NCBI RefSeq assembly: GCF_000739655.1
Contig: NZ_BATR01000002.1
Span: 1-64,000 of the forward strand
From: Verrucomicrobium sp. BvORR106
Lineage (GTDB): Bacteria; Verrucomicrobiota; Verrucomicrobiia; Verrucomicrobiales; Verrucomicrobiaceae
Direction: 5' to 3'
DNA: 64,000 bases
A model generated the notes under the pieces. The model was not told the DNA's origin. It was given only the letters and a program-made list of their open reading frames with translations, and ran no database searches. Below are positions 1-64,000 of this stretch, in pieces (the first letter of the stretch is position 1; every line of letters begins with the position of its first letter). A program made the translations under genes and the position numbers.

Positions 1-156
1 GGTTGGAGTACCGCTTTCAAGCGGAAGGCGCGCTGTCGCTGAAGTTGCCCACGCGTAAAGCGTCCGGCCGACTGGCGATCGCTTGGGCGTCCTGGGGATA
101 GATGGACGTCATGGGACGTGCGGGGTGTGCTTCCGCTTGAAAGCGGTACTCCAACC
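1..156. repeat. REPIN-like inverted repeat pair with GGTTGGAGTACC linker
   Basis: A perfect 27-bp inverted repeat has its arms at 1-27 and 130-156 with 102 bp between them. Each arm carries the linker GGTTGGAGTACC followed by the small hairpin CCGCTT-TC-AAGCGG. The left arm starts at the window edge, so the repeat may continue outside. A third, single copy of the linker lies at 7310-7333 with a different stem. Two REP-like units in opposite orientation about 100 bp apart is the REPIN layout known from other bacteria; the link to a RAYT transposase is inference. The rest of 1-302 shows no gene. Confidence 0.7.
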
Positions 157-302
157 TCGGCGCGAACCCTGTGGGGACACGAGTCCTCACATCGCCCTGC
201 TGATGCCCTGGCAACAACCGCCTGCCTCACCAATCCCTCCCCACCCCTGACCTCAGATCTTGTGTCTTCCAATCTCGTGTCTCCCGCGCAGCGGGCCCGC
301 CC

Positions 303-680
303 CTACGCTGCAAAACTCTCGCCACACGAGCAGGTCACCACGGCGTTCGGGTTCTTCACTTTGAATCCGCCGCTCTGGAGGTCGTCGCTGTAGTCCAGCT
401 CACTCCCAGAGACGAACAGGGCGCTTTTGGGATCGATCACCACGCGCACATCGCTGGAGATCACCATGATGTCGCGGTTGGCCGGGCCATCCACGAGGTC
501 CATCTTGTACTGCAACCCTGAGCAGCCGCCGCCCACCACCGCAATCCGCAGCGCCCCGTGCTCGGCGCGACCCTGCTTCTTCAACAGCCCCAGCAGCCTG
601 TCCGAGGCATTCGGCAGGATCTTGATCAGCTTTTCATTGCCGATCTTGTAGGTAGGTGGGGCTGGTGCAGGCGCGGACAT
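303..680 (-). CDS. HesB/IscA/ErpA-type iron-sulfur cluster carrier
   Basis: This 125-residue protein belongs to the A-type carriers, which hold Fe-S clusters or iron and pass them to apo-proteins in the cytosol. The three family cysteines are visible: one in GGGCSGLQY in the middle and two in the C-terminal CSCGESF. The N-terminus has an Ala/Pro-rich tail not typical of the core fold. The ATG at 680 was chosen over an upstream TTG at 695. No other isc or suf gene is next to it, so it cannot be called IscA, SufA or ErpA by context. It reads in the same direction as the helicase gene upstream, about 175 bp away. Confidence 0.9.
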   Translation of the reverse strand: MSAPAPAPPTYKIGNEKLIKILPNASDRLLGLLKKQGRAEHGALRIAVVGGGCSGLQYKMDLVDGPANRDIMVISSDVRVVIDPKSALFVSGSELDYSDDLQSGGFKVKNPNAVVTCSCGESFAA

Positions 681-724
681 GGGAGGCGGGGACAAAAGCT
701 ATCGTAGCATGGATACGGGCAGCG

Positions 725-850
725 GGAAGTCGCAGAGTGAAAAGTGGCAAGTAAAAAGTGAAAAGTCGGGCTCCATACTGACCCGCCCCCCCTTTGCTGC
801 CCCCGGCAGCCACTTCACTTTTCACTCTTAACTTTTTACTTTTCACTGCT
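725..850. repeat. Imperfect A-rich inverted repeat between helicase and Fe-S carrier genes
   Basis: Positions about 733-772 contain GTGAAAAGTGGCAAGTAAAA-type sequence and positions about 811-849 its imperfect reverse complement with ACTTTTTACTTTTCACT. The pair could form a long imperfect stem in the transcript after the helicase stop codon. It lacks a compact GC stem plus T-run, so a standard intrinsic terminator is not claimed. Confidence 0.5.
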
Positions 851-855
851 GTTCA

Positions 856-2853
856 TCACGAGATCTGCCTCCGCAGGGACGCAAAGAAATCCGCCGCGTC
901 CTCCGGGCTCAGCTCTTCCTTCATGTGCGCCGCATGGTCGAAGATTTCGACGTGCTTCTTGTCCAGCTCCTTGAGGAAACTGCTGGGCATGCACGTCTGC
1001 TTCTGGCCCCACTTCATCCGGTAGCGGCAGTGACTCAGCGTGAGGCGGCGCATGGCGCGGGTGATCCCCACGTAGAAGAGGCGGCGCTCCTCATCCTTGG
1101 TGCCTTCTTCGATGGAGCGCTTGTGCGGCAGGATCCCCTCCTCCAGACCTGGCAGCCACACGATGGGGAATTCCAGCCCCTTGGAGGCGTGCATGGTGAT
1201 GAGGCACACGCCGGTCTTCTTCGTGATGTCGTCCTTCTCCTCGCGATCATCGTTGAGGCTGGTCTCATCCAGGAAGTCCTGGAGGCTGCCCTTGTTATCG
1301 CGTTCATCGAACCATGTGAGGGATTGCTTGAGCATCTTCAGGCCGATCTCCCAGTTCTCCACATCCGTGGGCGTCTTCGCCAGCTTGCCCAAGTAGTCGC
1401 GATACCCGATCTCCACGATGACCTTCTCCGCCAGCGGGGCCAGCTCCACCATGGGCTGGGCCGCATGCGCCTTGAAGAGGTCGATCTGATCGATGAAATT
1501 ACCCACCAGCAACTGCATGCGCTGGGAGAGCTTTGCCTGGAAGGCCGAATCCTTGAGCGCCGCGTAGATGCTCGTCCGCTTCTCGATCGAATGATCCCGC
1601 GCCAGATCCGCCGTGCTGGTGCCGATGCCGCGGGTGGGCGTGTTCAGGATGCGCAGCAGGCTCACATCGTCATCCGGGTTCGCCATCACGTGCAGATAGG
1701 CGAGGATGTCCTTCACCTCGCGACGGTCAAAGAAGCTCCGAGCGCCCACGATGCGGTACGGGATCTTCTTTTTGCGGAACTCGCTTTCCAGAATGCGGCT
1801 CTGGTCATTGGTGCGGAAGAGCACCGCCATGTCATCGAACTTGTCGCCCTTGCGGTTGGCCTCCAGCATCTCATCACAGATGAGCTCCGCCTCCTCCTTA
1901 TCATCCTCCGCCAGGACCAGACGCACGGGATTGGAGCCCGCATTCTGGCTCCACAGGCTCTTGGGCCGGCGTCCGACGTTGTTCTTGATCAGGCTGTTTG
2001 CCGTGTGGAGGATCGGCGTAGTACTGCGGTAGTTCTCCTCCAGCTTGATGACCTTCGCCCCGGGGAAGAAGGACTCGAATTCGTTGATGTTCGTGATGTC
2101 CGCCCCGCGCCAGCCGTAGATGGACTGGTCGTCATCACCCACCACGCAGATGTTGTACGGCTTGGCCACCAGCGCGCGCAGCAGTCGCATCTGCAGGGTG
2201 TTCGTATCCTGGAACTCATCCACCATCGCGTACCGCAGCTTCTGCTGCACCTGCTTGCGCACGTCCTCATGCTCCTCCAGCAGCTCCACCGCCTTCAGCA
2301 GCAGATCGTCGAAGTCCATCGCGTTCAGCGCGCGCAACTCATCCGTGTACAGCTGCAGCAGGGCGGCATCCAGGCTCTGCGCGGCATCGCCCAGGGAGAT
2401 GCCGTAGTTCTTGGCCTTGCTGATGCGGCTGAGCGCCACGTTCGCATCCAGCGACTCCTCCTTGGTCATGAGGCGCGCCAGGATCTTCTTCACCAGACTG
2501 ACCTGCTCACTCTGGCTGTAGATGCTGAAGTTCGTCTTGTAGCCGATCGCCTCCGCATGCACCCGCAACAGCTTCATGCAGAACGCGTGGAACGTGCCCA
2601 GTGTGATGTCCTTGCCCTTCGCCGGCCCAAGCATGTCCTTCACACGCTCGCGCATTTCATTCGCCGCCTTGTTCGTGAAGGTCACGGAAAGGATGTTCGA
2701 TGGCGAGATGCCCTCATCCACCATGTGGGCGATGCGCATGGTCACCGTACGCGTCTTCCCCGTGCCCGCCCCAGCCAGGATCAATACCGGGCCGTGGATG
2801 GTCTTGACGGCTTCACGTTGCGGCAGATTGAGCTGGTCGAAGGCGAAGGACAT
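856..2853 (-). CDS. pcrA: UvrD/PcrA/Rep-type superfamily 1 DNA helicase
   Basis: This 665-residue protein is a 3'-5' SF1A DNA helicase used in repair and replication restart. Motifs appear in order: Q-motif LNLPQREAV near residue 8, Walker A AGAGTGKT at 27-34, Walker B DEFQDTN, motif III VVGDDDQSIYGWRGAD, motif IV region LEENYRST, MHASKGLEFPIVWLPG, and motif VI YVGITRAMRRL near the C-terminus. The length is close to Rep and shorter than typical PcrA/UvrD, and the Tudor-like tail of PcrA/UvrD is not apparent. I use the ATG at 2853; an upstream in-frame start at 2913 would add 20 residues unlike the family. PcrA, UvrD and Rep cannot be told apart with certainty here. Confidence 0.93.
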   Translation of the reverse strand: MSFAFDQLNLPQREAVKTIHGPVLILAGAGTGKTRTVTMRIAHMVDEGISPSNILSVTFTNKAANEMRERVKDMLGPAKGKDITLGTFHAFCMKLLRVHAEAIGYKTNFSIYSQSEQVSLVKKILARLMTKEESLDANVALSRISKAKNYGISLGDAAQSLDAALLQLYTDELRALNAMDFDDLLLKAVELLEEHEDVRKQVQQKLRYAMVDEFQDTNTLQMRLLRALVAKPYNICVVGDDDQSIYGWRGADITNINEFESFFPGAKVIKLEENYRSTTPILHTANSLIKNNVGRRPKSLWSQNAGSNPVRLVLAEDDKEEAELICDEMLEANRKGDKFDDMAVLFRTNDQSRILESEFRKKKIPYRIVGARSFFDRREVKDILAYLHVMANPDDDVSLLRILNTPTRGIGTSTADLARDHSIEKRTSIYAALKDSAFQAKLSQRMQLLVGNFIDQIDLFKAHAAQPMVELAPLAEKVIVEIGYRDYLGKLAKTPTDVENWEIGLKMLKQSLTWFDERDNKGSLQDFLDETSLNDDREEKDDITKKTGVCLITMHASKGLEFPIVWLPGLEEGILPHKRSIEEGTKDEERRLFYVGITRAMRRLTLSHCRYRMKWGQKQTCMPSSFLKELDKKHVEIFDHAAHMKEELSPEDAADFFASLRRQIS

Positions 2854-3001
2854 GAGCGGGCAAAAATTGGGGGCGCGAAGAATGGGCGACAGAACAAAAA
2901 CTTCAAATACCAAACTTCAATCTTCAAACTCGAAACAGGATCCAGGGGGCAAGCCACCCATGCTGGATGCTCGATCCGCGCCAATCCGCATTCCTCACTC
3001 C

Positions 3002-4195
3002 CTAGCTCGTGCGCAGGCCCAGCTTGCGCCAGTCTGCCAGCACCTGGGGATAGATCTGGTGCTCCACCGTGTGGATGCGCTCCAGCACCGCATCCGCCGT
3101 ATCGCCGATGTGGATCGGCACCGCCCCCTGCGCGAGGATGCGGCCGCCATCAATCTCTGCATTCACCAGGTGCACCGTCGCCCCGGTCTCCAGCTCGCCC
3201 TCCTCCAGTGCCTGCACCCAGGCCTCCTTGCCCTTGTACTTGGGCAGCAGGGAGGGGTGCACATTGACAATGCGGTCCGCGAACTCTGAAAGCAGCGGCT
3301 CCTTCAGCACGCGCATGAAGCCTGCCAGCACCACCACCTGCACGTCGTGCCGCTTCAGGTGATCGCAAATCTCCTTCTGCGCGCTGGCCGGGAGCTTCCA
3401 GCCCGCGCCACCCGCGTCCACGTGGATCGTGTTCAGCCCCGCCTCCCGGGCCTTGCGGAGAATGCGCGACTCCGCATGATCAGAGATCACGACGCGGATG
3501 TCCGCCTCCAGGTGCCCCTCAGCGATCGCGCGATGGATCGCCTCGAAATTGCTGCCGTGACCTGAGCCCAGGATGCCAATGCGCAACGGGCCCGACTCAG
3601 AGGCAGGATTCACCGGCAACGCCACCGCGCCCCCGGTCACCACCGTTCCCGCCGGCGCACCGCCTTGGACGGCTGCTGCCACTGCCAGCTCCCCTTCTTT
3701 CGCGCGCTTCAGCGTCGCCGTGGTGGAGCGGCCTGGCACCAGCGGCAGGATCTGGATGTCCGCACCCACCTTGTCCAGCGCCGCTTTCTCCTCAGGATTC
3801 AGCGTTTCCACCGTGTAGTCACCGCCTTTGGCGTACACATGCGGGGCGATCGCCTCGATCAGCTTCGTCACGCGGGGATCGTCGAACTTCACCACCGCGT
3901 TCACACTCTCCAGCCCCATCAGGATCTCCGCGCGATCCTCCTCCGTGTTCACCGGCCGGCTCGGCCCCTTCAGCTCCCGCACCGAAGAGTCAGAATTCAG
4001 CGCCACCACCAGGGCATCCCCCAGCGCGCGCGCCTGGCGCAGGTAGCGCACGTGGCCCGCGTGCAGCAGGTCGAAGCACCCGTTCGTGAACACCAGCTTC
4101 TGCCCAAGTGCCTCAAGCTGAGCCCGGAACTCCCTCACCTGATCCACCGTACAGAGCCAGGTTTCGGGTTCGAAGTCTTGCAAGGGATCGGTCAT
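3002..4195 (-). CDS. purN: Fusion: HldE-type nucleotidyltransferase + phosphoribosylglycinamide formyltransferase (PurN)
   Basis: One 397-residue frame joins two enzymes. Residues about 20-165 are a cytidylyltransferase-fold domain like the HldE C-terminal (RfaE2) ADP-heptose adenylyltransferase, with FTNGCFDLLHAGH (HxGH at 45-48), AKGGDYTVE and a late RSTT motif. Residues 204-397 are PurN, which formylates GAR in purine synthesis: GSGHGSNFEAI near the start, and the catalytic Asn, His, Asp expected from E. coli PurN at 311, 313 (NVHPSLLP) and 349 (EIDGG). An Ala/Gly/Val-rich linker lies between. Both halves keep their motifs, so both are probably active. The fusion links LPS heptose activation to purine synthesis in one polypeptide, and I know no standard example. 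The frame is continuous through the linker. Confidence 0.9.
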   Translation of the reverse strand: MTDPLQDFEPETWLCTVDQVREFRAQLEALGQKLVFTNGCFDLLHAGHVRYLRQARALGDALVVALNSDSSVRELKGPSRPVNTEEDRAEILMGLESVNAVVKFDDPRVTKLIEAIAPHVYAKGGDYTVETLNPEEKAALDKVGADIQILPLVPGRSTTATLKRAKEGELAVAAAVQGGAPAGTVVTGGAVALPVNPASESGPLRIGILGSGHGSNFEAIHRAIAEGHLEADIRVVISDHAESRILRKAREAGLNTIHVDAGGAGWKLPASAQKEICDHLKRHDVQVVVLAGFMRVLKEPLLSEFADRIVNVHPSLLPKYKGKEAWVQALEEGELETGATVHLVNAEIDGGRILAQGAVPIHIGDTADAVLERIHTVEHQIYPQVLADWRKLGLRTS

Positions 4196-4542
4196 GGGTG
4201 GCGGTGGCAGCGGTGGGTCCAGGGTGGAAGGAAATTGGGGGCCGCTATACTGCCGCAGGATGGGGCGAGTTCAAGCTTCGGTCGTTCAGTAATCCGGCAG
4301 CCCGGTAAACCCGCCCGAGAGGGCCAGTGCGGCGCCGTCTAGACTTGCCCTTGCCAACTACCACACCCGCCACACGACCTCCCCCCGGAATTCATCATGC
4401 CTTCGTCTCAAGCCCACCAGGTTCCATGAAACTCTTCGCCACCAGATCCATCACTCCATCTTCCCAGCATGCACTAAGAACCTCGCAATTTCCCCCGTAA
4501 AGCTTTCTCCTCACCACTCCCTACCCCGGGACATGTCTTGTC
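4196..4542. other. Divergent intergenic region, 347 bp
   Basis: This gap separates the minus-strand fusion gene and the plus-strand cytochrome c gene, so it should hold both promoters. I see no convincing -10/-35 pair, riboswitch or RNA gene. No strong Shine-Dalgarno is visible before either start. Confidence 0.4.
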
Positions 4543-7227
4543 ATGATGAAAGTGAACGTGAAAGCCACAGCCCCCACCCGCCTCCTCGTCACGCTGCTCC
4601 TCGCGGCAGCTCCCGTCATGCGGGCAGCGGAGCTGAAGCCCAAGCCCGACCCTTTCTTCGAGCCCGGTTTCCCCTTCTACCAGACCAAGGTGGACCTCAC
4701 CGTGCCCGGCGGGCCGCTGGCGCAGAACTTCGCCGTGCGCGGCCTCGTGCTGCCACTCGCGGAGGGCATCGTGGTCGCGTTTGATCAGGACCTGCTCCGC
4801 ATCGCCGGCATCTGGACCGCGCCGCAGAACCAGCCGCTGGTGACCCAGATGAACATGGCGCAGATCTCCTACGCCCGGCCGCATGACAAGGCCGGCGCCC
4901 AGCACTCCAAGCCCACCGGCACCATCTCCTTCCCCACCGCGCTCAAGCCCGGCATTGCCACCACGGCAGAGGCCCTGAAGACCGATCCCCGCAAGCCTAA
5001 TGCCACCAGCGATCTGGGCCGCGGCCCTCTGCCGGATGCCCACGGCCGCTTCCTGGGCATCGAGGATTGCGGCACCACCGCCGTGCTGCACTACCGCGTG
5101 GGTCAGACTCAGGTGCGGGAGTGGCATGAGGTGAGCACCCTCGCCGGTCAGACCGTCATTCTGCGTCACTTCGCCATCGAGCCCGGGAAGCAGACCACCG
5201 CCCAGCCCCTGCATTTCGCCATCGGCCCTGCCGCCTGGTTGGCTCCTACTACCCGCCTCGCCACCAGCCCCACCCCGGAGGGCGGGCAGCTTGCCGTCGC
5301 CACCAATTCGGATGCCCTGAAGCTCGCGGCGCAGAACGGCGAGCTCACCGCCACCTACATCCCCGCCCCAGGCGGGAAGGAGCACCGCTTCACCATCGCG
5401 CTCGCGCCCGAGGCCGCAGACGCCACCTCCCTGGCCGGCCAGATCGGCGCGACCCCGCCCGTCCCCACACCGGGAAAATCCCGCCGCTGGCCCGAAGCCA
5501 TCACCACCGCCGGCACCACCAGCAGCGTCAAGGCCAACGGCCTCGCCCTCGACCTCCTGGCCCTGCCGGAGACGAACCCCTGGAAACGCCGTGTGCGCGC
5601 CGCGGACATTGGTTTCCTCGCACCCGACCGCGCCGCCGTGCTCACCTATGACGGGGACGTGTGGCTCGCCGAGGGCGTCCAGTCGCCCGGCCTCGAGCGC
5701 GTCACCTGGCACCGCTTCGCCTCCGGCCTGCATGAATCCCTCGCCCTCGCCATCGTGGAGGACGGCGTGGTGCAGGTCGCCACCAAGAACGGCCTCGTGC
5801 GCCTGCGGGATCGAGACCATAACGGCGAGGCCGACTGGTATGAGAACTTCAGCGACGCCATGCGCCAGAGCCAGTCCTCCCGCTCCTTCCCGCTGGACAT
5901 GGACCTCGGCCCCGATGGTGCCACCTATATCTCCCAGGGCGGCATCCCCATGGGCGGCGGCGGCACCTCCTTCCTCGGCAGCGTCGCCCGCATCAGCCCG
6001 GACGGCCGCACCGCAGACATCATCTCCACCGGCGCGCGGGAGCCCTACGTCACCGTGCACCCGCAGACCGGCCTCATCACCGGCACCGATCAGCAGGGCA
6101 CCTTCATCCCCTCCTCCGTCAGCTACCTCATCCGCCCCGCCGATCACTTCGGCTTCAATGAAGAGAAGCCCGCCAAGCTCACCTCGCCCCTCGTCTGGAT
6201 CCCCCACACCGAGGACAACTCCTGCGCCTCCCAGGTCTGGCTTACAGGAAACAAGTTCGGCCCCCTCGCCGGTCAGCTCCTGCACCTCTCCTACGGCAAC
6301 GGCGGCCTTTTCCTCATCAGCCCCGATCTCGATGCCCCCGTGCCCCAGGGTGCCTTCATCCCCCTCGGCATCGATACCAAGATCCCCATCCTGCAGGGCC
6401 GCCTCCAGCCCGACGGCGCCGCCACCTGGCTCGCCGGCTTTCAAATTTACGACTCCCGCGCCCCCCAGCTCCAGGCCCTCGGCCGCCTCCGCCTCAGCGG
6501 CGATCCCGTCGCCAGCCCCATCTCTGCCAAATCGTGCGCCGATGGCGTGATCCTGAACTTCGCATCCCCGCTCCAGGCCGACAGCGTGCGCGCTGAGCAG
6601 GTCACCGCCCAGTCCTGGAACTACCTCCGCTCCAAGGCCTACGGCAGCGGCCGCTATCGCAAAGACGGCACCGCCGGCATGGACCCCGTCGGCGTCTCCC
6701 AGGCCGTTGTTTCCAAGGACCGCCGCTCTGTCTTCATCCACCTGCCCGGGCTCGGCCCCGTCATGCAGCTCGAGGTGCGGCACACCTTCAAGCTCGAAAA
6801 CGGCACCCCCGCAGAAGGCGTGACCTACTTCACCATCCACCAGCCCCACGCCGTGAACCTCGCCCAGAGCGGCTTCCCCAGCGTCGACCTCACCAAGACC
6901 GACATCGTCTCCCGCCCGCAGATCGAAGGCCTCCCCACCGAGGCCTTGGGCAAGGTCCTCAGCACCACCCTCGGCTGCATCGCCTGCCACTCCGTCGATG
7001 GCACCAAGGAAGGCAAGACCGGTCCCACCTGGAAAGGCCTCTTCGGCATCGAGCGCGAATTCGCCGACGGCTCCCAGGAGTCCGCCAACGAGTTTTACCT
7101 CCGCGACTCCATCCTCAACCCCCAGCGCAAGATCGTCAAAGGCTACCTCCCCGGCATGGCCAGCTACAAAGGCGTTCTCACGGATGCCCAGATCGAGTCG
7201 TTGATCCTGTACATCCGGAGCTTGTAG
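4543..7227 (+). CDS. Exported DUF6797-like protein with C-terminal cytochrome c domain
   Basis: This 894-residue protein begins with a signal peptide (hydrophobic stretch about residues 13-25, cleavage near ARA/AEL), so it should act in the periplasm or outside. The N-terminal part (FPFYQTKVDLTVPG, then a region on how a quantity looks or is reached) resembles DUF6797 proteins of Verrucomicrobiota and Planctomycetota. The middle resembles a beta-propeller-like glucose/sorbosone dehydrogenase type region. The C-terminus is a class I cytochrome c domain: CIACH at 812-816 and a likely axial Met at 872 (PGMASYKG), then a final helix. The usual inference is an electron-accepting domain on a carbohydrate-active or dehydrogenase-like protein, but the substrate is unknown. 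A second start codon lies one codon downstream. Confidence 0.85.
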   Translation: MMKVNVKATAPTRLLVTLLLAAAPVMRAAELKPKPDPFFEPGFPFYQTKVDLTVPGGPLAQNFAVRGLVLPLAEGIVVAFDQDLLRIAGIWTAPQNQPLVTQMNMAQISYARPHDKAGAQHSKPTGTISFPTALKPGIATTAEALKTDPRKPNATSDLGRGPLPDAHGRFLGIEDCGTTAVLHYRVGQTQVREWHEVSTLAGQTVILRHFAIEPGKQTTAQPLHFAIGPAAWLAPTTRLATSPTPEGGQLAVATNSDALKLAAQNGELTATYIPAPGGKEHRFTIALAPEAADATSLAGQIGATPPVPTPGKSRRWPEAITTAGTTSSVKANGLALDLLALPETNPWKRRVRAADIGFLAPDRAAVLTYDGDVWLAEGVQSPGLERVTWHRFASGLHESLALAIVEDGVVQVATKNGLVRLRDRDHNGEADWYENFSDAMRQSQSSRSFPLDMDLGPDGATYISQGGIPMGGGGTSFLGSVARISPDGRTADIISTGAREPYVTVHPQTGLITGTDQQGTFIPSSVSYLIRPADHFGFNEEKPAKLTSPLVWIPHTEDNSCASQVWLTGNKFGPLAGQLLHLSYGNGGLFLISPDLDAPVPQGAFIPLGIDTKIPILQGRLQPDGAATWLAGFQIYDSRAPQLQALGRLRLSGDPVASPISAKSCADGVILNFASPLQADSVRAEQVTAQSWNYLRSKAYGSGRYRKDGTAGMDPVGVSQAVVSKDRRSVFIHLPGLGPVMQLEVRHTFKLENGTPAEGVTYFTIHQPHAVNLAQSGFPSVDLTKTDIVSRPQIEGLPTEALGKVLSTTLGCIACHSVDGTKEGKTGPTWKGLFGIEREFADGSQESANEFYLRDSILNPQRKIVKGYLPGMASYKGVLTDAQIESLILYIRSL

Positions 7228-7558
7228 GCGGGTGCGAGTTGGAGTTCTCCGGGAAGTCACATGAGCAGGGCGGGAAATCGTGAAAAACCTCCACCAAGGC
7301 TCGCGCCAGGGTTGGAGTACCGTCTTTAGACGGCTCGCGCCACTTTCCTCGCACCGCGACCTGCCCACCCACCAGCATCGCCACCCCCACCGCGCCCGCC
7401 CAACCAGGAACTACGAACCTCTCCCCCCTTTCATGAGGGCCAACGGCCCGGCCTCATACCAGCCCAGGGCAACGCCCTGGGACTGACAGTTCAAAATAAA
7501 ATCTGAGGACTGAAGGCCCGACGTCATTCAACGTGCGCCCCTCCGACACCAGTCTGCT
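7228..7558. repeat. Intergenic region with one GGTTGGAGTACC hairpin unit
   Basis: Linker GGTTGGAGTAC at 7310-7320 is followed by the hairpin CCGTCT-TT-AGACGG ending at 7333. It is the same unit as at 1-27 but with a different, still paired, stem. The remainder of the gap shows no gene. The flanking genes converge here, so a terminator would be expected, but none of the classical type is obvious. Confidence 0.6.
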
Positions 7559-7984
7559 TCACTCCGGAAGCGAGAAGTGGGGTGGATAGACCTCTATCAG
7601 CCCGGAGAACGCGTCAGGATGCTGCTTGTCCACGAAGTAGTAGAGGCCGTCGTCCTTCTGCCAGTGCCATGTGTCGGGACGATTCCGACTGGCCATCTCG
7701 CAGTAGGTGCGAATGCCCGCCGGATAGGCCACCCAAGCCACGACCACCGCCGCGACACACGCGATGTCGAGACCCGAGATGCGACGCGCGAGGACCCCAG
7801 ACACCAACGGCAGCACCAGCAACATCAGGGATGAGCCGAGGAATAGCAGCCCCCACAATGGACGCTGCCATCCAGTAATGGGCATCGCATACCAGCCAAG
7901 AACGCTCTCAAACAAGATGGGAACCACGAAGAGCCCAATCAAGAGAGCCAGAAACACGGCTTTGAATCGGGAAAGCTGCTTCAT
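7559..7984 (-). CDS. Small membrane protein, unrecognised
   Basis: The 141-residue product has three hydrophobic segments at about residues 8-28, 43-66 and 72-90, followed by a soluble tail rich in aromatic residues (YYFVDKQHPDAF near the end). The ATG at 7984 is well placed 21 bp from the next gene upstream. I do not recognise the family. It is the last gene of the run of small minus-strand genes from 15.5 kb down to here, which includes SUKH-type immunity genes. Confidence 0.6.
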   Translation of the reverse strand: MKQLSRFKAVFLALLIGLFVVPILFESVLGWYAMPITGWQRPLWGLLFLGSSLMLLVLPLVSGVLARRISGLDIACVAAVVVAWVAYPAGIRTYCEMASRNRPDTWHWQKDDGLYYFVDKQHPDAFSGLIEVYPPHFSLPE

Positions 7985-8005
7985 ACGAACTTCGACGACT
8001 CGGGA

Positions 8006-8617
8006 TCAACTACAGCAATCTCCGTCCGGATCAGCCGCCACCCGCTTCCATGTCTCCGTCAGGGTGATCTCCTGCGCACAGGTGTCTGCGTCAACCAGGC
8101 GGAACATATGGCGGGCAAAATGGTCCGTCGACGGAACAGTGGAAGAGAACAGCAAGACCGTGTCGTTGCCGGCCACATTCGAGATCAACAACGGCTCCCC
8201 TTCTGACAAACAATGTCCTGAGACCGCCGGAGGTGCAGTGGAGACGTCGAAAACAAACTCCACGTCCACATCATCATCCTCATGACGCCAGATGCCTGTG
8301 ATGTCCCCAGCCTCCGTGGAATTCATCATAAAGCGGCTGATCGGGAGCCATGCCACCCGAAACCCTTCGAACCTCTGCTCGAGATGCTTAGGAAGTGCCC
8401 GACAGTCGTCGTCAGGCACAGCCAGGTGCAGTACGTACTCCCCACCATGAAAGGTCCCAACTTCAAGATGCGAGACCTTCAGGCCACATGCCTCTGCGAG
8501 CCGGACCGCAGCCGTCATCGCGATAACGTACCCCTCACGGTCATAGACGTTCCATTGCTGATGGTGCACCACGTCCCGCTCGGATTCACTCAAGGCCAAC
8601 CACTCATCGTACGTCAT
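8006..8617 (-). CDS. Hypothetical acidic protein, unrecognised
   Basis: A 203-residue soluble protein rich in Asp and Glu, with stretches such as VAWLPISRF and HEDDDVDVEFVFDV and two Cys at the C-terminus. No signal peptide or membrane segment is seen. I use the ATG at 8617, giving the start MTYDEWLALSESERD; a TTG at 8632 is an alternative. The family is unknown to me. Acidic, single-domain proteins of this size next to SUKH genes are often immunity proteins, but that is context only. Confidence 0.6.
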   Translation of the reverse strand: MTYDEWLALSESERDVVHHQQWNVYDREGYVIAMTAAVRLAEACGLKVSHLEVGTFHGGEYVLHLAVPDDDCRALPKHLEQRFEGFRVAWLPISRFMMNSTEAGDITGIWRHEDDDVDVEFVFDVSTAPPAVSGHCLSEGEPLLISNVAGNDTVLLFSSTVPSTDHFARHMFRLVDADTCAQEITLTETWKRVAADPDGDCCS

Positions 8618-8790
8618 AGATCGGGGATGCAATATTTCCTTCCAGCTAATCAGGTTGCTCCAGGAAGGTCAATCTGCGAATCCGGAGGCAAGATACACCG
8701 GAACGACAAACGGGCCCAAGTCCACGGCAACATTCCATCCCCCTTCGGTCGTCAAGGGCGGCACACAAGCTGCCGACACCAGCTTCGAAA

Positions 8791-9156
8791 CTACGTCAAT
8801 ACTCCCCAGCCATCAGCCCTGCCGCCATGCTTCTTGGCAACATCATCAATGATCCGTTGCATGCTGATCAAAGTAGAATAGACCGGCACCATCGTGTGTT
8901 TGAGGGTGACCGTCCAAGATGGACCAAACTCCAGATCTTCTGGGTCTATCTTCCCATCCTCATCTGGTTCACCAGGGTCAAAATCGATCTCTGCGCTCCA
9001 TCCAAGTGACTCCAATTCGGAAAGAATATTGTTTGCAGCCTCCCCGTCGGGCGCATAGGCATCAAACTCAATCACAAGGGGAAGTGAAAGATCTATCCCC
9101 CTGGCTTTAAGTCGTTTGAGAACTGCTCCGTCAGCGTCGTCAGGGAATTGCTCCAT
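8791..9156 (-). CDS. RraB-type (ribonuclease E inhibitor RraB family) protein
   Basis: The 121-residue protein starts MEQFPDDADGAVLKRL, continues with a VIEFDAYAPDGEAANNI segment and ends TLISMQRIIDDVAKKHGGRADGWG. The order 'PDD-D..L..L' then a beta strand pair, then a helix and the terminal G.DGWG, is that of the RraB/DUF1260-like domain, named for the E. coli inhibitor of RNase E. In many genomes such stand-alone domains lie among toxin-immunity genes, so RNase E control should not be assumed. A GTG at 9171 (five residues longer) is an alternative start. The gene stands between an unknown gene and a SUKH protein on the same strand. Confidence 0.75.
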   Translation of the reverse strand: MEQFPDDADGAVLKRLKARGIDLSLPLVIEFDAYAPDGEAANNILSELESLGWSAEIDFDPGEPDEDGKIDPEDLEFGPSWTVTLKHTMVPVYSTLISMQRIIDDVAKKHGGRADGWGVLT

Positions 9157-9214
9157 AGAATAGACATCCACGATGTTATATTACCTGGCAACTCCCCCTA
9201 GCACAACCGCTCCC

Positions 9215-9312
9215 GAACCCGGAGGGTTCACCATGAATAGCCATAGGCCGGCCGAGTGCAGCGTGGACTGCCTATGGTATCCGACCGAGCACTCACTACC
9301 GCGCAGCGGTAG
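9215..9312. repeat. Structured repeat, copy 1 (GAACCC hairpin, long stem, CTACCGC hairpin)
   Basis: Three stems lie in a row: GAACCC-GGA-GGGTTC at 9215-9229, a larger stem with arms CCATAGGC at 9241-9248 and GCCTATGG at 9270-9277, and CTACCGC-GCA-GCGGTAG at 9296-9312. A related copy on the other strand lies at 16111-16208, where the larger stem has changed to CCATGGGT/ACCCATGG with pairing kept. The sequence between the arms is largely conserved. Confidence 0.7.
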
Positions 9313-9335
9313 GCCCATCGCGTCACCCACCACCG

Positions 9336-9743
9336 TTACGCAATCACCTCCCCAACCGGTCGGAAATAACGCTCCGCCAGCTCCATCATCGTGGCTGCGA
9401 CCCGGGTGGATCCGGATCCAGGAAGGTGCATCACCAACGGCCAGGGCTCTCCCGCCGCCATGTCATAGGCCAGATGCTGCGTGCCACCATCGGATCCAAT
9501 GACGACGAACGTCGGCCACAGTTCCTCAAACACCGACCTCAAACTCAACATCTCGGAGGAAGGGTAGAGTTGAATGCAGTCGAACCAAGCCGGATCATCC
9601 TCGTCAAATCCCACCTCGCCCCCATCAGATCGAGCCAGGAACTCGAAGTAGTCGTCGGGCACCGCAGCCGGAAGCGCAGCCCGGACCGCCCTGATGACAT
9701 CCTGGTTCGCACCAGGTGGAAACAAACTTGCAACGACCTTCAT
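9336..9743 (-). CDS. SMI1/KNR4 (SUKH) family protein, probable immunity protein
   Basis: The 135-residue product carries the SUKH pattern: LPAAVPDDYFEFLARSDGG near residue 30, then a central region and a later VVIGSDGG turn, followed by a strand and a C-terminal helix. SUKH proteins in bacteria are mostly immunity proteins of contact-dependent and polymorphic toxin systems and bind their toxin directly. No toxin gene is next to it, so it would be an orphan. The ATG at 9743 clears the upstream gene, which ends at 9767; a GTG at 9797 would overlap it by about 30 bp. Confidence 0.78.
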   Translation of the reverse strand: MKVVASLFPPGANQDVIRAVRAALPAAVPDDYFEFLARSDGGEVGFDEDDPAWFDCIQLYPSSEMLSLRSVFEELWPTFVVIGSDGGTQHLAYDMAAGEPWPLVMHLPGSGSTRVAATMMELAERYFRPVGEVIA

Positions 9744-9766
9744 GGCGGGTGGCAGTTGGAGCGAGT

Positions 9767-10063
9767 TCAACGTTCGCACGGTTTCCGATTTAACCACCGT
9801 GAGGATCGCTCAACGAGCCATTTGACGGCAGCTGCGGACAACGTCAACGGCTTGGGACCACCACCCTTGACAAAGTCGCTTCTCCGCCCAGGCAAGACTT
9901 CATCAGAGCCGTCTGCGAAACGGATGCCGTGGTCCTCACCTCGATAGTCGTGCCAGTAGCAGGCAATCACGACAGCTCCATCCAAGATATCGTATTCATA
10001 AGCACCGAATGGGTCACGAACGGTCCCAGTGTGCCGGATGGTGAAACGTTCGGCCTTTTGCAT
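9767..10063 (-). CDS. Hypothetical 98-residue protein
   Basis: A small soluble protein beginning MQKAERFTIRHTGTVRD, with a predicted beta-rich middle (EYDILDGAVVIACYWHDYRG) and a C-terminal Arg-rich helix. I chose the ATG at 10063 because a longer frame would run into the gene that ends at 10075. I do not recognise the family. It lies in line with neighbours on both sides with short gaps, as expected for a small operon. Confidence 0.55.
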   Translation of the reverse strand: MQKAERFTIRHTGTVRDPFGAYEYDILDGAVVIACYWHDYRGEDHGIRFADGSDEVLPGRRSDFVKGGGPKPLTLSAAAVKWLVERSSRWLNRKPCER

Positions 10064-10074
10064 GAGTGCGTGGA

Positions 10075-10383
10075 CTAGTCTTGTAGGGGTAACAGGGACG
10101 TCGCAGGGACGGGCTCTTGATGTGGCTCCTCGGCAAACCATTCGATGCGGGTGCAGTTGTCGCAAATCAGAACCGAGGCTTCTTCATTGAGCCATTCCAT
10201 CTCCAGAAAGGTGAGCCCCCTGGTGTTCATCATGATCTTCTTTTTGAAGAATGTAACTCCGTGGCACCGGGAGCACGAGATCACTCTGCCACGTATCACC
10301 CAGGCATTCACGAACTGAACCGGCGACTCACCAGACTGCGCGAGGTTCTTGGGTGGACCGTCTCGTCGGGGTGGGATCTTCAT
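10075..10383 (-). CDS. Zinc-ribbon-like small protein
   Basis: This 102-residue protein has two CxxC knuckles, CSRC and CDNC, about 40 residues apart, with hydrophobic strands between (KKKIMMNTRGLTFLEMEWL). That is the layout of a zinc-ribbon fold resembling DUF2082-type nucleic-acid-binding proteins, though the assignment is only by pattern. Function is unknown. The ATG at 10383 gives MKIPPRRDGPPKN; an upstream start at 10434 is possible but adds an unstructured lead. It is 12 bp upstream of the next gene's start. Confidence 0.6.
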   Translation of the reverse strand: MKIPPRRDGPPKNLAQSGESPVQFVNAWVIRGRVISCSRCHGVTFFKKKIMMNTRGLTFLEMEWLNEEASVLICDNCTRIEWFAEEPHQEPVPATSLLPLQD

Positions 10384-10493
10384 GAGTGGTTTTGGGTGCA
10401 AGTTAGATTCCAGTCCGCCCACCTGCGAGCACAAAAGGTTACGAACGCATCACAGGGCTCCACAGCACCTGATCTAGCCATGCCACGCCCTGT

Positions 10494-10739
10494 TCAGCTT
10501 GGCTTCTTATTCACCGGCTCCACGTCCCAGATCGATCCCAACCATCGAAAAAAACGAATCCCGGCGTAAATTCCGATCCCTGTCCCCAAGACCATGCCAG
10601 GGATGATTTCAGGCCAATCAGGCTTTCCATAAGAAGGTGGGAAGAGCGTGATCCACGCGGGCACGATGAGAAAGATCGAGGGAACCGCCACCACCCCAAA
10701 AAGGACGATGGATGCAGAAGCTGCGCCGATTACATTCAT
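10494..10739 (-). CDS. Small membrane protein, two predicted segments
   Basis: The 81-residue product has two hydrophobic segments (about residues 8-32 and 45-63) separated by a Pro-rich loop (FPPSYGKPDWPE) and a charged tail. The start is an ATG. No family is recognised. It lies between the zinc-ribbon-like gene and the acetyltransferase gene in the same direction. Confidence 0.55.
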   Translation of the reverse strand: MNVIGAASASIVLFGVVAVPSIFLIVPAWITLFPPSYGKPDWPEIIPGMVLGTGIGIYAGIRFFRWLGSIWDVEPVNKKPS

Positions 10740-10757
10740 ACTTAGGATGTGCCCCAG

Positions 10758-11315
10758 TTACTCCGTCAACCGTCGAATCACCCGGCACGGATTGCCCGCA
10801 GCGACGACATCCGCGGGAATGGACTTGGTGACCACACTCCCGGCACCGATCACTGTGCGGTCGCCAATCGTCACGCCCGGGCAAATGATGGCACCCCCTC
10901 CCACCCAGACGTCTGAGCCAATGGTCACCGGTTTCGCCGACTCCCGCCAGGTGCGGCGTTCCATGGCACTGAGCGGATGCGTCGCAGTATAGATCTGCAC
11001 CGCTGGCCCAAAGAGCACATTGCTACCGATGGTCACCGGCATCACATCCAGCACCACGCAGTTGAAGTTGAAGAACACCTTGCTGCCCAGCACGATGTTG
11101 TAGCCGTAGTCGCAGTAAAAGGGCGGCTGGATCCACGCATCGTTCGGATAGCCGAGCAACGCATCAAGAAGAAGCCGTCGATCCCCCGGTTCATCCTCCC
11201 GTGAATCATTGAAGCGCTTGAAGAGATCCCGACAGCGTTCCCGTTCCCGGGAAAGCTCAGGATCCAGGGCATCGTACAACTCTCCCGCCAGCATCTTTTC
11301 CTTCTCCGTTTTCAT
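10758..11315 (-). CDS. Maltose/galactoside O-acetyltransferase-like (Maa/LacA/NodL type)
   Basis: A 185-residue left-handed beta-helix acetyltransferase, which moves acetyl from acetyl-CoA to a sugar hydroxyl in the cytosol. The N-terminal mac domain reads MKTEKEKMLAGELYDALDPEL, followed by FYCDYGYNIVLGSKVFFNFNCVVLD and the hexapeptide repeats. TATHPLSAMERR contains the likely catalytic His. The end, GAGSVVTKSIPADVVAAGNP, is typical of the family. The length matches Maa. I used the ATG at 11315; an open frame continues upstream to 11486 but the extra residues do not fit. Its sugar target cannot be read from the sequence, and it may be a free-standing detoxifying enzyme. Confidence 0.9.
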   Translation of the reverse strand: MKTEKEKMLAGELYDALDPELSRERERCRDLFKRFNDSREDEPGDRRLLLDALLGYPNDAWIQPPFYCDYGYNIVLGSKVFFNFNCVVLDVMPVTIGSNVLFGPAVQIYTATHPLSAMERRTWRESAKPVTIGSDVWVGGGAIICPGVTIGDRTVIGAGSVVTKSIPADVVAAGNPCRVIRRLTE

Positions 11316-11455
11316 AGCAGAATAGATCGCGTGTGTCAGCCCAGCACGATACAGGGGGTGTCCGAAAGCGCAGGCAAATTCAGCCCGTAGAGGCCGCAGC
11401 CAGCCCGCAGGGTTGCCAGCCGTAGCAACGCACCCTTGATTTTCCAAGTGCGGAT

Positions 11456-12054
11456 TCACTCTCCATCGGGCAGACTGTAGTACCACGATTGGAGCTCCTG
11501 GGTGCGACCGGATGAAAAGATGCGACTAAGGAAACGGTCGATGTCCGTCTCGATCAGATCAAGGCGGTAGTCGCGCGGCGGATCGAACCCGGTAGCTCCA
11601 TCGACATACACCTGCCCCGATTCATCCATCAGCACTCCAAGGCCATCGTCTTCAAAGATGTTCGTGCTGCCGATGGGGAAGAGCGGCTCCCCAACAAGCT
11701 CCTCCAGCACCGTGAAAGAGCAGCACAGGCGGTCCTCAATGTAGCCAAATGAAATCAGCCGACTGTCGCCTACGTCCAGCCCGCCAAACTCCGACGACAC
11801 GCTGACGACACGCTGACGACAGCGGGCGGAAAGGCCCTGTCAAATTTTGCCACGAAGGCTTCGAGAAGCTCGGGGGACCACTTCCGGCCCTTGTGCCACC
11901 CGGCGGCACGGAGAGGCCACAGGACCTTCAGGGGAAATCGAAGGCTGACATACCTGCTCGGCCGCAGGCTCTCAGCAAGGCGTTTCAAGATCTTTACCAG
12001 TTGTCGTGGATTGGGTTCTCGTCGTGACAATAGGTTGGCATCAAGTCCGTCCAC
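11456..12054 (-). pseudogene. SUKH-3 family immunity gene broken by an 11-bp tandem duplication
   Basis: Two overlapping frames carry the two halves of one SUKH-3 domain. The upstream half has LRAAGWHKGRKWSPELLE, the start of the SUKH-3 pattern; the downstream half has SSEFGGLDVG and LFPIGST followed by the rest. At 11793-11814 the 11-bp unit GACGACACGCT is present twice and a third partial copy follows. Removing one copy joins the halves to read AFPPAVVSVSSEFGGLDV without a stop, giving a product of up to about 195 residues. The duplication shifts the frame by +2 and truncates the protein. This could be a fresh pseudogene or a reversible switch; the sequence alone cannot decide. The true start is not clear; a GTG at 12054 is the longest option. 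Confidence 0.75.
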
Positions 12055-12374
12055 CGGTCCACGGAAAAGATCATGTTCTTGATTTCACATTCATCCCGAT
12101 GACACCTATGCCAGTCCTGGTCCCCCCTGAACCGGCGAGACGCCGGTACCACGCACCGGCTGGAAGCCGGTGTCACTTTTGATCCTCGTACCCTTCCGTC
12201 CCGGAGGGACATCGGACGTTAGCCGGTGGTGACAACCACCGGATTTCATGCCCTCAACCCATTCCGCGTCCCGGAGGGACGCCGGAACGGATGACGCGTA
12301 GCTCTTGGAAAACCCACGATATCAAGCATCAAGCCTCAAGGCGAAGCTCCTCCCACTTGTTCGTCGTTTGACAT
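12055..12374. repeat. Hairpin-rich intergenic region
   Basis: No gene is seen in these 320 bp. Short palindromes follow each other: ACCGGCGAGACGCCGGT and CACCGGCTGGAAGCCGGTG at about 12130-12175, GTCCCGGAGGGAC twice (near 12199 and 12270), and CCGGTGGTGACAACCACCGG near 12223. Stem sequences differ but all have three- to five-base loops. Confidence 0.6.
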
Positions 12375-13037
12375 TCAAGTGAATACGATGGCTGCCCCAG
12401 TGGCAATAGAATGGCCGGCAGCGTGGTGGAGTCGTAAACAGGAAAATGACTCTCTGCCGTATCGCTCCCAGAGTGTAGCCCCGGTGCCCTGCGAATCGGC
12501 CGCCATGAAAACGCGATCATCTTCTGGATCCAGATCAAGCGGCAGCTCCAAGAGTGTTGCCAGCCTCAGCGTCTCCTCCAGCAACCGATGGGACGAGCCA
12601 ACCATGCCCCCGGCAACGGGAAAGTCCGCCCCAGGAATCAGGACGGCTTCAAAATCTTGCGGCAGGTAATACCCCTCCGCATCGCTGTGAAGGATCAGGT
12701 GATCAAAACTGCCAGGTGTCCCGTTGGCAGCCCGGCGATCAAAGTCCGCATAATAGCGTGCCAGCATGGGGTCCTTGGAAGCATGATCGTCGCCCGGTGA
12801 CGGAAGCTTCAAGCCATAGTGAACATGTGCCGCAAACCTCCGCAGATAGTGCAGGCCGGAATAGCCGTACATGTCACAGGACCAGACCTCAACATCCTCA
12901 GGGTCCACATGCGGCCTCAAGCCCACGGTGGCGAGGTAGCGGCTCAATGTGGAGAACTGCTCCACAAAGTACTCCGCACCTTCCTCGTCGTGCTCAAGCA
13001 AATCTGTGACTATTCCGACTTCGATACTCAGTCCCAT
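12375..13037 (-). CDS. Conserved-looking hypothetical protein, 220 residues
   Basis: A soluble acidic protein beginning MGLSIEVGIVTDLLEHDEEG, with VEQFSTLSRYLATVGL, the central DMYGYSGLHYLRRFAAH and a later FDHLILHSDAEGYYLPQDF. The sequence has a regular alternation of helices and charged loops and looks like an evolving, real gene. I do not know the family name. Its place beside SUKH genes suggests an immunity or stress role, but this is inference. I chose the ATG at 13037; the 12-codon upstream extension begins elsewhere in a low-quality context. Confidence 0.65.
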   Translation of the reverse strand: MGLSIEVGIVTDLLEHDEEGAEYFVEQFSTLSRYLATVGLRPHVDPEDVEVWSCDMYGYSGLHYLRRFAAHVHYGLKLPSPGDDHASKDPMLARYYADFDRRAANGTPGSFDHLILHSDAEGYYLPQDFEAVLIPGADFPVAGGMVGSSHRLLEETLRLATLLELPLDLDPEDDRVFMAADSQGTGATLWERYGRESFSCLRLHHAAGHSIATGAAIVFT

Positions 13038-13163
13038 GGGCGTGCAGGATTTTTCTTTGGACGACCCTAGCACTCAAGCGAGTTTTACGCGAGGCCGAAC
13101 TGACTGCGCGGGGCTGCCCCCTCCCGCGTCAGGTTAAACGTATAATGAGCCCATTCGCCGATT

Positions 13164-13326
13164 CAAGGAGCGGCGGTTTGTGCTTGCACAACCGCCGGTG
13201 GTTGCCGGAGGCAGCATGCTTCCAAGTAAGAAGGCAGCGGCAATACCACATCAGGTGGTGGCTGTTTGGCGATCAAGCACTCCGTTTTCCCTCGGCAGTT
13301 GTGCAAGCACAAACCGCCGCTCCTTG
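13164..13326. repeat. REPIN-like element with perfect 29-bp inverted arms
   Basis: Arms at 13164-13192 and 13298-13326 are perfect inverted copies over 29 bp (they contain GGAGCGGCGGTTTGTGC), with 105 bp between. The layout matches the pair at 1-156 in arm length and spacing though the arm sequence is different. The interior also contains short inverted repeats such as CCACATCAGGTGGTGG. Confidence 0.75.
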
Positions 13327-13507
13327 TGGGCGTCCGGCCTTGCTCAGCTGTGCAACAAGTTGCCCGCCGCCCTGTTAAAGTGACGCGCATGCACAATGGC
13401 GGGATCGGCATTCGATTGTCAGGAGTAACGCGATTGACCACCCGTGGCAGGTGATGGCAGCAAAGCGAGCTCGATCAACCTTCCCCAACCTGCTCCCCTG
13501 CTCCATT

Positions 13508-13870
13508 CCATGAAACTCACAAGCTCCACCAAAGCGGCGGTTCCCGCGCGCACTCCCAAAGCGACTTCGTCGCCAGGTGTTATTTCCTTTGTGACTCCGG
13601 CCACACCTCAGGCCTACAACATCGGAGGTCGATTGAATGCTCTCACTCCCAAGAACTCACGCCCCCTGGATGCGAAGCATCTTTGGAGTGCGCGAGGGAA
13701 CCGCCGCTTTCGCCACGACTTGTGACTTCCTAAAACCACAGCCCTCCAGCGAAGCTAACGTTCATCAGTATCGCAAGGGATCGCCGCACCCGAACCCGGA
13801 GGGCTACCACTGGACCACATCCCCCTGCCGATCTACCGCGCAGCGGTAGGCCCATCGCATGGCAAGCCCC
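13508..13870. repeat. Composite repeat, copy A (REPIN-like)
   Basis: A repeat of about 360 bp shares long blocks with 15706-16062. Inverted arms are 13531-13561 (AAAGCGGCGGTTCCC...) and 13681-13710 (ending GGAACCGCCGCTTT). Inside is the hairpin GCGAC-TTC-GTCGC at 13561-13573 followed by CAGGTG, and near the end CTACCGC-GCA-GCGGTAG at 13833-13849. The shared blocks include ACTCCCAAGAACTCACG and a TTGGAGTGCGCG block. No gene is present in 13038-13880. Confidence 0.75.
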
Positions 13871-13880
13871 AGCCCCTCCG

Positions 13881-14540
13881 TCACGCCTCGCCACACGTAT
13901 CTTCCGGTCTGGTTGACTGAAGACCCACGCTCCGCCAGGCATCCTCGCGTTGGGGATAGTACACTTCCTCGGAGGGAATCATCAGATCATCGGACTTGCT
14001 CAGCGCGAGAGCCCTCTGTTCCGCAACGAACTCGCTGATGTCCTCGATGGATACCACGTCATCCCTGCCGTATCGCCGCAGCATATCACCCCGTAATCCC
14101 AACTGAATCGCCCGCCTCTCTAACGCCCCCCCTGTCGGACTGTGATCGGGATCCCATTGCAGACGCACGTTCGATGCTTCCACGGCTTTCTTCCAGGATT
14201 CCTGATCAGGGTAAAGCGCACTGGTGAACGTAGAAGGCACTGCCACGGCCAGCATCTCATCAAACAAGGCACGGGGAAGGGTGATCGCGAGAACAACCTC
14301 CTGGCCTTCCTTGGTGCCCCATCCAGACCGATACATCATCCAGAGAAAATTCGGCTTGATCCAGCTCATGCGCGAAAAGCTGAACTCTCCCCCGAAGACC
14401 TGTTGCTCAGCCGCGTAACGCCCGATCGATGGACGGTAAGCCTGGTAAACAACGATGTTCTTCTCGTCGTATTGGGCGAGGATGTGCCGCCCGGAAGTAG
14501 GCCAGCGGGCCTTTTGATCTTGGTATCGTTCGGTGCGCAT
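13881..14540 (-). CDS. DUF4291 domain protein
   Basis: The 219-residue protein matches DUF4291: IVVYQAYRPSIGRYAAEQQ, then FSRMSWIKPNFLWMMYRSGW, then GQEVVLAITLPRALFDEML. The function of DUF4291 proteins is not established; they are small soluble proteins found widely in bacteria and some fungi. The ATG at 14540 has GAGAAG five to ten bases upstream, a better start than the GTG at 14552. It is divergent from nothing nearby and follows the secreted-protein gene in the same direction, which suggests an own promoter or a loose operon. Confidence 0.88.
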   Translation of the reverse strand: MRTERYQDQKARWPTSGRHILAQYDEKNIVVYQAYRPSIGRYAAEQQVFGGEFSFSRMSWIKPNFLWMMYRSGWGTKEGQEVVLAITLPRALFDEMLAVAVPSTFTSALYPDQESWKKAVEASNVRLQWDPDHSPTGGALERRAIQLGLRGDMLRRYGRDDVVSIEDISEFVAEQRALALSKSDDLMIPSEEVYYPQREDAWRSVGLQSTRPEDTCGEA

Positions 14541-14603
14541 TTGTCTTCTCACTTGAGCAAGTGATGCTCTAGATGGAACTCAGTTCTGTTCTCTTCACCG
14601 GCT

Positions 14604-15086
14604 CTAAGCATCCCATTCGGTATGGATCTTACCATCGATCTCGTACGCAATCGATTCGACCTTCGGGAAGTTCTTCTTGACGGTGCCCTCCAACGCTCCC
14701 TTTACCGCCTGTTGAATGCTTACCGTGTTGTTCAGATAGCGCATCGCTTCGCGACTGAAGGCGATGACAAACATTTCCCCGTCGATGCGTGCGCCACGAT
14801 AATAGGCTCCCAGAGGGTGCGCGCCCTCAAAGTGGGAAGTCCCTTTCAAGGCGGCGGGCGAGAAGGGCGCGGTGAGGTCCGTATTTCGAACTTGGTCGCC
14901 CAGCCACATCATCGCTCCGACCACACCCTCCGGCGTCTTGAAGTCACCCGGAATGCTGGATACCACCAGGAAGTCACTCCCATCCCCCTCCGCAAACTTC
15001 TTGTTGTCCGGGAAGACCACAGGCATGTCGGCGAGTGCGACTGAGGTCATCAGCGCCAGGATGAGGGGGGAAACGAGCGTCTTCAT
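14604..15086 (-). CDS. Secreted hypothetical protein, 160 residues
   Basis: The start MKTLVSPLILALMTSVALADMP is a Sec signal peptide with a likely cut after ALA. The mature part has a beta-strand segment DFLVVSSIPGDF, a mixed middle and a helix near VSIQQAVKGALEGTVKKNF. I do not recognise the family. A start upstream at 15233 would bury the signal peptide, so the ATG at 15086 is preferred. Confidence 0.65.
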   Translation of the reverse strand: MKTLVSPLILALMTSVALADMPVVFPDNKKFAEGDGSDFLVVSSIPGDFKTPEGVVGAMMWLGDQVRNTDLTAPFSPAALKGTSHFEGAHPLGAYYRGARIDGEMFVIAFSREAMRYLNNTVSIQQAVKGALEGTVKKNFPKVESIAYEIDGKIHTEWDA

Positions 15087-15279
15087 GTTCCAGTTTTTTT
15101 GCCCGTCGACCCACCCAAGCGAACCGCAGGGGCAAGGGGAGCGTCGAACGGACGGGGGGATGAGTTGAAGTTGGCCGAACCCATCGACGCTCCGCAAGAA
15201 TCCAGAAGAAATCAATGGCTCTCTTGCCTGCATTTTTTCAGTGCTAGGATTGGAATTCCGGCCCGAGCATCCAGGAAAG

Positions 15280-15546
15280 TCATTTGGCCAACATCCTCAG
15301 CAGAGCCACCAAGCATCCCAAAAATCCTCCAATTATCGCCGACGCGTTAACCAAGCCGAAAATGCAAGTCCACCACCAACGGTGGGCGAGTGCCATGCCG
15401 ACAAACAACACCATGCCGATCCACGGTTGGTGGCAGCGAACGGAATACACCAAGATCACAGGCATCACGATCAGCGGCCAAATCGGCAAGAGGCACCCTG
15501 CCGCAGAGCACCAACCTCGGAACCCAACTGTGATGATCTTCTTCAC
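15280..15546 (-). CDS. Small membrane protein, 88 residues
   Basis: A Gly/Trp/Ile-rich protein with about three hydrophobic segments (residues 12-34, 38-55 and 60-84) and few charged residues. The start is GTG at 15546. No family is recognised, and support is coding-like composition only; it could be a chance frame. Confidence 0.4.
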   Translation of the reverse strand: MKKIITVGFRGWCSAAGCLLPIWPLIVMPVILVYSVRCHQPWIGMVLFVGMALAHRWWWTCIFGLVNASAIIGGFLGCLVALLRMLAK

Positions 15547-15705
15547 AATTCGTCGAATGCGCTGATGTTAAGATATACTCAACAACGCGGCGAGACAAAA
15601 CCGCTCGCAATGTCCCCCTTCGAGCGGCGTGCAAAAGCGATGGGGCAGGACCCGGGGTGGATTCATTTTCCCACGCAATCCCCCTGCTCCTCTCCTCCGT
15701 CTTGT

Positions 15706-16062
15706 GATGCTCACAAGCTCCACCAAAGCGGCGGTTCCCGCACGCAATTATAGTCCCGCAAGCGGGACCAGGTGTTGTACCCTTCATGGCTCAAGCTCAC
15801 ACCTCAGGCCTCTGACATCGGAGGCCGAGTAGTTACTCTTACTCCCAAGAACTCACGCCCCCTGGATGCGAAGCATCTTTGGAGTGCGCGCGGGAACCGC
15901 CGCTTTCGCCACACCTTGTGACTTCCTGAAACCTTAACTCTTCCAGCGAAACCCACCGTCCTCGATCCAACAAGATGTCGCAACGTACGCCTTCCGTGCT
16001 CACTGGACCACGCCCGACTGCCGATCTACCGCGCAGCGGTAGGCCCATCGCATGGCAAGCCC
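15706..16062. repeat. Composite repeat, copy B (REPIN-like)
   Basis: It matches copy A (13508-13870) in blocks, with inverted arms at about 15725-15745 and 15877-15906. In place of GCGAC-TTC-GTCGC it has GTCCCGC-AAG-CGGGAC at 15753-15768, again followed by CAGGTG. It ends with the same CTACCGC-GCA-GCGGTAG hairpin at 16026-16042. Confidence 0.75.
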
Positions 16063-16110
16063 CTGACGCCATTTCCGAGACACTGCCAACCACCACTTGG
16101 CCGCACTGGC

Positions 16111-16208
16111 CTACCGCTCCGCGGTAGAACCCCCCTCACCATACACCATGGGTAGTCCTCGCTCCGCTCGGCCGACCCATGGCTACTCATGGCGAACCCT
16201 CAGGGTTC
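16111..16208. repeat. Structured repeat, copy 2
   Basis: This is an inverted homologue of 9215-9312. Stems: CTACCGC-TCC-GCGGTAG at 16111-16127, arms CCATGGGT (16146-16153) and ACCCATGG (16175-16182), and GAACCC-TCA-GGGTTC at 16194-16208. The middle stem differs from copy 1 at paired positions. Confidence 0.7.
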
Positions 16209-16230
16209 ATGAGATAACATCACCCATTCC

Positions 16231-16372
16231 TCCACCACTCCACCACTCCACCACTCCACCACTCCACCACTCCACCACTCCACCACTCCACCACTCCACC
16301 ACTCCACCACTCCACCACTCCACCACTCCACCACTCCACCACTCCACCACTCCACCACTCCACCACTCCACC
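16231..16372. repeat. 9-bp minisatellite, unit CACCACTCC
   Basis: About 15.7 near-perfect copies of a 9-bp unit. On one strand it would encode a Pro/Leu/His/Thr repeat, but no real gene start or context supports coding. Copy number is likely to vary between strains because of replication slippage. Confidence 0.95.
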
Positions 16373-16403
16373 CTCCCCCTCTGCGTTCTCTGCGCCTCTG
16401 TGG

Positions 16404-16877
16404 TTAAACCGCACTCCTCCCCTCACCCCCTGACGTCCTCCCCCGCCGCATCAGCGCATGCACCATCACCGCCACGACCACGAGGTTCACTACCAGCAGC
16501 CCCCAGTGAAAAGCCGATGGCTCTCTCACAATAGCCAAAACTTCGAACGGCACATAGATCACCCCGCTCCCTGCCGCCAGGACCTCCGCCCAAGCTTTCT
16601 CACGCAGCAGGCCGAAGGCCTCCACAAAGCGCAGCGCCGAGTATCCCACCGCGCCTGCGGCCAGCAGCATCAGCCGGGTATTGTTGAGATCATCCGCCGC
16701 CAGGACAAAGATCTGCGGGTACTTGGACGCCGGGTTCAGGTGCAGATGCTCCACCAGGGAAAGCGCCAGGGCATGCAGATCCCGGTGCACCAAGGTCAGA
16801 ACTGCCGTTGCCGCCAGCAGCACCACGAGGCCTTTGCAGGCCTCGATGGCAGCGACGATTTTGATGGCACGGCTCAC
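16404..16877 (-). CDS. DUF2127 family membrane protein
   Basis: A 157-residue integral membrane protein with four predicted segments (near residues 4-28, 65-88, 95-115 and 123-144) and the DUF2127 pattern AIEACKGLVVLLAA near the start, DDLNNTRLMLLAAGAVGYSAL in the middle and FEAFG/FEVLAI-type acidic motifs. Its function is unknown. The start is GTG at 16877. It faces away from the tandem repeat, which begins after the stop codon. Confidence 0.85.
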   Translation of the reverse strand: MSRAIKIVAAIEACKGLVVLLAATAVLTLVHRDLHALALSLVEHLHLNPASKYPQIFVLAADDLNNTRLMLLAAGAVGYSALRFVEAFGLLREKAWAEVLAAGSGVIYVPFEVLAIVREPSAFHWGLLVVNLVVVAVMVHALMRRGRTSGGEGRSAV

Positions 16878-17260
16878 GGTCTGAACGGCAAAGGGGAGGG
16901 ATTAGACGACAACTCCCGACTACAAGCACAGCGTTGGCCGCTCCGCAAGGCAGGAGTGCCGCGCCGCACGCTTCAGGTTAAACGGCGCGAGTCGGCTCAT
17001 CGGGCCGTGGGCAAAGCCAACGTACCCACCTCGTCGCACGTCAGAAGCCGCGCGACTGAACCGGCTGAAGCCGATCACTACTCTACTCGCTCGCAAACTC
17101 ACATGCAGGTTCGCCGAAAGAACCCTAATTCCGTGAATTCTGTTAATTCTGTCTAAACCTTCAGTTTCAGCCTCAGCTCCTCTGTGCCCTCTGCGTCTCT
17201 GTGGTCAAACCCAATCCCCGCCCACCCCTGACCTCAATCTTGAGTCTCCCGCGCAGCGGC
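16878..17260. repeat. Intergenic region, 383 bp
   Basis: No gene is seen. The motif CTCTGCGTCTCTGTGGTC at about 17189-17206 repeats a motif at 16380-16405 (CTCTGCGCCTCTGTGGTT). This short repeat is known to be scattered through many bacterial genomes. A GCCGCACGCTTCAGGTTAAAC block near 16961 looks like a hairpin unit whose partner has decayed. Confidence 0.5.
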
Positions 17261-18979
17261 TCACCCCGCCATCAAGCTCGTCCGGCACAACCCCGCGTAC
17301 AATCCATTGTGCGCCATCAACTCCTCGTGCGTGCCGTTTTCCACCACCACGCCTTTCTCCAGGACATAGATGCGGTCCGCATTCCGCACCGTGCTCAGGC
17401 GGTGGGCGATGACGAAGCTGGTGCGGTTCTTCATGAGCGCATCCAGCGCCTGCTGGATCTGCCGCTCCGTCTCCGTGTCCACACTGGCGGTGGCCTCATC
17501 CAGCAGCAGGATGGGCGGATTGCGCAGCAGCGCCCGCGCGATCGAGACGCGCTGTTTCTCACCCACGCTGAGTTTGATGCCGCGCTCGCCCACCTTGGTA
17601 TCCAGACCATCCGGCAGCGCTTCCACGAAGTGCTTGGCATTCGCACTCGCCAGCGCACTCCACAGTTCTTCATCCGTGGCCGTGCGCTTCCCGATGCGCA
17701 GGTTCTCCCGCACCGTCCCGTTGAAGAGGAAGCTCTCCTGCGTCACATAGCCGATGCTCCGACGCAGCCACTGCTTGTTCAGCTCATGCACCGGATTCCC
17801 GTCCAGCAGGATCTGGCCGCGGTCATATTCATAGAACCGGGTGAGCAGGTTGATCAGCGTGCTCTTGCCCGCCCCCGTGGGGCCCACCAGCGCGATCGTC
17901 TGTCCCGGCATCGCCTCCAGGCTCACATCATTCACCGTCGGCACCTTCCCGTAGGAGAAGTGCACGTGGTCATAGACGATGTGCCCCTTGATCCCGTCCA
18001 GCTTGCGCCCGGCATCCACGTCCACCTCTTCCTCAGAGTCCAGGATGTCAAACACCCGCTCACCCGCGGAGCGACCGCCCACAAAGAGCTGGTTCAGCGA
18101 GTGGATCTGCTCGATGGGTTCATAAAAATAACGAAGCACCAGGATGAAAAGGGCAAACTCCCCCTTCGTCAGCGTGCCCTTGAACAGCTCCGTGGCACCG
18201 AACCACAGCACCAGCAGATAGCCCGCGTTGTTCAGGAACCGCATGCTCGGCCGGTAGATGGACCATACCCGCATCAGGTGCAGGCTCGCGCGGCGCAGCG
18301 CATCACTGGCCATGTTGAAGCGTTCATGCTCCTCCTCCTCCATCGCATACGCCTTGATCTGGCGCATGCCCGCCACATTGTCATGCAGCAGGGAGTTCAT
18401 CCCGCTGCTCGCCTTCCGCACGCGACGGGCACGATCCTTGGAGGTCAGCGTGTAGGTGAGCGCCCCCAGCATGATGAAAGGCACCGGCGCACAGGCCACC
18501 CAGCCCAGCGTAGCATTCGTGTGAAACATCAGCACCGCCACCACCGCGATCTGCAGCACCGCGATCACCCCCTGCTCAATCCCGTCAATCAACACGCGCT
18601 CCACGGCCGGGATGTCCTCCGACACCGTCGTCATGATGTCCCCCGTGGGCCGGTTGTCGAACCACCGCAACGGCAGCCGCTGCAGGCGCTCATACAGCTC
18701 ACTGCGGAGGTCAAAGATTACCTTCTGCTCAAAGGTGTTGTTCAACTGGATGCGCAGGCTGTTGAAGAGATCCTGGCCAAAGAACGCCGCCAGACCAATG
18801 AGGATCAGCCCCGGCAGCCGGTCCATCTGGCCGTTGGGGATCACCACGTCCACGATCTCCCGGGTCAGGCTGGGGAACACCAGCACCAGCAGGGTGCCCA
18901 GTACGGCACAGGCGAGTTGCGCCCCGGCCATCCAGGGGTAGCGGCGCACATAGGCAAAGACGCGGAAGATCGTTTTCAA
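17261..18979 (-). CDS. ABC transporter, fused permease and ATPase (exporter type)
   Basis: This 572-residue half-transporter has six membrane helices in residues about 15-300 and a nucleotide-binding domain in 340-572. Motifs: Walker A GPTGAGKST, Q-loop in YVTQESFLFN, signature LSVGEKQR, Walker B ILLLDEATAS, H-loop IAHRLSTV. Members of this group dimerise and export lipids, drugs or peptides; MsbA-like lipid A export is possible, but the substrate is not readable. The start is TTG, with no clear Shine-Dalgarno. Another ATG further in would remove the first membrane helix. Confidence 0.93.
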   Translation of the reverse strand: MKTIFRVFAYVRRYPWMAGAQLACAVLGTLLVLVFPSLTREIVDVVIPNGQMDRLPGLILIGLAAFFGQDLFNSLRIQLNNTFEQKVIFDLRSELYERLQRLPLRWFDNRPTGDIMTTVSEDIPAVERVLIDGIEQGVIAVLQIAVVAVLMFHTNATLGWVACAPVPFIMLGALTYTLTSKDRARRVRKASSGMNSLLHDNVAGMRQIKAYAMEEEEHERFNMASDALRRASLHLMRVWSIYRPSMRFLNNAGYLLVLWFGATELFKGTLTKGEFALFILVLRYFYEPIEQIHSLNQLFVGGRSAGERVFDILDSEEEVDVDAGRKLDGIKGHIVYDHVHFSYGKVPTVNDVSLEAMPGQTIALVGPTGAGKSTLINLLTRFYEYDRGQILLDGNPVHELNKQWLRRSIGYVTQESFLFNGTVRENLRIGKRTATDEELWSALASANAKHFVEALPDGLDTKVGERGIKLSVGEKQRVSIARALLRNPPILLLDEATASVDTETERQIQQALDALMKNRTSFVIAHRLSTVRNADRIYVLEKGVVVENGTHEELMAHNGLYAGLCRTSLMAG

Positions 18980-19198
18980 TCAGGAGGTGGTGAGAAAGTA
19001 AAACGCGGGCAGACCGGGCAATGTCGGGCAAAACCGCAGAGACGGGATTCGCCCGTGCGGGGCCGCCGGTTGCAACAGCGGAGGAAAAAGACAAAAGGAG
19101 GACGGTTCCCCGCCCTCCTCCATAAATCGGCCCTCATCAGCCTGGTCCGCGCAGGCATCTCCAACCCTGCCGGAGACTGCCCATCGCAGAATAGAATC

Positions 19199-20113
19199 TT
19201 AGAAGCTCGTGTAAGCGCGCAGTTCTTCCAGGCGGCCCTTCACTTCATCCAGCGTCACTGTCTGCAGGCGCTGCGTGCTGAAGGCCTCGCACGTGAAACT
19301 GGCCGCCACGCTGCCGTGGGCCACCGCAGTGCGCAGATCCGCAAAGGTCGGCTTGCTCTTGCCGTTGGCCGCCAGCCAGCCGATCATGCCGCCCAGGAAG
19401 CTGTCGCCAGCACCGGTGGGGTCATGCACCTCGCTCAGCGGGTAGGCAGAGCAGGCAAAGAACTCCTGCGCGCCCTGGCCGAAGAGGAAGCTGCCGTGCT
19501 CACCGCGCTTCACCACCACGTACTTCGGCCCCTTGGCCTGAAGGCGGCGGCCTGCTTCGATGAGGTTCGTCGTTTCCGCGAACTGCTTGGCCTCGCCGTC
19601 ATTGATCACCAGCAGGTCCAGCTTCTTCATCACCTCATGAAGGCGGTCATTGGCGATGTTGATCCAGAGGTCCATCGTATCCGCCGCCACGAACTCCACG
19701 TCCGTGCACTGCTCCAGCGTCTGGAGCTGGTTGTCCGGGCTCATGTTCGCCAGCACGGCGAACTTTGCCTTCGCCGCCTCCGGCGACAGCTTGGGGAGCC
19801 AGTTTTCCAGCACGTTGATGCCCACCTTGAGCGTGCTGCGGTTGTTCATGTCCTCGTGATACTCACCCGTCCAGGTGAAGCTCTCGCCCGAGTTGCGCTC
19901 CAGGCTGTCCAGATTGATGCCGCGGCTCGTCAGCATGTCCAGATGCCCGGCGGGGAAGTCATGCCCCACCACACCCACCAGGTGTACCGCCTCACCAAAC
20001 AACCGTGCCGAAAGCGATGCATACGGAGCAGAACCGCCCAGCAGGCCCTCCTGCGACTGAACTTGCGTCTTGATGTTGTCGATGGCGACCGAACCGGAAA
20101 TGATCAGGGACAT
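19199..20113 (-). CDS. PfkB-family carbohydrate kinase
   Basis: A 304-residue ribokinase-fold kinase that phosphorylates a sugar or nucleoside with ATP. The substrate-binding start is SGSVAIDNIKT and GGSAPYAS, and the C-terminal PfkB signature is DPTGAGDSFLGG, where the Asp is the catalytic base. The C-terminus is complete. The target sugar cannot be read with confidence; adenosine kinase-like proteins show this pattern too. The gene stands alone between the ABC exporter and the repeat array that precedes thiE. Confidence 0.88.
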   Translation of the reverse strand: MSLIISGSVAIDNIKTQVQSQEGLLGGSAPYASLSARLFGEAVHLVGVVGHDFPAGHLDMLTSRGINLDSLERNSGESFTWTGEYHEDMNNRSTLKVGINVLENWLPKLSPEAAKAKFAVLANMSPDNQLQTLEQCTDVEFVAADTMDLWINIANDRLHEVMKKLDLLVINDGEAKQFAETTNLIEAGRRLQAKGPKYVVVKRGEHGSFLFGQGAQEFFACSAYPLSEVHDPTGAGDSFLGGMIGWLAANGKSKPTFADLRTAVAHGSVAASFTCEAFSTQRLQTVTLDEVKGRLEELRAYTSF

Positions 20114-20259
20114 GAGAAGATGAAAAGAGGGATGAGGTTGAGGGCGGCAGACATGAATGCAGGGGCTTGCCTACGCAATCGGTATTTTTCAGGGGTAGTT
20201 GGATGTGGGAGAGCGGTCAGGTGTCGATTGGCGTTGGTTCGTCACATCCTCCGGATCCC

Positions 20260-20305
20260 AGTGCGTCAGTGGGCAGTGCGTCAGTGCGTCAGTGCGTCAG
20301 TGCGT
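20260..20305. repeat. 8-bp tandem repeat CAGTGCGT
   Basis: Four copies in tandem at 20274-20305, and one more at 20260-20267. The block GTGGGCAGTGCGTCA occurs again near 27004. It lies between the kinase and thiE and has no coding role. Confidence 0.85.
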
Positions 20306-20350
20306 CAGACTTACCTTCGGCCATACCCCATCGCCAGCCTCATCCCTAAA

Positions 20351-20446
20351 CCAGCGTAGCGTCTCAACCAGGAGCTTGCGCCGTCTCAACCAGGAGCCGC
20401 CCCGGCGGCACCGTCTCAACCAGCGCAGCGTCTCAACAGGCCGTTC
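20351..20446. repeat. GTCTCAACC hairpin array 1
   Basis: The linker GTCTCAAC occurs at 20361, 20383, 20413 and 20430. Between them lie palindromes: GGAGC-TT-GCGCC, GGAGCCGCC-CC-GGCGGCACC, GC-GCA-GC and GGCCG-TTCA-CGGCC. Related arrays lie at 29003-29064 and 30461-30545. The minus-strand copy is GGTTGAGAC plus hairpin. The stop codon of thiE (TGA) is inside the linker, so the array overlaps the gene end. Confidence 0.85.
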
Positions 20447-21051
20447 ACGGCCCCCACCGCTCCCCTCACATCCTCCGCCTGCAACCACGCGGAAACCACC
20501 ACCACCCGCTTGGCCCCCGCACCCACGATCTCCGGCAGACGCTCCGGGTTCACGCCGCCAATGCAGAAGACCGGGCAGGTGGCGAAGGCATGCACCTCCG
20601 CGATGTCCTGCAGACCGATCGGCACATAGTCCGGCTTCGTGCCTGTGGCATACAACGGGCCGAACCCGATGTAGTCTGCCCCCTCCGCCATCGCCGCCCG
20701 GGCCTGGGCCACGCTGTGGGTGGACTTGCCCACGAAGCACCCCGGCCCCACGATGCGCCGGGTGGCCTCCACACTCTTGTCATCCTGACCCACGTGCACG
20801 CCCTCACTCCCCACCACCGCCGCCACTTCCGGGTGGTCGTTGATGATCAGCGGGATCCCGCCGTCCCGGGTGATCGGGTGCATGAGCCGCGCCAGCCGCT
20901 CCACCTCCGCGGCGGTGAACTTTTTGGCACGCAACTGTAGCAGATCCACACCGCCCTCCACCAGGGCCAGTGTCATGGCCGGCACGTCCTCCGGCTTCAC
21001 ATAGCCCAGATCCACAATGCCATAGAGATAAGAGTCTTTCAGAGCGCGCAT
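20416..21051 (-). CDS. thiE: Thiamine-phosphate synthase
   Basis: A 211-residue TIM-barrel enzyme that joins HMP-PP and the thiazole phosphate to form thiamine phosphate. Family motifs: LLQLRAKKFTAAEV, PLIINDHPEVA, GVHVGQDD, VGKSTHSV, YIGFGPLYATGTKP and the phosphate-binding FCIGGVNPERL. The ATG at 21051 (MRALKDSYLYG) is preferred over one at 21084. The last seven residues, RRCAG and preceding, come from the repeat array rather than from conserved sequence. The gene is divergent from the nucleotidyltransferase gene. No TPP riboswitch is visible in the shared upstream region. Confidence 0.93.
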   Translation of the reverse strand: MRALKDSYLYGIVDLGYVKPEDVPAMTLALVEGGVDLLQLRAKKFTAAEVERLARLMHPITRDGGIPLIINDHPEVAAVVGSEGVHVGQDDKSVEATRRIVGPGCFVGKSTHSVAQARAAMAEGADYIGFGPLYATGTKPDYVPIGLQDIAEVHAFATCPVFCIGGVNPERLPEIVGAGAKRVVVVSAWLQAEDVRGAVGAVNGLLRRCAG

Positions 21052-21188
21052 GCCCCATGCTCCACGCAGGAGGAGCGCGGTCAACGCCGCACCAGCGATT
21101 CCAGTTGACCAGTCCGCCCGGACTGTGGACTCTCAGGGCCGCCAAACGGCGGAAATCTGCAGCTTCTCGATTCTCCTCACCCACGACG

Positions 21189-22103
21189 ATGTCCTCGAAA
21201 CCAACCCTTCTCATTCTGGCCGCCGGCATGGGCAGCCGCTACGGTGGCCTCAAGCAGCTCGACCCCATGGGCCCCAATGGCGAGACCGTGCTCGATTACT
21301 CCGTGTTCGACGCCCTCCGTGGTGGCTTCGGCAAGGTGGTCTTCGTCATCCGCCGCGACTTCGAAGAAGAGTTCAAGTCCAAGGTCGGTAGCAAGTTCGA
21401 CCAGAAAGTGCCCGTGGAGTACGCCTTCCAGGACCTCAATGACCTGCCGGAAGGCTTCAGCGTGCCCGAGGGCCGCGTCAAGCCCTGGGGCACCACGCAC
21501 GCCGTGCTCGCCGCCGAGCAGAACATCAAAGAGCCCTTCGCCATGATCAACGCGGATGACTTCTACGGTCACGACGCGTTCGCCAAGCTCGCCGCCAATC
21601 TGCAGACCCTGCAGCCCAAGGACGGCAAGGCCCAGTACTCCATGGTCGGCTTCCAGCTACGGAACACCCTCTCCGAGCACGGCAGCGTGGCCCGCGGCGT
21701 GTGCACCAGCACGGATGGCAAGCTCGCCTCCGTCACGGAGATGACCAAGATCTACAAGACCGAGACCGGCGCCCGCAACGACGAGAACCCGGACAAGCCC
21801 GTGGAACTCACCGGCAACGAGCTCGTGAGCATGAACTTCTGGGGCTTCACCCCCGAGCTCTTCCCCCAGCTCAAGGAAGCCTTTGTGGACTTCCTCAAGG
21901 AACACGGCAGCGATCCCAAGTCTGAGTGCTACGTGCCCAAGGTCGTGGACCTCCTCATCAAGGCCGGCAAGGCCGATGTGGAAGTGCTCGAGACCAGCAG
22001 TTCCTGGTTCGGCGTCACCTACCCCGAAGACAAGGCCGTGGTCGTGAGCAGCATCCGCGCGCTGACCGAGAAAGGCGAGTACCCCGCCCCCCTCTGGTCC
22101 TAA
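21189..22103 (+). CDS. Sugar-phosphate nucleotidyltransferase-like protein
   Basis: This 304-residue protein has the nucleotidyltransferase N-terminus LLILAAGMGSRYGGLKQLDPMG, an acidic NADDFYG metal-binding motif, and a C-terminal WFGVTYPEDK segment. Members form NDP-sugars from NTP and sugar 1-phosphate, but this branch is not biochemically defined and could use another phosphate substrate. It reads alone on the plus strand and is followed by a strong terminator. I picked the ATG at 21189 because the longer frame starts inside the divergent region and adds 73 residues unlike the family. Confidence 0.85.
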   Translation: MSSKPTLLILAAGMGSRYGGLKQLDPMGPNGETVLDYSVFDALRGGFGKVVFVIRRDFEEEFKSKVGSKFDQKVPVEYAFQDLNDLPEGFSVPEGRVKPWGTTHAVLAAEQNIKEPFAMINADDFYGHDAFAKLAANLQTLQPKDGKAQYSMVGFQLRNTLSEHGSVARGVCTSTDGKLASVTEMTKIYKTETGARNDENPDKPVELTGNELVSMNFWGFTPELFPQLKEAFVDFLKEHGSDPKSECYVPKVVDLLIKAGKADVEVLETSSSWFGVTYPEDKAVVVSSIRALTEKGEYPAPLWS

Positions 22104-22162
22104 GCTGGATGACGGGAGCGTGGGAACGCCTGTTCCGTAGTCTCCTGAAACCAATCGCATGC

Positions 22163-22200
22163 AACCCGCGATCCGCCCGCCGGATCGCGGGTTTTTTGTT
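22163..22200 (+). terminator. Rho-independent terminator after the nucleotidyltransferase gene
   Basis: Stem AACCCGCGATCC / GGATCGCGGGTT with a seven-base loop, followed by a T-run. It lies about 60 bp after the stop codon. The 12-bp stem is perfect. Confidence 0.9.
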
Positions 22201-22785
22201 GTTGAGGCCACCGTGCCCGGTGAGAGTCGAAGCCCCCGATGGTCTCACACCAAGCCGCCCCCATCATCTGGCGGCGAAGCCGCTGTGGAGTGCGTGCGTG
22301 AAGCGCCGCTTTCGCGGCCCCCATCCGCTTCCTCGAACCCCACGTGCCGAACAGCGCCTCGCCCATCGGCCCTATCCGCACCATCCGCAGACCCGGCACT
22401 GCCGCATCGGCGCACCACGTCCATCCGGCAGGACAAAGCGGCGCTTCACGCCGCACTCCACAGCCCCGCAAGCGGGGCCAGGTGATGGACGTTCAATCAA
22501 CCAAGGCGAACACCCCCGCCTCCCATCTCACCAGGACGCGCGACTGACATTCCCGGCAGGATGCCGGGAACAGCACGCAAGATGCGTGCGCTCGCCAAGC
22601 TTCCCCGTCGCATGGCCCCAGAGTCATTGGGTGCCGCACGCTTCCAGCGTGCCGTCTTCTGCATCCTGCGGAAGACACTCCGATCCCGCGCCACCTCCGA
22701 AAACCATTTCCACGAACCCTCGATCACACCCGATGATCGCTGATCCCGGCAAGCCCCTGAACCTCAGGTCTTCTGTCTTGTGTCT
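22201..22785. repeat. Intergenic region with REPIN-like element, copy C
   Basis: Inverted arms at 22282-22312 and 22435-22464 contain GCTGTGGAGTGCG and AAAGCGGCG and resemble copies A and B, but with a different stem core. The hairpin GCCCCGC-AAG-CGGGGC at 22463-22478 is followed by CAGGTG. Further small hairpins lie at 22552-22575 and 22625-22650. No gene is seen in about 680 bp. Confidence 0.7.
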
Positions 22786-23445
22786 TCAAGTCTTGAGTCT
22801 CCCGCGAAGCGGGTTAGCCTTCGTAATAAACGGCGCACTCAGATACACCGGCTCCAGCGCTGCCGCCGCCAGATTCGCCACGGTCTCGGCGCTCAGCCCC
22901 GCCGCCATCTCGGCCAGCCCCACGGCGGACGGCCGCACCGGCACCACATCCTCCAGCCCCGCCGGCGACACCGCATCCAGCGTGTACCAGGGCACCTCAT
23001 GATGCGCTTCCCGGAACTGCAAAAACTCTTCCATCCCCATCAGCGGGATCTCCCCCACCGCCAGCGCACCGCGCTGGATCTGCACGGCGTAAAACAGACC
23101 CCGTCGCGCATCACCGCACATCACATAGTGCTCCGGCACTTCCTCCACCTCCGGAGTCAGCAGCGAGCACAACCCAATGACCGACACACCTTTGGACCAC
23201 CCCAGACCTTGCGCGGCCGCGATGCCGATGCGCACGCCGGTGTACGAGCCCGGTCCCGTGCCCGCCACGATCAGGCCCAGCGCATCCCCCGCCAGTTCCA
23301 GCGCCTCTTCCAGAGGGCCGAACAACTGCGAGTTGTGCGAGCGCTGTGAGGAAAACGCCTTCGCGTACCGCACCACCCCGTCCTGCCACAACGCCACCTG
23401 CCCCTGCGGAGTGGACGTTTCAATGGCGAGAATACAGGCAGACAT
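22786..23445 (-). CDS. tsaB: tRNA threonylcarbamoyladenosine protein TsaB
   Basis: A 219-residue ASKHA-fold protein that works with TsaD and TsaE in adding t6A to tRNAs reading ANN codons. Motifs: ILAIETSTPQGQVAL at the start, SHNSQLFGPLEEAL and AGTGPGSYTGVRIG, which is nearly identical in most TsaB proteins. It is a non-catalytic, structural subunit. tsaE and thiL follow upstream in the same direction, so these may share an operon, with tsaE 117 bp upstream. Confidence 0.93.
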   Translation of the reverse strand: MSACILAIETSTPQGQVALWQDGVVRYAKAFSSQRSHNSQLFGPLEEALELAGDALGLIVAGTGPGSYTGVRIGIAAAQGLGWSKGVSVIGLCSLLTPEVEEVPEHYVMCGDARRGLFYAVQIQRGALAVGEIPLMGMEEFLQFREAHHEVPWYTLDAVSPAGLEDVVPVRPSAVGLAEMAAGLSAETVANLAAAALEPVYLSAPFITKANPLRGRLKT

Positions 23446-23536
23446 GGATCTGAAAAATTAGGAATGCTGAATGAGGAATGAAGAATTGAGCAGCAGTCAC
23501 CCGCCAATCCATAGCGCCCCCTTCTCTATCATCCCA

Positions 23537-23567
23537 AATTCCTAATTCCTAATTCCTAATTCCTAAT
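23537..23567. repeat. 7-bp tandem repeat at the tsaE stop codon
   Basis: Four copies of ATTCCTA run through the stop codon of tsaE at 23563-23565. Gain or loss of a unit would change the end of the protein only slightly. Confidence 0.8.
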
Positions 23568-23985
23568 TCATCATTTCTTCCTTCTCCGCCACTTCCCGCA
23601 CCCCATCCTCGCGGATCGTGAAATAGAACCACCGCGTGCCTTCCGGCAGGAGTTCCGGGAAACGATCCGCCCACTCCACGATCACCACGCCATCGGCCGC
23701 CAGGATGTCATCCCAGCCCACGCCCAGCACCTCCTCCGCGGAGTCCAGGCGGTAGAAATCGAAGTGGAACGCGGGCAGCCGACCATCAGTGTACTCATGC
23801 ACCAGCGTAAAGGTAGGGCTGCTCACATTCGCCTCACTGCCCAGACCAGCCACAATGCCCTTGGTCGCATGGGTCTTGCCCGCGCCCAGCGTGCCCACCA
23901 GCGCCACCACATCCCCCGGCTTCAGGGTATCCGCCAGTTGGCGGCCCCAGTGCAAGGTGTCATCGACGCTGGCCAGTTCGCTCAT
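23563..23985 (-). CDS. tsaE: tRNA threonylcarbamoyladenosine ATPase TsaE
   Basis: A 140-residue P-loop ATPase that is required to reset the TsaBD complex. Walker A reads GTLGAGKTHATKG; SPTFTLVHEYTDGRLPAFHFDFYRL is the family's second conserved segment, and VIVEWADRFPELLP the third. The protein ends EEMMN, where the stop codon falls in a short tandem repeat. It starts with an ATG at 23985, 41 bp after the end of thiL in the same direction. Confidence 0.93.
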   Translation of the reverse strand: MSELASVDDTLHWGRQLADTLKPGDVVALVGTLGAGKTHATKGIVAGLGSEANVSSPTFTLVHEYTDGRLPAFHFDFYRLDSAEEVLGVGWDDILAADGVVIVEWADRFPELLPEGTRWFYFTIREDGVREVAEKEEMMN

Positions 23986-24026
23986 GATGCCCCGACTCTA
24001 CGATGGAGCCACTGAGACTCAAGCCT

Positions 24027-24953
24027 CTACGCGGGAGGCACCGTCACAAAGTGCTCCCACCCACCCGTACCGAAGTCCGGCTTCACCCCCATCCCCATCG
24101 GGACAAAGGTGCCAATCCGCGTAAGCGACACCTCGGGGAATCGCGCCGCCCATGCCGCCACTAGCACTTCCCAAGCCGCTGCGGGGATCGACAGCAGTAG
24201 CTCATAGTCCTCCCCATCGCCCCAGGCCTGGGCCGCACTGCAGCCGGGATTCACCGGCAGCGCCCCCTCTTCGAGCACAAACTCCACCCCACTGGCCTTC
24301 GCCATCCGGGGCAGATCCTTGGCAAGCCCATCGCTGAGATCCATCATCGCCTGCACCTGCTGCGACTCCGCCAGCCACCCGGCCTCAGCCACACGCGGCT
24401 GAAAATTCAAATGGTGCCCCGTGATGGAACCACCCAGCCGCCCTGTCACCGCAATCACATCGCCCGCTAGCGCCCCATCGCGACACAGTACCCGGCCTTC
24501 CCGCACCTTGCCCGTCATGGCCACAGAAACCATCACCAGCGGGCCACCCGCCGTCTCGCCGCCCACGATGTCCACCCCGTAAGTTTCCGCGCACCGTCGC
24601 AGGCCCGCATAGAGCTGCTCCACCCAGCGCACCTCCAGTTCTCGCGGCAGCACCAGCGTGATCAGCGCATGCTGCGGCACCCCTCCCATGGAGGCCACAT
24701 CGCTCACCACCCGGGCCAGCGCCTTCCAGCCCACCTGCTCCGGTGCCGCCTCACGGAGGAAATGCACGCCCTCCACCACGCAGTCCGTCTTCAGCAGTTG
24801 CTGCCAGCCCGCCTCCAGCGGCTGCACCACCGCACAGTCATCGCCCGGTCCGGTCACCACCTCCGCTCCCTGCGGCAGATCCTTTACCAGACGCGCGATC
24901 AGTTCATCCTCGCCGATGCTGGCGAGAGTAAGATGGGAATCCGGCTCGTTCAT
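24027..24953 (-). CDS. thiL: Thiamine-monophosphate kinase
   Basis: A 308-residue kinase that converts thiamine phosphate to thiamine diphosphate with ATP. Motifs: GPGDDCAVV near residue 38, the HFLREAAPEQVGWKALARVVSDVASMGG stretch, DIVGGET and MDLSDGLAKDLPRMAKASG. It is in the same strand block as tsaE and tsaB. Its partner gene thiE lies about 3 kb away, so thiamine genes here are scattered rather than in one operon. Confidence 0.93.
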   Translation of the reverse strand: MNEPDSHLTLASIGEDELIARLVKDLPQGAEVVTGPGDDCAVVQPLEAGWQQLLKTDCVVEGVHFLREAAPEQVGWKALARVVSDVASMGGVPQHALITLVLPRELEVRWVEQLYAGLRRCAETYGVDIVGGETAGGPLVMVSVAMTGKVREGRVLCRDGALAGDVIAVTGRLGGSITGHHLNFQPRVAEAGWLAESQQVQAMMDLSDGLAKDLPRMAKASGVEFVLEEGALPVNPGCSAAQAWGDGEDYELLLSIPAAAWEVLVAAWAARFPEVSLTRIGTFVPMGMGVKPDFGTGGWEHFVTVPPA

Positions 24954-24977
24954 GAGGGATCGTTGCCTCCTCTGTCC

Positions 24978-25814
24978 CTACAGTGAAAGGGCCACCAGAT
25001 TCCCAGCATTAAAGAGCGCGTGCATGAACACCGGCACCAGGAGACAGCCCGTGGTTTCATAGGCCAGCGCAAATCCGATCGCCAGGAGGAACAACGGCAC
25101 CAGGCTGCCCACATGCTGGTGCACCGCAGCGAAGACCAGCGCGGAAAAGATCGCCGCAAACCACCGGTCCGTGAATCGTTTTACCACCCCGTAGAGGAAT
25201 CCGCGGAAGAAGAGCTCCTCACTCAGCGGCGCCACCACCACTGCCAGCACCCCCAGGAGCACCTTCGACGCGATGTTCCCCGAGTTCTTGAAGATCTTCA
25301 CAGTGTCCTGAGGGGAGCCGTCCACATCCTTCCACCCCAGACCCAGAGCCGTGGCAATAGAAAGGACCAGGGCCATGCCCAGCACCACGACGACCACCGC
25401 CCCCACCGCCAGGCCTAATGCCCGCGCCATGCTCATCTGACGCAGGCCAAACATCTCCGCTGGGTTCAGCCCCCGGTAGATCGTGAGATACCCTACCAGC
25501 ATCAGACTCAAAAAGACCAGGATCACCGCGCTGAAAAACAACCCCGCCGCCGAGGCGGCGTCCGACAACTCCTCGACCTTCGGCGCGGCCCCCTCACTCC
25601 GCTGCATCCCCCCCCAGACCATCAAGGAAAGAAGGGCCAGGGCCACACAGACGTCCACCGTGTTGTACGGCCGCACCAGCACGTTGCCTTCCAGGTTCCA
25701 ATGCAGATCCTGGGTGACACGGAGCACCCCGTACACCGTTAGGGCAATCGCGAGAGACAGCCCCGCGATGGCGAACACGTCGCGCATCACGGCCAGCGTT
25801 GCTAGGTCACTCAT
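24978..25814 (-). CDS. CPBP family intramembrane glutamic endopeptidase
   Basis: This 278-residue polytopic membrane protein has about eight hydrophobic segments. The catalytic motifs of the CPBP/Abi group are visible: EELFFRGF (EExxxR), FAAVHQHV (FxxxH) and FMHALFNAGN (HxxxN) near the C-terminus. Such proteases cut within or near membranes and some process prenylated or immunity-related proteins. The start is ATG at 25814 and it lies 46 bp after sppA in the same direction. The stop is 24 bp upstream of thiL's start. Confidence 0.88.
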   Translation of the reverse strand: MSDLATLAVMRDVFAIAGLSLAIALTVYGVLRVTQDLHWNLEGNVLVRPYNTVDVCVALALLSLMVWGGMQRSEGAAPKVEELSDAASAAGLFFSAVILVFLSLMLVGYLTIYRGLNPAEMFGLRQMSMARALGLAVGAVVVVVLGMALVLSIATALGLGWKDVDGSPQDTVKIFKNSGNIASKVLLGVLAVVVAPLSEELFFRGFLYGVVKRFTDRWFAAIFSALVFAAVHQHVGSLVPLFLLAIGFALAYETTGCLLVPVFMHALFNAGNLVALSL

Positions 25815-25860
25815 CGTAGGGGTGTCTCGTCAGATGGATCAAGCCGGAGGGTCGCCCCGC

Positions 25861-26892
25861 TTATCGCACCATGTGCGCCGGCAGCAAGTAGGGCTTGCCC
25901 GCCTCCAGACGCGGCAGCAGACGGTCGCTCACATCAAGCTCCACCTTGCCCGTAGAGGACGCCTGGGCCTTGCCCATGATCCCCAGCAGCTGTGCGAGAG
26001 AAGGGGTCAGGCTGTACTTCACCACCATGGCATCCTTCGCACCGCCCAGTTCCTTGGCCAGAGCATACGCATCTTCCACATAGCCCAGCTGGTCCACCAG
26101 CTTGTACTCCAGCGCCTGCTTGCCCGTCACCACGCGGCCATCCGCCACCCCGGTACGCAGCTGCGCTTCGTCAATGTTGCGAGCCTTGGCGACAATGCCC
26201 ACGAACTTGTCATACATCGCGGAAACCAGGCTCTGGATGTACTCCCGCTCGTCCTCCCGCATGGGGCGGGAACCGCTGAGCGTGTCCTTGAACTTGCCAC
26301 TGGCAAACGTCATCGTCTCGAGGCCCACCTTGCCGAAGGTCTGGCTGTAGTTCAGGCTCTGGATGATCACGCCGATGCTCGCCGTCAGAGTGGTCTCATT
26401 GGCCACGATCTTCGAGGCGCCGCAGGCCAGATAGTAGCCCCCGGAGGCGGCAATCGAGTCCATGTACACCACCACTTTCTTCTTGGCCGCCGCCTTCTTC
26501 ACCGCATTATAAAGATTGTCCGAGGCCGTCACCTCCCCACCCGGCGAGTTCACCCGGATGACGATCGCCTTCACATTCTTGTCCTCAGAGGCCTGCTCCA
26601 GCGCCCTCTGAATGGCATCCACGTTCATCCCGCCCTCGGAGAAGAGATCCCCCGCCGGGCCGCTGGCAATGATGCCCTCGATGTCGATACGGACGATTTT
26701 GTCCTTGGCCTCCGCCGCGCCAGCCTCGACCAGCGTCTCACGGAACTTCTGTTTGGGCTCCACATAGCCGATGGACGCACTGTCCAGGCCCATCCCCAGC
26801 ACAGCCGCAAACGACACAAAATTCAGTGCCAGACTGACCAGCAGCGCAACAATCACGAAAGCAAGCAAACATCCGAGGCCTTTGTTTTTCAT
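25861..26892 (-). CDS. sppA: Signal peptide peptidase SppA
   Basis: A 343-residue S49 serine protease that digests cleaved signal peptides in the membrane. One N-terminal membrane segment at about residues 7-29 anchors it. The catalytic Ser is in SIAASGGYYLACGASKI, the likely catalytic Lys in TFASGKFKDTLSGSRPM, and the VIRVNSPGGEVTASD strand is conserved. The length fits the short, single-domain form. I chose the ATG at 26892; an upstream start at 26925 is less likely. It is next to the CPBP protease gene in the same direction. Confidence 0.92.
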   Translation of the reverse strand: MKNKGLGCLLAFVIVALLVSLALNFVSFAAVLGMGLDSASIGYVEPKQKFRETLVEAGAAEAKDKIVRIDIEGIIASGPAGDLFSEGGMNVDAIQRALEQASEDKNVKAIVIRVNSPGGEVTASDNLYNAVKKAAAKKKVVVYMDSIAASGGYYLACGASKIVANETTLTASIGVIIQSLNYSQTFGKVGLETMTFASGKFKDTLSGSRPMREDEREYIQSLVSAMYDKFVGIVAKARNIDEAQLRTGVADGRVVTGKQALEYKLVDQLGYVEDAYALAKELGGAKDAMVVKYSLTPSLAQLLGIMGKAQASSTGKVELDVSDRLLPRLEAGKPYLLPAHMVR

Positions 26893-27250
26893 GGTCGCCG
26901 AGCCTACGATGGGATTGTCCCGCACGCAACAAATGGCGGTTTTACGGTCCAGGTGCGGGAGCCAGTGGGCAGCGGGCGGGACAGCCGGTGCGTCAGTACG
27001 TCAGTGGGCAGTGCGTCAAGGTGTTGGACCTGAAATTGTAAGGAGTGCAGGCTTCAGCCTGCGAATGCTGAGAGCTGGCACCTTAGGAAACCGTCTCCCG
27101 CCTCCCCGCGCAACGAGCCGCCATGCCGAAGGCATCCCAGAAGGGATGCCGGAAGTTGAGGGAGCGTAGCGACCGACACCTCCGGTACATAAAGAAAGGA
27201 AATTCCATCCTGAAGGGATGGCAGAGACGCCGCATCCCCCTTCGTCCCCA
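26893..27250. repeat. Intergenic hairpin-rich region
   Basis: It contains a CAGTGCGT-type block at about 26988-27021 shared with 20260-20305, the hairpin GCAGGCT-TCA-GCCTGC at 27045-27061, and GGCATCCCAGAAGGGATGCC and CCATCCTGAAGGGATGG near 27132 and 27207. No gene is seen. Confidence 0.6.
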
Positions 27251-27646
27251 TCACCTCAGGTTTTCCAGTCTTGCGCCATCCGCATCGGTGACATCACTCC
27301 CCAAAGCCACGGCCAGCACATCCTCAAAGAACGGCCAGACTCCACGTCGATCCGGCCAGAGACGCCGGCTGTCGAATTCCCAAATAACGGTCGCCCAATC
27401 TTCTTGAACAGGCAAAGCATCTGCCTTTGCCACAAAGGCACCAGGCCAGCGTTGGTTCACTCTCCCTACCGCAGCCACAAGGTAATCAATCTCATCCTGG
27501 GTGTGTTGCACGAGATCCCCAAGCCACGTGGTCTGATACACGAGATATCCCCTCACAGAAACAACTGTCGAGCCCTCGTGCACGGCACGCGACAGGTGCC
27601 AAAGCATATGTTCTACAATCTGCTGCTGAGTGGGGCTAGGATGCAT
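27251..27646 (-). CDS. Hypothetical protein, unrecognised
   Basis: A 131-residue soluble protein starting MHPSPTQQQIVEHMLWHL, with a beta-strand segment STVVSVRGYLVYQTTW and an acidic C-terminus. The frame extends upstream to 27784, but ATGs at 27646 or 27691 are more likely. The coding signal is fair, not strong. Confidence 0.45.
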   Translation of the reverse strand: MHPSPTQQQIVEHMLWHLSRAVHEGSTVVSVRGYLVYQTTWLGDLVQHTQDEIDYLVAAVGRVNQRWPGAFVAKADALPVQEDWATVIWEFDSRRLWPDRRGVWPFFEDVLAVALGSDVTDADGARLENLR

Positions 27647-27857
27647 GATGTGAAACACTTCTATTCCGGTCCCCGAAATCCAGGCCCCCATTGTTCGGCA
27701 CGTACGGCCCCGCCCCTTCCGTGGCAACACGAATGAGTTCTTATCCGCCGTTTCGGCGCAGAACTTAGGCCACCCATGCACCACACCTCATCACTTCACG
27801 CCCGCTCCCGCCTCGCTCAAATCCGAAGCCCAATCCCCGAAGGGGATTTTTACCACA

Positions 27858-27897
27858 GCCCAAGGTTGAACGAGCCCTAAGCGAGTCAACCTTGGGC
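27858..27897. repeat. 12-bp perfect hairpin
   Basis: Arms GCCCAAGGTTGA at 27858-27869 and TCAACCTTGGGC at 27886-27897, with a 16-base loop. It lies in the 350-bp gap between the hypothetical gene (minus) and the lipoprotein gene (plus), which diverge. It has no T-run, so it is more likely a repeat than a terminator. Confidence 0.75.
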
Positions 27898-27996
27898 ACC
27901 ACCCACGATTGAGCTCAGGTGTGAAGACCGACCGCATCGCCTCTCCACCCACCGGCATCAACACCTCCCGGCCCCCTCTGCATCTCCCCAATCACC

Positions 27997-28422
27997 ATGT
28001 CCCTACTTCAGCCCCGCCGGCTCATCTGCGCCACCCTGGGCATGCTGGTCCTTTTCACATCTTGTTCCCCGCGGGCCCCTGAGCACACCCAACCAAACCA
28101 GCCCGCTGGAGTTCTCCTGAGATCCGGGCCAGGCGCATCCTCCCTCCCCCACGTAATCGTCCCCGTCGTGGACTTCCCCGACGCCACCGTGGCGGAGTTT
28201 GTGAAATTGTTCGGAGACATGATCGTCGGTAGCATGCAGTGGTCAGAGCCCGGCATGCGCATGCGTGTGACCTGCTCCGAAGCCGTGAAGCACAAACGCT
28301 TCCGCCTCGAACCCCAGGAGAAACTCACCGCCCTGGAACTCTTGACCCAGTTTGCCCTGGCGTCCCAGACTGTTGTGGAAGTCAATGAAATGACCATCCA
28401 CATCAGAGCGTGCGATGAGTGA
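27997..28422 (+). CDS. Small lipoprotein, STN-like
   Basis: The 141-residue product starts with a signal peptide and a lipobox-like VLFTSCS, so the mature protein should be lipid-anchored at Cys23. The mature part has a short STN/secretin-like pattern (FPDATVAEFVKLFGDMI, later LTALELLTQFALASQTVVEV). The function is unknown; a substrate-binding or outer-membrane accessory role is possible. The following gene overlaps or nearly overlaps it. Confidence 0.6.
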   Translation: MSLLQPRRLICATLGMLVLFTSCSPRAPEHTQPNQPAGVLLRSGPGASSLPHVIVPVVDFPDATVAEFVKLFGDMIVGSMQWSEPGMRMRVTCSEAVKHKRFRLEPQEKLTALELLTQFALASQTVVEVNEMTIHIRACDE

Positions 28423-28433
28423 AGCTGGCTCCC

Positions 28434-28862
28434 ATGAGACTCGACAGCCCCATCTACCACACTCTGCTGTGGATCACCTCCATCCTGCCCATCGCCTTGG
28501 GGTGCACCGCCATCGTCCATAGCCTCTGGCAGAATCCAGCACATTGGGTCATCATCCCCATTGGACTGCTAGTGGCTGGCATGGGCGTGCCCCCATTGCG
28601 ACTGGCCCGCAAGCTGGACTCCCCCGTCCTGTTGAAGAGCCCCTCCTGCCTCATGACAGCCTCCACCTACCATGTGATCACCGGCGGAGAAAGATGCCAA
28701 CTGAAACAGTTCCCCAGAATGTCCTTTGTTCTTCTGACCTTGCAGAGCGGTGTTGAGGTGATGTTCATCCCCAAGCTGGAAAGCTACTTCGACATCAAGA
28801 AAGACGGCGCCCAGGCATGGTGGGAAGACCAGCTCGCCGCGGCAGTCCGCAAGAGCCACTAG
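28434..28862 (+). CDS. Small membrane protein, unrecognised
   Basis: A 142-residue protein with two hydrophobic segments in the first 60 residues (HTLLWITSILPIALGC and WVIIPIGLLVAGMG) and a soluble C-terminal part. The ATG at 28434 is used; a GTG at 28419 that overlaps the upstream stop is an alternative and would couple the two genes. The family is not recognised. Confidence 0.55.
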   Translation: MRLDSPIYHTLLWITSILPIALGCTAIVHSLWQNPAHWVIIPIGLLVAGMGVPPLRLARKLDSPVLLKSPSCLMTASTYHVITGGERCQLKQFPRMSFVLLTLQSGVEVMFIPKLESYFDIKKDGAQAWWEDQLAAAVRKSH

Positions 28863-29002
28863 GCAATATCTTCCCCCCTCGCCACCCACGAGCCACCGCA
28901 GACCCTCCGCCCAGACTCAGCACAAAGCTCCCACAAGTTGCTTCGGCCCAGTTCACCGGCACTGAGCAGCGTCTCGTCATCGCCCCGCCCCCCGCCTCAG
29001 AA

Positions 29003-29064
29003 GCCTCAACCAGGCGAAGCCGTCTCAACCAGCGCAGCGTCTCAACGTGCCGCTTGCGGCACAT
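29003..29064. repeat. GTCTCAACC hairpin array 2
   Basis: The linker occurs at 29022 and 29039, with a variant CCTCAACC at 29004. Hairpins: GGC-GAA-GCC, GC-GCA-GC, and GTGCCGC-TT-GCGGCAC. The array is immediately downstream of the minus-strand gene that ends at 29079. Confidence 0.8.
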
Positions 29065-29078
29065 CTCACCCCCCCTCC

Positions 29079-30380
29079 TCATCCTCTCACCGGCATCATG
29101 AGCACCTTGTCCACCCGGTGGCCGTCCATGTCGATGACCTCCACGCGGTAGCCTTGCTCCTCGAACCAGTCCCCCTCCTGGGGCACGCCACCCATGCGGC
29201 GTATGAGGTAGCCGGCAAAGGTCTGATAGTCGCGTTCCGCTGCTGGAGGCAGAGTGAAGCCCTGCACACTTTCCTCGAACGTCTCGCAGTCCATCATGGC
29301 ATCGATCAGCCAGGAGCCATCGTCCCGGCGCAGAGCCCGCGGCTTGAGCCGGACATCCTGCGAGGGGAAGTCCCCCACAATGGCCTCCATGATGTCGTGC
29401 ACCGTGACCACTCCGATGACGCTGCCGAACTCATCCACCACCAGCGCGAGATGCTTGCCGGAGGTCTTGAAGGTATCCAGCAGCTTTGACGCCGGGGTGG
29501 TGTCTGGCGTCATCATCATGGGCGTCATGACATCCCGCACCCGCACCGGCACTCCCGCCGCCAGGTTCGCGTAAATAGCCTTCACCGACACCATGCCCAC
29601 CACATGGTCCCGCCGCCCCTCATAGACAGGGAAGTAGGAGTGCCCGCTGACCACGATCTTGTGCCACAGGAGGTCATGTTGCTCATCCGCATTCACCCAG
29701 ATGATCTTCGCCCGCGGCGTCATCAGCTCCCGGGCCTGCAGGTGGTCCAGTTCGAGGACATTCTCCACCATGCTGGACTCTGTGGGGACAAACACGCCAG
29801 CCCGCATGCCTTCCCGCATGAGCGACTTCACCTCCTCATCAGAAATGGTCTGCTCCTCCGTGATCTTCACGCCAAACAGCCGCAGCAAGCCGTCCGTGGA
29901 GGCGCTGAGAAAATTAACCGCCGGCCCCGTGATGCGGGACAACCGGCTCATGGGCCGCGCCAGCAGCACGGCATAACCTTCGGGATTGTTCAATCCCAAC
30001 CGCTTGGGGATCAGCTCCCCCACCACGAGCGAGAGGTAAGTGATGGCCACAACGACCAGCACAAAGCTCACCGGCTGGGCATAGCGCTCCAGGCCAGGGA
30101 CCTCCTTCAACACCACGACCAGATGCTCCGACAAGGTGGCTCCGCCATAGACCCCCGTCAGGATGCCCACCAGGGTGATGCCAATCTGCACCGTGGCCAG
30201 GAATCGGTTGGGATTCTCCGCCAGCTCCAGAGCCACCCCGGCCCTGGCATCACCCGCCTCTGCGAGAGTGCGCAAACGGTTCCGCTTTGATGACACCAAG
30301 GCGATTTCCGCCATGGCAAAAACGCCATTGGCCACCACCAGGAAAAAGATAATCGCGATCTCAAACAAAATATCACTCAT
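29079..30380 (-). CDS. CorC/HlyC-type protein with CNNM, CBS pair and C-terminal domains
   Basis: This 433-residue protein starts with a CNNM/DUF21 membrane domain (about residues 5-190, with SSKRNRLRTLAEAGDARAG after the first helix), then a CBS pair (about 215-330) and a C-terminal CorC_HlyC domain. Family members are linked to magnesium or cobalt efflux and to surface integrity; the old name hemolysin is misleading. The start is ATG. It is followed on the minus strand by GTCTCAACC array 2. Confidence 0.9.
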   Translation of the reverse strand: MSDILFEIAIIFFLVVANGVFAMAEIALVSSKRNRLRTLAEAGDARAGVALELAENPNRFLATVQIGITLVGILTGVYGGATLSEHLVVVLKEVPGLERYAQPVSFVLVVVAITYLSLVVGELIPKRLGLNNPEGYAVLLARPMSRLSRITGPAVNFLSASTDGLLRLFGVKITEEQTISDEEVKSLMREGMRAGVFVPTESSMVENVLELDHLQARELMTPRAKIIWVNADEQHDLLWHKIVVSGHSYFPVYEGRRDHVVGMVSVKAIYANLAAGVPVRVRDVMTPMMMTPDTTPASKLLDTFKTSGKHLALVVDEFGSVIGVVTVHDIMEAIVGDFPSQDVRLKPRALRRDDGSWLIDAMMDCETFEESVQGFTLPPAAERDYQTFAGYLIRRMGGVPQEGDWFEEQGYRVEVIDMDGHRVDKVLMMPVRG

Positions 30381-30460
30381 GCATCAATAGAAATGTAGCC
30401 GGACCCGCTCCCGGTTGTTCCCGATTCAGCCGCCCGGCCAGAGCGATACGCCACCTGCGG

Positions 30461-30545
30461 GCAAGCACCTCAACAGGCGCTTGCGCCGTCTCAACCGGGG
30501 CGGAGCCCGTCTCAACCAGATCGCGGAGCGATCGTCTCAACTCCC
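30461..30545. repeat. GTCTCAACC hairpin array 3
   Basis: Linkers at 30488, 30509 and 30534, plus a variant ACCTCAAC at 30467. The palindromes are GGCGC-TTG-CGCC, GGGGC-GGA-GCCC and GATCGC-GGA-GCGATC. It lies just after the stop codon of the gene that ends at 30547, on the minus strand. Confidence 0.85.
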
Positions 30546-30546
30546 C

Positions 30547-31971
30547 TCAATAGATCATCTTGGAGTCCGGCTCCGCCGTCTCCACCATGCTCACCGCCTC
30601 CACCATCGGCACCGTCTGGTTGCCCTCCTGGCGGTAGGTGACCTTCCCGATCACTTTCACCCAGCCCATGTCCTTGAAGGCGGGCGGGGTCTTCCCAAAT
30701 TCCACTGGGATCGAGTACGGCCGGGCGTCAGCCGCGCAGCACTGCACCTGAAGGCGGAAGATGCGCACACGGGTCCCCGCATCATTGTTCACCTTCTCCG
30801 GCATCACCTGAGCGATCGTCTCCACGGACTGGCCATTGAGCACAGACTGCACCTCTTTGTCCCCCGCGGTGTAGAAGATCTCCGGCACCTCCAGCATGAA
30901 GTTGCCCTCCTTGCTGCGCGGCACCTGGGCCTCCAGGTCCTTCAGCGTGAAATGTCCATAATTTTTGGCCTCTGCTCCAGCGCTCTTGGCCTGGCGGTCA
31001 AGCTCCTGTGGATTCACCGGCGGCATCACATCACCTGGCTGTCCCGCCGCAGGCAGGGGCCCGGGAGGTGCGTCAGCAGAGGAGTTCCCTGCCACCGCCG
31101 AGCGGTTTCCCGCCTCTTTCTTCAGCGAGAACTGGTCCGCCAGACCGCCCTGACCATAATTCTGGTTGTACAGGCCTTTGTTCACCACCGCGCGGGAGCT
31201 GAACTGGTCGGGCGTATTGATCGCAGCGTAGGTCACCGGGACAGCCAGCAGGAAGATAGCAACCACCCGGCCCACCACGCCGCTCTCCTCAAGAATACCA
31301 TGGGCGTGCCCATGCTCATGATCGTGGTTGTGCTCGTGACCATGATCGTGCCCAGCATGATGATGATGCTCGTGCCCGTGATCATGATGCTCGTGCCCGT
31401 GATCATGATGATCGTGACCGCAGCACTCCTGCTTTTTCACCAGATCTATGCCGGGAGCATGAGCGTGCCCGTGGCCATGACCTTCCTCATGGTGATGTTC
31501 ATGACCGCACCCTGGGCCATGCACGTGCCCCTGCGCGGCGGCTTTGCCGTTGGCCTGGGTAGTTTCATGCTCATGCTGGTGCTCGTGACCATGGCCGTGA
31601 TCGTGCCCGCATCCAGGTCCGTGACTGTGCTCATGTCCATGACCGCACCCGGCTCCATGCACGTGGGCATGAGCATGGGCGTGCTCATGTTTATGTCCGT
31701 GATCGTGATCATGATCATGACCATGGCCGCAGCAGCCCTCCGCATCACCGTCCTCTGAGCAGCAATCCGCCTCCTTGGCCTTGGTCGTGACCAGGTTGAA
31801 CAACGCCAAGATCATCAGGCCAATCCCGGAAACCAAGACCATGGGGCGGAAGATCCCGTCCGCCGGAAGGTAGTTCACCAGACGCCCGCTGACATAGAAG
31901 TAGAGCATCACTGCGCCCCACAACATCAGGAGCAGAACGCTGATCATATGAATGGCAATGCGCTTCGTCAT
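30547..31971 (-). CDS. TIGR03943-type protein with a very histidine-rich region
   Basis: This 474-residue protein has two membrane helices at the N-terminus (about 8-28 and 42-62), a stretch at about 70-235 with some 55 histidines alternating with Gly, Asp and Glu, a third helix near 247, and a C-terminal domain ending with the family motif [13 protein letters not shown]. The group pairs with a permease of the DUF318 type. The His-rich part likely binds divalent metal ions; storage, sensing or supply to the permease is inference. The start codon overlaps the permease stop by 4 bp. Confidence 0.85.
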
Positions 31972-33065
31972 GGCTTGGCTTCAGTTGAAGGTGAGGGGGT
32001 TACTACAGGCGCAACCGCCGCAGGGGAGGCGATTGGAGCCGCTGGAGATGCTTGAGTTGCCGCCGCAGGGCCAACGGGACCGGTACTTGAGACAGCGGTT
32101 GCCGGCGGCTTGTTGGAAAGCTTGCCCACCCATTTTGCCCAGGGTTCACAAAGAAGGGCCACCAGCAGGAAGATGGCCACGCACAGGCCGACCATGAACT
32201 TCCGGCGGAAAACGGAAGAGTACATGAAGACCAGCTTCACATCCAGCATGGGGCCGAAGACCAGGAAAGCCAGCTTGGCCGCGTTGGAAAAGCTGTCCAT
32301 GGGAGCAGCGATGAAGGCATCCGACGTGCTGCACAGCGCCAGGGCAAAGGCCAGCCCCATAAGGGTGGGCACTGCAAAGAGCTCATTCCCGGCCACCGCC
32401 GTGATCCGGCTCTGGTCCACCTGCGTGTTGAAGGCGGCCGTGATGATCACCCCGATGGTGAAATACATCGCCGTATCCAGGAAGTCCCGCATGGCCGTCC
32501 GCATGGCGTGCGTCAGCTTGGCATCGAAGCTCTGGGGGGCACCATTGGCCGCCGCGGCCCCCTTACCTATGCCCCGCACAACGGAATCCACCAGCACATC
32601 CTCCGGCTTCTTCCGGATCAGGACCAACCCCACAATGACCGCCACCGCGTAGCCCAGAGTGATGCGGGAGAGCGTCATCGTCGCATTCCCAATGCCGAAA
32701 ACGCCGCCCATCTGGAACTCCTTGAACGCCGTGAGGGTACTCGCAATGACGATGGGATTGATAATCGGTGCGCTGAGGAGGTAGGTGATGCCGCAGGAGA
32801 TCGGGAGCCCTTTCTGGACCAGCCTTCGCACCACCGGGACCACCGCACACTCACACACCGGGAACACCAGCCCAAGGAAGCCCGCCGCCAGAGTGGAGAG
32901 CACCCGGTTCTTCGGGAGCACCCGCTCAAGCAGTTTCGCAGGGAGGAAGGCGTCAATGAGCCCTGAGAGCAGCGTCCCCACCAGGATGTAAGGGGCTCCC
33001 TCGAACAGGATGCTCAAGAAAGCCTTCAGGATGTCGCCGGTCGCGCTCGGTTCTGGCAGGGTCAT
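31968..33065 (-). CDS. Permease of DUF318/YraQ type
   Basis: A 365-residue polytopic membrane protein with about eight to nine segments. The family motif is [19 protein letters not shown], followed by [15 protein letters not shown]; a second repeat half is [13 protein letters not shown]. Cysteines in CECAV are conserved in the group. The substrate is unknown; with its His-rich neighbour, a metal ion or metalloid role is plausible but not shown. The C-terminal tail is Ala/Pro-rich and not conserved. Its stop overlaps the next gene's ATG (ATGA), which points to translational coupling. Confidence 0.88.
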
Positions 33066-33298
33066 GCGGAAGTGATACGGAAGTGAATGGAGCCCCTACT
33101 TACGTCCGAAGGCCCTCGGTTCAAACGGGGAAACACACACAAGACCACTTTTCACAGGTCCATTGGACAACTCGTCGACGATGCCCTTCGTATTTCTCCT
33201 GCCACCGCACCAATCCCCAAACCTTCCCTTGCCGGGTGGCGTATCCCTGCTAGCACTTTTCCCGAGTTCAAACCTAAAACACTGAACGGAACAACACC

Positions 33299-33904
33299 AT
33301 GGCCCACACCCTGCCTCCCCTTCCCTACGACAAGGCCGCCCTCGAGCCTCACATCGACGCCCAGACGATGGAAATCCACCACGGCCGTCACCACAACGCC
33401 TATGTGACGAACCTGAACAACGCGATCGCCGGCAACGCAGAACTCGAGGCGCTGAGCATCGACGACCTGAACAAGAACATCAACAGCGTGCCCGAAGGCA
33501 TCCGCACCGCCGTGCGCAACAACGGTGGCGGCCACTGGAACCACACCTTCTTCTGGAACATCATGGGCCCGAACGCCGGTGGCGCCCCCAAAGGTGAACT
33601 CGCCGCCGCCATCGACGCCGCCTTTGGCAGCTTCGACGCCTTCAAGGAAGCCTTCGCCAAGGCTGGCGTGGGCCGTTTCGGCTCCGGCTGGGCCTGGCTG
33701 GTGAAAAAGGATGGCAAAGTCGCCATCACCTCCACCCCGAACCAGGACAACCCCCTCATGGACGGCTCCGGCACCCCGCTGCTGGGCATCGACGTCTGGG
33801 AGCACGCCTACTACCTGAAGTATCAGAACAAGCGCCCTGACTACATCGCCGCCTGGTGGAATGTGGTGAACTGGGACGCCGTCGCCGAGCGCTTCGCTGC
33901 GTAA
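33299..33904 (+). CDS. sodA: Manganese-type superoxide dismutase
   Basis: A 201-residue cytosolic SOD that converts superoxide to peroxide and oxygen. The metal ligands are His27, His82, Asp165 and His169 (Met1 numbering). FGSGWAWLV and NQDNPLM, with Gln in the second motif, are typical of Mn- rather than Fe-enzymes. No signal peptide is present. It starts after GGAACAACACC, a weak Shine-Dalgarno, and is followed by a clear terminator. The gene stands alone. Confidence 0.95.
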
Positions 33905-33938
33905 GCCACCCCTCTGGGCTTCCAACTTCCCTGCCTCT

Positions 33939-33975
33939 ATGGCCGATGTCTTCATGACATCGGCCATTTTTTTTG
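33939..33975 (+). terminator. Rho-independent terminator after sodA
   Basis: Stem ATGGCCGATGTC / GACATCGGCCAT with a five-base loop (TTCAT) and an eight-base T-run. It lies 35 bp after the stop codon. Confidence 0.92.
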
Positions 33976-34053
33976 CCCTGGAGTTATTGATGTGAATTTC
34001 CGTGAGTAAACTGCTGGCACTCACCAAAATAAGCATCACATTCCCGGCGAAGA

Positions 34054-34371
34054 ATGCCCTGCACGTTAGCCAGACTGCCTTGCGGCGTCATCTATACTGA
34101 AGCCTTCAGCCAGCACCTTGCCCGGGTGCATGCGGAGCAGGCACCGCATCATCCCAAGCGGGTGATGACCTTCGAGTACGTGCGATGCGCCAGCGGCCCC
34201 ATGCGAGGCCGCGCCTGGTGTCAGGTACTCTGGCTGCCGGATGAAGTCGTTCCCGACTACCGCCGCTATCGTATGGGGCGGATCACCGTGCACTTCCCCA
34301 AGAGCTCCCAGCATGGCCTGCGGGAGCGTTGCCTGGACTACCTCAATGACCGGGTCGTGGTACGACCGTGA
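34054..34371 (+). CDS. Hypothetical 105-residue basic protein
   Basis: A small protein with a basic, Arg-rich middle (CASGPMRGRAWCQVL) and an Arg-rich C-terminus (MGRITVHFPKSSQHGLRER). No family is recognised. The gene starts with an ATG and ends before a possible hairpin with GCAAAA/TTTTGC at 34391-34431. Its coding quality is fair; it is a small orphan. Confidence 0.5.
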   Translation: MPCTLARLPCGVIYTEAFSQHLARVHAEQAPHHPKRVMTFEYVRCASGPMRGRAWCQVLWLPDEVVPDYRRYRMGRITVHFPKSSQHGLRERCLDYLNDRVVVRP

Positions 34372-34692
34372 TCAGAGTGTTTCCAGAGCAGCAAAAGCAT
34401 CAAGGAGCCGCCCTCTGATGCGGCTGTTTTGCTAATTTTCCAGCCGCGGCAAGACTGTGCTACCCGGCCCTCCATTGCTGGGTCCTCCAGGTATCGCAAC
34501 CGTCACAATCTTGAGCAGAAAGGGACGACATTTGTCTTTCAATCCTGAGTCGCGGGGTGCTACAGTCCGCGCTCCCTCTGCTGTCCCCTCATACAGAGCC
34601 ATTTCTCCAGATTCGTCATTATCGGGTCGCTCGACTGAGGGCGGCAGCATGCCCGCATATCAGCGCAGCCCCTTCTGAACTCCCTCCGGACG
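34372..34692. other. Intergenic region before the polysaccharide locus, 321 bp
   Basis: It should hold the promoter for the polysaccharide operon. A stem AGCCGC/GCGGCT inside GCAAAA...TTTTGC at 34391-34431 may terminate the upstream gene. No other gene or RNA is seen, and no firm -10/-35 pair can be called. Confidence 0.4.
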
Positions 34693-36438
34693 ATGTTCGT
34701 TCTCGGTCTTAACGCCTACCACGGCGACTCTTCCGCCGCCATCCTCAAGGACGGCCAGGTCATTGCCGCCGTCGAAGAAGAGCGCTTCCGCCGCATCAAG
34801 CACTGGGCAGGTCTGCCCACGGAATCCATCAAGTACTGCTTGGAAGTGGCCGGCATCGCCTATGGCGACCTCCGCCACATCGCCATCAATCTGGACCCGA
34901 AGGTCAATCACGGACGCCGGCTCCTGCATGTGCTGCGACACCTTCCGTCCCCCAAGCTGATCTTGGCCAGACTCGCCAAACTGGGCAAGACCACCAGCCT
35001 GCGAGACACGCTCAATTCCGCCTTCCCCGGCCAGCCTTTGCATCCCGAGGCGCGGGTGCATCACGTGGAGCACCACTTGGCCCACCTCGCCTCCTCCTAC
35101 CTGTGCAGCCCGTTCGAGGAGGCGGTCAATGTCTCCGTGGATGGCATGGGCGACTTCGCCTCCGCCGCATGGGGCATGGGCTGCGGCCAGGACCTCTCCG
35201 TGGATGGGCGCGTGTACTTTCCCCATTCCCTGGGCATCTTCTATTCCGCCCTCACCCAGTGGCTTGGATTCCCGCACTATGGCGATGAGTACAAGGTCAT
35301 GGGCCTCGCCCCCTACGGCCAGCCCCATTTCCTGGATCAGATGCGCCAGATCGTCCATGTGCAGTCCGATGGGACATTCCAGCTCGACCTGCGCTACTTC
35401 CGCCACCATCGCGAGGCCGTGCCCTACTCCTGGGACAACGGTTCCCCAGAGGTCGGCACCCTGTTCACCCCGGAGCTGGAAGCGCTCCTCGGTCCTGCGC
35501 GGAAAAAGGATGAACCGCTGGAGCAACGGCATCGGGACATCGCCCGGTCCATCCAGGCCATGTTCGAGGAGGCCCTCTTCGCCCTTCTGGAGCAGCTGCA
35601 CGCCCGCTACCGCTGCGATGCCCTCACCCTCAGTGGCGGCTGCGCCATGAACTCCGTGGCCAACGGCAAGGTGTACCAGCGCAGTCCCTTCAAAAGGCTC
35701 TACATCCAGAGCGCCGCGGGCGATGCCGGCGGGGCCATCGGCTCAGCCATGGTGGTGGCTCAGAAGTTAGGCACCGTTCCCCGCCAATATTGCCGCCACG
35801 CTTACTGGGGGCCGGAGTACACGGAGACCGACTACTCCACTCTGCTGGAGTCAGAGGGCGCCCGCCTCGTCGAGGCCGGATGTCAGATCACGCTGCACCA
35901 GGACGCCGCCCCGCTCTGTGACGCCGTCGCCACTGCCATCAGCGAAGGCAAGGTCATCGGCTGGTTCCAAGGAAGGCTCGAATGGGGTCCCCGCGCACTC
36001 GGCAACCGCTCCATCCTCGGAGATCCCCGCCGCGCCGACATGAAGGACATTCTCAACGCCAAGATCAAGCGTCGCGAATCCTTCCGCCCCTTCGCCCCCA
36101 GCGTCCTGCGCGAGGAAGTGCCCGGATGGTTCGAGACCGATGACGACGTCCCCTTCATGATGCAGGTGTTCCAGGTGCGTGAAGAAAAGCGGCCCCAAGT
36201 GCCCGCCATCACCCATGTGGACGGCAGCGGCCGCCTCCAGACGGTCTCCGCAGATACCAATCCCATCTACCATCAGCTCATCAGCCGCTTCCACGCCCTC
36301 ACCGGCGTGCCCATGGTGCTGAATACCTCCTTCAACGAGAACGAACCCGTCGTCTGCCATCCCCGCGAAGCCCTGGAGTGCTTTCTTCGAACCAAGATGG
36401 ATGTGCTGGTGCTGGGCCAGCATTTGGTGACGCGATAA
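34693..36438 (+). CDS. NodU/CmcH-family carbamoyltransferase
   Basis: A 581-residue O-carbamoyltransferase that uses carbamoyl phosphate and ATP via carbamoyladenylate. N-terminal Kae1-like domain begins FVLGLNAYHGDSSAAIL; EEERFRRIKHWAG and HVEHHLAH follow, with LSGGCAMNSVANGKV, then YrdC-like C-terminal domain features GRLEWGPRALGNRSIL and ESFRPFAPSVL. Family members modify Nod factors, antibiotics or polysaccharides. It opens the polysaccharide locus, so a carbamoylated surface sugar is likely. The next gene starts 149 bp downstream. Confidence 0.92.
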   Translation: MFVLGLNAYHGDSSAAILKDGQVIAAVEEERFRRIKHWAGLPTESIKYCLEVAGIAYGDLRHIAINLDPKVNHGRRLLHVLRHLPSPKLILARLAKLGKTTSLRDTLNSAFPGQPLHPEARVHHVEHHLAHLASSYLCSPFEEAVNVSVDGMGDFASAAWGMGCGQDLSVDGRVYFPHSLGIFYSALTQWLGFPHYGDEYKVMGLAPYGQPHFLDQMRQIVHVQSDGTFQLDLRYFRHHREAVPYSWDNGSPEVGTLFTPELEALLGPARKKDEPLEQRHRDIARSIQAMFEEALFALLEQLHARYRCDALTLSGGCAMNSVANGKVYQRSPFKRLYIQSAAGDAGGAIGSAMVVAQKLGTVPRQYCRHAYWGPEYTETDYSTLLESEGARLVEAGCQITLHQDAAPLCDAVATAISEGKVIGWFQGRLEWGPRALGNRSILGDPRRADMKDILNAKIKRRESFRPFAPSVLREEVPGWFETDDDVPFMMQVFQVREEKRPQVPAITHVDGSGRLQTVSADTNPIYHQLISRFHALTGVPMVLNTSFNENEPVVCHPREALECFLRTKMDVLVLGQHLVTR

Positions 36439-36586
36439 GGCACCCCCTTTCGATACTGAGATGTCTTATCACTGATACACTTTAAGGATTGACCAGAAAG
36501 GGCACAATCTGCCCAATATTGAGTCGCAAGCGTGAATCCATTTGTTCCCTCAAGCAACTATTGCGCTTAGTGCCCCGCCCGACTCG

Positions 36587-37753
36587 ATGACTTCAGTTCC
36601 CTTGGCCAGCTCCATGCCCCCCAGCTCCACCCAGCGAGCATACTTCCTCCTCGACTCGCTCGAATTCGCGCATGGCACAGAAATGCTGGCCATGATCTTG
36701 GCTGGCGAGCTAAAGAAAATTGGATGGGAAGTGAGTGTCTTCACGGCAGAGTACACCCCCTCGTCTTCCACTTGGGCGGAGTTCCTGCATCAAAGCTCCA
36801 TCCCCATCTATCGGCCGCCTGTACGGATTTTGCGGAGATATTTGCTTCCCCACCGGTTGATCGTTTCAAAACTCTGGCGGCGAGCCGCCCACTCTCCGCC
36901 TACGCTTGTTTGGTCTCCCACCAATGATATCCTCACATGTGTAGCGCTGCACGCCAAACCCGAAAACGCAGTTCCTTTCTTCGTGCATGATCCTAGTGAG
37001 GCGGGGCCTGCATGTCCTCACTACCAGCCCCTGTGGTTTAAGGTTTGCAATTCGGTTACAGCGCTTTCGGTACACGGCGAGCGTCAGCGCCAATCCGCCA
37101 TCTCGTATTACAAAATGGAACGGCCTGTCGATGTCGTAAGGCCCAGCACTTTCCCGCCATCCCGGGTTCATCCGTTGAAGCTCACAGGCGGGCGGATGCG
37201 TTTCGGGCAATTTGGACGTCTGGCCACGATGAAGGGATCTCTCTTTGCAGTCGCCGCTCTTGCTGACTGCGTTAATCGGGGAGGGGATGCAGAACTTCAT
37301 TTTCACGGGGATGGACCGATGAAAGCTGTGACCCAGGAACTGGCCTTCAGCCTAGGCCTCAGAGACCGCGTGTTCTTTCACGGAAGCTACCTTCCCAGCC
37401 AGCTGGATGATCTGGTCAACAGCATCGATGTCAGCATCATGCCATCCACTTACGAGGGCTTTGGCCTGGTCATGCTCGAGTTACTGTCACGTGGCCGGGC
37501 CGTCATCGCCTCAGACGTGGGTAGCAGCAGGGAGATCCTAGGCGACTCCCGAGCCGGCTGGGTCGTCCCCCGCGCCAACACCACCGCTCTGGCAGATGCC
37601 ATGCTCTATTGCTGCACGCATCCCGAAGAAACATTGGCAAGAGCCAATCAAGGCCCGGAACTCTGGAAGGCCAACTACACGCCGGAGAAAATGGCCGCCC
37701 GGTACTTGAATTTCTGGGAGCAGAATGGCACGCCTGGAGCCCGCCGCATCTAG
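36587..37753 (+). CDS. Glycosyltransferase family 4 (GT-B fold)
   Basis: A 388-residue retaining glycosyltransferase of GT4 type. The N-terminal half shows the acceptor-binding LDSLEFAHGTEML motif, and the C-terminal half has FGQFGRLATMKGS and the nucleotide-sugar EGFGLVMLELLSRGRAVIASDVG. The sugar is unknown. The ATG at 36587 is chosen; upstream residues are not conserved. Confidence 0.88.
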   Translation: MTSVPLASSMPPSSTQRAYFLLDSLEFAHGTEMLAMILAGELKKIGWEVSVFTAEYTPSSSTWAEFLHQSSIPIYRPPVRILRRYLLPHRLIVSKLWRRAAHSPPTLVWSPTNDILTCVALHAKPENAVPFFVHDPSEAGPACPHYQPLWFKVCNSVTALSVHGERQRQSAISYYKMERPVDVVRPSTFPPSRVHPLKLTGGRMRFGQFGRLATMKGSLFAVAALADCVNRGGDAELHFHGDGPMKAVTQELAFSLGLRDRVFFHGSYLPSQLDDLVNSIDVSIMPSTYEGFGLVMLELLSRGRAVIASDVGSSREILGDSRAGWVVPRANTTALADAMLYCCTHPEETLARANQGPELWKANYTPEKMAARYLNFWEQNGTPGARRI

Positions 37754-37843
37754 ACGGGTTGGTCATCCGAATTCCCGCGCCGAGCCTCCTGGCGAAATAC
37801 GCTGGGGCAACTCCTCTCCCTACGGTGGGACTATCTCAACTTG

Positions 37844-39328
37844 ATGAACATTGATCGACGCTATCTGACGGGACTCGTGGTGATCTTGGTCGGCCTTTTG
37901 GCAATTCGACTGGCCTACTGGCCAGCGACTCTCATTGGCGGTGACTCCATCGGCTACGCGGTTGGAGGCCTGGGCACCTGGATCGCCCATTCACCCGGAT
38001 ATTTTGGATACTGCTTGCTAGGCTGGAGCATCAACCAGATCGTGGGCAATATCATCGACAGCTACTCGCTGATAAACGTGTCTGCCGCGATGATTGGCAC
38101 ATTCTTGTGCTACCCGCTCGCCAGATCTTTTGATCTTCCCAGACGACAGAGCCTCTACGCGACAGCGGCCTACGGATGCAGCCTGTGTGTCCTGTACTTC
38201 GGCAACACTGCGTTGTCGTATGCGACCGAAGGCATGCTAGCCACGGCCATCGCCCTTTGCGGCCAGATGTCCTGTCGAAAAAAACAGGCTGGCTGGCTTA
38301 TCGCTACCACGGTGTTGTGGGCCATCGCCGGAGCCCTGCGTCAGACCACCACCGCCTTTCTTGCCCCCTGGTACTGCTACGTCCTGTGGCGGACTGGGCG
38401 GCCATGGCTTGCCTTGCTCCAGATCGCGCTTGCCAGCCTGATCATCTTCGGGTGGACGAAGGCGAACAATCACTATCTCGCAGCCGCCTCTGGCAACACG
38501 GGTAAGAGTGCAGGAAGTGCCTTCTGGAGCATGCAGGTCATGATGCCCACTGCATACAACCATGCGCAACTGGGGCTTGGTGAGAAAGCAGAAATCGAAG
38601 AGTCGAACCAGTTCACAGGTGGTTATCACTGGCCCTTCATTGAGGTGGCCTATGTCGCGAACGACTTCCTCGGATGGCATCTCTTGCCAGACTATCGCAG
38701 CTACAACGCCCCGGCTCCCTCATTGGCACACGCCGGTCGCCTGACTCTCATGCAGGCACTGAAGCTGGGCTTCTACATGCTCGTCAGCCTTCCAGCTTTG
38801 TTGCTTCTCTTGTATCCCGGACGGCGCAACTTCAAGCTCTCCGCCAGTAGTAAATGGTTCATGTCGCTGTGGATTGTCCCGCCCTTGGGGTTCTTTGTCG
38901 TGGGCCATTTCGGCAGCTTCGGTTATCTGCAGATTTTCCTGGCAGGCCTGGCCGTTATCTTGGCAGCGTCCATTCCATCTCCCGAAGATACTGCATCACC
39001 CTCGCTGAAGATGGGCACTGTCGGCTGGCTCTTTGTGATCTGCACGATCGCAGGCCCTGCCTTCTTTCTCTTTGCAAAGCCGTTCCAGTCTGTCGAATCC
39101 AATCGAAAACTCGCTGATGTCCTGCTGTTTCAGTATACCGGTGCCGGCATAAAGGAGCGCTACTTTGTGTCCCGGGCCAACACTTCTGCTCCAGGGCCCG
39201 CCCAGCTGCCCGAGTGGCGACACTTTGATCAAGATCAGCAGATCGTTGACTACGTAGAACGGCAAGGGGGCCTGGGGCCCACTTCCTACCCCATCCGCGC
39301 TCCCAAGGCCTTGCCAAAGCCTCAATAA
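37844..39328 (+). CDS. Polytopic membrane protein of polysaccharide locus (possible GT-C type)
   Basis: A 494-residue protein with about ten to eleven hydrophobic segments and two extramembrane loops near residues 220-290 and at the C-terminus. Such size and topology, next to a GT2 dolichyl-phosphate-mannose synthase-like gene, suggests a polyprenyl-phosphate-sugar-dependent glycosyltransferase (GT39/GtrII-like). No catalytic motif was identified with certainty. The ATG at 37844 is used; a TTG three bases upstream is also possible. It is 2 bp from the GT2 gene downstream. Confidence 0.6.
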   Translation: MNIDRRYLTGLVVILVGLLAIRLAYWPATLIGGDSIGYAVGGLGTWIAHSPGYFGYCLLGWSINQIVGNIIDSYSLINVSAAMIGTFLCYPLARSFDLPRRQSLYATAAYGCSLCVLYFGNTALSYATEGMLATAIALCGQMSCRKKQAGWLIATTVLWAIAGALRQTTTAFLAPWYCYVLWRTGRPWLALLQIALASLIIFGWTKANNHYLAAASGNTGKSAGSAFWSMQVMMPTAYNHAQLGLGEKAEIEESNQFTGGYHWPFIEVAYVANDFLGWHLLPDYRSYNAPAPSLAHAGRLTLMQALKLGFYMLVSLPALLLLLYPGRRNFKLSASSKWFMSLWIVPPLGFFVVGHFGSFGYLQIFLAGLAVILAASIPSPEDTASPSLKMGTVGWLFVICTIAGPAFFLFAKPFQSVESNRKLADVLLFQYTGAGIKERYFVSRANTSAPGPAQLPEWRHFDQDQQIVDYVERQGGLGPTSYPIRAPKALPKPQ

Positions 39329-39330
39329 TC

Positions 39331-40026
39331 ATGCAGCCCTGCCTCTCCGTCATCATCCCCGTCTTCAATGAGGTCGCCACGATCGAGGCAGCCGTCAACG
39401 CAGTCCTCGCACAGCCCATTGTCTCGCAACTCATCATTGTGGACGATGGATCAACCGATGGAACCCGCGAGATCCTCGCCAGGCTCACCCAACTGTCTCC
39501 AAAGATCAAAGTGCTGCTTCATGCTCGGAATCAGGGCAAAGGTGCGGCAATCCGGACCGGCGCGAAAGAGGTGACTGGAATGTACGTCATCATCCAGGAC
39601 GCAGATCTGGAGTACGATCCACGTGAGTACGCAAATCTCGCCGCCCCACTTCTGGAGGGCAAGGCCGACGTCGTTTTTGGCACCCGGTTCGCAGGCGGGC
39701 AGGCTCACAGGGTGCTTTATTACTGGCACTCTGTTGCCAACAAGGTACTCACGACGCTCTCAAACATGGCTTCGAACTTGAACCTGACAGACATGGAGTG
39801 CTGCTACAAACTGTTCAATTCTGAAGTCTTCCGCCAGATAAACATAGAGGAGACCGGCTTTGGCATCGAACCGGAACTGGTTGCGAAAGTAAGCAAGATG
39901 AACCTTCGCGTGTACGAGGTTGCCGTTTCATACTATGGGCGGACCTACGAAGAAGGAAAAAAAATCACCTGGAAGGACGGCGTGCGCGCACTCATCTGCA
40001 TCCTGAAGTATTCGCTGCGAAAGTAG
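39331..40026 (+). CDS. GT2 glycosyltransferase, dolichyl-phosphate-mannose synthase type
   Basis: A 231-residue GT-A enzyme with LSVIIPVFNEVATIEAA, the DxD-like region DADLEYDPREY, and NLTDMECCYKLF, all typical of polyprenyl-phosphate-sugar synthases. The likely job is making a lipid-linked single sugar for the membrane protein gene just upstream, with 2 bp between them. The start is ATG. Confidence 0.85.
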   Translation: MQPCLSVIIPVFNEVATIEAAVNAVLAQPIVSQLIIVDDGSTDGTREILARLTQLSPKIKVLLHARNQGKGAAIRTGAKEVTGMYVIIQDADLEYDPREYANLAAPLLEGKADVVFGTRFAGGQAHRVLYYWHSVANKVLTTLSNMASNLNLTDMECCYKLFNSEVFRQINIEETGFGIEPELVAKVSKMNLRVYEVAVSYYGRTYEEGKKITWKDGVRALICILKYSLRK

Positions 40027-40044
40027 CATGCCGTCGTTCCCTTA

Positions 40045-40264
40045 GAACCTGTTTGGATAAAAGCGCTGGGTGTGTTGCGAGGCGTTTTGAGTCTGGACAA
40101 GGCGCGAAGAGGGCGTGAATCGTGATTCACAACCGATGAGCAACGCCGTCCAGGCTCAAAAGGACCGCAACCCGGAGGGGCAGATTCAGCCTCGGCGAAG
40201 CCTCTCTCATCTTAATCCCTCAATTTATCCTGCCACACCCAGATGTTTTTATCCAAACAGGTTC
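40045..40264. mobile_element. MITE-like element, 220 bp
   Basis: Terminal inverted repeats GAACCTGTTTGGATAAAA at 40045-40062 and TTTATCCAAACAGGTTC at 40248-40264, with inner arms (TGGGTGTG/CACACCCA) extending the symmetry. A 3-bp TTA lies directly outside each end (40042-40044 and 40265-40267), as expected for target duplication of the TNA type seen in part of the IS5 family. No transposase is inside. It sits between the GT2 gene and the YdcF-like gene. Confidence 0.8.
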
Positions 40265-40379
40265 TTAGCTCTCGGGGCCCGGCCGGGGAAGAGCGTCGGT
40301 TCCCGAGCTCGGGGAAACCAGCTCCCTCCCCCCCTCTAGTTGGAAGGCGAATGCCCTCACTTAATAACCACTCCTGAAT

Positions 40380-41009
40380 TTGTTTCTCGTCCGCATCGCC
40401 AGAAGTGTCCTCAAAGCAGCCATCGTTCTGGTTGTGGCCATTTCGATCGCATGGTTTTTCCGAGAACCCCTGCTCCGCAGCTGTGCCAGGATGTGGATTG
40501 TTGATGATCCCGTGGTTCAGGCAGATGTTGTCGTAGTGCTTGGCGGGGGCAGAGATTGGCGGCCTTTTGCGGCGGCTGAGCTCGTAAAATCTGGCGTGGC
40601 CGAGAGGATACTGGTTGCCAAAACTGAAATGCTGCCATCCGAACGGGTCCTGGCTCTTAGCTCTGAGTCAGAAATGAACATTGCCCTTCTTGAAAAGCTG
40701 GGAATACCTCGAACGCAGGTGGAAACATTTGGAGACTCCGTGACAAGCACGAGGGACGAGGCGGAAGGGCTCCGGCTCTGGATCACCACCCACTACCCAA
40801 AGTCGATAGTGGTGCCCACCGATCCTTTCCACACCAGACGGGCCAAGTGGATCCTTGAGCGTCAATTGAGCAGCACAGGGGTCAAGATCTACGTGAAGGC
40901 TGTCCCGCATCCTCGCTATTCTTCGGATGAATGGTGGTTGAAGGAAGATGGGTTCATGAACTTCTTCAGCGAAATTTTGAAGAGCGTCTACTATTTGATC
41001 CGCTATTAA
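40380..41009 (+). CDS. YdcF/SanA-type DUF218 protein
   Basis: A 209-residue protein with an N-terminal membrane segment (about residues 7-28) and a DUF218 domain: ADVVVVLGGGRDWRPFAAAEL and later TDPFHTRRAKW, where charged residues line the active site. ElyC/SanA members act on envelope polysaccharide or lipid-carrier metabolism and other members bind nucleotides. In this locus a role in surface polysaccharide synthesis is likely. The start is TTG at 40380, just after the MITE-like region. Confidence 0.8.
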   Translation: MFLVRIARSVLKAAIVLVVAISIAWFFREPLLRSCARMWIVDDPVVQADVVVVLGGGRDWRPFAAAELVKSGVAERILVAKTEMLPSERVLALSSESEMNIALLEKLGIPRTQVETFGDSVTSTRDEAEGLRLWITTHYPKSIVVPTDPFHTRRAKWILERQLSSTGVKIYVKAVPHPRYSSDEWWLKEDGFMNFFSEILKSVYYLIRY

Positions 41010-41014
41010 AAGTC

Positions 41015-41842
41015 ATGTCATCCCCTAAAGACCCTCTGATTATAGAAGCCGGACGCGCGGAGGCGCACTACTGGCGGGACCTGTGGCGCTACCGGGAGCT
41101 TTTCGGGTTTCTGGCCTGGCGGGATATTCTCGTTCGGTACAAGCAGACCGCCATCGGGGTGGCGTGGGCGCTCATTCGCCCGCTGCTCACCATGGTGATC
41201 TTTACCGTCATATTCGGCAATGTCGCAAAGCTTCCATCTGGCCCCCTGCCTTACGCCATTCTGGTGGGCGCAGCCATGTTGCCATGGCAGTTCTTTTCCA
41301 ATGCTCTGAGCGAGTCGAGTCAGAGCCTCGTTTCCAACGCCAATCTCATTTCAAAGGTGTACTTCCCGCGGCTGATATTGCCCGCCAGCACCGTTGTGGT
41401 CAGTCTGGTGGATTTTGCCATCTCGTTTGTCATTCTGATTGGCTTGATGATTTGGTACAGCTACGCCCCGGGCTGGCAGGTTCTGGCCCTTCCCGTCTTT
41501 GTAATTCTGGCCTTGCTGGCCGCACTTGGGCCAGGTCTGCTCATCACCGCGCTCAACGTGAAGTACCGTGACTTCAGATTTATCACCCCCTTCATCGTCC
41601 AGTTTGGTCTTTTTGTTTCCCCCGTTGGCTTCCGTTCTTCTGTCATACCAGAACAGTGGCGCCTGCTCTACTCACTCAACCCCATGGTCGGCGTCATCGA
41701 TGGATTCCGCTGGTGCTTGGGTGATTCGTCGGGTCTGGATCTTCCAGCCTTGGCCATTTCTCTTTCGACAGCAATGGCACTCTTGATCTTTGGAGTCCGC
41801 TATTTCCGGAAGATGGAGCGTGGTTTTGCTGACGTGATTTAG
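41015..41842 (+). CDS. wzm: ABC-2 type permease, Wzm (O-antigen export)
   Basis: A 275-residue membrane permease with six predicted segments and a cytosolic N-terminus that has an amphipathic stretch (YRELFGFLAWRDILVRYKQT). This is the Wzm/TagG pattern. It moves undecaprenyl-linked glycan across the inner membrane. It has the wzt gene 28 bp downstream and a second wzt 4 kb on. ATG at 41015 chosen over an in-frame start in the previous gene. Confidence 0.93.
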   Translation: MSSPKDPLIIEAGRAEAHYWRDLWRYRELFGFLAWRDILVRYKQTAIGVAWALIRPLLTMVIFTVIFGNVAKLPSGPLPYAILVGAAMLPWQFFSNALSESSQSLVSNANLISKVYFPRLILPASTVVVSLVDFAISFVILIGLMIWYSYAPGWQVLALPVFVILALLAALGPGLLITALNVKYRDFRFITPFIVQFGLFVSPVGFRSSVIPEQWRLLYSLNPMVGVIDGFRWCLGDSSGLDLPALAISLSTAMALLIFGVRYFRKMERGFADVI

Positions 41843-41870
41843 CCGGACCGTCCATTGAATTCCGCCGTTC

Positions 41871-43133
41871 ATGAAAGAAGCCCACATCAGTGTGGATCAT
41901 GTTGGAAAGCGGTACTCCATTTGCCATAAGGGTGCAGTTGGACGATTCGCCTCTTTCCGTGACGTGCTGATGTCAGGCGTCACAAGGCCCTTCCGCCGCC
42001 AGTCAACACCAGCAGAAAGTCCCACCAAAGAAGACTTTTGGGCGGTCAAAAATGTGTCATTCGATGTTGGCCAGGGGGAAATCTTAGGGATCATCGGCCG
42101 CAATGGCGCAGGCAAGTCCACCCTTCTCAAACTTCTTGCCCGCATTACAGAGCCGACAGAAGGAAAAATTACCCTGCGGGGAAGAGTAGCCAGCCTTCTG
42201 GAGGTGGGCACAGGGTTCCATCCCGAGCTCACGGGACGGGAGAACATCTACCTCAATGGTGCCATCCTCGGCATGTCACGCGCCGAAATCCGGCGCAGGT
42301 TCGATGACATTGCAACCTTTGCAGAGGTGGAGCAATTTCTAGACACTGCAGTAAAACATTACAGCAGCGGCATGTATGTCCGGCTGGCCTTCTCGGTTGC
42401 TGCCCACTTGCAGCCGGAAATACTTATCGTGGATGAAGTTCTCGCCGTAGGCGATGCCGCATTCCAAAAGAAATGCCTTGGGAAGTTGGAGGATGCCAGC
42501 GGCTCCGGCAGAACCATTCTGATCGTATCCCACTCGATGTCAGTCATCACGCGGCTCTGCAGTCGCGCCATATTGTTGGACAAAGGCACCGTCACTCACG
42601 ACGGCAAGGTTGAAGAAGCGGCCCATCGCTATCTTGAGGCATCCCACAACAGCGCTTCAGCGAGCTGGCACCCGCCCACACCCGTGGGAGACACCATCGC
42701 AAAAATTCATGGCGCACGCCTGCACGACCTGCAGGGAAACAGCCCCCCGGTGTTCTCCATCGGAGCCCCCCTCTGTTGCACCATCGACTACGAACTCGCA
42801 GCCTCCGCAAAAAGGGCCCTTCCGGCCATCCAACTGGTTAACGATGCCGGGACCATCGTTTTCGGATCTGCCGCCTTCCAGTTGCGGACCTCAGAAAGGA
42901 TCGGCTGTCTGAGCGCCACTTGTCTTGTCCCGGCGCACCTTCTCGCTGAAGGTTACCACACCCTCAGCATCGGCCTGGTCAGCTACAATCCCAACACTTT
43001 GCATGCTTTTGAACGAGAAGTGCTCGCCTTGCTGCTTATCGATGACACCACAGGTGACGGCACACGCGGGGACGCCATGGGCCAATGGCCTGGCGTAGTA
43101 AGACCCAAACTGGAGTGGATGTTCGCGGCGTAG
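41871..43133 (+). CDS. wzt: ABC transporter ATPase, Wzt type, with C-terminal carbohydrate-binding domain
   Basis: A 420-residue protein. Residues 1-245 are the ATPase: Walker A GIIGRNGAGKST, signature YSSGMYVRL, Walker B ILIVDEVLAVGD. Residues about 260-420 are a beta-sandwich like Wzt-C, which reads the non-reducing end of the glycan before export. It is likely paired with the Wzm gene upstream. The ATPase core is close to that of the second Wzt (45797), but the C-terminal domains differ strongly. Confidence 0.93.
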   Translation: MKEAHISVDHVGKRYSICHKGAVGRFASFRDVLMSGVTRPFRRQSTPAESPTKEDFWAVKNVSFDVGQGEILGIIGRNGAGKSTLLKLLARITEPTEGKITLRGRVASLLEVGTGFHPELTGRENIYLNGAILGMSRAEIRRRFDDIATFAEVEQFLDTAVKHYSSGMYVRLAFSVAAHLQPEILIVDEVLAVGDAAFQKKCLGKLEDASGSGRTILIVSHSMSVITRLCSRAILLDKGTVTHDGKVEEAAHRYLEASHNSASASWHPPTPVGDTIAKIHGARLHDLQGNSPPVFSIGAPLCCTIDYELAASAKRALPAIQLVNDAGTIVFGSAAFQLRTSERIGCLSATCLVPAHLLAEGYHTLSIGLVSYNPNTLHAFEREVLALLLIDDTTGDGTRGDAMGQWPGVVRPKLEWMFAA

Positions 43134-43146
43134 CCGCCTCACCTGG

Positions 43147-43917
43147 ATGTCCCCACTGGCCTACACGGGTGAACGCATGATTCCGGGAGCGGTTGACACC
43201 GCGACTTTCTGGGAGCACGTGGAAAGATATCGCTTCGCAGTGCCCTTCGCTGAGGGGAAAAATGTCGCTGACATCGCCTGCGGTGAAGGCTATGGCACTG
43301 CTGCGCTTGCCAGATCTGGAGCTTTGTCCGTCGTAGGCATCGATGTCGCATCCACGACCGTCGCTCACGCTCAATTGAAGTATGGTGTTGATGCAAGGAT
43401 CGGCAGTGCCGAAGCCGTTCCGTTGGCTGATTGTTCTTTGGACTTGATCGTTTCTTTTGAAACGATTGAGCATCTTCAACACCCTGAGCGTTTTCTAGAA
43501 GAGTGTGGTCGGCTGCTCAGAGCCAATGGTCAATTGATCATCTCCACCCCCAATCCGAACGTGTACCAAAAAGGGTGTCAGGAGAATCCTTTCCACTGTT
43601 CTGAAATGGAACCAGGTGAATTCAAAGCACGACTGCGCTCCATCTTTCGGAACGTGCAATGGTTCGGCCAGCGCTGCAGATTCCCCAGGTGGACACGCTT
43701 GAGAGCCGGCACGCGACTGTACACTTTGGGCAGGCGTATTTTCAATCCCTTGCATCATTTGGACGTCGCACACATTTCGAACGATGTCACAGTGGCCCTT
43801 TGCCAGTCCCGACCAACGTTCCTTGGACGACATTTCACTCCTGAGTCGGTCCGCAGCATCCCGGCCACCGCGCCACTCGAAGGTTGGAAGTACCTGATCG
43901 CAGTTGCATCCAATTAG
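43147..43917 (+). CDS. Class I SAM-dependent methyltransferase
   Basis: A 256-residue methyltransferase with motif I VADIACGEGYGTAALA, acidic VVGIDVAS, and the post-motif LDLIVSFETIEHLQHPERF, of methyltransferase-11/23 type. In this locus it may methylate the terminal sugar, which can be the export signal for the Wzt C-domain, but the target is not shown. It follows wzt closely (13 bp). Confidence 0.85.
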   Translation: MSPLAYTGERMIPGAVDTATFWEHVERYRFAVPFAEGKNVADIACGEGYGTAALARSGALSVVGIDVASTTVAHAQLKYGVDARIGSAEAVPLADCSLDLIVSFETIEHLQHPERFLEECGRLLRANGQLIISTPNPNVYQKGCQENPFHCSEMEPGEFKARLRSIFRNVQWFGQRCRFPRWTRLRAGTRLYTLGRRIFNPLHHLDVAHISNDVTVALCQSRPTFLGRHFTPESVRSIPATAPLEGWKYLIAVASN

Positions 43918-43926
43918 GAGTGAGGC

Positions 43927-44859
43927 ATGGACGCTCTGCCCACGGTTTCAGTAGTCATTCCAGCCTACAATCATGCGGAGTATATTCTGGCATGTCTCGA
44001 CTCTGTTTTCCAACAGACCTTTGATGACTTCGAAATCATCGTCATCAATGATGGCTCAACAGACGCCACCGATTTGCGGTTGCGCCCGCTTGTGGCGAAT
44101 GGCAAAATCCGCTATTCGACACAGCATAACTCAGGACAGGCCGTCGCCCGAAATCGCGGTCTCGCGCAGGCCAGGGGCCGGTATGTTGCGTTTCTGGACG
44201 ATGATGACCTATGGCCCCCGGGCAAGCTCGCGTGGCAGGTTGAGATGCTGGATCAACATCCGTGGACCGGTGTCGCTGGCACCGTTGCGCTCATGGATGC
44301 GGGCGATACCGACGTTGCATCTGAACAGTTCGAACCACGCACCATCACTGCCTCTACCGTCCTGGGGCAAAACCCGTTCCGCTCGCCCGGGCAATTTCTG
44401 GTGCGCACTGAATCACTTCGCAACTTGGGAGGGTTCGACTCCTCACTCTGGGGATGTGACGACATGGATCTCTGGATCCGGCTTGCGGCGGCTGGGGCAC
44501 TGGTGCTAGTAGACCGCCCGGCCCTAGTTTACCGCCGCCATCTGGCGGGTGCATCAAACAACACTCGCAGAATGCTCGAGAACGGATCAAAAGTCATTGC
44601 GAAGAACTCGCGCCTGATCCCCAGGAACGCCCGTAAGGAAGCGATTCGGAATGCGCATCACTGGCTCTACCGCAACTATGGGCGGCCCCTGCTTCTTGCC
44701 GCAGCAAAAAAGCCCCGGACTTACGCTGACTTGCTGCTCTTCTTGAGAATCTTCATGGTACCGCTCAGTCTGGACAGGCAACTCGCCCTTCAGTTCTACC
44801 TTGATGCAGTGGTTCCTTTCATGAGGAAGACCCTATTCCGCCCCCTCCTGCAAAAGTGA
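43927..44859 (+). CDS. GT2 glycosyltransferase
   Basis: A 310-residue GT-A glycosyltransferase: TVSVVIPAYNHAEYI, DFEIIVINDGSTD, ARGRYVAFLDDDDLW (metal-binding DxD) and a GCDDMDLWIRLA acceptor-binding region. A clear TAGGAG ribosome-binding site overlaps the stop codon of the preceding gene. The downstream gene overlaps by 4 bp. Confidence 0.9.
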   Translation: MDALPTVSVVIPAYNHAEYILACLDSVFQQTFDDFEIIVINDGSTDATDLRLRPLVANGKIRYSTQHNSGQAVARNRGLAQARGRYVAFLDDDDLWPPGKLAWQVEMLDQHPWTGVAGTVALMDAGDTDVASEQFEPRTITASTVLGQNPFRSPGQFLVRTESLRNLGGFDSSLWGCDDMDLWIRLAAAGALVLVDRPALVYRRHLAGASNNTRRMLENGSKVIAKNSRLIPRNARKEAIRNAHHWLYRNYGRPLLLAAAKKPRTYADLLLFLRIFMVPLSLDRQLALQFYLDAVVPFMRKTLFRPLLQK

Positions 44860-45776
44860 TTTCGGTCGTGATCTGCACCCACAACGCGCGGGTCGGCCAC
44901 CTGACCCGGGTGATTGACGCGCTCAAACTACAGACGCTGAGCACGCAGCAGTGGGAGTTGCTTGTGGTTGACAATGCATCCACGCCTCCCGTCGAACCGC
45001 TTTTGGACCTTCGCTGGCACCCTTGTGCACGCATTGTCAGGGAGGAAACTCTCGGTCTTACCTATGCCCGCTTGCGTGGCATCAAGGAAATGAAAGGCAC
45101 CCTTGTGCTATTCGTCGATGACGACAACGTTCTGGACTCAAACTACTTGGAGAATCTTGCTGACCTTGCGGCAAAGCGACCATATATCGCGGCCTTTGGA
45201 GCAAACGTCTCCGGCGAGTTTGAGTCCTCGCCGCCCCCTTGGTATGACGGACTCCTGGGTTGGTTGGCGATTGTGAAAACTAAACGCGACATTTGGGGAA
45301 ACAGCTACAACCTCGAGCAGCTTCCCGTAGGGGCTGGCTTGTGTGTTCGCAGAGACGTCGCAGATGCATACACGACGGCCCTGGCTTCCAGCCCCATTAG
45401 ACTGTCTTTAGACCGGTGCGGCAGCAGCCTCACCTCCGGGGGGGATACCGACATCGTACTCACCGCGATCGACATGGGGTTTGGTGCCGGCGTCTTCACT
45501 TCGCTCCATCTGACCCACCTCATTCCCTCAGAACGCCTTACAAAGAAATACCTGCTCCAGCTTGCTGAAGCGATGGCTTTTTCGAAGGAATTGCGCGGGC
45601 GGATTGGAAGAGGTCCACTCGATCCAGAGCCTGGCTGGCGTCGGAGACTGCTAGACCTTTTCAAACGTCCATTGGTATCCTCATTTGAACGCAAAATGCT
45701 GGATGCCCGCCACCGCGGAAAAGCACGGGCAGCCCGCGAACTTTCCAACTCCGGATTCAGATCACAACACAACTGA
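44856..45776 (+). CDS. GT2 glycosyltransferase
   Basis: A 306-residue enzyme starting with GTG that overlaps the previous stop as GTGA. MISVVICTHNARVGHL, LLVVDNASTP, VLFVDDDNVLD (DxD) and SGGDTDIVL are typical GT2 pieces. Very likely translated by coupling from the previous gene. Sugar donor and acceptor are unknown. Confidence 0.9.
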   Translation: MISVVICTHNARVGHLTRVIDALKLQTLSTQQWELLVVDNASTPPVEPLLDLRWHPCARIVREETLGLTYARLRGIKEMKGTLVLFVDDDNVLDSNYLENLADLAAKRPYIAAFGANVSGEFESSPPPWYDGLLGWLAIVKTKRDIWGNSYNLEQLPVGAGLCVRRDVADAYTTALASSPIRLSLDRCGSSLTSGGDTDIVLTAIDMGFGAGVFTSLHLTHLIPSERLTKKYLLQLAEAMAFSKELRGRIGRGPLDPEPGWRRRLLDLFKRPLVSSFERKMLDARHRGKARAARELSNSGFRSQHN

Positions 45777-45796
45777 ACCGGTACCCCGTACGCTAA

Positions 45797-47071
45797 ATGT
45801 CTGATGCGATCATCACCATTGAAAACATTGGCAAGATGTACAATCTTCGCCACGCAGGTCAGTCCCAAAGCTACACCGCATTCCGAGATGTATTGGCGGG
45901 CAGGTTTAAGCGCATGATCGGTTTGGGAGGTCCCAAATCACCAACTCAAACCCGCGAAGAATTCTGGGCCGTTCGTGACATTTCACTGCAAATCAAGTCC
46001 GGCGAAGTTGTCGGCATCATTGGTCGGAATGGAGCAGGCAAGTCAACCTTGCTGAAAATTCTCAGCCGCATCACTGAACCCACCTGCGGCCGCGTCACTT
46101 TGGGAGGCAGAATTGCCAGCCTTCTTGAAGTAGGGACAGGATTTCACTCTGAGCTGACTGGGAGGGAGAACATCTATCTCAATGGTGCCATCCTCGGGAT
46201 GTCCATGGCAGAGATCAGGTCCAAGTTTGATACCATCGTGGACTTCGCAGATGTGTCGAGATTCCTGGACACTCCTGTAAAGCACTACAGCAGCGGCATG
46301 TATTTGAGGCTGGCGTTTGCCATCGCAGCCCACTTGGATCCGGAGATTCTCGTGGTCGATGAGGTGCTGGCTGTGGGGGACGCCGAATTTCAAAAAAGGT
46401 GTCTCGGTAAGATGAAGGACGTCGCGAAAAGCGGTCGCACAGTCCTCTTTGTCAGCCACCAGCTCAATGCTGTGGCGACCCTCTGCACCCGTTGCGTGTG
46501 CCTCGTCAAAGGGAAGGTCGTGGATGACGGAACTCCAGACGACGTCATCAATGGCTACCTTTCAGATCAAACCTCCACCGAGGCTGAATGGACCCTGCAG
46601 AATGAAGACGGGCCGTCCAATCCGGGCTTTACCCCGACACGGTTGGCGCTGGTCAACGAGTCGCTTGGTCTCTTGGGCAAATCCATCCGTGCGAACCAGC
46701 GAATTGGAGTGCTCATAGAGGGGCAGGTTGAAGCCCCTAATCCTATGGTCACGATTGGGTTCGTGGTTTACGCACAAAGTGGGGAAACCCTGTGGTGGTC
46801 CCTTCACACCGACACTGCGCCAGACCAATGGCCCCTCATCAAACGCGGCCAAAACAGACTTTTGGCATGGCTTCCAGAACACTGGTTGAATGAAGGAGGG
46901 TACCGGATCGAACTGGTGGCTCTGGTGCATTCCGCACAGTGGATCAGTCAGCCCATGGTCAACGCCCCCACCGTGAGCTTTGAGATTCGCGGCGGCTTGA
47001 GCGAATCCCCCTACTGGCACCACGTCCGGCCAGGGTTGATGGCGCCTGTTGTTTCATTCGAGTCAGTCTAA
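45797..47071 (+). CDS. wzt: Second ABC transporter ATPase, Wzt type, with a different C-terminal domain
   Basis: A 424-residue protein with the same ATPase core as the gene at 41871: GIIGRNGAGKST, YSSGMYLRL, ILVVDEVLAVGD. The ATPase half is highly similar, but residues about 250-424 are unrelated at a glance. No second permease gene is seen, so either both ATPases share the one Wzm or the second partner lies outside the window. A different C-domain would recognise a different glycan end or modification. Confidence 0.92.
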   Translation: MSDAIITIENIGKMYNLRHAGQSQSYTAFRDVLAGRFKRMIGLGGPKSPTQTREEFWAVRDISLQIKSGEVVGIIGRNGAGKSTLLKILSRITEPTCGRVTLGGRIASLLEVGTGFHSELTGRENIYLNGAILGMSMAEIRSKFDTIVDFADVSRFLDTPVKHYSSGMYLRLAFAIAAHLDPEILVVDEVLAVGDAEFQKRCLGKMKDVAKSGRTVLFVSHQLNAVATLCTRCVCLVKGKVVDDGTPDDVINGYLSDQTSTEAEWTLQNEDGPSNPGFTPTRLALVNESLGLLGKSIRANQRIGVLIEGQVEAPNPMVTIGFVVYAQSGETLWWSLHTDTAPDQWPLIKRGQNRLLAWLPEHWLNEGGYRIELVALVHSAQWISQPMVNAPTVSFEIRGGLSESPYWHHVRPGLMAPVVSFESV

Positions 47072-47090
47072 CTACTTATTTCCTATCCAT

Positions 47091-47900
47091 ATGGTTTCTA
47101 ACCTCATTTATGACGTTGGCATGCACAGTGGTGAGGACACAGCCTACTATCTGGACAAAGGATACAATGTGGTCGCCATTGATGCAGACCCGGATCTGAT
47201 CGCCGCTGCAAGGATACGGTTTGCCAAGGATGTCGAGGAAGCACGATTGACGATCGTGGAGGCAGCGGTTGCGAAAGAAGAAGGTGTGGCCACTTTTTGG
47301 ATTTGCGATGAGGTGAAGGTGCTGAACTCGTTTGACCGGGAACAGGCTTCGAAGCTGGGGAACCCTTGCCGTCCCATCGAAGTAAAAACTCTGCCCATGC
47401 GAAACCTGTTCCAGCGACATGGCGTTCCCTACTACCTCAAGGTGGATATAGAAGGCTATGACCATGTGGCTGTTGCTGACATCGACATCTCCGACCGTCC
47501 GAAGTATGTTTCGATGGAGGTCACCTCTGCTGATGACTTTTTCCTCCTTAAAGAAAAAGGCTACACGAAATTTAAATGCATCCAACAAGGAGTGTTTACG
47601 CAGAAACTAGTGGAGACCGTTTCGATCCGCAGAGCCTTCAGTAGATTCGTGCGCCCTTTCAAGTCCAGCCCTGCGATCAATAGCTTGCGCAATACGTTAG
47701 CCAAGTTTCGCAAGCCTCCCGCAAGTCCCACAACTTCCACGGGCTGGAGCTTCTCGGTGTGTTCCACCGGGCCATTTGGCGAGGACACCCCCGGAGAATG
47801 GCAGTCCATGGAGGAGGCGCTTCACGCCTGGCTTGACCACCACTACAAAGACGTGCTCGGCTACAAAACCTGGTTCGACATTCACGCAACTGTCGACTAG
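47091..47900 (+). CDS. FkbM-family SAM-dependent methyltransferase
   Basis: A 269-residue FkbM-type methyltransferase: LIYDVGMHSGEDTAYYL motif I, VVAIDADPDLIAAA, and YYLKVDIEGYDHVAV. The FkbM group methylates sugar hydroxyls and other small molecules. The ATG at 47091 is used. It lies 19 bp after the second wzt gene; export-signal methylation is a reasonable inference. An 18-bp direct repeat overlaps its 3' end. Confidence 0.88.
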   Translation: MVSNLIYDVGMHSGEDTAYYLDKGYNVVAIDADPDLIAAARIRFAKDVEEARLTIVEAAVAKEEGVATFWICDEVKVLNSFDREQASKLGNPCRPIEVKTLPMRNLFQRHGVPYYLKVDIEGYDHVAVADIDISDRPKYVSMEVTSADDFFLLKEKGYTKFKCIQQGVFTQKLVETVSIRRAFSRFVRPFKSSPAINSLRNTLAKFRKPPASPTTSTGWSFSVCSTGPFGEDTPGEWQSMEEALHAWLDHHYKDVLGYKTWFDIHATVD

Positions 47901-47946
47901 CTGGTGATTGAGGCTGCGGGCATCATTGCGACATTCACGCAACTGT
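47876..47946. repeat. 18-bp direct repeat at the end of the FkbM gene
   Basis: CGACATTCACGCAACTGT occurs at 47876-47893 and 47929-47946. The first copy overlaps the last codons of the FkbM methyltransferase gene; the second lies in the 100-bp gap before the next gene. The period is 53 bp. Confidence 0.85.
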
Positions 47947-48000
47947 GCCCCGCGAAAACCACTCACTCATTGAGCATCAAATGATTGAGCAGGATCTCCC

Positions 48001-48936
48001 GTGAATTCACAGATCTCACTTCTCATTCCCGCCTACAACGCGGCTCCATTCATAGGAAACCTCATTGCGGACGCCAGGGCCCAGTCGCCACAATTTTCTG
48101 AGATCCTCGTATACGACGACGCCAGCACTGACTCCACAGCGGAGGTTGCAACTTCACTGGGGGTCGATCGCGTGATTTCCGGCAAAATAAACCGCGGGGC
48201 CGCGCACGCCCGCAATCAACTGATCGAGGCGGCCTCTTGCCCTTGGGTGCATTTCCACGATGCGGACGACAGGCTCGACAAAGACTATCTGCAGATTGTC
48301 ACTGCGGCCACCCCGAAGCTCGATGAATTCCTGTTTTGTGGGATGCGCATCTACCACGTCGGCTCTCAAAAGCACGGCCCCTCGTATGAGTTCACCCACC
48401 TCAACGGGGAAAACAATCTCGGAGTTTTTTTGAAGAACAACCTCCCAATGGGTTGCGGGCTCTACCCCACGGAATCCCTGCGCCGTATCAACGGATTCAG
48501 GGAGGGGATTCGCGGCGGAGAGGATTTCGACCTCCACATTAGGCTGATATTGTCCGGCACATGCTTCAGAGCCATTCCCGAAGTGCTATGCACCTATTGC
48601 CGGTACGGGAACATCACGTTCACGGAAACGAACCTCCACCAGCTCCAGTCCGATGTGTTGACGGTGTACGAGAAGTACCTTCAGGAGCTGCCTGCCAAGT
48701 ACCAACCTGTCGTGGGCGAACTGCTCATGGAGCATGCCTACAAACTCTACGCCAACCGGCAGTTTGCTGAAGCCACCCAGGCGATAAAACTCGCAAAATC
48801 AGCGGGGAGAAACACGGTCTCCAGCTCGCATGCCTTTCTCCGCCTCCTCTCTGGCACAATCGGAGTCGGGCCAGTTTTTCGTCTTCGCAGTGTGTCGAAC
48901 CGACTGCGGCAATGGCTCGCCCCCCGATCTTCCTAG
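48001..48936 (+). CDS. GT2 glycosyltransferase
   Basis: A 311-residue glycosyltransferase starting with GTG at 48001. SLLIPAYNAAPFIGNL, ILVYDDASTDSTAEV, WVHFHDADDRLDKDY (DxD) and RGGEDFDLHIRL. The sequence between GT2 motifs is typical of surface-polysaccharide loci. Confidence 0.88.
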   Translation: MNSQISLLIPAYNAAPFIGNLIADARAQSPQFSEILVYDDASTDSTAEVATSLGVDRVISGKINRGAAHARNQLIEAASCPWVHFHDADDRLDKDYLQIVTAATPKLDEFLFCGMRIYHVGSQKHGPSYEFTHLNGENNLGVFLKNNLPMGCGLYPTESLRRINGFREGIRGGEDFDLHIRLILSGTCFRAIPEVLCTYCRYGNITFTETNLHQLQSDVLTVYEKYLQELPAKYQPVVGELLMEHAYKLYANRQFAEATQAIKLAKSAGRNTVSSSHAFLRLLSGTIGVGPVFRLRSVSNRLRQWLAPRSS

Positions 48937-48982
48937 AAGGCTCCATGAAGCCTTTCCCTCTAATTCATATCCAGATATCCAG

Positions 48983-49804
48983 ATGATTGCCGCCTACTGG
49001 CACCAGTTCCAAATGTGGCTGAAATCCATGACGCGGATGGTGCCAATGCCTTTGATGGTCATGTCCAGCCCAGCGTGGCGCATGCGCAACCACCATGCCA
49101 ACCTGATACTAACCAATCCACTGTGGGAGCGCGCCTTGCGACTGTCCGCCCTTTTGTCAGATCCGCTGGAAGTGGTGCTTGTCCCGGTGCGATCAGACAC
49201 TCACAACACCTCTGAACTCGAGCTCCTGGCTCTGGGCTCCATGGTTGCGCAACTGAAGGCCACAAACGTCTTTGAAATTGGCACCTTTGATGGCAGAACC
49301 ACCCGCACACTGGCCGCAAATATTGCGCCAGAAGGCCGGGTCTGGACGCTCAATCTGCCTCCCGGACAGGACGCCAATGACAGCGGGAAAGTCAACGTAG
49401 ACTCCCAGTTGAACCTGAAGGTCACCAGCGGTTGCCGCTTCGCAGGCACTTCCCAGGCCGCCAGCATCACCCAACTCTACGGGGACTCGGCAAACTTCGA
49501 CTTCTCTCCGCACGTGGAAATGATGGACATGGTGTTCATTGACGGGTCCCATACCAAGGAATATGTGGCCAATGACACCGCCGTAGCCTTGCGACTGCTC
49601 TCGCCTGCCGGCGGCCTTGTCGTATGGCATGATGCTCCATACTACGGTGTGGTCGAGTACTTGAAAGAACGCATCGCTGAAGGATGGCCCCTGCATTGGA
49701 TTGAGGGCACAACGCTTGCCGTGGCCTACGTGAAGAATGGGCAACCAGTCCCCATTCCGTCCCCCCTTTCACGGAGCAGCCCGATGCCGCCCGCATCTGC
49801 TTGA
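48983..49804 (+). CDS. Class I methyltransferase (Methyltransf_24 type)
   Basis: A 273-residue protein with motif I NVFEIGTFDGRTTRTLA, acidic segment EGRVWTLNLPPGQD and the DMVFIDGSHTKEYVANDT plus VVWHDAPY stretch of this group. ATG at 48983 is used. Its target is not known; it is the third methyltransferase in this locus. A longer frame upstream reaches into the previous gene and is unlikely. Confidence 0.8.
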   Translation: MIAAYWHQFQMWLKSMTRMVPMPLMVMSSPAWRMRNHHANLILTNPLWERALRLSALLSDPLEVVLVPVRSDTHNTSELELLALGSMVAQLKATNVFEIGTFDGRTTRTLAANIAPEGRVWTLNLPPGQDANDSGKVNVDSQLNLKVTSGCRFAGTSQAASITQLYGDSANFDFSPHVEMMDMVFIDGSHTKEYVANDTAVALRLLSPAGGLVVWHDAPYYGVVEYLKERIAEGWPLHWIEGTTLAVAYVKNGQPVPIPSPLSRSSPMPPASA

Positions 49805-49974
49805 GGTGAATTCAGAAAAGAATACCGGCCCATTTCTGACAAAGGAACGCGCGACCTCAGGCAAACGGCATCAAAATGAATCATCCACTATGATCCGGCG
49901 TGTCTCCACGTATTGATGTTGCGGCATGCGTTGCTGCCGGGCTACTTTGCATTCTACCAACCTGAGTTCCCCTC

Positions 49975-50901
49975 TTGCAAAAAGACCGCACATCCGCCAT
50001 CTGCACCTGCGTAGAAGGTGACTATCACTACGGTCTCGCGGCCTTGGTCAATGCCCTCGTCGTTCACGGGTTTCAGGGTGACATCCGCGTCTTGTACCGG
50101 CCTCCCCTCCCCCCATGGGTCGGGTCATCTTCGGGCATATTCGAGGTGCCACCCGTCACTCTGCATTTTGACATTGCGGAAAGTCCCGCCTTTCTCGCTT
50201 CGCAGAAAGCAGACTACATGTTGTCACTGTTGGACAAGTATGAACACTTGACCTCCATCTCCTACTTTGATCCAGATATTGTTCCAGGGGCTCCCTGGAG
50301 CTTCTTTGAATCCTGGATGAGAGACGGCGTGGCCCTCTGTGAAGACAACTGTTTCGGCCTCATGGGCTCCAACCATTTCATCCGCAAGGAGTGGGCAAAA
50401 TTCGCCGCACAGCAACTTGGCCGTGAGGTGACCCATGAACTGAGCCGGTCGTTCAACAGCGGCTTCGTAGGCGTGCGCCGCGAACATCGCTCATTGCTGG
50501 AAGATTGGAAAAACGCGACGCAACATCTGCCCAATATCGGCATCGGCATTTCCGCATTCAAGCCAGGCACCCGGCGTGATCCCTTCTTTGGGACAGATCA
50601 AGACACCTTGAACGTCGCGTGCATGATCAATCCGTCTCCTCTATCGACACTCGGGATGGAGGGGATGGGATTCACGCCTGGAATGGACGTCATGTGGCAT
50701 GCTGTTGACAACCCCAAGCCATGGAGACGTCGATACCTCGGGAGCCTGCTGCGGCACGGCACACGGGTGCCAGCAGCACACCGGGAATTCTGGCGTCATG
50801 CGAACGGGGTCATTCGACCTTGGACCGCGGGCCAGGTCCTGCTGCGCCAGCTCGATCTGAAACTCGCCGCAGCCGTGAGCCGGTTCTACCATAGCGCTTG
50901 A
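49975..50901 (+). CDS. GT8-like glycosyltransferase
   Basis: A 308-residue protein beginning with TTG. A GT-A-like fold is suggested by the DxD-like ISYFDPDIVPGAPWSFF, the NSGFVGVRREH stretch and FGTDQDTLN, which together fit GT8-like enzymes. It is more divergent than its neighbours; I am less sure of the family than of the role in glycan assembly. Confidence 0.7.
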   Translation: MQKDRTSAICTCVEGDYHYGLAALVNALVVHGFQGDIRVLYRPPLPPWVGSSSGIFEVPPVTLHFDIAESPAFLASQKADYMLSLLDKYEHLTSISYFDPDIVPGAPWSFFESWMRDGVALCEDNCFGLMGSNHFIRKEWAKFAAQQLGREVTHELSRSFNSGFVGVRREHRSLLEDWKNATQHLPNIGIGISAFKPGTRRDPFFGTDQDTLNVACMINPSPLSTLGMEGMGFTPGMDVMWHAVDNPKPWRRRYLGSLLRHGTRVPAAHREFWRHANGVIRPWTAGQVLLRQLDLKLAAAVSRFYHSA

Positions 50902-50942
50902 GCCGGCAACACTCCGGCCTCAGCGTTTCAAGTCATCCATTC

Positions 50943-52142
50943 ATGGGCAAAACTCGACTGCTCTTCGTCGGACTGGCACCGATCCAGAACGCCAGACCCT
51001 TTCGCCTGCTGTCCCAACACACCGGTCTGGAGACCGAAGTGCTCTACCTGAAGGCCTCTGCAGAAGACATGTCCGGCGAGGAATTTCTGAACAAGGCCGC
51101 CTTCGACACGACCCGCCTTGATGGCTACCAGCAGCGGGTTGCACGCCCTCTGGCAGGAAATCGTTCCTCAGGGCCCCTGCTCGGACTTTCCCTTGATCCA
51201 TGGCATCTTGCGGCCAGTCATGACATCATCGTGGTCTATGGGCATTTCCTTGTCAGCTACTGGCTCGCCATCCTTTCCGCAAAATGGCACCGGCGACGGC
51301 TCATTCTCTCGACGGATGCCACATCCATGCGCGGGTCGGTTCGCTCGGGAGGCTGGAAGCTGCGTCTGAAGCCGCTCATTTTCCGCTGGCTGTACAACCA
51401 TCTCGCGGACGGCGTTTTTGTTTCCTCGACCTCATCCCGTCTATTCCTGGAGCAGCTTGGCGTAAGGCCGGATCGCATCACCGTCACCCCCTACGTGGTC
51501 GATGAGGAGCATATTCACAACGTCTCCGCCAGCACGGATGTCGCCTTGATGCGCGAGAAGCTCGAGATCCCCCAGGAGCATGTGGTCTTCGTTTTCTGCG
51601 CCAAGTTCCTCCCCCGAAAACGCCCTCTCGACGCCATCCTTGCCATGGCCCAATTGAACCGTCCCAATGCCTCTCTGCTCATGATTGGGTCCGGCCCGCT
51701 CGACGGAGAGCTTCGTTCCAAGGTCACAGAACTCGGGCTGGAGAAGTCCGTGAAGTTTGCCGGCCTCGTCAAATACAGTGATCTTCCCACCTACTACACG
51801 GCCTCCGACGTCCTTGTTTTCTGTTCAGACCACGAACCTTACGGACTGCCGGTCAACGAGATGATGCTTTGCGGGCATCCCGTCATCGTGTCAGATTGCA
51901 TCGGAGCAGGTCCGGATCTTGTGGAAGAAGGTATCACGGGCTGGACCTACCCGGTGGGGGACGTTTCAAGCCTTGTGGAAAAGATGCGCGAGGCTGTCGA
52001 TGACCGGAGCGCCCTTCCCTCCATGGGAGCACACGCACGCAAGAAGGCGGAGGCTTGGAGCAGTGAACTGAATGCCTCCCGCCAGGTTGATTACTTTCAT
52101 CGCGAAGGATGGCTCACTGTCCCGGATCAGCACCCTGCCTAA
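50943..52142 (+). CDS. GT4 glycosyltransferase
   Basis: A 399-residue GT-B enzyme: RLLFVGLAPIQNARPF near the N-terminus, FVFCAKFLPRKRPLDA at the domain junction, and CSDHEPYGLPVNEMMLCGHPVIVSD with the GT4 E-x7-E pattern. The ATG at 50943 lies 42 bp after the previous stop. Confidence 0.9.
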   Translation: MGKTRLLFVGLAPIQNARPFRLLSQHTGLETEVLYLKASAEDMSGEEFLNKAAFDTTRLDGYQQRVARPLAGNRSSGPLLGLSLDPWHLAASHDIIVVYGHFLVSYWLAILSAKWHRRRLILSTDATSMRGSVRSGGWKLRLKPLIFRWLYNHLADGVFVSSTSSRLFLEQLGVRPDRITVTPYVVDEEHIHNVSASTDVALMREKLEIPQEHVVFVFCAKFLPRKRPLDAILAMAQLNRPNASLLMIGSGPLDGELRSKVTELGLEKSVKFAGLVKYSDLPTYYTASDVLVFCSDHEPYGLPVNEMMLCGHPVIVSDCIGAGPDLVEEGITGWTYPVGDVSSLVEKMREAVDDRSALPSMGAHARKKAEAWSSELNASRQVDYFHREGWLTVPDQHPA

Positions 52143-52179
52143 GTCTCCCGCCATCCCTCTTCACTTCCCCCCCTGCGAT

Positions 52180-54612
52180 TTGAAGCCTCTCATCGCTTAT
52201 TTCATCAGCCACCCCAACCAGTACCACTCGCCCATGCTGCGGCACTTGGCGGAACAGGGGTTTAGGTTGCACGTGTTCTACAATACGACGGACGGTGCCA
52301 CTGAGTATTTTGACCCCGGGTTCAACCAGTCCCTGACGTGGGATGTTCCTCTGCTGGAAGGCTATTCGTTTACCGTCCTTGCCTCCCACGGATTCTGGAA
52401 TCAACTCCGAGAGTGCTCTGCTGCCCTGCAAACATCCGGGGCAGGGATTCTCTGGATACATGGGTGGGGTTGTTCATTTACCCGGGCGGCGTGGCTTGCC
52501 GGCTGGCGGGAGCGCTTGCCTGTCATGCTCCGGGGAGAGGCGAGCCTGCCCTGCGTCAAAGGAGGGCCCATCCGGAGGGCTGCTCACAAACTGCTGTTTT
52601 CCTTCTGGTTTCGTTTTGTTGACCGGTTCCTTGCCATTGGCTCGGCCAATCAGCAGTTCTACCAAGCCTATGGTGTCCCCAGCGAGAAGATCTCTCTCAC
52701 CCCCTATGCGGTGGACAATGAGTTCTTTCGCCAACGCTGTGCCCGAGCTGAGGAGAAGACTCCAGCACTTCGCACCAGTCTGCATCTTCGCCCGGATCAG
52801 AAAGTGGCCCTGTTTGTCGGGCGCCTCATCCCTGAGAAGGCTGTGGACGTCCTTTTGCGAGCTTGGCAGACGCTGCAGGACCTCCACTTGTTGAGCGAGC
52901 CTCCCGTGCTTGTTCTGGCGGGTGACGGCCCTCTCCAGCAATCCCTCGAGCTTTCCCTCTCCCCGGAGATCCGGCCGTTCGTTCGCTTTGCCGGGTTCCT
53001 CAACCAGACGCAACTGCCATCATACTATGCCCTCTGCGATGCGCTGATTCTTCCTTCCCGATTCGAACCCTGGGGAGTTGTCGTCAACGAGGCCATGAAT
53101 GCGGGCAAGCCCGTCATCCTGTCCGATGTTGTCGGCTCCGGCCAGGATCTTGTGGTTCAAGGCAAGAATGGCGTCATTTTTCCCTCAGGAAACGCCCCCG
53201 CCCTCGCGAAAGCAGTCGCCCAGGTGTTCGGCACAGAGGAGATCAGGAGAACGGCCAGCACGCTGAGCAGAGAACAAGTGGAACACTGGGACTTCGACGC
53301 CATTGCGCAGGGTCTGGAACACGCGCTGAGCGCCTTCCCGCCGTCTCCTGCCGCAGCCCAGGATCCTGCCATGGCGGAAGGCAACATCGCTCAGGACAAC
53401 TCGCACGAGGGCGGCGTCTTTCTCGCCTATTCAGGGTTCCATGAAATACCTCAAATGGCCCTGGCCGCCCACGAAGCCGGGCTTCTTGATGCCTACTATT
53501 GCACCGTCTACAGCGGTGCTGGCACCTGGGGAAGCGCATTTTCCCGCGTTCGCAACATTGTCACCGTGGACGCCCTTGGAGGGGATCTGATTCCTCCAGC
53601 CAAGGTTATCGAAAACCCCTGGCCCGTGGTGGTTCGTCAACTGGGAAACAGAATGGGCACCTGCCGGCCAGGCACCCCATGGGATACATCACGCTGGTTT
53701 GGCCAGGCGGCGGCAGCGATTCTTCGGAGGAAGAAGCCCGCGCTGGTCGTCGGCGCGGAGTCCTGCTCGGAGACGCTGTTCGAGGCCGCAAAGCGACAGG
53801 GAGCCATGTGCCTGCTGGATTGCCACGGCATACCCGTACCCTTTCTCGAAGCAACCATGAATGCTGCGGCCGGGGAACTGGGGCTGCCTCCTCCCGCGCC
53901 ACGGGAAACCCAGGACATGAGCCGGAGCAAGGAGCGGGAACGGGAACTGGCCGATATCATTGTGCTCTGTTCCGCCCTACAGCGTGACCTTCACGCCCAA
54001 CTCGGCACGCCCGCAGAGAAGCTTCGTGCGGTGCCGCTCTGGGTGGATACCAACCTCTGGCATACGAAGGGACGACCTGTGACGGCTCCTGTGGCCCCCC
54101 TCAAGGTACTTTTTGCGGGAGCAGGCATCCTGGCGAAGGGCTTGCCTTACCTGTTGCTCGCCCTCCAACCACTAGGAGACGCGGTGACGCTGACCATCGT
54201 GGGGAATGTATCCCCCGACATGCAGCCCTTCCTCAACGTCCTCCGGCGTCCTCCAGACGTCATTCCCTATGCTCCAAAGAGCAAGCTCCGCGAACAGTAC
54301 TGGTCGCATGACATCTTGGTCATGCCGTCATTGGGAGACTCTTTTGGCTTTGTCGCCATCGAAGCGATGGCCTGTGGCATGCCAGTCATTGCCACGGACC
54401 ATTGTGGAGTGCCGCTTCCTTCCCCGGATTGGAGAGTACCCGCCCGCTCATCCACGGCGATCAGCTCCCGCATTCAGTGGTACCTCAACGATTTCTCGAG
54501 AGTGGGTCAGGACAGCGCAGAGGCGGCGAGTTTTGCCGCGAGTTTTCCTCCCTCCAAATATCGCGCCCAGATTCGCGAAATCTATGCCGAACTGCTTGCC
54601 CGCCACCGGTAG
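52180..54612 (+). CDS. Tandem fusion of two GT4 glycosyltransferases
   Basis: An 810-residue protein with two complete GT-B glycosyltransferase units. Unit 1 (about 1-420) has ISHPNQYHSPMLRHL at the start, VALFVGRLIPEKAVDVLL and SRFEPWGVVVNEAMNAGKPV. Unit 2 (about 440-810) has VFLAYSGFHEIPQMALAA, KVLFAGAGILAKGLPYLL and LGDSFGFVAIEAMACGMPV. Both have the C-terminal Glu pair region, so both are likely active and would add two sugars in turn. The start is uncertain: TTG at 52180 avoids overlapping the previous gene; the ATG at 52072 would overlap by 71 bp. Confidence 0.88.
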   Translation: MKPLIAYFISHPNQYHSPMLRHLAEQGFRLHVFYNTTDGATEYFDPGFNQSLTWDVPLLEGYSFTVLASHGFWNQLRECSAALQTSGAGILWIHGWGCSFTRAAWLAGWRERLPVMLRGEASLPCVKGGPIRRAAHKLLFSFWFRFVDRFLAIGSANQQFYQAYGVPSEKISLTPYAVDNEFFRQRCARAEEKTPALRTSLHLRPDQKVALFVGRLIPEKAVDVLLRAWQTLQDLHLLSEPPVLVLAGDGPLQQSLELSLSPEIRPFVRFAGFLNQTQLPSYYALCDALILPSRFEPWGVVVNEAMNAGKPVILSDVVGSGQDLVVQGKNGVIFPSGNAPALAKAVAQVFGTEEIRRTASTLSREQVEHWDFDAIAQGLEHALSAFPPSPAAAQDPAMAEGNIAQDNSHEGGVFLAYSGFHEIPQMALAAHEAGLLDAYYCTVYSGAGTWGSAFSRVRNIVTVDALGGDLIPPAKVIENPWPVVVRQLGNRMGTCRPGTPWDTSRWFGQAAAAILRRKKPALVVGAESCSETLFEAAKRQGAMCLLDCHGIPVPFLEATMNAAAGELGLPPPAPRETQDMSRSKERERELADIIVLCSALQRDLHAQLGTPAEKLRAVPLWVDTNLWHTKGRPVTAPVAPLKVLFAGAGILAKGLPYLLLALQPLGDAVTLTIVGNVSPDMQPFLNVLRRPPDVIPYAPKSKLREQYWSHDILVMPSLGDSFGFVAIEAMACGMPVIATDHCGVPLPSPDWRVPARSSTAISSRIQWYLNDFSRVGQDSAEAASFAASFPPSKYRAQIREIYAELLARHR

Positions 54613-54630
54613 TCATCGGGCAATGAGGCC

Positions 54631-55695
54631 ATGCGTATTCTGCAGATCATACCCAATCTTCCCTCAGTCAGTTGCGGAGTAGGGGACTACGCCCGCCTCC
54701 TTTCAGAAAATCTGGCGGGAGAACACGCCATCAGCTCACAGTTCCTTGTTCCTTTGCAGACGGGGTCACCTTCGCATCATCCCGCGCCACCGTCAGGCTA
54801 TCACTACGCTGCCAGCAGCGGAGCGTCTCTGCTCGAGAGCTTGGAAACGCTATACCCGGATATTGATGCGGTTGTCCTCCAGTTCTCCCCCTATGGCTAC
54901 CAGCAACGAGGGATCCCTTTCGGCCTCTTGAAAGCCTTGCAGGCGTTGCTTCACCGGCACCCGGGACTGACGCTCCACACCATGTTTCACGAGCTATACG
55001 CCACCGGCCCAATCACGACCAGTGCCTTCTGGCTTGGCTTTTTGCAGAAGCAAATCATCCGGCGCCTCGCGAGGCTGTCTCACCGCAGGTTCACGAACCG
55101 CAGCTTGTACGCTCGATGGATTGAATCGGTCTCCCCGCAGCATTCTTCTCCGGTCGCTGCCATCCCCGTCTTCTCCAATCTCGGAGAGGCTCTGCGCCCC
55201 CCGCTCCCTTCGTCGCGGCCGGCTGCCATGACGTTGTTCCGATCTGGACTCCGTTCGGAAGTAGACTGGGAGACTCTCCAACCACACTGGGAGGCTGCTC
55301 AAGTCTCTCAAATCCATTTTATCGGGCGGGGCAACGATCTGAATCCCCCTCCGGGATTCCCCCTCACAGTCATCAATCACGGCCACCTTCCAGCCTCGCA
55401 AGTGACGTCCCTGTTGCAACAAACCCGCTTGGGCTATCTGGACTACTACCCCGGCTATCTCGGGAAATCAGGGATCTTTGCCGCCTACGCCGCCCACGGG
55501 ATTCCCACCCTCTTGAAGAAGGACGCTGCGTCGACTGAGGATGGACTACAGAAAGGGATGCACTACACTCTCGTGGAGAGCACCGCGATCCCCTTGCCCG
55601 CGCTGAATGCCCTTTCCGCCCACGCCTTGACGTGGTATGCACCCCACAGCCTGCATGCCACCACAAACTTGTATGCCGCTGCGCTGCAACCGTGA
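54631..55695 (+). CDS. GT-B type glycosyltransferase, divergent
   Basis: A 354-residue protein starting MRILQIIPNLPSVSCGVGDY, the standard GT4-like N-terminus, with a Rossmann C-terminal half (TRLGYLDYYPGYLGKSGIFAAYAAHGIPTLL) that lacks the clear GT4 Glu pattern. It may be a divergent glycosyltransferase. The downstream gene overlaps by 1 bp (TGATG), so translation is coupled. Confidence 0.75.
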   Translation: MRILQIIPNLPSVSCGVGDYARLLSENLAGEHAISSQFLVPLQTGSPSHHPAPPSGYHYAASSGASLLESLETLYPDIDAVVLQFSPYGYQQRGIPFGLLKALQALLHRHPGLTLHTMFHELYATGPITTSAFWLGFLQKQIIRRLARLSHRRFTNRSLYARWIESVSPQHSSPVAAIPVFSNLGEALRPPLPSSRPAAMTLFRSGLRSEVDWETLQPHWEAAQVSQIHFIGRGNDLNPPPGFPLTVINHGHLPASQVTSLLQQTRLGYLDYYPGYLGKSGIFAAYAAHGIPTLLKKDAASTEDGLQKGMHYTLVESTAIPLPALNALSAHALTWYAPHSLHATTNLYAAALQP

Positions 55696-56297
55696 TGATC
55701 TTCACCCTTTGGAAAAATCGCCAGCGGCCTCCGCTCTTCCATCCCCTTTGGTGGAAAGCATGGGCCAAACGCGGTCTCCAGTTCATCCCTCTTCTGCAGC
55801 AGTGGGCGCTGCACGCCCGCTTGCGCTGCCACCGCGCCACGATCTCGTCTTCAGCATTTGTTTCCAGTACCAAGGGCTTTTCTGCTGATCTCTCCCAGCT
55901 CAAAATTGGGGAGGACACCTTTGTCGGCCGGGTGGAACTTTCAGTCGTCTCTCCCATCACGCTCGGGCGCTCCGTTTGCATCAATGATGGGGCAAAGCTT
56001 CTCACTGGCAGCCACGATCCTTCTCATCCCTCCTGGCGCTCCATCAGTGCCCCCATCACGGTGGGCGACTTTGCCTGGATCGGCACCAACGCTTTGATTC
56101 TCCCAGGCGTCACCATCGGCGAGGGGGCAGTCGTCGGCGCGGGGGCGGTGGTTGCCAAAGATGTGAGTCCATACACCATCGTCGTCGGCAATCCCGCCCG
56201 GCCCGTTCCCAAGACACGATGCGAGTCGCTCAACTACCGCCCGGCTGCGATGGTCGCAGTCTACGCCGCCTGGCTACCGCTCGCTGATCGCTCCTAA
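55695..56297 (+). CDS. LbH acetyltransferase (WcaF/hexapeptide type)
   Basis: A 200-residue left-handed beta-helix acyltransferase. The helix has hexapeptide turns, TGSHDPSHPSW contains the likely catalytic His, and WIGTNALILPGVTIGEGAVVGAGAVVAKDVSPYTIVVGNPARP is typical. It probably O-acetylates a sugar of the polysaccharide. The ATG overlaps the previous stop by 1 bp. Confidence 0.9.
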   Translation: MIFTLWKNRQRPPLFHPLWWKAWAKRGLQFIPLLQQWALHARLRCHRATISSSAFVSSTKGFSADLSQLKIGEDTFVGRVELSVVSPITLGRSVCINDGAKLLTGSHDPSHPSWRSISAPITVGDFAWIGTNALILPGVTIGEGAVVGAGAVVAKDVSPYTIVVGNPARPVPKTRCESLNYRPAAMVAVYAAWLPLADRS

Positions 56298-56339
56298 CCC
56301 GTTGGCGTTCCGGCGCTTTTAACTCAATTTCCCCCTAGT

Positions 56340-57803
56340 ATGTTTTCCTCAGGAGCCCGTCTCGGCCTTGCAGAGATGCTCGTTATCGCCGCCATCGGTG
56401 GCACGATCATTTTCCTTTTGTCCTTCTTCAAATGGAAGCTGGCCGTCAAAACAGCCTTTGTGCTGGTTCTCTTCGAGGGCGCCATTCGCAAATGGGTCCT
56501 TCCTGGTCAGCAGGAGGTGGTCTATTTCATCAAGGACTTCGTTCTCGCTGGAGCGTACGTGCGTTTTTTCCTCTTTCCTGACCCTGAAGTCCGGGCACGG
56601 AACCTGGCCGCGCCTTTGTTCCTTGTTTCACTCCTTTGCGCGATCGTTGCGATCTCAGCGATCAACCCAAACATTCAGTCAGCCCTCATCGCCATCTATG
56701 GCCTGAAGATCTACTTCTATTATATCCCGCTCGCTTTCATGATTCCCCATCTGTATCGGAATCATGAGGACCTCACTCGGGGGATCACCCGGTACGCGTT
56801 GATCGCCACCCCAATTTGTCTGCTCGGGATAGCTCAATTCGCGGTACCGAGTTCGAGCATTCTGAATATCTACGCAGAGAACTTGGAGGATTCAGTCATC
56901 ACCACATTCGCGGGGACTTCAACGGCGCGTATCACCGGCACCTTCTCCTACCTGACTGGACACACGACATTTGTTGTCATCTCTTTCGCACTCCATCTTT
57001 GCCTGCTGGGCACCAAGCAACCCCGCTATCGCTGGTTCTGGTTGGTGGCAAATTTACCATTGCTGATCGCGAATGCCTTCATGGGTGGGTCCCGGGCTTG
57101 CGTTGTCTCGATTGTTTCCATCACCCTGGGTTACATGGCACTCGGACTGATGTACGGCGGCAAGCAGTTGTTCAACAGGATCTGGGTGGTGGCCGTGGCC
57201 GCTGTTGTAGCATCATTGGTGAGCCTCGTCATTTTCAGCGAAGCGCTGGATCAGTGGAAGACGCGACACTTGAATGCCTCCGACACCTATTGGGAACGAA
57301 TCTACAGCGGGCCAATGAAATCGCTGACGGAAGCGATGGACTCGAACGGGATGCTGGGATTTGGCATCGGTGTTTCGCACCCTGTCAGCTATCGCCTCCG
57401 GTCTGCTCTAGATCTCCCGCCAGCTCTCCGGGAACCGCCTATGTTTGACACGGAACCGGCACGTGTCCTGGTAGAGTTGGGCGTGGCCGGGTTCCTCGCA
57501 TGGTACGCGTTGCGGCTCTTGGTGCTCAAGAACACTTTCACCACCTTCAAACTCCTCCCCACTGGCGACCTCAAGTCATTGGTTCTTGCCGCGCTTCTCA
57601 TCCAGCCTCCTTTCTTCCTCATGTCCATGGTGTTGAATCACACGGCAAGCTTCCTTCTTTGGGGGGCCTATGGCCTTTCGTTAACCCCATGGTTGAGTCA
57701 GGCTCATCCCATGAGAAATCGTTCCAGTCCCAGCCCCACGCCAGCCGGAACGGGCCCGGCCGCGGCGACACCTGCATTTCCTAATCGCCGCCCCTCCAGA
57801 TGA
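56340..57803 (+). CDS. O-antigen ligase/polymerase-like membrane protein
   Basis: A 487-residue protein with about ten to eleven membrane segments and a large periplasmic loop at residues about 310-375, the Wzy/WaaL (Wzy_C) layout. The loop has EAMDSNGMLGFGIGVSHP. WaaL ligases join glycan to lipid A core, while Wzy polymerases join repeat units; sequence reading does not separate them. As export here is by ABC transporter, a ligase is the better guess. The next gene overlaps by 4 bp. Confidence 0.85.
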   Translation: MFSSGARLGLAEMLVIAAIGGTIIFLLSFFKWKLAVKTAFVLVLFEGAIRKWVLPGQQEVVYFIKDFVLAGAYVRFFLFPDPEVRARNLAAPLFLVSLLCAIVAISAINPNIQSALIAIYGLKIYFYYIPLAFMIPHLYRNHEDLTRGITRYALIATPICLLGIAQFAVPSSSILNIYAENLEDSVITTFAGTSTARITGTFSYLTGHTTFVVISFALHLCLLGTKQPRYRWFWLVANLPLLIANAFMGGSRACVVSIVSITLGYMALGLMYGGKQLFNRIWVVAVAAVVASLVSLVIFSEALDQWKTRHLNASDTYWERIYSGPMKSLTEAMDSNGMLGFGIGVSHPVSYRLRSALDLPPALREPPMFDTEPARVLVELGVAGFLAWYALRLLVLKNTFTTFKLLPTGDLKSLVLAALLIQPPFFLMSMVLNHTASFLLWGAYGLSLTPWLSQAHPMRNRSSPSPTPAGTGPAAATPAFPNRRPSR

Positions 57804-58693
57804 AGGAGCCGGTCACAGCAGTGGTACCCGCATGCAACCGCAAGGAGGCGACTCTGCGCACCCTTGCGGTCATTGCGTCCTGTGATCCGGCTCCAGTTGA
57901 AGTGATCGTTCATATCGATGGGGGAAACAATGAAATGGAACAGGCCATTCAGGCCGCTCATCCCGCCGTCAAGATCCTCAAGAGTGATCAACTGCTGGGT
58001 CCGGGAGGCTCCAGAAATGCTCTGGTCCACGCGGCCCAGACAAAATGGGTGGCAAACTTTGATGACGATTCATTTCCTGAGACGCCGGACTATTTCGCAA
58101 GGATCCAGAGGCTGGTGAACATCGAGCCTCTCGCCGCCATGTTCAGTGCCGCAAGCCAGCCGTCTGAAACTCAGTTCCCAGGCTTGATGCGCCTGGGCGT
58201 TTTTTCAGGGTGTGGCTGCGTTTACAACAAAGAATGGTTCATGAAGACACAGGGCTATGTCCCACTCCCCATTGCCTACTGCATGGAAGAGGTGGACCTC
58301 AGCCTCCAGTTGCACGCTTTGGGGGGCATCATGGTTCACGATCCTGAACTGCGGGTGGTTCACGATCGCAAACCCGTGACCACCCCTGACGAGGTGCTTC
58401 ATGCGGGCATTATTGCCAATACCGCCCTCCTGCCGTTCCTGCGGTTCCCCATTTACCTCTGGCCCGTGGGCCTGCTTCAGCTTGCCAGCAGGATTGTGGC
58501 TTCAGTTCGGGCCGGGTGGCATGCTGGCCTCCTGGCCGGCATCTTCTCGATTCCCCGTCATCTGTTTAGACATCGCAGGTTTAGAAAGACTGAATCCGGC
58601 ACCGCAGTGATCTCCTGGCTGATCTTGCGACGATCCATGCACCCTCTGGTCGCCGGTGGCCCCCGCAGCCTGGTTCAGGATCCCACTTCGTGA
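57800..58693 (+). CDS. GT2 glycosyltransferase
   Basis: A 297-residue GT2 enzyme: PVTAVVPACNRKEATLRTL, VEVIVHIDGGNNEMEQA, ANFDDDSFPETPDYF (DxD) and PIAYCMEEVDLSLQLHALGG. Overlaps the previous and the next gene by 4 bp each (ATGA, GTGA). Confidence 0.88.
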   Translation: MKEPVTAVVPACNRKEATLRTLAVIASCDPAPVEVIVHIDGGNNEMEQAIQAAHPAVKILKSDQLLGPGGSRNALVHAAQTKWVANFDDDSFPETPDYFARIQRLVNIEPLAAMFSAASQPSETQFPGLMRLGVFSGCGCVYNKEWFMKTQGYVPLPIAYCMEEVDLSLQLHALGGIMVHDPELRVVHDRKPVTTPDEVLHAGIIANTALLPFLRFPIYLWPVGLLQLASRIVASVRAGWHAGLLAGIFSIPRHLFRHRRFRKTESGTAVISWLILRRSMHPLVAGGPRSLVQDPTS

Positions 58694-59853
58694 CTGCCAA
58701 CGCCGAAGAATCCGCTGCACAGCCTCTCATCATTCTGGCTGGCACCTACCCCCCCGAGCGCCTTGCCAGCATGGAGCGCTACATGCGATTGGTTGAAAAA
58801 GCCCTGCGTGACTCCGGCCAGAGTGTGCTGACCTTGCAACCCCGCGAGCGGTTTGGCCAGGCAGGCCGCCGCTTCCCTCATCTGGCCAAGATCTCGACCT
58901 ATGTCGACAAGTACATCCTATTTCCTAAAACTCTGACACGCGAGGTTGCCCGTCACGGACGGTCACGTCGCGTATTGCTTCATGTCCTCGATCAGGGAAA
59001 TTCGTTGTACGTCAGAGGATTCACCCAGTGCCCTGTTGTGGTCACCTGCCACGACCTCATCGCTGCGAAATCACGTCTTCGACAGCACGAAGGAGTTCGT
59101 CGCAATAGCTTCGGTCAGTGGCACCACCAGCGCAATCTGGACGCGATGCTGACAGCAGACACCATCGTCTGCGCATCAGACAAGACACTCACGGACTGCC
59201 GGGAATTCGCGGGGAGACTTCACCGCCCGCCTCATCTCACCCGCGTTTACAATCCACTCTCCCCAGAATTTGAAACCCCATTGCCGGTTGCCCCAGCCGC
59301 AAGCGCCCCCTTCCTGCTCCATGTTGGCAACAGCGCCTGGTATAAGAACCGGATTGGACTCTTGCATATCTATGCCGCACTGAGGCCACTGCTGGACACC
59401 CCTCTTCCGCTCCATCTCTATGGTGAGCCTTTGCGGCACGAGGAAACATGCCTGATCCACAGTATGGGGCTCGATCAATCTGTCTTCAGCCACCCATCCC
59501 CCTCGGATGGGGAGATCCACCTCGCCTACCATCAAGCCGAAGCACTTGTGTTTCCATCATTGGAGGAGGGATTCGGCTGGCCCCCCCTTGAAGCAATGGC
59601 CTGTGGATGTCCCGTATTCGCCTCGAACCGCCCGCCCCTCACGGAAATTGGAGGCACTGCAATCCAGTACTTCGACCCTGAAAAACCTGCGGAGGCGGCC
59701 CAGGTGATTGCCTCCAAACTCAAGTTGGGCAGTGTCTGGCGCACAGCCCAGGGTGAACTCGGCCGGAAGCGTGCAGCCCAGTTCAGCCTCACTCAGTTCG
59801 CTGATGAGCTGAACGCAGTGTACCGGTCAACCCTCAACCGCCCCGTTGTGTAG
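58690..59853 (+). CDS. GT4 glycosyltransferase
   Basis: A 387-residue GT-B enzyme beginning with GTG that overlaps the previous stop. LLHVGNSAWYKNRIGLLHIY at the domain junction, and FPSLEEGFGWPPLEAMACGCPVFASNR. The pattern is close to WbaZ/mannosyltransferase-like GT4 proteins. Sugar unknown. Confidence 0.9.
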   Translation: MTANAEESAAQPLIILAGTYPPERLASMERYMRLVEKALRDSGQSVLTLQPRERFGQAGRRFPHLAKISTYVDKYILFPKTLTREVARHGRSRRVLLHVLDQGNSLYVRGFTQCPVVVTCHDLIAAKSRLRQHEGVRRNSFGQWHHQRNLDAMLTADTIVCASDKTLTDCREFAGRLHRPPHLTRVYNPLSPEFETPLPVAPAASAPFLLHVGNSAWYKNRIGLLHIYAALRPLLDTPLPLHLYGEPLRHEETCLIHSMGLDQSVFSHPSPSDGEIHLAYHQAEALVFPSLEEGFGWPPLEAMACGCPVFASNRPPLTEIGGTAIQYFDPEKPAEAAQVIASKLKLGSVWRTAQGELGRKRAAQFSLTQFADELNAVYRSTLNRPVV

Positions 59854-59881
59854 ATCATCCAACGCCGAAGGACTTGCCCTG

Positions 59882-61060
59882 GTGAAAATCCTCCATCTCA
59901 TCCACTCGGTCAATCCCGCCCATGGCGGGACCACGACGGCGGTCCAGACTTTGGCAGGTGCTTGTCAGGCCCTGGGACACCCCTCCCTGACAGTGACGCT
60001 CGACGCGCCAACAGCAGAGTGGAAAAGCAGTTGGCAAACTCCTCTGCATTTCGCAGGTCCTGGACATACTCACTATGGTTGGAGCCCAAGACTCCTGCCC
60101 GCATTGCGCAAGTTGTCATCGGATGTGGACTTGGTCATCGTGCACGGTCTTTGGCAGTTTCATGCTTCGGCAGCCCGCATGCTCCGGCAAAAGGATGGCG
60201 TGCCCTATGTGGTTGCCCCTCATGGGATGCTCGATCCTTGGGCTCTAAAGCAATCTCTGCTCAAGCGAATTCTAAAGACCGTCAACTGGGCCCTCGTCAC
60301 CCGACGAGTCCTTCAAGAAGCGTCTGCATTCTGGTTTACCACCGAAAATGAACGCGATTCCGCCGCCCCCGCCTTGTTAGGAATTTCTGCAGACCGGCGG
60401 GTGGCGTCATTGGGGGTGGACGCGCCCCCGGCCGCGCCTTCGGTCCTGAAGAGTGGGTGGCAGGAAAGGCATCCAGAACTTGCAAACCGAACCGTGCTTC
60501 TCCATCTCGGCCGACTTCATCCCAAGAAAGGCTGCGATCTCCTGATCGAAGGTTTTGCAGCCTGGGTCAACAGGTGCGCCATTCCACGAGATTCGTGGCC
60601 TCACCTCCGGTTTGCGGGTCCTCCTGTGTCCGCTCAATACCTTGAACACCTGCAGCGCTTGTGCGCACGTCATCAATTGGAATTGCATCGCGACGTGACG
60701 TTTGCAGGCATGGTCACCGGTACGGCCAAGTGGCAGGAATTGGCAGCAGCCGCCGCACTTGTCCTGCCTTCATTTCAGGAGAACTTTGGGCTGGTCGTTG
60801 GCGAGGCCATGGCCTGTGGCACCCCTGCCCTGCTCTCAGACAAAGTCAACATCTGCGACTTGATCACCGGGGCTCAAGCCGGACTCTCCGCAGAAGCCAG
60901 CATATCAGGCGTCTGCTCGCTGCTGGAAAGGTGGTTTGCCATGGACGCCACGGCCCGCTCAAGCATGCAAAAGAACGCGAAGGAGCTTTACGACTCCCGT
61001 CTCCGCCCTCAGGCAGCAGGCGAATCCTTCTTGAAGGCAGTGACCCCCTACGCCCGTTGA
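59882..61060 (+). CDS. GT4 glycosyltransferase
   Basis: A 392-residue GT-B enzyme starting at GTG 59882 (VKILHLIHSVNPAHGGTT). APHGMLDPWALKQS, VLLHLGRLHPKKGCDLLIEGF and PSFQENFGLVVGEAMACGTPALLSD are typical GT4 motifs. The upstream in-frame start at 59846 adds 12 residues without a better Shine-Dalgarno. Confidence 0.9.
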   Translation: MKILHLIHSVNPAHGGTTTAVQTLAGACQALGHPSLTVTLDAPTAEWKSSWQTPLHFAGPGHTHYGWSPRLLPALRKLSSDVDLVIVHGLWQFHASAARMLRQKDGVPYVVAPHGMLDPWALKQSLLKRILKTVNWALVTRRVLQEASAFWFTTENERDSAAPALLGISADRRVASLGVDAPPAAPSVLKSGWQERHPELANRTVLLHLGRLHPKKGCDLLIEGFAAWVNRCAIPRDSWPHLRFAGPPVSAQYLEHLQRLCARHQLELHRDVTFAGMVTGTAKWQELAAAAALVLPSFQENFGLVVGEAMACGTPALLSDKVNICDLITGAQAGLSAEASISGVCSLLERWFAMDATARSSMQKNAKELYDSRLRPQAAGESFLKAVTPYAR

Positions 61061-61076
61061 GACGGCAATCGGTTTC

Positions 61077-61841
61077 ATGAAACTATCCGCCATCACTCCG
61101 CTTGTGCTGACCTGGAACGAAGCGCCGAACATTGCCCGGTGCCTTGAGCCTCTGGCAGGCTTTGAACGGGTGCTGGTTTTGGACAGCTTCAGCACTGATG
61201 AAACTGTAGAAATTGCCCGGAGTTTCCCAAACGTTGACCTGGTTCAACACCGTTTCGAATCATTCGCCAAACAGTGCAACCATGGATTGTCGTTGATCGC
61301 TTCCGAGTGGGTGCTCTCCATGGATGCGGACTATGTGGCGAACTCAGCTTTCATCGCCGAACTGACGCGGTTGGACAATTCCGATGGCGTTGTAGGGTAC
61401 AGCGTGCCATTTCGTTACTGTATCGCCGGCCATCCGCTGCGGGGCACCCTCTATCCACCACGAACCTGCCTTTACCGAAGGGCTGCGGCCAGCTACTTGG
61501 ACGACGGTCATGGCCATCGCGTCCATCTCAATGGGCCGATATCTGCATTACAGACTCCCCTGGCACACGACGACAGGAAAAGCCTGTCCCGCTGGCTTTC
61601 TGTTCAACTCAGCTATGCGGTCCTGGAATGTGACAAGTTATCCCTGGCCAGCTGGAGCAAACTCAACTGGCCTGATCGCCTGCGGCGCAGTTGCATTTTT
61701 GCACCCATCGCCATTTTGTTTTACTGCCTGATCTTCAAGGGACTCATCCTTGATGGGTGGCGCGGCTGGTTCTACACTCTACAGCGTGTCTTCGCGGAGG
61801 TGCTGCTCGCGCTTCATCTCCTTGCACGTCGGCTCGCGTAG
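61077..61841 (+). CDS. GT2 glycosyltransferase, WaaE/KdtX-like
   Basis: A 254-residue GT2 enzyme: ITPLVLTWNEAPNIARCL, VLVLDSFSTDETVEIA, SEWVLSMDADYVANSAF (DxD), and a C-terminal membrane-associated segment (CIFAPIAILFYCLIFKG). Such enzymes add a core glucose to LPS in other bacteria, which fits an LPS core/O-antigen link here. Confidence 0.85.
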   Translation: MKLSAITPLVLTWNEAPNIARCLEPLAGFERVLVLDSFSTDETVEIARSFPNVDLVQHRFESFAKQCNHGLSLIASEWVLSMDADYVANSAFIAELTRLDNSDGVVGYSVPFRYCIAGHPLRGTLYPPRTCLYRRAAASYLDDGHGHRVHLNGPISALQTPLAHDDRKSLSRWLSVQLSYAVLECDKLSLASWSKLNWPDRLRRSCIFAPIAILFYCLIFKGLILDGWRGWFYTLQRVFAEVLLALHLLARRLA

Positions 61842-61889
61842 ATTGCTACGGACATCAACATCTAAACGACAGGTCGAACTGCCACCCAT

Positions 61890-62633
61890 TTGACTACGCT
61901 TCTTGTCATCCCTTGCTTCCGTGAAAGCACCCGATTGCGCCCGTTCCTGACGGAGCTCTGTACTGAGATGCAGCAACTGGGCGGCGTGTCCATTTTGGCC
62001 GTAGATGATGGAAGCGGTGGAGATGAACCAGAGCGCCTTTGCGCACTCATTGACGAGTTCCGCATCCATTTCCCGTTCCTGCGCCCAACTCTCCAACTTC
62101 CTGAGAACATCGGAAAAGGAGGCACAGTATACGCGGGCTGGCAGGCTCACGACAATGAGAACTGGCTTATGTTCGCCGATGCTGACGGCGCAGTGCCGGC
62201 CCGGGAGATTGCACGGCTCATTCGATCCGCCCGGGCAGAATCCAGCCTGGGGCTGCACAACCACGCATGGTTTGCCTCTCGCATCAAAATGCTGGGCCGG
62301 AACGTGAGGCGGCTTCTTCACCGCCACCTCGTCGGACGGGTGTATGCAACGCTCGTATCGGAGCTTCTCCACGTGCCCGTCTATGACTCTCAATGCGGAT
62401 GCAAGCTGGTGCCTCGGTCTGCCTTTGAACAGATCTCCCCCATGCTCACCACCTCTGGATTTGCTTTTGATGTGGACCTCATGATGGCACTGGTGCACAC
62501 GCAGGTCCCAATCGTTGAATTCCCGGTGGACTGGACCGAGATCCCTGGAGGCAAGATTCACCTGTTCCGCGATTCCTTCAGAATGTTCCGCGACGTCTGG
62601 CGTCTGCGTTCGAAGTGGTCCTCGATTGTCTGA
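61890..62633 (+). CDS. GT2 glycosyltransferase, polyprenyl-phosphate-glucose synthase-like
   Basis: A 247-residue protein starting with TTG at 61890: LLVIPCFRESTRLRPFL, ILAVDDGSGGDE, NIGKGGTVYAGWQA, FADADGAVPAREIARL (DxD), SQCGCKLVPRSAF. The pattern of the last is that of dolichyl- or undecaprenyl-phosphate glucosyl/mannosyl synthases. Overlaps the next gene by 1 bp. Confidence 0.8.
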   Translation: MTTLLVIPCFRESTRLRPFLTELCTEMQQLGGVSILAVDDGSGGDEPERLCALIDEFRIHFPFLRPTLQLPENIGKGGTVYAGWQAHDNENWLMFADADGAVPAREIARLIRSARAESSLGLHNHAWFASRIKMLGRNVRRLLHRHLVGRVYATLVSELLHVPVYDSQCGCKLVPRSAFEQISPMLTTSGFAFDVDLMMALVHTQVPIVEFPVDWTEIPGGKIHLFRDSFRMFRDVWRLRSKWSSIV

Positions 62634-63643
62634 TGAGCTCCTCTTCCCTCTCTGAGAGCGAGCTGATTTCCAAGGCAGCTCCCCCTAAGGATGACGACGG
62701 CATGCAATGGCTGTTTTTGTTGGCCATGGCGCTTGTTTTCAACTCTCATCTAGAAGAGTTTCATCTTCGGCCTTGGCTGGCTGGTGACGGCCTTCTTGGC
62801 AATGCCATGTTTTTTGTGCTTTCGGGATACCGGGTATCCCTCAGTCTTTCTCGCCGGGCAACAGGCATCGTTCCCTATTTGCAACGACGTCTGCTTCGCA
62901 TCTATCCCACCGTGTGGCTGGTGACGCTCACTCTCGGCCTCACTGCTGGATGGCTGACTTTCAATAGCACGATTCATGATGTCGTGCGCCTTCTGTTCTG
63001 GCCTACGCGTTTCACTTACATCACATGGATCGTTCCTGCCTACATTCTGCTTTTCTTCATTGAGCGCTGCCGCCCCAATCTTGCGACCCGCAGCGCATTC
63101 TGCCTCGGACTCTTCAGCGCCTTCCTGGCCTTAAGTTGGACGGAACCAACACCCCGCATGCTGTCAGATGTCTCAGGAAGCATTTACTTCCTCCTCTTTC
63201 TTTCCTTGGTGCTTGCGGGAACCCTCCTTGCCAATACCTCCATCTGGCGCAAGCCCGGGTGGCTTCTTCCCTGTACGGCTCTTGCAATGATTGTTTTGTA
63301 CTTCGCCGTGAAACTCCAAGCGGCTCTCACTGGAAACTGGTCGTGGTTTGCCGTGATTCTGGGTCTCGGCGGAATAGGAGGTCTCCTGGTAGTGGCCGCT
63401 GGACTTCCGGGGCGGATCTTCGCTCCTCTGAAACACGTTCCAGGACTGTCAGCCTGTGCAGCTTTTGTGGCGCAGCACTCCCTTGAGATCTACACCATCC
63501 ACAGTGTCGTCATCGAGTGGAAGTGGCTACCTCGAAGCTACTTTCCTTCGGGTATCGCCATTGCAGTCGTGGTCACGGCCCTCCTCGCATTGATCTACGG
63601 TCATACGCTAAAACGTCTGTTGCCAGCTGCACGCTTGCCATAG
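62633..63643 (+). CDS. Acyltransferase 3 family membrane protein
   Basis: A 336-residue protein with about ten membrane segments of acyltransferase-3 type: FFVLSGYRVSLSLSRR and LQRRLLRIYPTVWLVTL match the N-terminal motif (FFVLSGF..., RR.RRI.P). This family O-acylates sugars on the outer face of the inner membrane. The expected catalytic His of the family near the first segment is not obvious: HLEEFHLR contains His but the usual R/H pattern is altered. Start overlaps previous stop (TGATG). Confidence 0.82.
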   Translation: MSSSSLSESELISKAAPPKDDDGMQWLFLLAMALVFNSHLEEFHLRPWLAGDGLLGNAMFFVLSGYRVSLSLSRRATGIVPYLQRRLLRIYPTVWLVTLTLGLTAGWLTFNSTIHDVVRLLFWPTRFTYITWIVPAYILLFFIERCRPNLATRSAFCLGLFSAFLALSWTEPTPRMLSDVSGSIYFLLFLSLVLAGTLLANTSIWRKPGWLLPCTALAMIVLYFAVKLQAALTGNWSWFAVILGLGGIGGLLVVAAGLPGRIFAPLKHVPGLSACAAFVAQHSLEIYTIHSVVIEWKWLPRSYFPSGIAIAVVVTALLALIYGHTLKRLLPAARLP

Positions 63644-63738
63644 GACGGGATTGAGCCGTGTCTCTTTTGCAATATCTGAACAGCCTTCGATCTGCACCTC
63701 CTTCCCCCCCTTCTCAATCAACTCTCTCTTCTACCTAC

Positions 63739-64000
63739 ATGAGCTCCACATCCCTCATCACTGTCTGCGGCGCCGGCGGATTCATCGGCGGGCACCTGAT
63801 TGCCGATCTTCGCCGTCAGGGGCACACTCAACTTCGTGCAGTGGACCTCAAACCTGTGGACCAGTGGTATCAGCGCTTCGACGACGTCGAGAATCTGCAG
63901 CTTGATCTCGCTGAGAAGGAGGCCTGCCTGAAGTCGGTCGCAGGAGCCCACACGGTTTACAATCTCGCCGCCGATATGGGCGGAATGGGTTTCATTGAGA
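63739..64000 (+). CDS. GDP-mannose 3,5-epimerase-like (SDR) gene, 5' part only
   Basis: The first 87 residues are visible, running off the window. The Rossmann start TVCGAGGFIGGHLIADLR is followed by NLAADMGGMGFIE, which in plants and bacteria marks GDP-mannose 3,5-epimerase (makes GDP-L-galactose from GDP-D-mannose). Other extended SDR epimerases are possible. It is in the same direction as the polysaccharide locus and 95 bp after the acyltransferase gene. Confidence 0.8.
   Translation, partial: MSSTSLITVCGAGGFIGGHLIADLRRQGHTQLRAVDLKPVDQWYQRFDDVENLQLDLAEKEACLKSVAGAHTVYNLAADMGGMGFIE

Follow-up and report, generated by a model that had tools for sequence, protein, structure and literature searches.

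The window, that is, the whole stretch of 64,000 nucleotides (64 kb) of Verrucomicrobium sp. BvORR106 analysed here, holds three copies of a short hairpin repeat, two of which face each other in inverted orientation at its very beginning:

1..30 (+): REP copy 1, 32.6 bits, 5' end cut off
127..164 (-): REP copy 2, 44.3 bits, stem identical to that of copy 1
1..156 (no strand): REPIN formed by copies 1 and 2 in inverted orientation; arms 1-27 and 130-156, 27 bp, 100% complementary, with 102 nt between them
7302..7339 (+): REP copy 3, single, 53.8 bits

Copy 1, which is without its full 5' end because the contig starts at position 1, comprises the tag GGAG (5-8), the spacer TA (9-10), a stem (11-16/19-24) and the loop TC (17-18). 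Its stem, CCGCTT-TC-AAGCGG at 11-24, recurs inverted at 133-146 in copy 2 (tag GGAG 152-149, spacer 148-147, stem 146-141/138-133, loop 140-139). Copy 3 has the tag GGAG at 7314-7317, the spacer TA at 7318-7319 and the stem 7320-7325/7328-7333 with loop TT, which reads CCGTCT-TT-AGACGG at 7320-7333. The 12-mer GGTTGGAGTACC is found at 1-12 (+), 145-156 (-) and 7310-7321 (+), and the window has no further occurrence even if one mismatch is allowed; shuffled windows contain it 0.17 times on average and once at most. The sequence-only reading had described a constant linker followed by a variable hairpin, and such repeats are indeed present above chance. The perfect 27-bp inverted repeat (1-27/130-156) that it reported is there as well, and so is the paired stem change, as copy 3 departs from copies 1 and 2 in both bases of stem pairs 4 and 5. 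The layout has to be redrawn in one respect: the constant part is real, but GGTTGGAGTACC runs into the stem, being made up towards its end of the GGAG tag, the TA spacer and the first stem bases CC.

The REPIN at 1-156 is intergenic and lies downstream of ORF 303-695 (-), which we take to resemble an A-type iron-sulfur protein, and copy 3 starts 74 bp past the stop of ORF 4543-7227 (+). Folded as single-stranded DNA, positions 1-150 reach -46 kcal/mol, whereas shuffled sequences average -26.7 (z -6.9). The short hairpins taken singly have unremarkable folding energies (z -1.8 and -0.5), and the evidence for them is therefore their repetition.

This repetition extends over the whole 8.7-Mb genome. 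The exact 12-mer GGTTGGAGTACC has 54 copies, compared with 2 for a reversed control, and a perfect 6-bp stem follows at the expected spacing in 42 of the 54. A model (R1) was built from 44 of these copies (41 distinct), leaving out one copy without upstream DNA and nine incompletely paired ones. In the genome search with this model 150 candidates out of 4386 were scored, and the 139 with at least 20 bits were used, so that the family has at least 139 copies. Architecture could be counted in the 137 that were anchored: the tag is GGAG in 135, GTAG in one and GGAT in one, never CGTC, and it is followed by a 2-base spacer (mainly TA or TT) and a 6-bp stem with a TT or TC tip. The stem is fully paired in 114 of the 137, and these use seven sequences. 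Compared with the definition of REPs in the available text of PMC3686654, the tag departs from GT[A/G]G, the palindrome lies 3' of the tag as expected (114/137 perfect stems), and the copies are many and nearly exclusively intergenic (131 of 139).

The intergenic share may be set against 504 of 2495 random stretches under a simple codon model. Flanking genes, determined for 114 copies, are convergent in 52 cases, tandem in 56 and divergent in 6; the window's own gaps of at least 60 bp are convergent in 3, tandem in 19 and divergent in 4 cases. Neighbouring copies less than 250 bp apart are inverted in 43 instances and point the same way in 4, which is the arrangement of REPINs. Where both stems of a doublet are perfect they are equal in 24 of 32 doublets (shuffled mean 11.0, maximum 20 of 5000).

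The expectation that a constant linker would be joined genome-wide to a variable, compensated stem is borne out by the pairing statistics. At the four inner stem pairs of the 54 copies 187 of 216 cells are Watson-Crick, whereas shuffling gives a mean of 137.5 (maximum 156 in 2000 shuffles). Among the 20 distinct stems the corresponding figure is 55 of 80 against 39.4, and none of 5000 shuffles was as high. In the R1 set, which consists of copies selected for pairing, four of five measures lie above most or all shuffles; the fifth, pairs changed on both sides, amounts to 2, a value reached by 419 of 500 shuffles. Mismatched stems, which had been named in advance as what would refute the idea, do occur, but in few of the copies: one or two positions are non-Watson-Crick in 13 of 137 (with G-T in 5 of these 13), and a further 10, with four or more such positions, represent other stem lengths or decayed copies.

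How the stems came to differ is another matter. At sites common to several species most stems are the same, and the most clear-cut in-place differences between species consist in an exchange of the entire stem tip, with tag and flanks kept, as in C118:15984 versus L166 (84.7% over 543 bp) and C141:91871 versus L210 (80.2% over 192 bp); a third swap, C124:12867 versus L179, lies in a repeat-rich region. The claim of compensatory change thus holds as regards pairing itself, but since the most evident in-place differences are whole-tip swaps, compensatory point changes are only part of how stems came to vary.

The proposal to look for a RAYT-type gene elsewhere in the genome led to one on another contig (G000:C26:37570-38175, minus strand), outside the window and adjoining these repeats; most likely it is the gene that spreads them. 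Its product, a RAYT more diverged than the Pfam Y1_Tnp matches of the genome, scores 80.6 bits with NF047646 (curated cut-off 80). A second RAYT of the same genome, on C203 (L306), scores 80.9 bits and is also flanked by GGAG repeats; the G067 ortholog (74.3 bits) and a planctomycete RAYT (75.9 bits) fall below the cut-off. In three Verrucomicrobium genomes, the present one and two congeners, the RAYT gene lies directly upstream of a doublet, with hairpins at +24 and +97 from its last codon (L276, L277, L278). At these three loci repeats were seen on the downstream side only. At the planctomycete locus L263 four copies lie in the 140 bp before the RAYT start, and the contig ends soon after the gene. 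In the part of PMC3686654 at hand, REP copies were sought both upstream and downstream of RAYTs. A four-row RAYT profile found a single PDB match at E values up to 0.1, namely 4er8, the E. coli TnpAREP (E 2.5e-6). All 50 RAYT rows for which a tag could be called have the HUH motif and the single catalytic tyrosine (H89, H91, Y149), the tyrosine aligned with Y115 being invariant among them; the remaining 26 rows have H89 in 24, H91 in 26 and Y149 in 26.

An orphan REP family was considered at first, because no checked locus with a PF01797 (Y1_Tnp) match carried the repeat. That search gave 18 matches in the genome itself and 77 in the genus, and the repeat is absent from the 39 loci inspected (all 18 of the own genome; 39 of the 77), the best score being 13.6 bits. 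It also missed the C26 RAYT of the own genome. The orphan interpretation was dropped when tblastn with the planctomycete RAYT led to the C26, G065 and G067 genes. A repeat family can thus look orphaned because a Pfam Y1_Tnp search has missed its cognate enzyme. Several further RAYT-like genes in the genus have their own flanking palindromes.

The enzyme and the repeat are restricted to the same family members. Among 68 family genomes, RAYT matches of at least 74% identity occur only in G000, G065 and G067, and only these have more than two exact linkers (54, 80 and 109 copies, respectively); in G067 the repeats also form tandem arrays. The 64 family genomes of other genera contain one or two linkers in 8 cases and none in 56. 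Restriction to the genus was nevertheless abandoned as a general statement, as the motif turned up in planctomycete MAGs when the collection was scanned. About one chance match of the motif pattern was estimated for that scan, and a single Shewanella match was therefore left uncounted. Three viral records were hit, two of which (16095 and 32240 bp) have the sizes of known bacterial contigs and are thus uninformative on phages. Nothing on GGAG-tagged REPs of Verrucomicrobium was met in the partly accessible literature that was searched, and the linker string came up in two unrelated papers.

Taken together, the repeat architecture, the adjacency of gene and repeats, their co-restriction in the family genomes and the agreement of RAYT lineage and tag make it very probable that the repeats are GGAG-tagged REPs, mostly paired as REPINs, which are or were spread by the cognate HUH/Y1 RAYT (TnpAREP) of C26. 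By analogy with the TnpAREPs of E. coli, Stenotrophomonas and Marinomonas, as far as covered by the available text of PMC8266576, the enzyme would bind the single-stranded hairpin by reading tag and loop and would cleave near the hairpin foot, and cleavage would let the REPs recombine and spread while the DNA is single-stranded. The stem would have to pair while its sequence would be largely free, and this would account for paired variation in the stems next to a near-fixed tag. We infer mobility of the GGAG repeats on these grounds. A comparison of sites gave no clean empty site, most loci compared having been chosen for holding copies, and sites shared between species mostly retain theirs.

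Could the pairing reflect selection on RNA instead, the copies being terminators or 3'-end stabilisers? Their intergenic position, rarely between divergent genes (6/114), would suit such elements, as would the G-T found in 4 of the 12 copies with one non-Watson-Crick position. However, the T run of an intrinsic terminator is not seen after the stem, where the commonest trinucleotides in the 137 copies are CTC (42), TCA (30), GTC (12), AAT (9) and TGA (7), and an Rfam search of the window gave no family at its cut-off. Conservation is higher in the unpaired tag than in the stem, the tag matches that of the repeats flanking a RAYT, and the tandem arrays of G067 also speak against RNA elements, which we regard as highly unlikely. 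It is just as improbable that the repeats are mobile but the C26 RAYT is a mere neighbour and another enzyme moves them. The 18 Y1_Tnp matches in the genome would offer candidates, and a dedicated transposase is reportedly absent for CGTC-type REPs (PMC3733652, available part), but RAYTs of one lineage lie next to this repeat both in a planctomycete and in three Verrucomicrobium species, tags track the RAYT tree, and the palindromes at the other RAYT-like genes are their own. Integron attC or other recombination sites, which share a variable hairpin with a constant flank, can be practically dismissed: the copies are dispersed between genes, and their arm order, GTTGGAG...CTCCAAC, is the reverse of that of attC.

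Of a different kind is the suggestion that selection for pairing played no part and that paired stem changes arose by palindrome-perfecting synthesis (template switching) or by conversion between copies. We consider this somewhat short of probable. Whole stem tips that differ in place with tag and flanks kept (C118:15984, C141:91871, C124:12867) and the equal stems of most doublets (24/32) speak for it, whereas the fixed unpaired tag and the adjoining RAYT are left unexplained. It concerns stem variation and not the identity of the elements, and is therefore compatible with REPs spread by the RAYT. More tentatively still, whole stem tips exchanged in place may be a trace left by the RAYT replacing one REP with another.

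The tags were compared with RAYT lineage in 76 RAYTs. These comprise every one of the 33 matches in the family that score better than 1e-56, the planctomycete RAYT, and 42 of 43 additional matches (one from G324 was left out). A tag was assigned to 50; the other 26 lack hairpins, have no two hairpins that agree in tag, or show other tags (e.g. L381, L335 and L387), and L320 and L334, which have GGAG with one extra spacer base, were likewise left without a call. The scan sought a single hairpin form, a 6-bp stem with the tip T-TT-A or T-TC-A and the tag two bases upstream of it, and the common form is therefore partly built in; a wider scan allowing any 2-4-base tip found the same form at the first 34 loci. 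On the tree of the 50 tag-called RAYTs the tag changes 5 times, compared with a shuffled mean of 18.9 and a minimum of 14 in 300 shuffles. The residue best separating G from T at the second tag base aligns with E100 of E. coli TnpAREP, one of its tag-interacting residues. At the positions aligned with E100, H101 and R104 the C26 RAYT has E, T and K and all 33 GTAG/GTTG members of its clade have D, R and R; the C203 RAYT has D, R and R despite its GGAG repeats. Independent residue-tag contrasts number two on well supported branches and three on all, too few for significance. Rather speculatively, the clade may have switched tag specificity several times (GTAG, GGAG, GTTG, GGTG) through tag-contact residues, notably D to E at E100, with the repeats following. 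RAYT-repeat recognition and co-change are known from few tested systems. The clade offers a natural series of related RAYTs with one repeat architecture, different tags and a short list of candidate residues, and a tag-swap test would therefore be direct.

The GGAG repeats are thus a REP/REPIN family with a cognate RAYT and a variant tag. REPs as such are not new to Verrucomicrobia, since GTAG repeats are already known in one member, O. terrae (PMC3733652, part available). The RAYT resembles RAYT/TnpAREP proteins (NF047646; E. coli, PDB 4ER8) in its HUH motif, catalytic tyrosine position and flanking palindromes. Judged by the accessible portions of the sources, the closest likeness in architecture includes REPMb of Marinomonas sp. 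MWYL1 (PMC8266576; group 3 / subclass 2.5 TnpAREP), which has a tetranucleotide tag, two unpaired bases and a short perfect stem; its loop TTTA and the tips T-TT-A or T-TC-A are all closed by T..A. REPMb and GTAG-1/GTAG-2 (PMC8266576, PMC3733652) also share inverted doublets, tandem clusters and sub-families with alternative paired stem bases. The GGAG repeats differ from these short group 3 REPs in the tag, which is GGAG and not GTAG/GTGG, and in the spacer, TA/TT and not GW. REPs of Haemophilus influenzae and Thioalkalivibrio sp. HL-EbGR7 with a CTTYAG tip (PMC2817692, in the part seen) have the same tip, CTTCAG or CTTTAG, but their stem is longer and GTAG directly adjoins its foot. CGTC REPs (PMC3733652, same portion) are likewise tagged intergenic palindromes arranged in dimers; they have another tag, and the GGAG repeats, unlike them, have a cognate transposase.

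The linker GGTTGGAGTACC, together with the three places assigned to it in the sequence-only reading, is borne out by three exact occurrences in the window, against 0.17 in shuffled windows, and the perfect 27-bp inverted repeat of 1-27 and 130-156 is exact. The sequence described as a constant linker does recur, but it is not purely a linker, being composed of GGTT, the tag GGAG, the spacer TA and two stem bases. The window holds the following copies:

Copy at 1, + strand, stem CCGCTT, perfectly paired
Copy at 145, - strand, stem CCGCTT, perfectly paired
Copy at 7310, + strand, stem CCGTCT, perfectly paired

Contig C208 begins at window position 1, so the first copy is without its upstream side. 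Window positions 7463-7481, which start 123 bp beyond the end of the third copy, hold a palindrome from a different family, CCCAGGGC-AAC-GCCCTGGG. Palindromes of this kind also surround a different RAYT-like gene of the same genome (C123:23506-23847; six in 1.5 kb) and one in the congener G067 (L127), and two repeat families therefore lie side by side. Near-identical repeats in inverted orientation, of the type TTTGGAGTGCG...CCGCCGCTTT, occupy 13531-13710 and 15725-15906 and are probably the first family of the sequence-only reading. The octamer CTCCACCA is present in about 18 head-to-tail copies at 16230-16372.

The genome assembly (G000; 209 contigs, 8,693,933 bases) has 54 exact occurrences of the linker 12-mer and two of the reversed control. 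A covariance model built on 41 copies and searched against this genome gave at least 139 matches of at least 20 bits, a lower bound since 150 of 4386 candidates were scored. The tag is GGAG in 135 of the 137 anchored copies, and the spacer is TA in 64, TT in 63 and other in 10. Perfect 6-bp stems were seen in 114 anchored copies, with seven stem sequences (CCGCCT 41, CCGACT 27, CCGCGT 18, CCGCTT 14, CCGCAT 12, CCGTCT 1 and CAGACT 1), while the imperfect ones have one non-Watson-Crick position in 12 cases (G-T in 4), two in one and at least four in 10. Over 32 distinct 14-base stem-loops, pairing cells numbered 140 of 192 (shuffled mean 116.7, maximum 129). The covariation score was 0.354 compared to 0.085 in shuffles for 41 rows, themselves copies selected for pairing; in two pairs both sides vary, a count no higher than in shuffles.

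A search for RAYT genes had been advised. Pfam Y1_Tnp matches number 18 in this genome and 77 across the four genomes of the genus, and no GGAG repeat was found beside the 39 loci checked of these 77 (best 13.6 bits). Several of the 39 have their own palindromes alongside. In the window's genome, six other Y1_Tnp genes (contigs C106, C46, C53, C123, C29 and C43; loci L035, L037, L038, L033, L041 and L044) have their own palindromes on both sides, as parallel RAYT-repeat pairs in a single genome. A scan of the genome collection for the pattern of the GGAG repeat detected it in Verrucomicrobium sp. BvORR034, in MAGs of three planctomycetes and one member of Verrucomicrobia, and once in Shewanella. 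In the planctomycete G068, four tandem copies lie at most 140 bp upstream of an ORF scoring 75.9 bits against REP_Tyr_transpos, below the cut-off of 80. When its product was compared to the collected loci by tblastn, repeat-adjoining ORFs were matched at 50-52% identity in the window's genome (L004), G067 (L148) and BvORR034 (L198). The RAYT features of the window's genome are:

C26:37570-38175, - strand, own RAYT, 201 aa
C26:37525-37562 (+) and 37462-37499 (-), repeat doublet beside own RAYT
C203:11120-11710, second RAYT of the clade, 55% identity to the G067 query, 80.9 bits against NF047646

The C26 gene starts 7 bp after the preceding ORF, which we take to encode an alpha-2-macroglobulin-like protein, and the doublet starts 7 bp past its stop; the order ORF, RAYT, repeats is common to all three species (G000, G067 and BvORR034). 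Own RAYT scores 80.6 bits against NF047646 (cut-off 80). A four-member RAYT profile had a single match in the PDB, 4er8 (E. coli TnpAREP; E 2.5e-6), of which W94, E100, H101, R104 and Y115 align with W129, E134, T135, K138 and Y149 of the own protein in the profile alignment. The C203 RAYT is flanked by GGAG-TA-CAGACT and GGAG-TC-CAGGCT repeats. Relatives of the Verrucomicrobium RAYT in the family genomes G019, G022, G023 and G026 (L293, L286, L284 and L282) have no hairpin of the GGAG family's form beside them in the DNA scanned and are perhaps RAYTs whose repeats were lost.

RAYT and repeat are also distributed together. Among 68 family genomes, RAYT matches of at least 74% identity are found only in G000, BvORR034 (G065) and G067, where exact linkers number 54, 80 and 109, respectively; the remaining 65 genomes have one or two in eight cases and none in 57. 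G065 was equated with BvORR034 on the strength of matches at identical positions in two scans. The congener G066 (incomplete, 76%) has neither a RAYT match of at least 74% identity nor an exact linker.

Neighbouring copies less than 250 bp apart are inverted in 43 of 47 cases (-+ 26, +- 17, ++ 4, -- 0), and stems are equal in 24 of the 32 inverted doublets in which both are perfect (mean 11.0, maximum 20 in 5000 shuffles). G067 also has the elements in tandem arrays that repeat every 251, 297, 437, 469 or 293 bp. A simple gene model based on codons places 131 of the 139 copies between genes, 7 in coding sequence and 1 at an edge, compared to 504, 1927 and 64 of 2495 random stretches; the model is rough, because two of the seven "coding" copies are the doublet directly past the RAYT stop. 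Where both neighbours were called, flanking genes are convergent for 52 copies, tandem for 56 and divergent for 6, the corresponding numbers for 26 window gaps of at least 60 bp being 3, 19 and 4. IMG/VR records with the GGAG repeat (L217 and L218) match a BvORR034 contig (16095) and C131 (32240) in size, and hence give no evidence of viral carriage.

Mostly, stems are conserved between species. Where BvORR034 or G067 has the site too, the stem is identical in 25 of 30 ungapped alignments, 10 further alignments being gapped and some sites counted more than once. Among the other ungapped alignments, two show a single pair in which both bases differ (both of them within C124/L179, a region rich in repeats), one has a two-sided pair change plus a one-sided change, and two have a single one-sided change. 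Three of the 10 gapped alignments are whole stem-tip swaps with tag and flanks unchanged (for example, CCG-CTTTTAAG-CGG versus CCG-TCCCGCATGCGGGA-CGG), two of them in clean surroundings. Stem variety therefore seems to reflect old subfamilies with occasional tip replacement. C64:62339, which lies among repeats and was left out of the count, may be a further swap. L179 and C124 are repeat-dense in both species, with copies differing in number, surroundings and stem.

For 76 collected RAYTs of the own-RAYT clade, the tag was called from two or more flanking hairpins, which was possible in 50 (GTAG 28, GGAG 16, GTTG 5, GGTG 1). As a single hairpin form was searched for, the common form is partly built in; a freer scan gives the same form, and such hairpins occur in 30 of the first 34 loci. 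On the RAYT tree, a quick one with many weakly supported forks, the tag requires five changes, as opposed to a mean of 18.9 and a minimum of 14 in 300 shuffles. Among 201 positions, residue 134 is the one that, taken singly, best separates G from T at the second tag base: it is D in 33 of 33 GT.G members, and of the 17 GG.G members 13 have E, three have D (own C203 RAYT, L307 as its relative in BvORR034, and L313) and one has P. Positions 138, 135 and 130 rank 4, 10 and 11. In discussing GTAG guide recognition, one study names the E. coli TnpAREP residues W94, Q95, E100, H101 and R104 (PMC6006769), and four of these five align with positions among the top 11 in separating the tags. The link between residue 134 and the second tag base is a lead, being post hoc, with related rows non-independent and two to three independent contrasts only. 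E. coli combines E100 with GTAG, so for RAYTs as a whole residue 134 cannot determine the tag by itself.

REPs are defined as GT[A/G]G plus a palindrome (PMC3686654), a definition from which the GGAG tag departs. The degenerate second tag positions noted in PMC3733652 are pyrimidines, and that study already reports GTAG repeats within Verrucomicrobia, in O. terrae. The remaining REP features tested agree, except that the repeats were seen flanking the RAYT on a single side. The Verrucomicrobium family is therefore termed a GGAG-tagged variant of RAYT-associated REPs, given the deviating tag and the largely REP-like other features; its mobility is putative. Group 3 REPs such as REPMb (PMC8266576) have a short stem, a two-base spacer and a TTTA-like tip, as is the case here.
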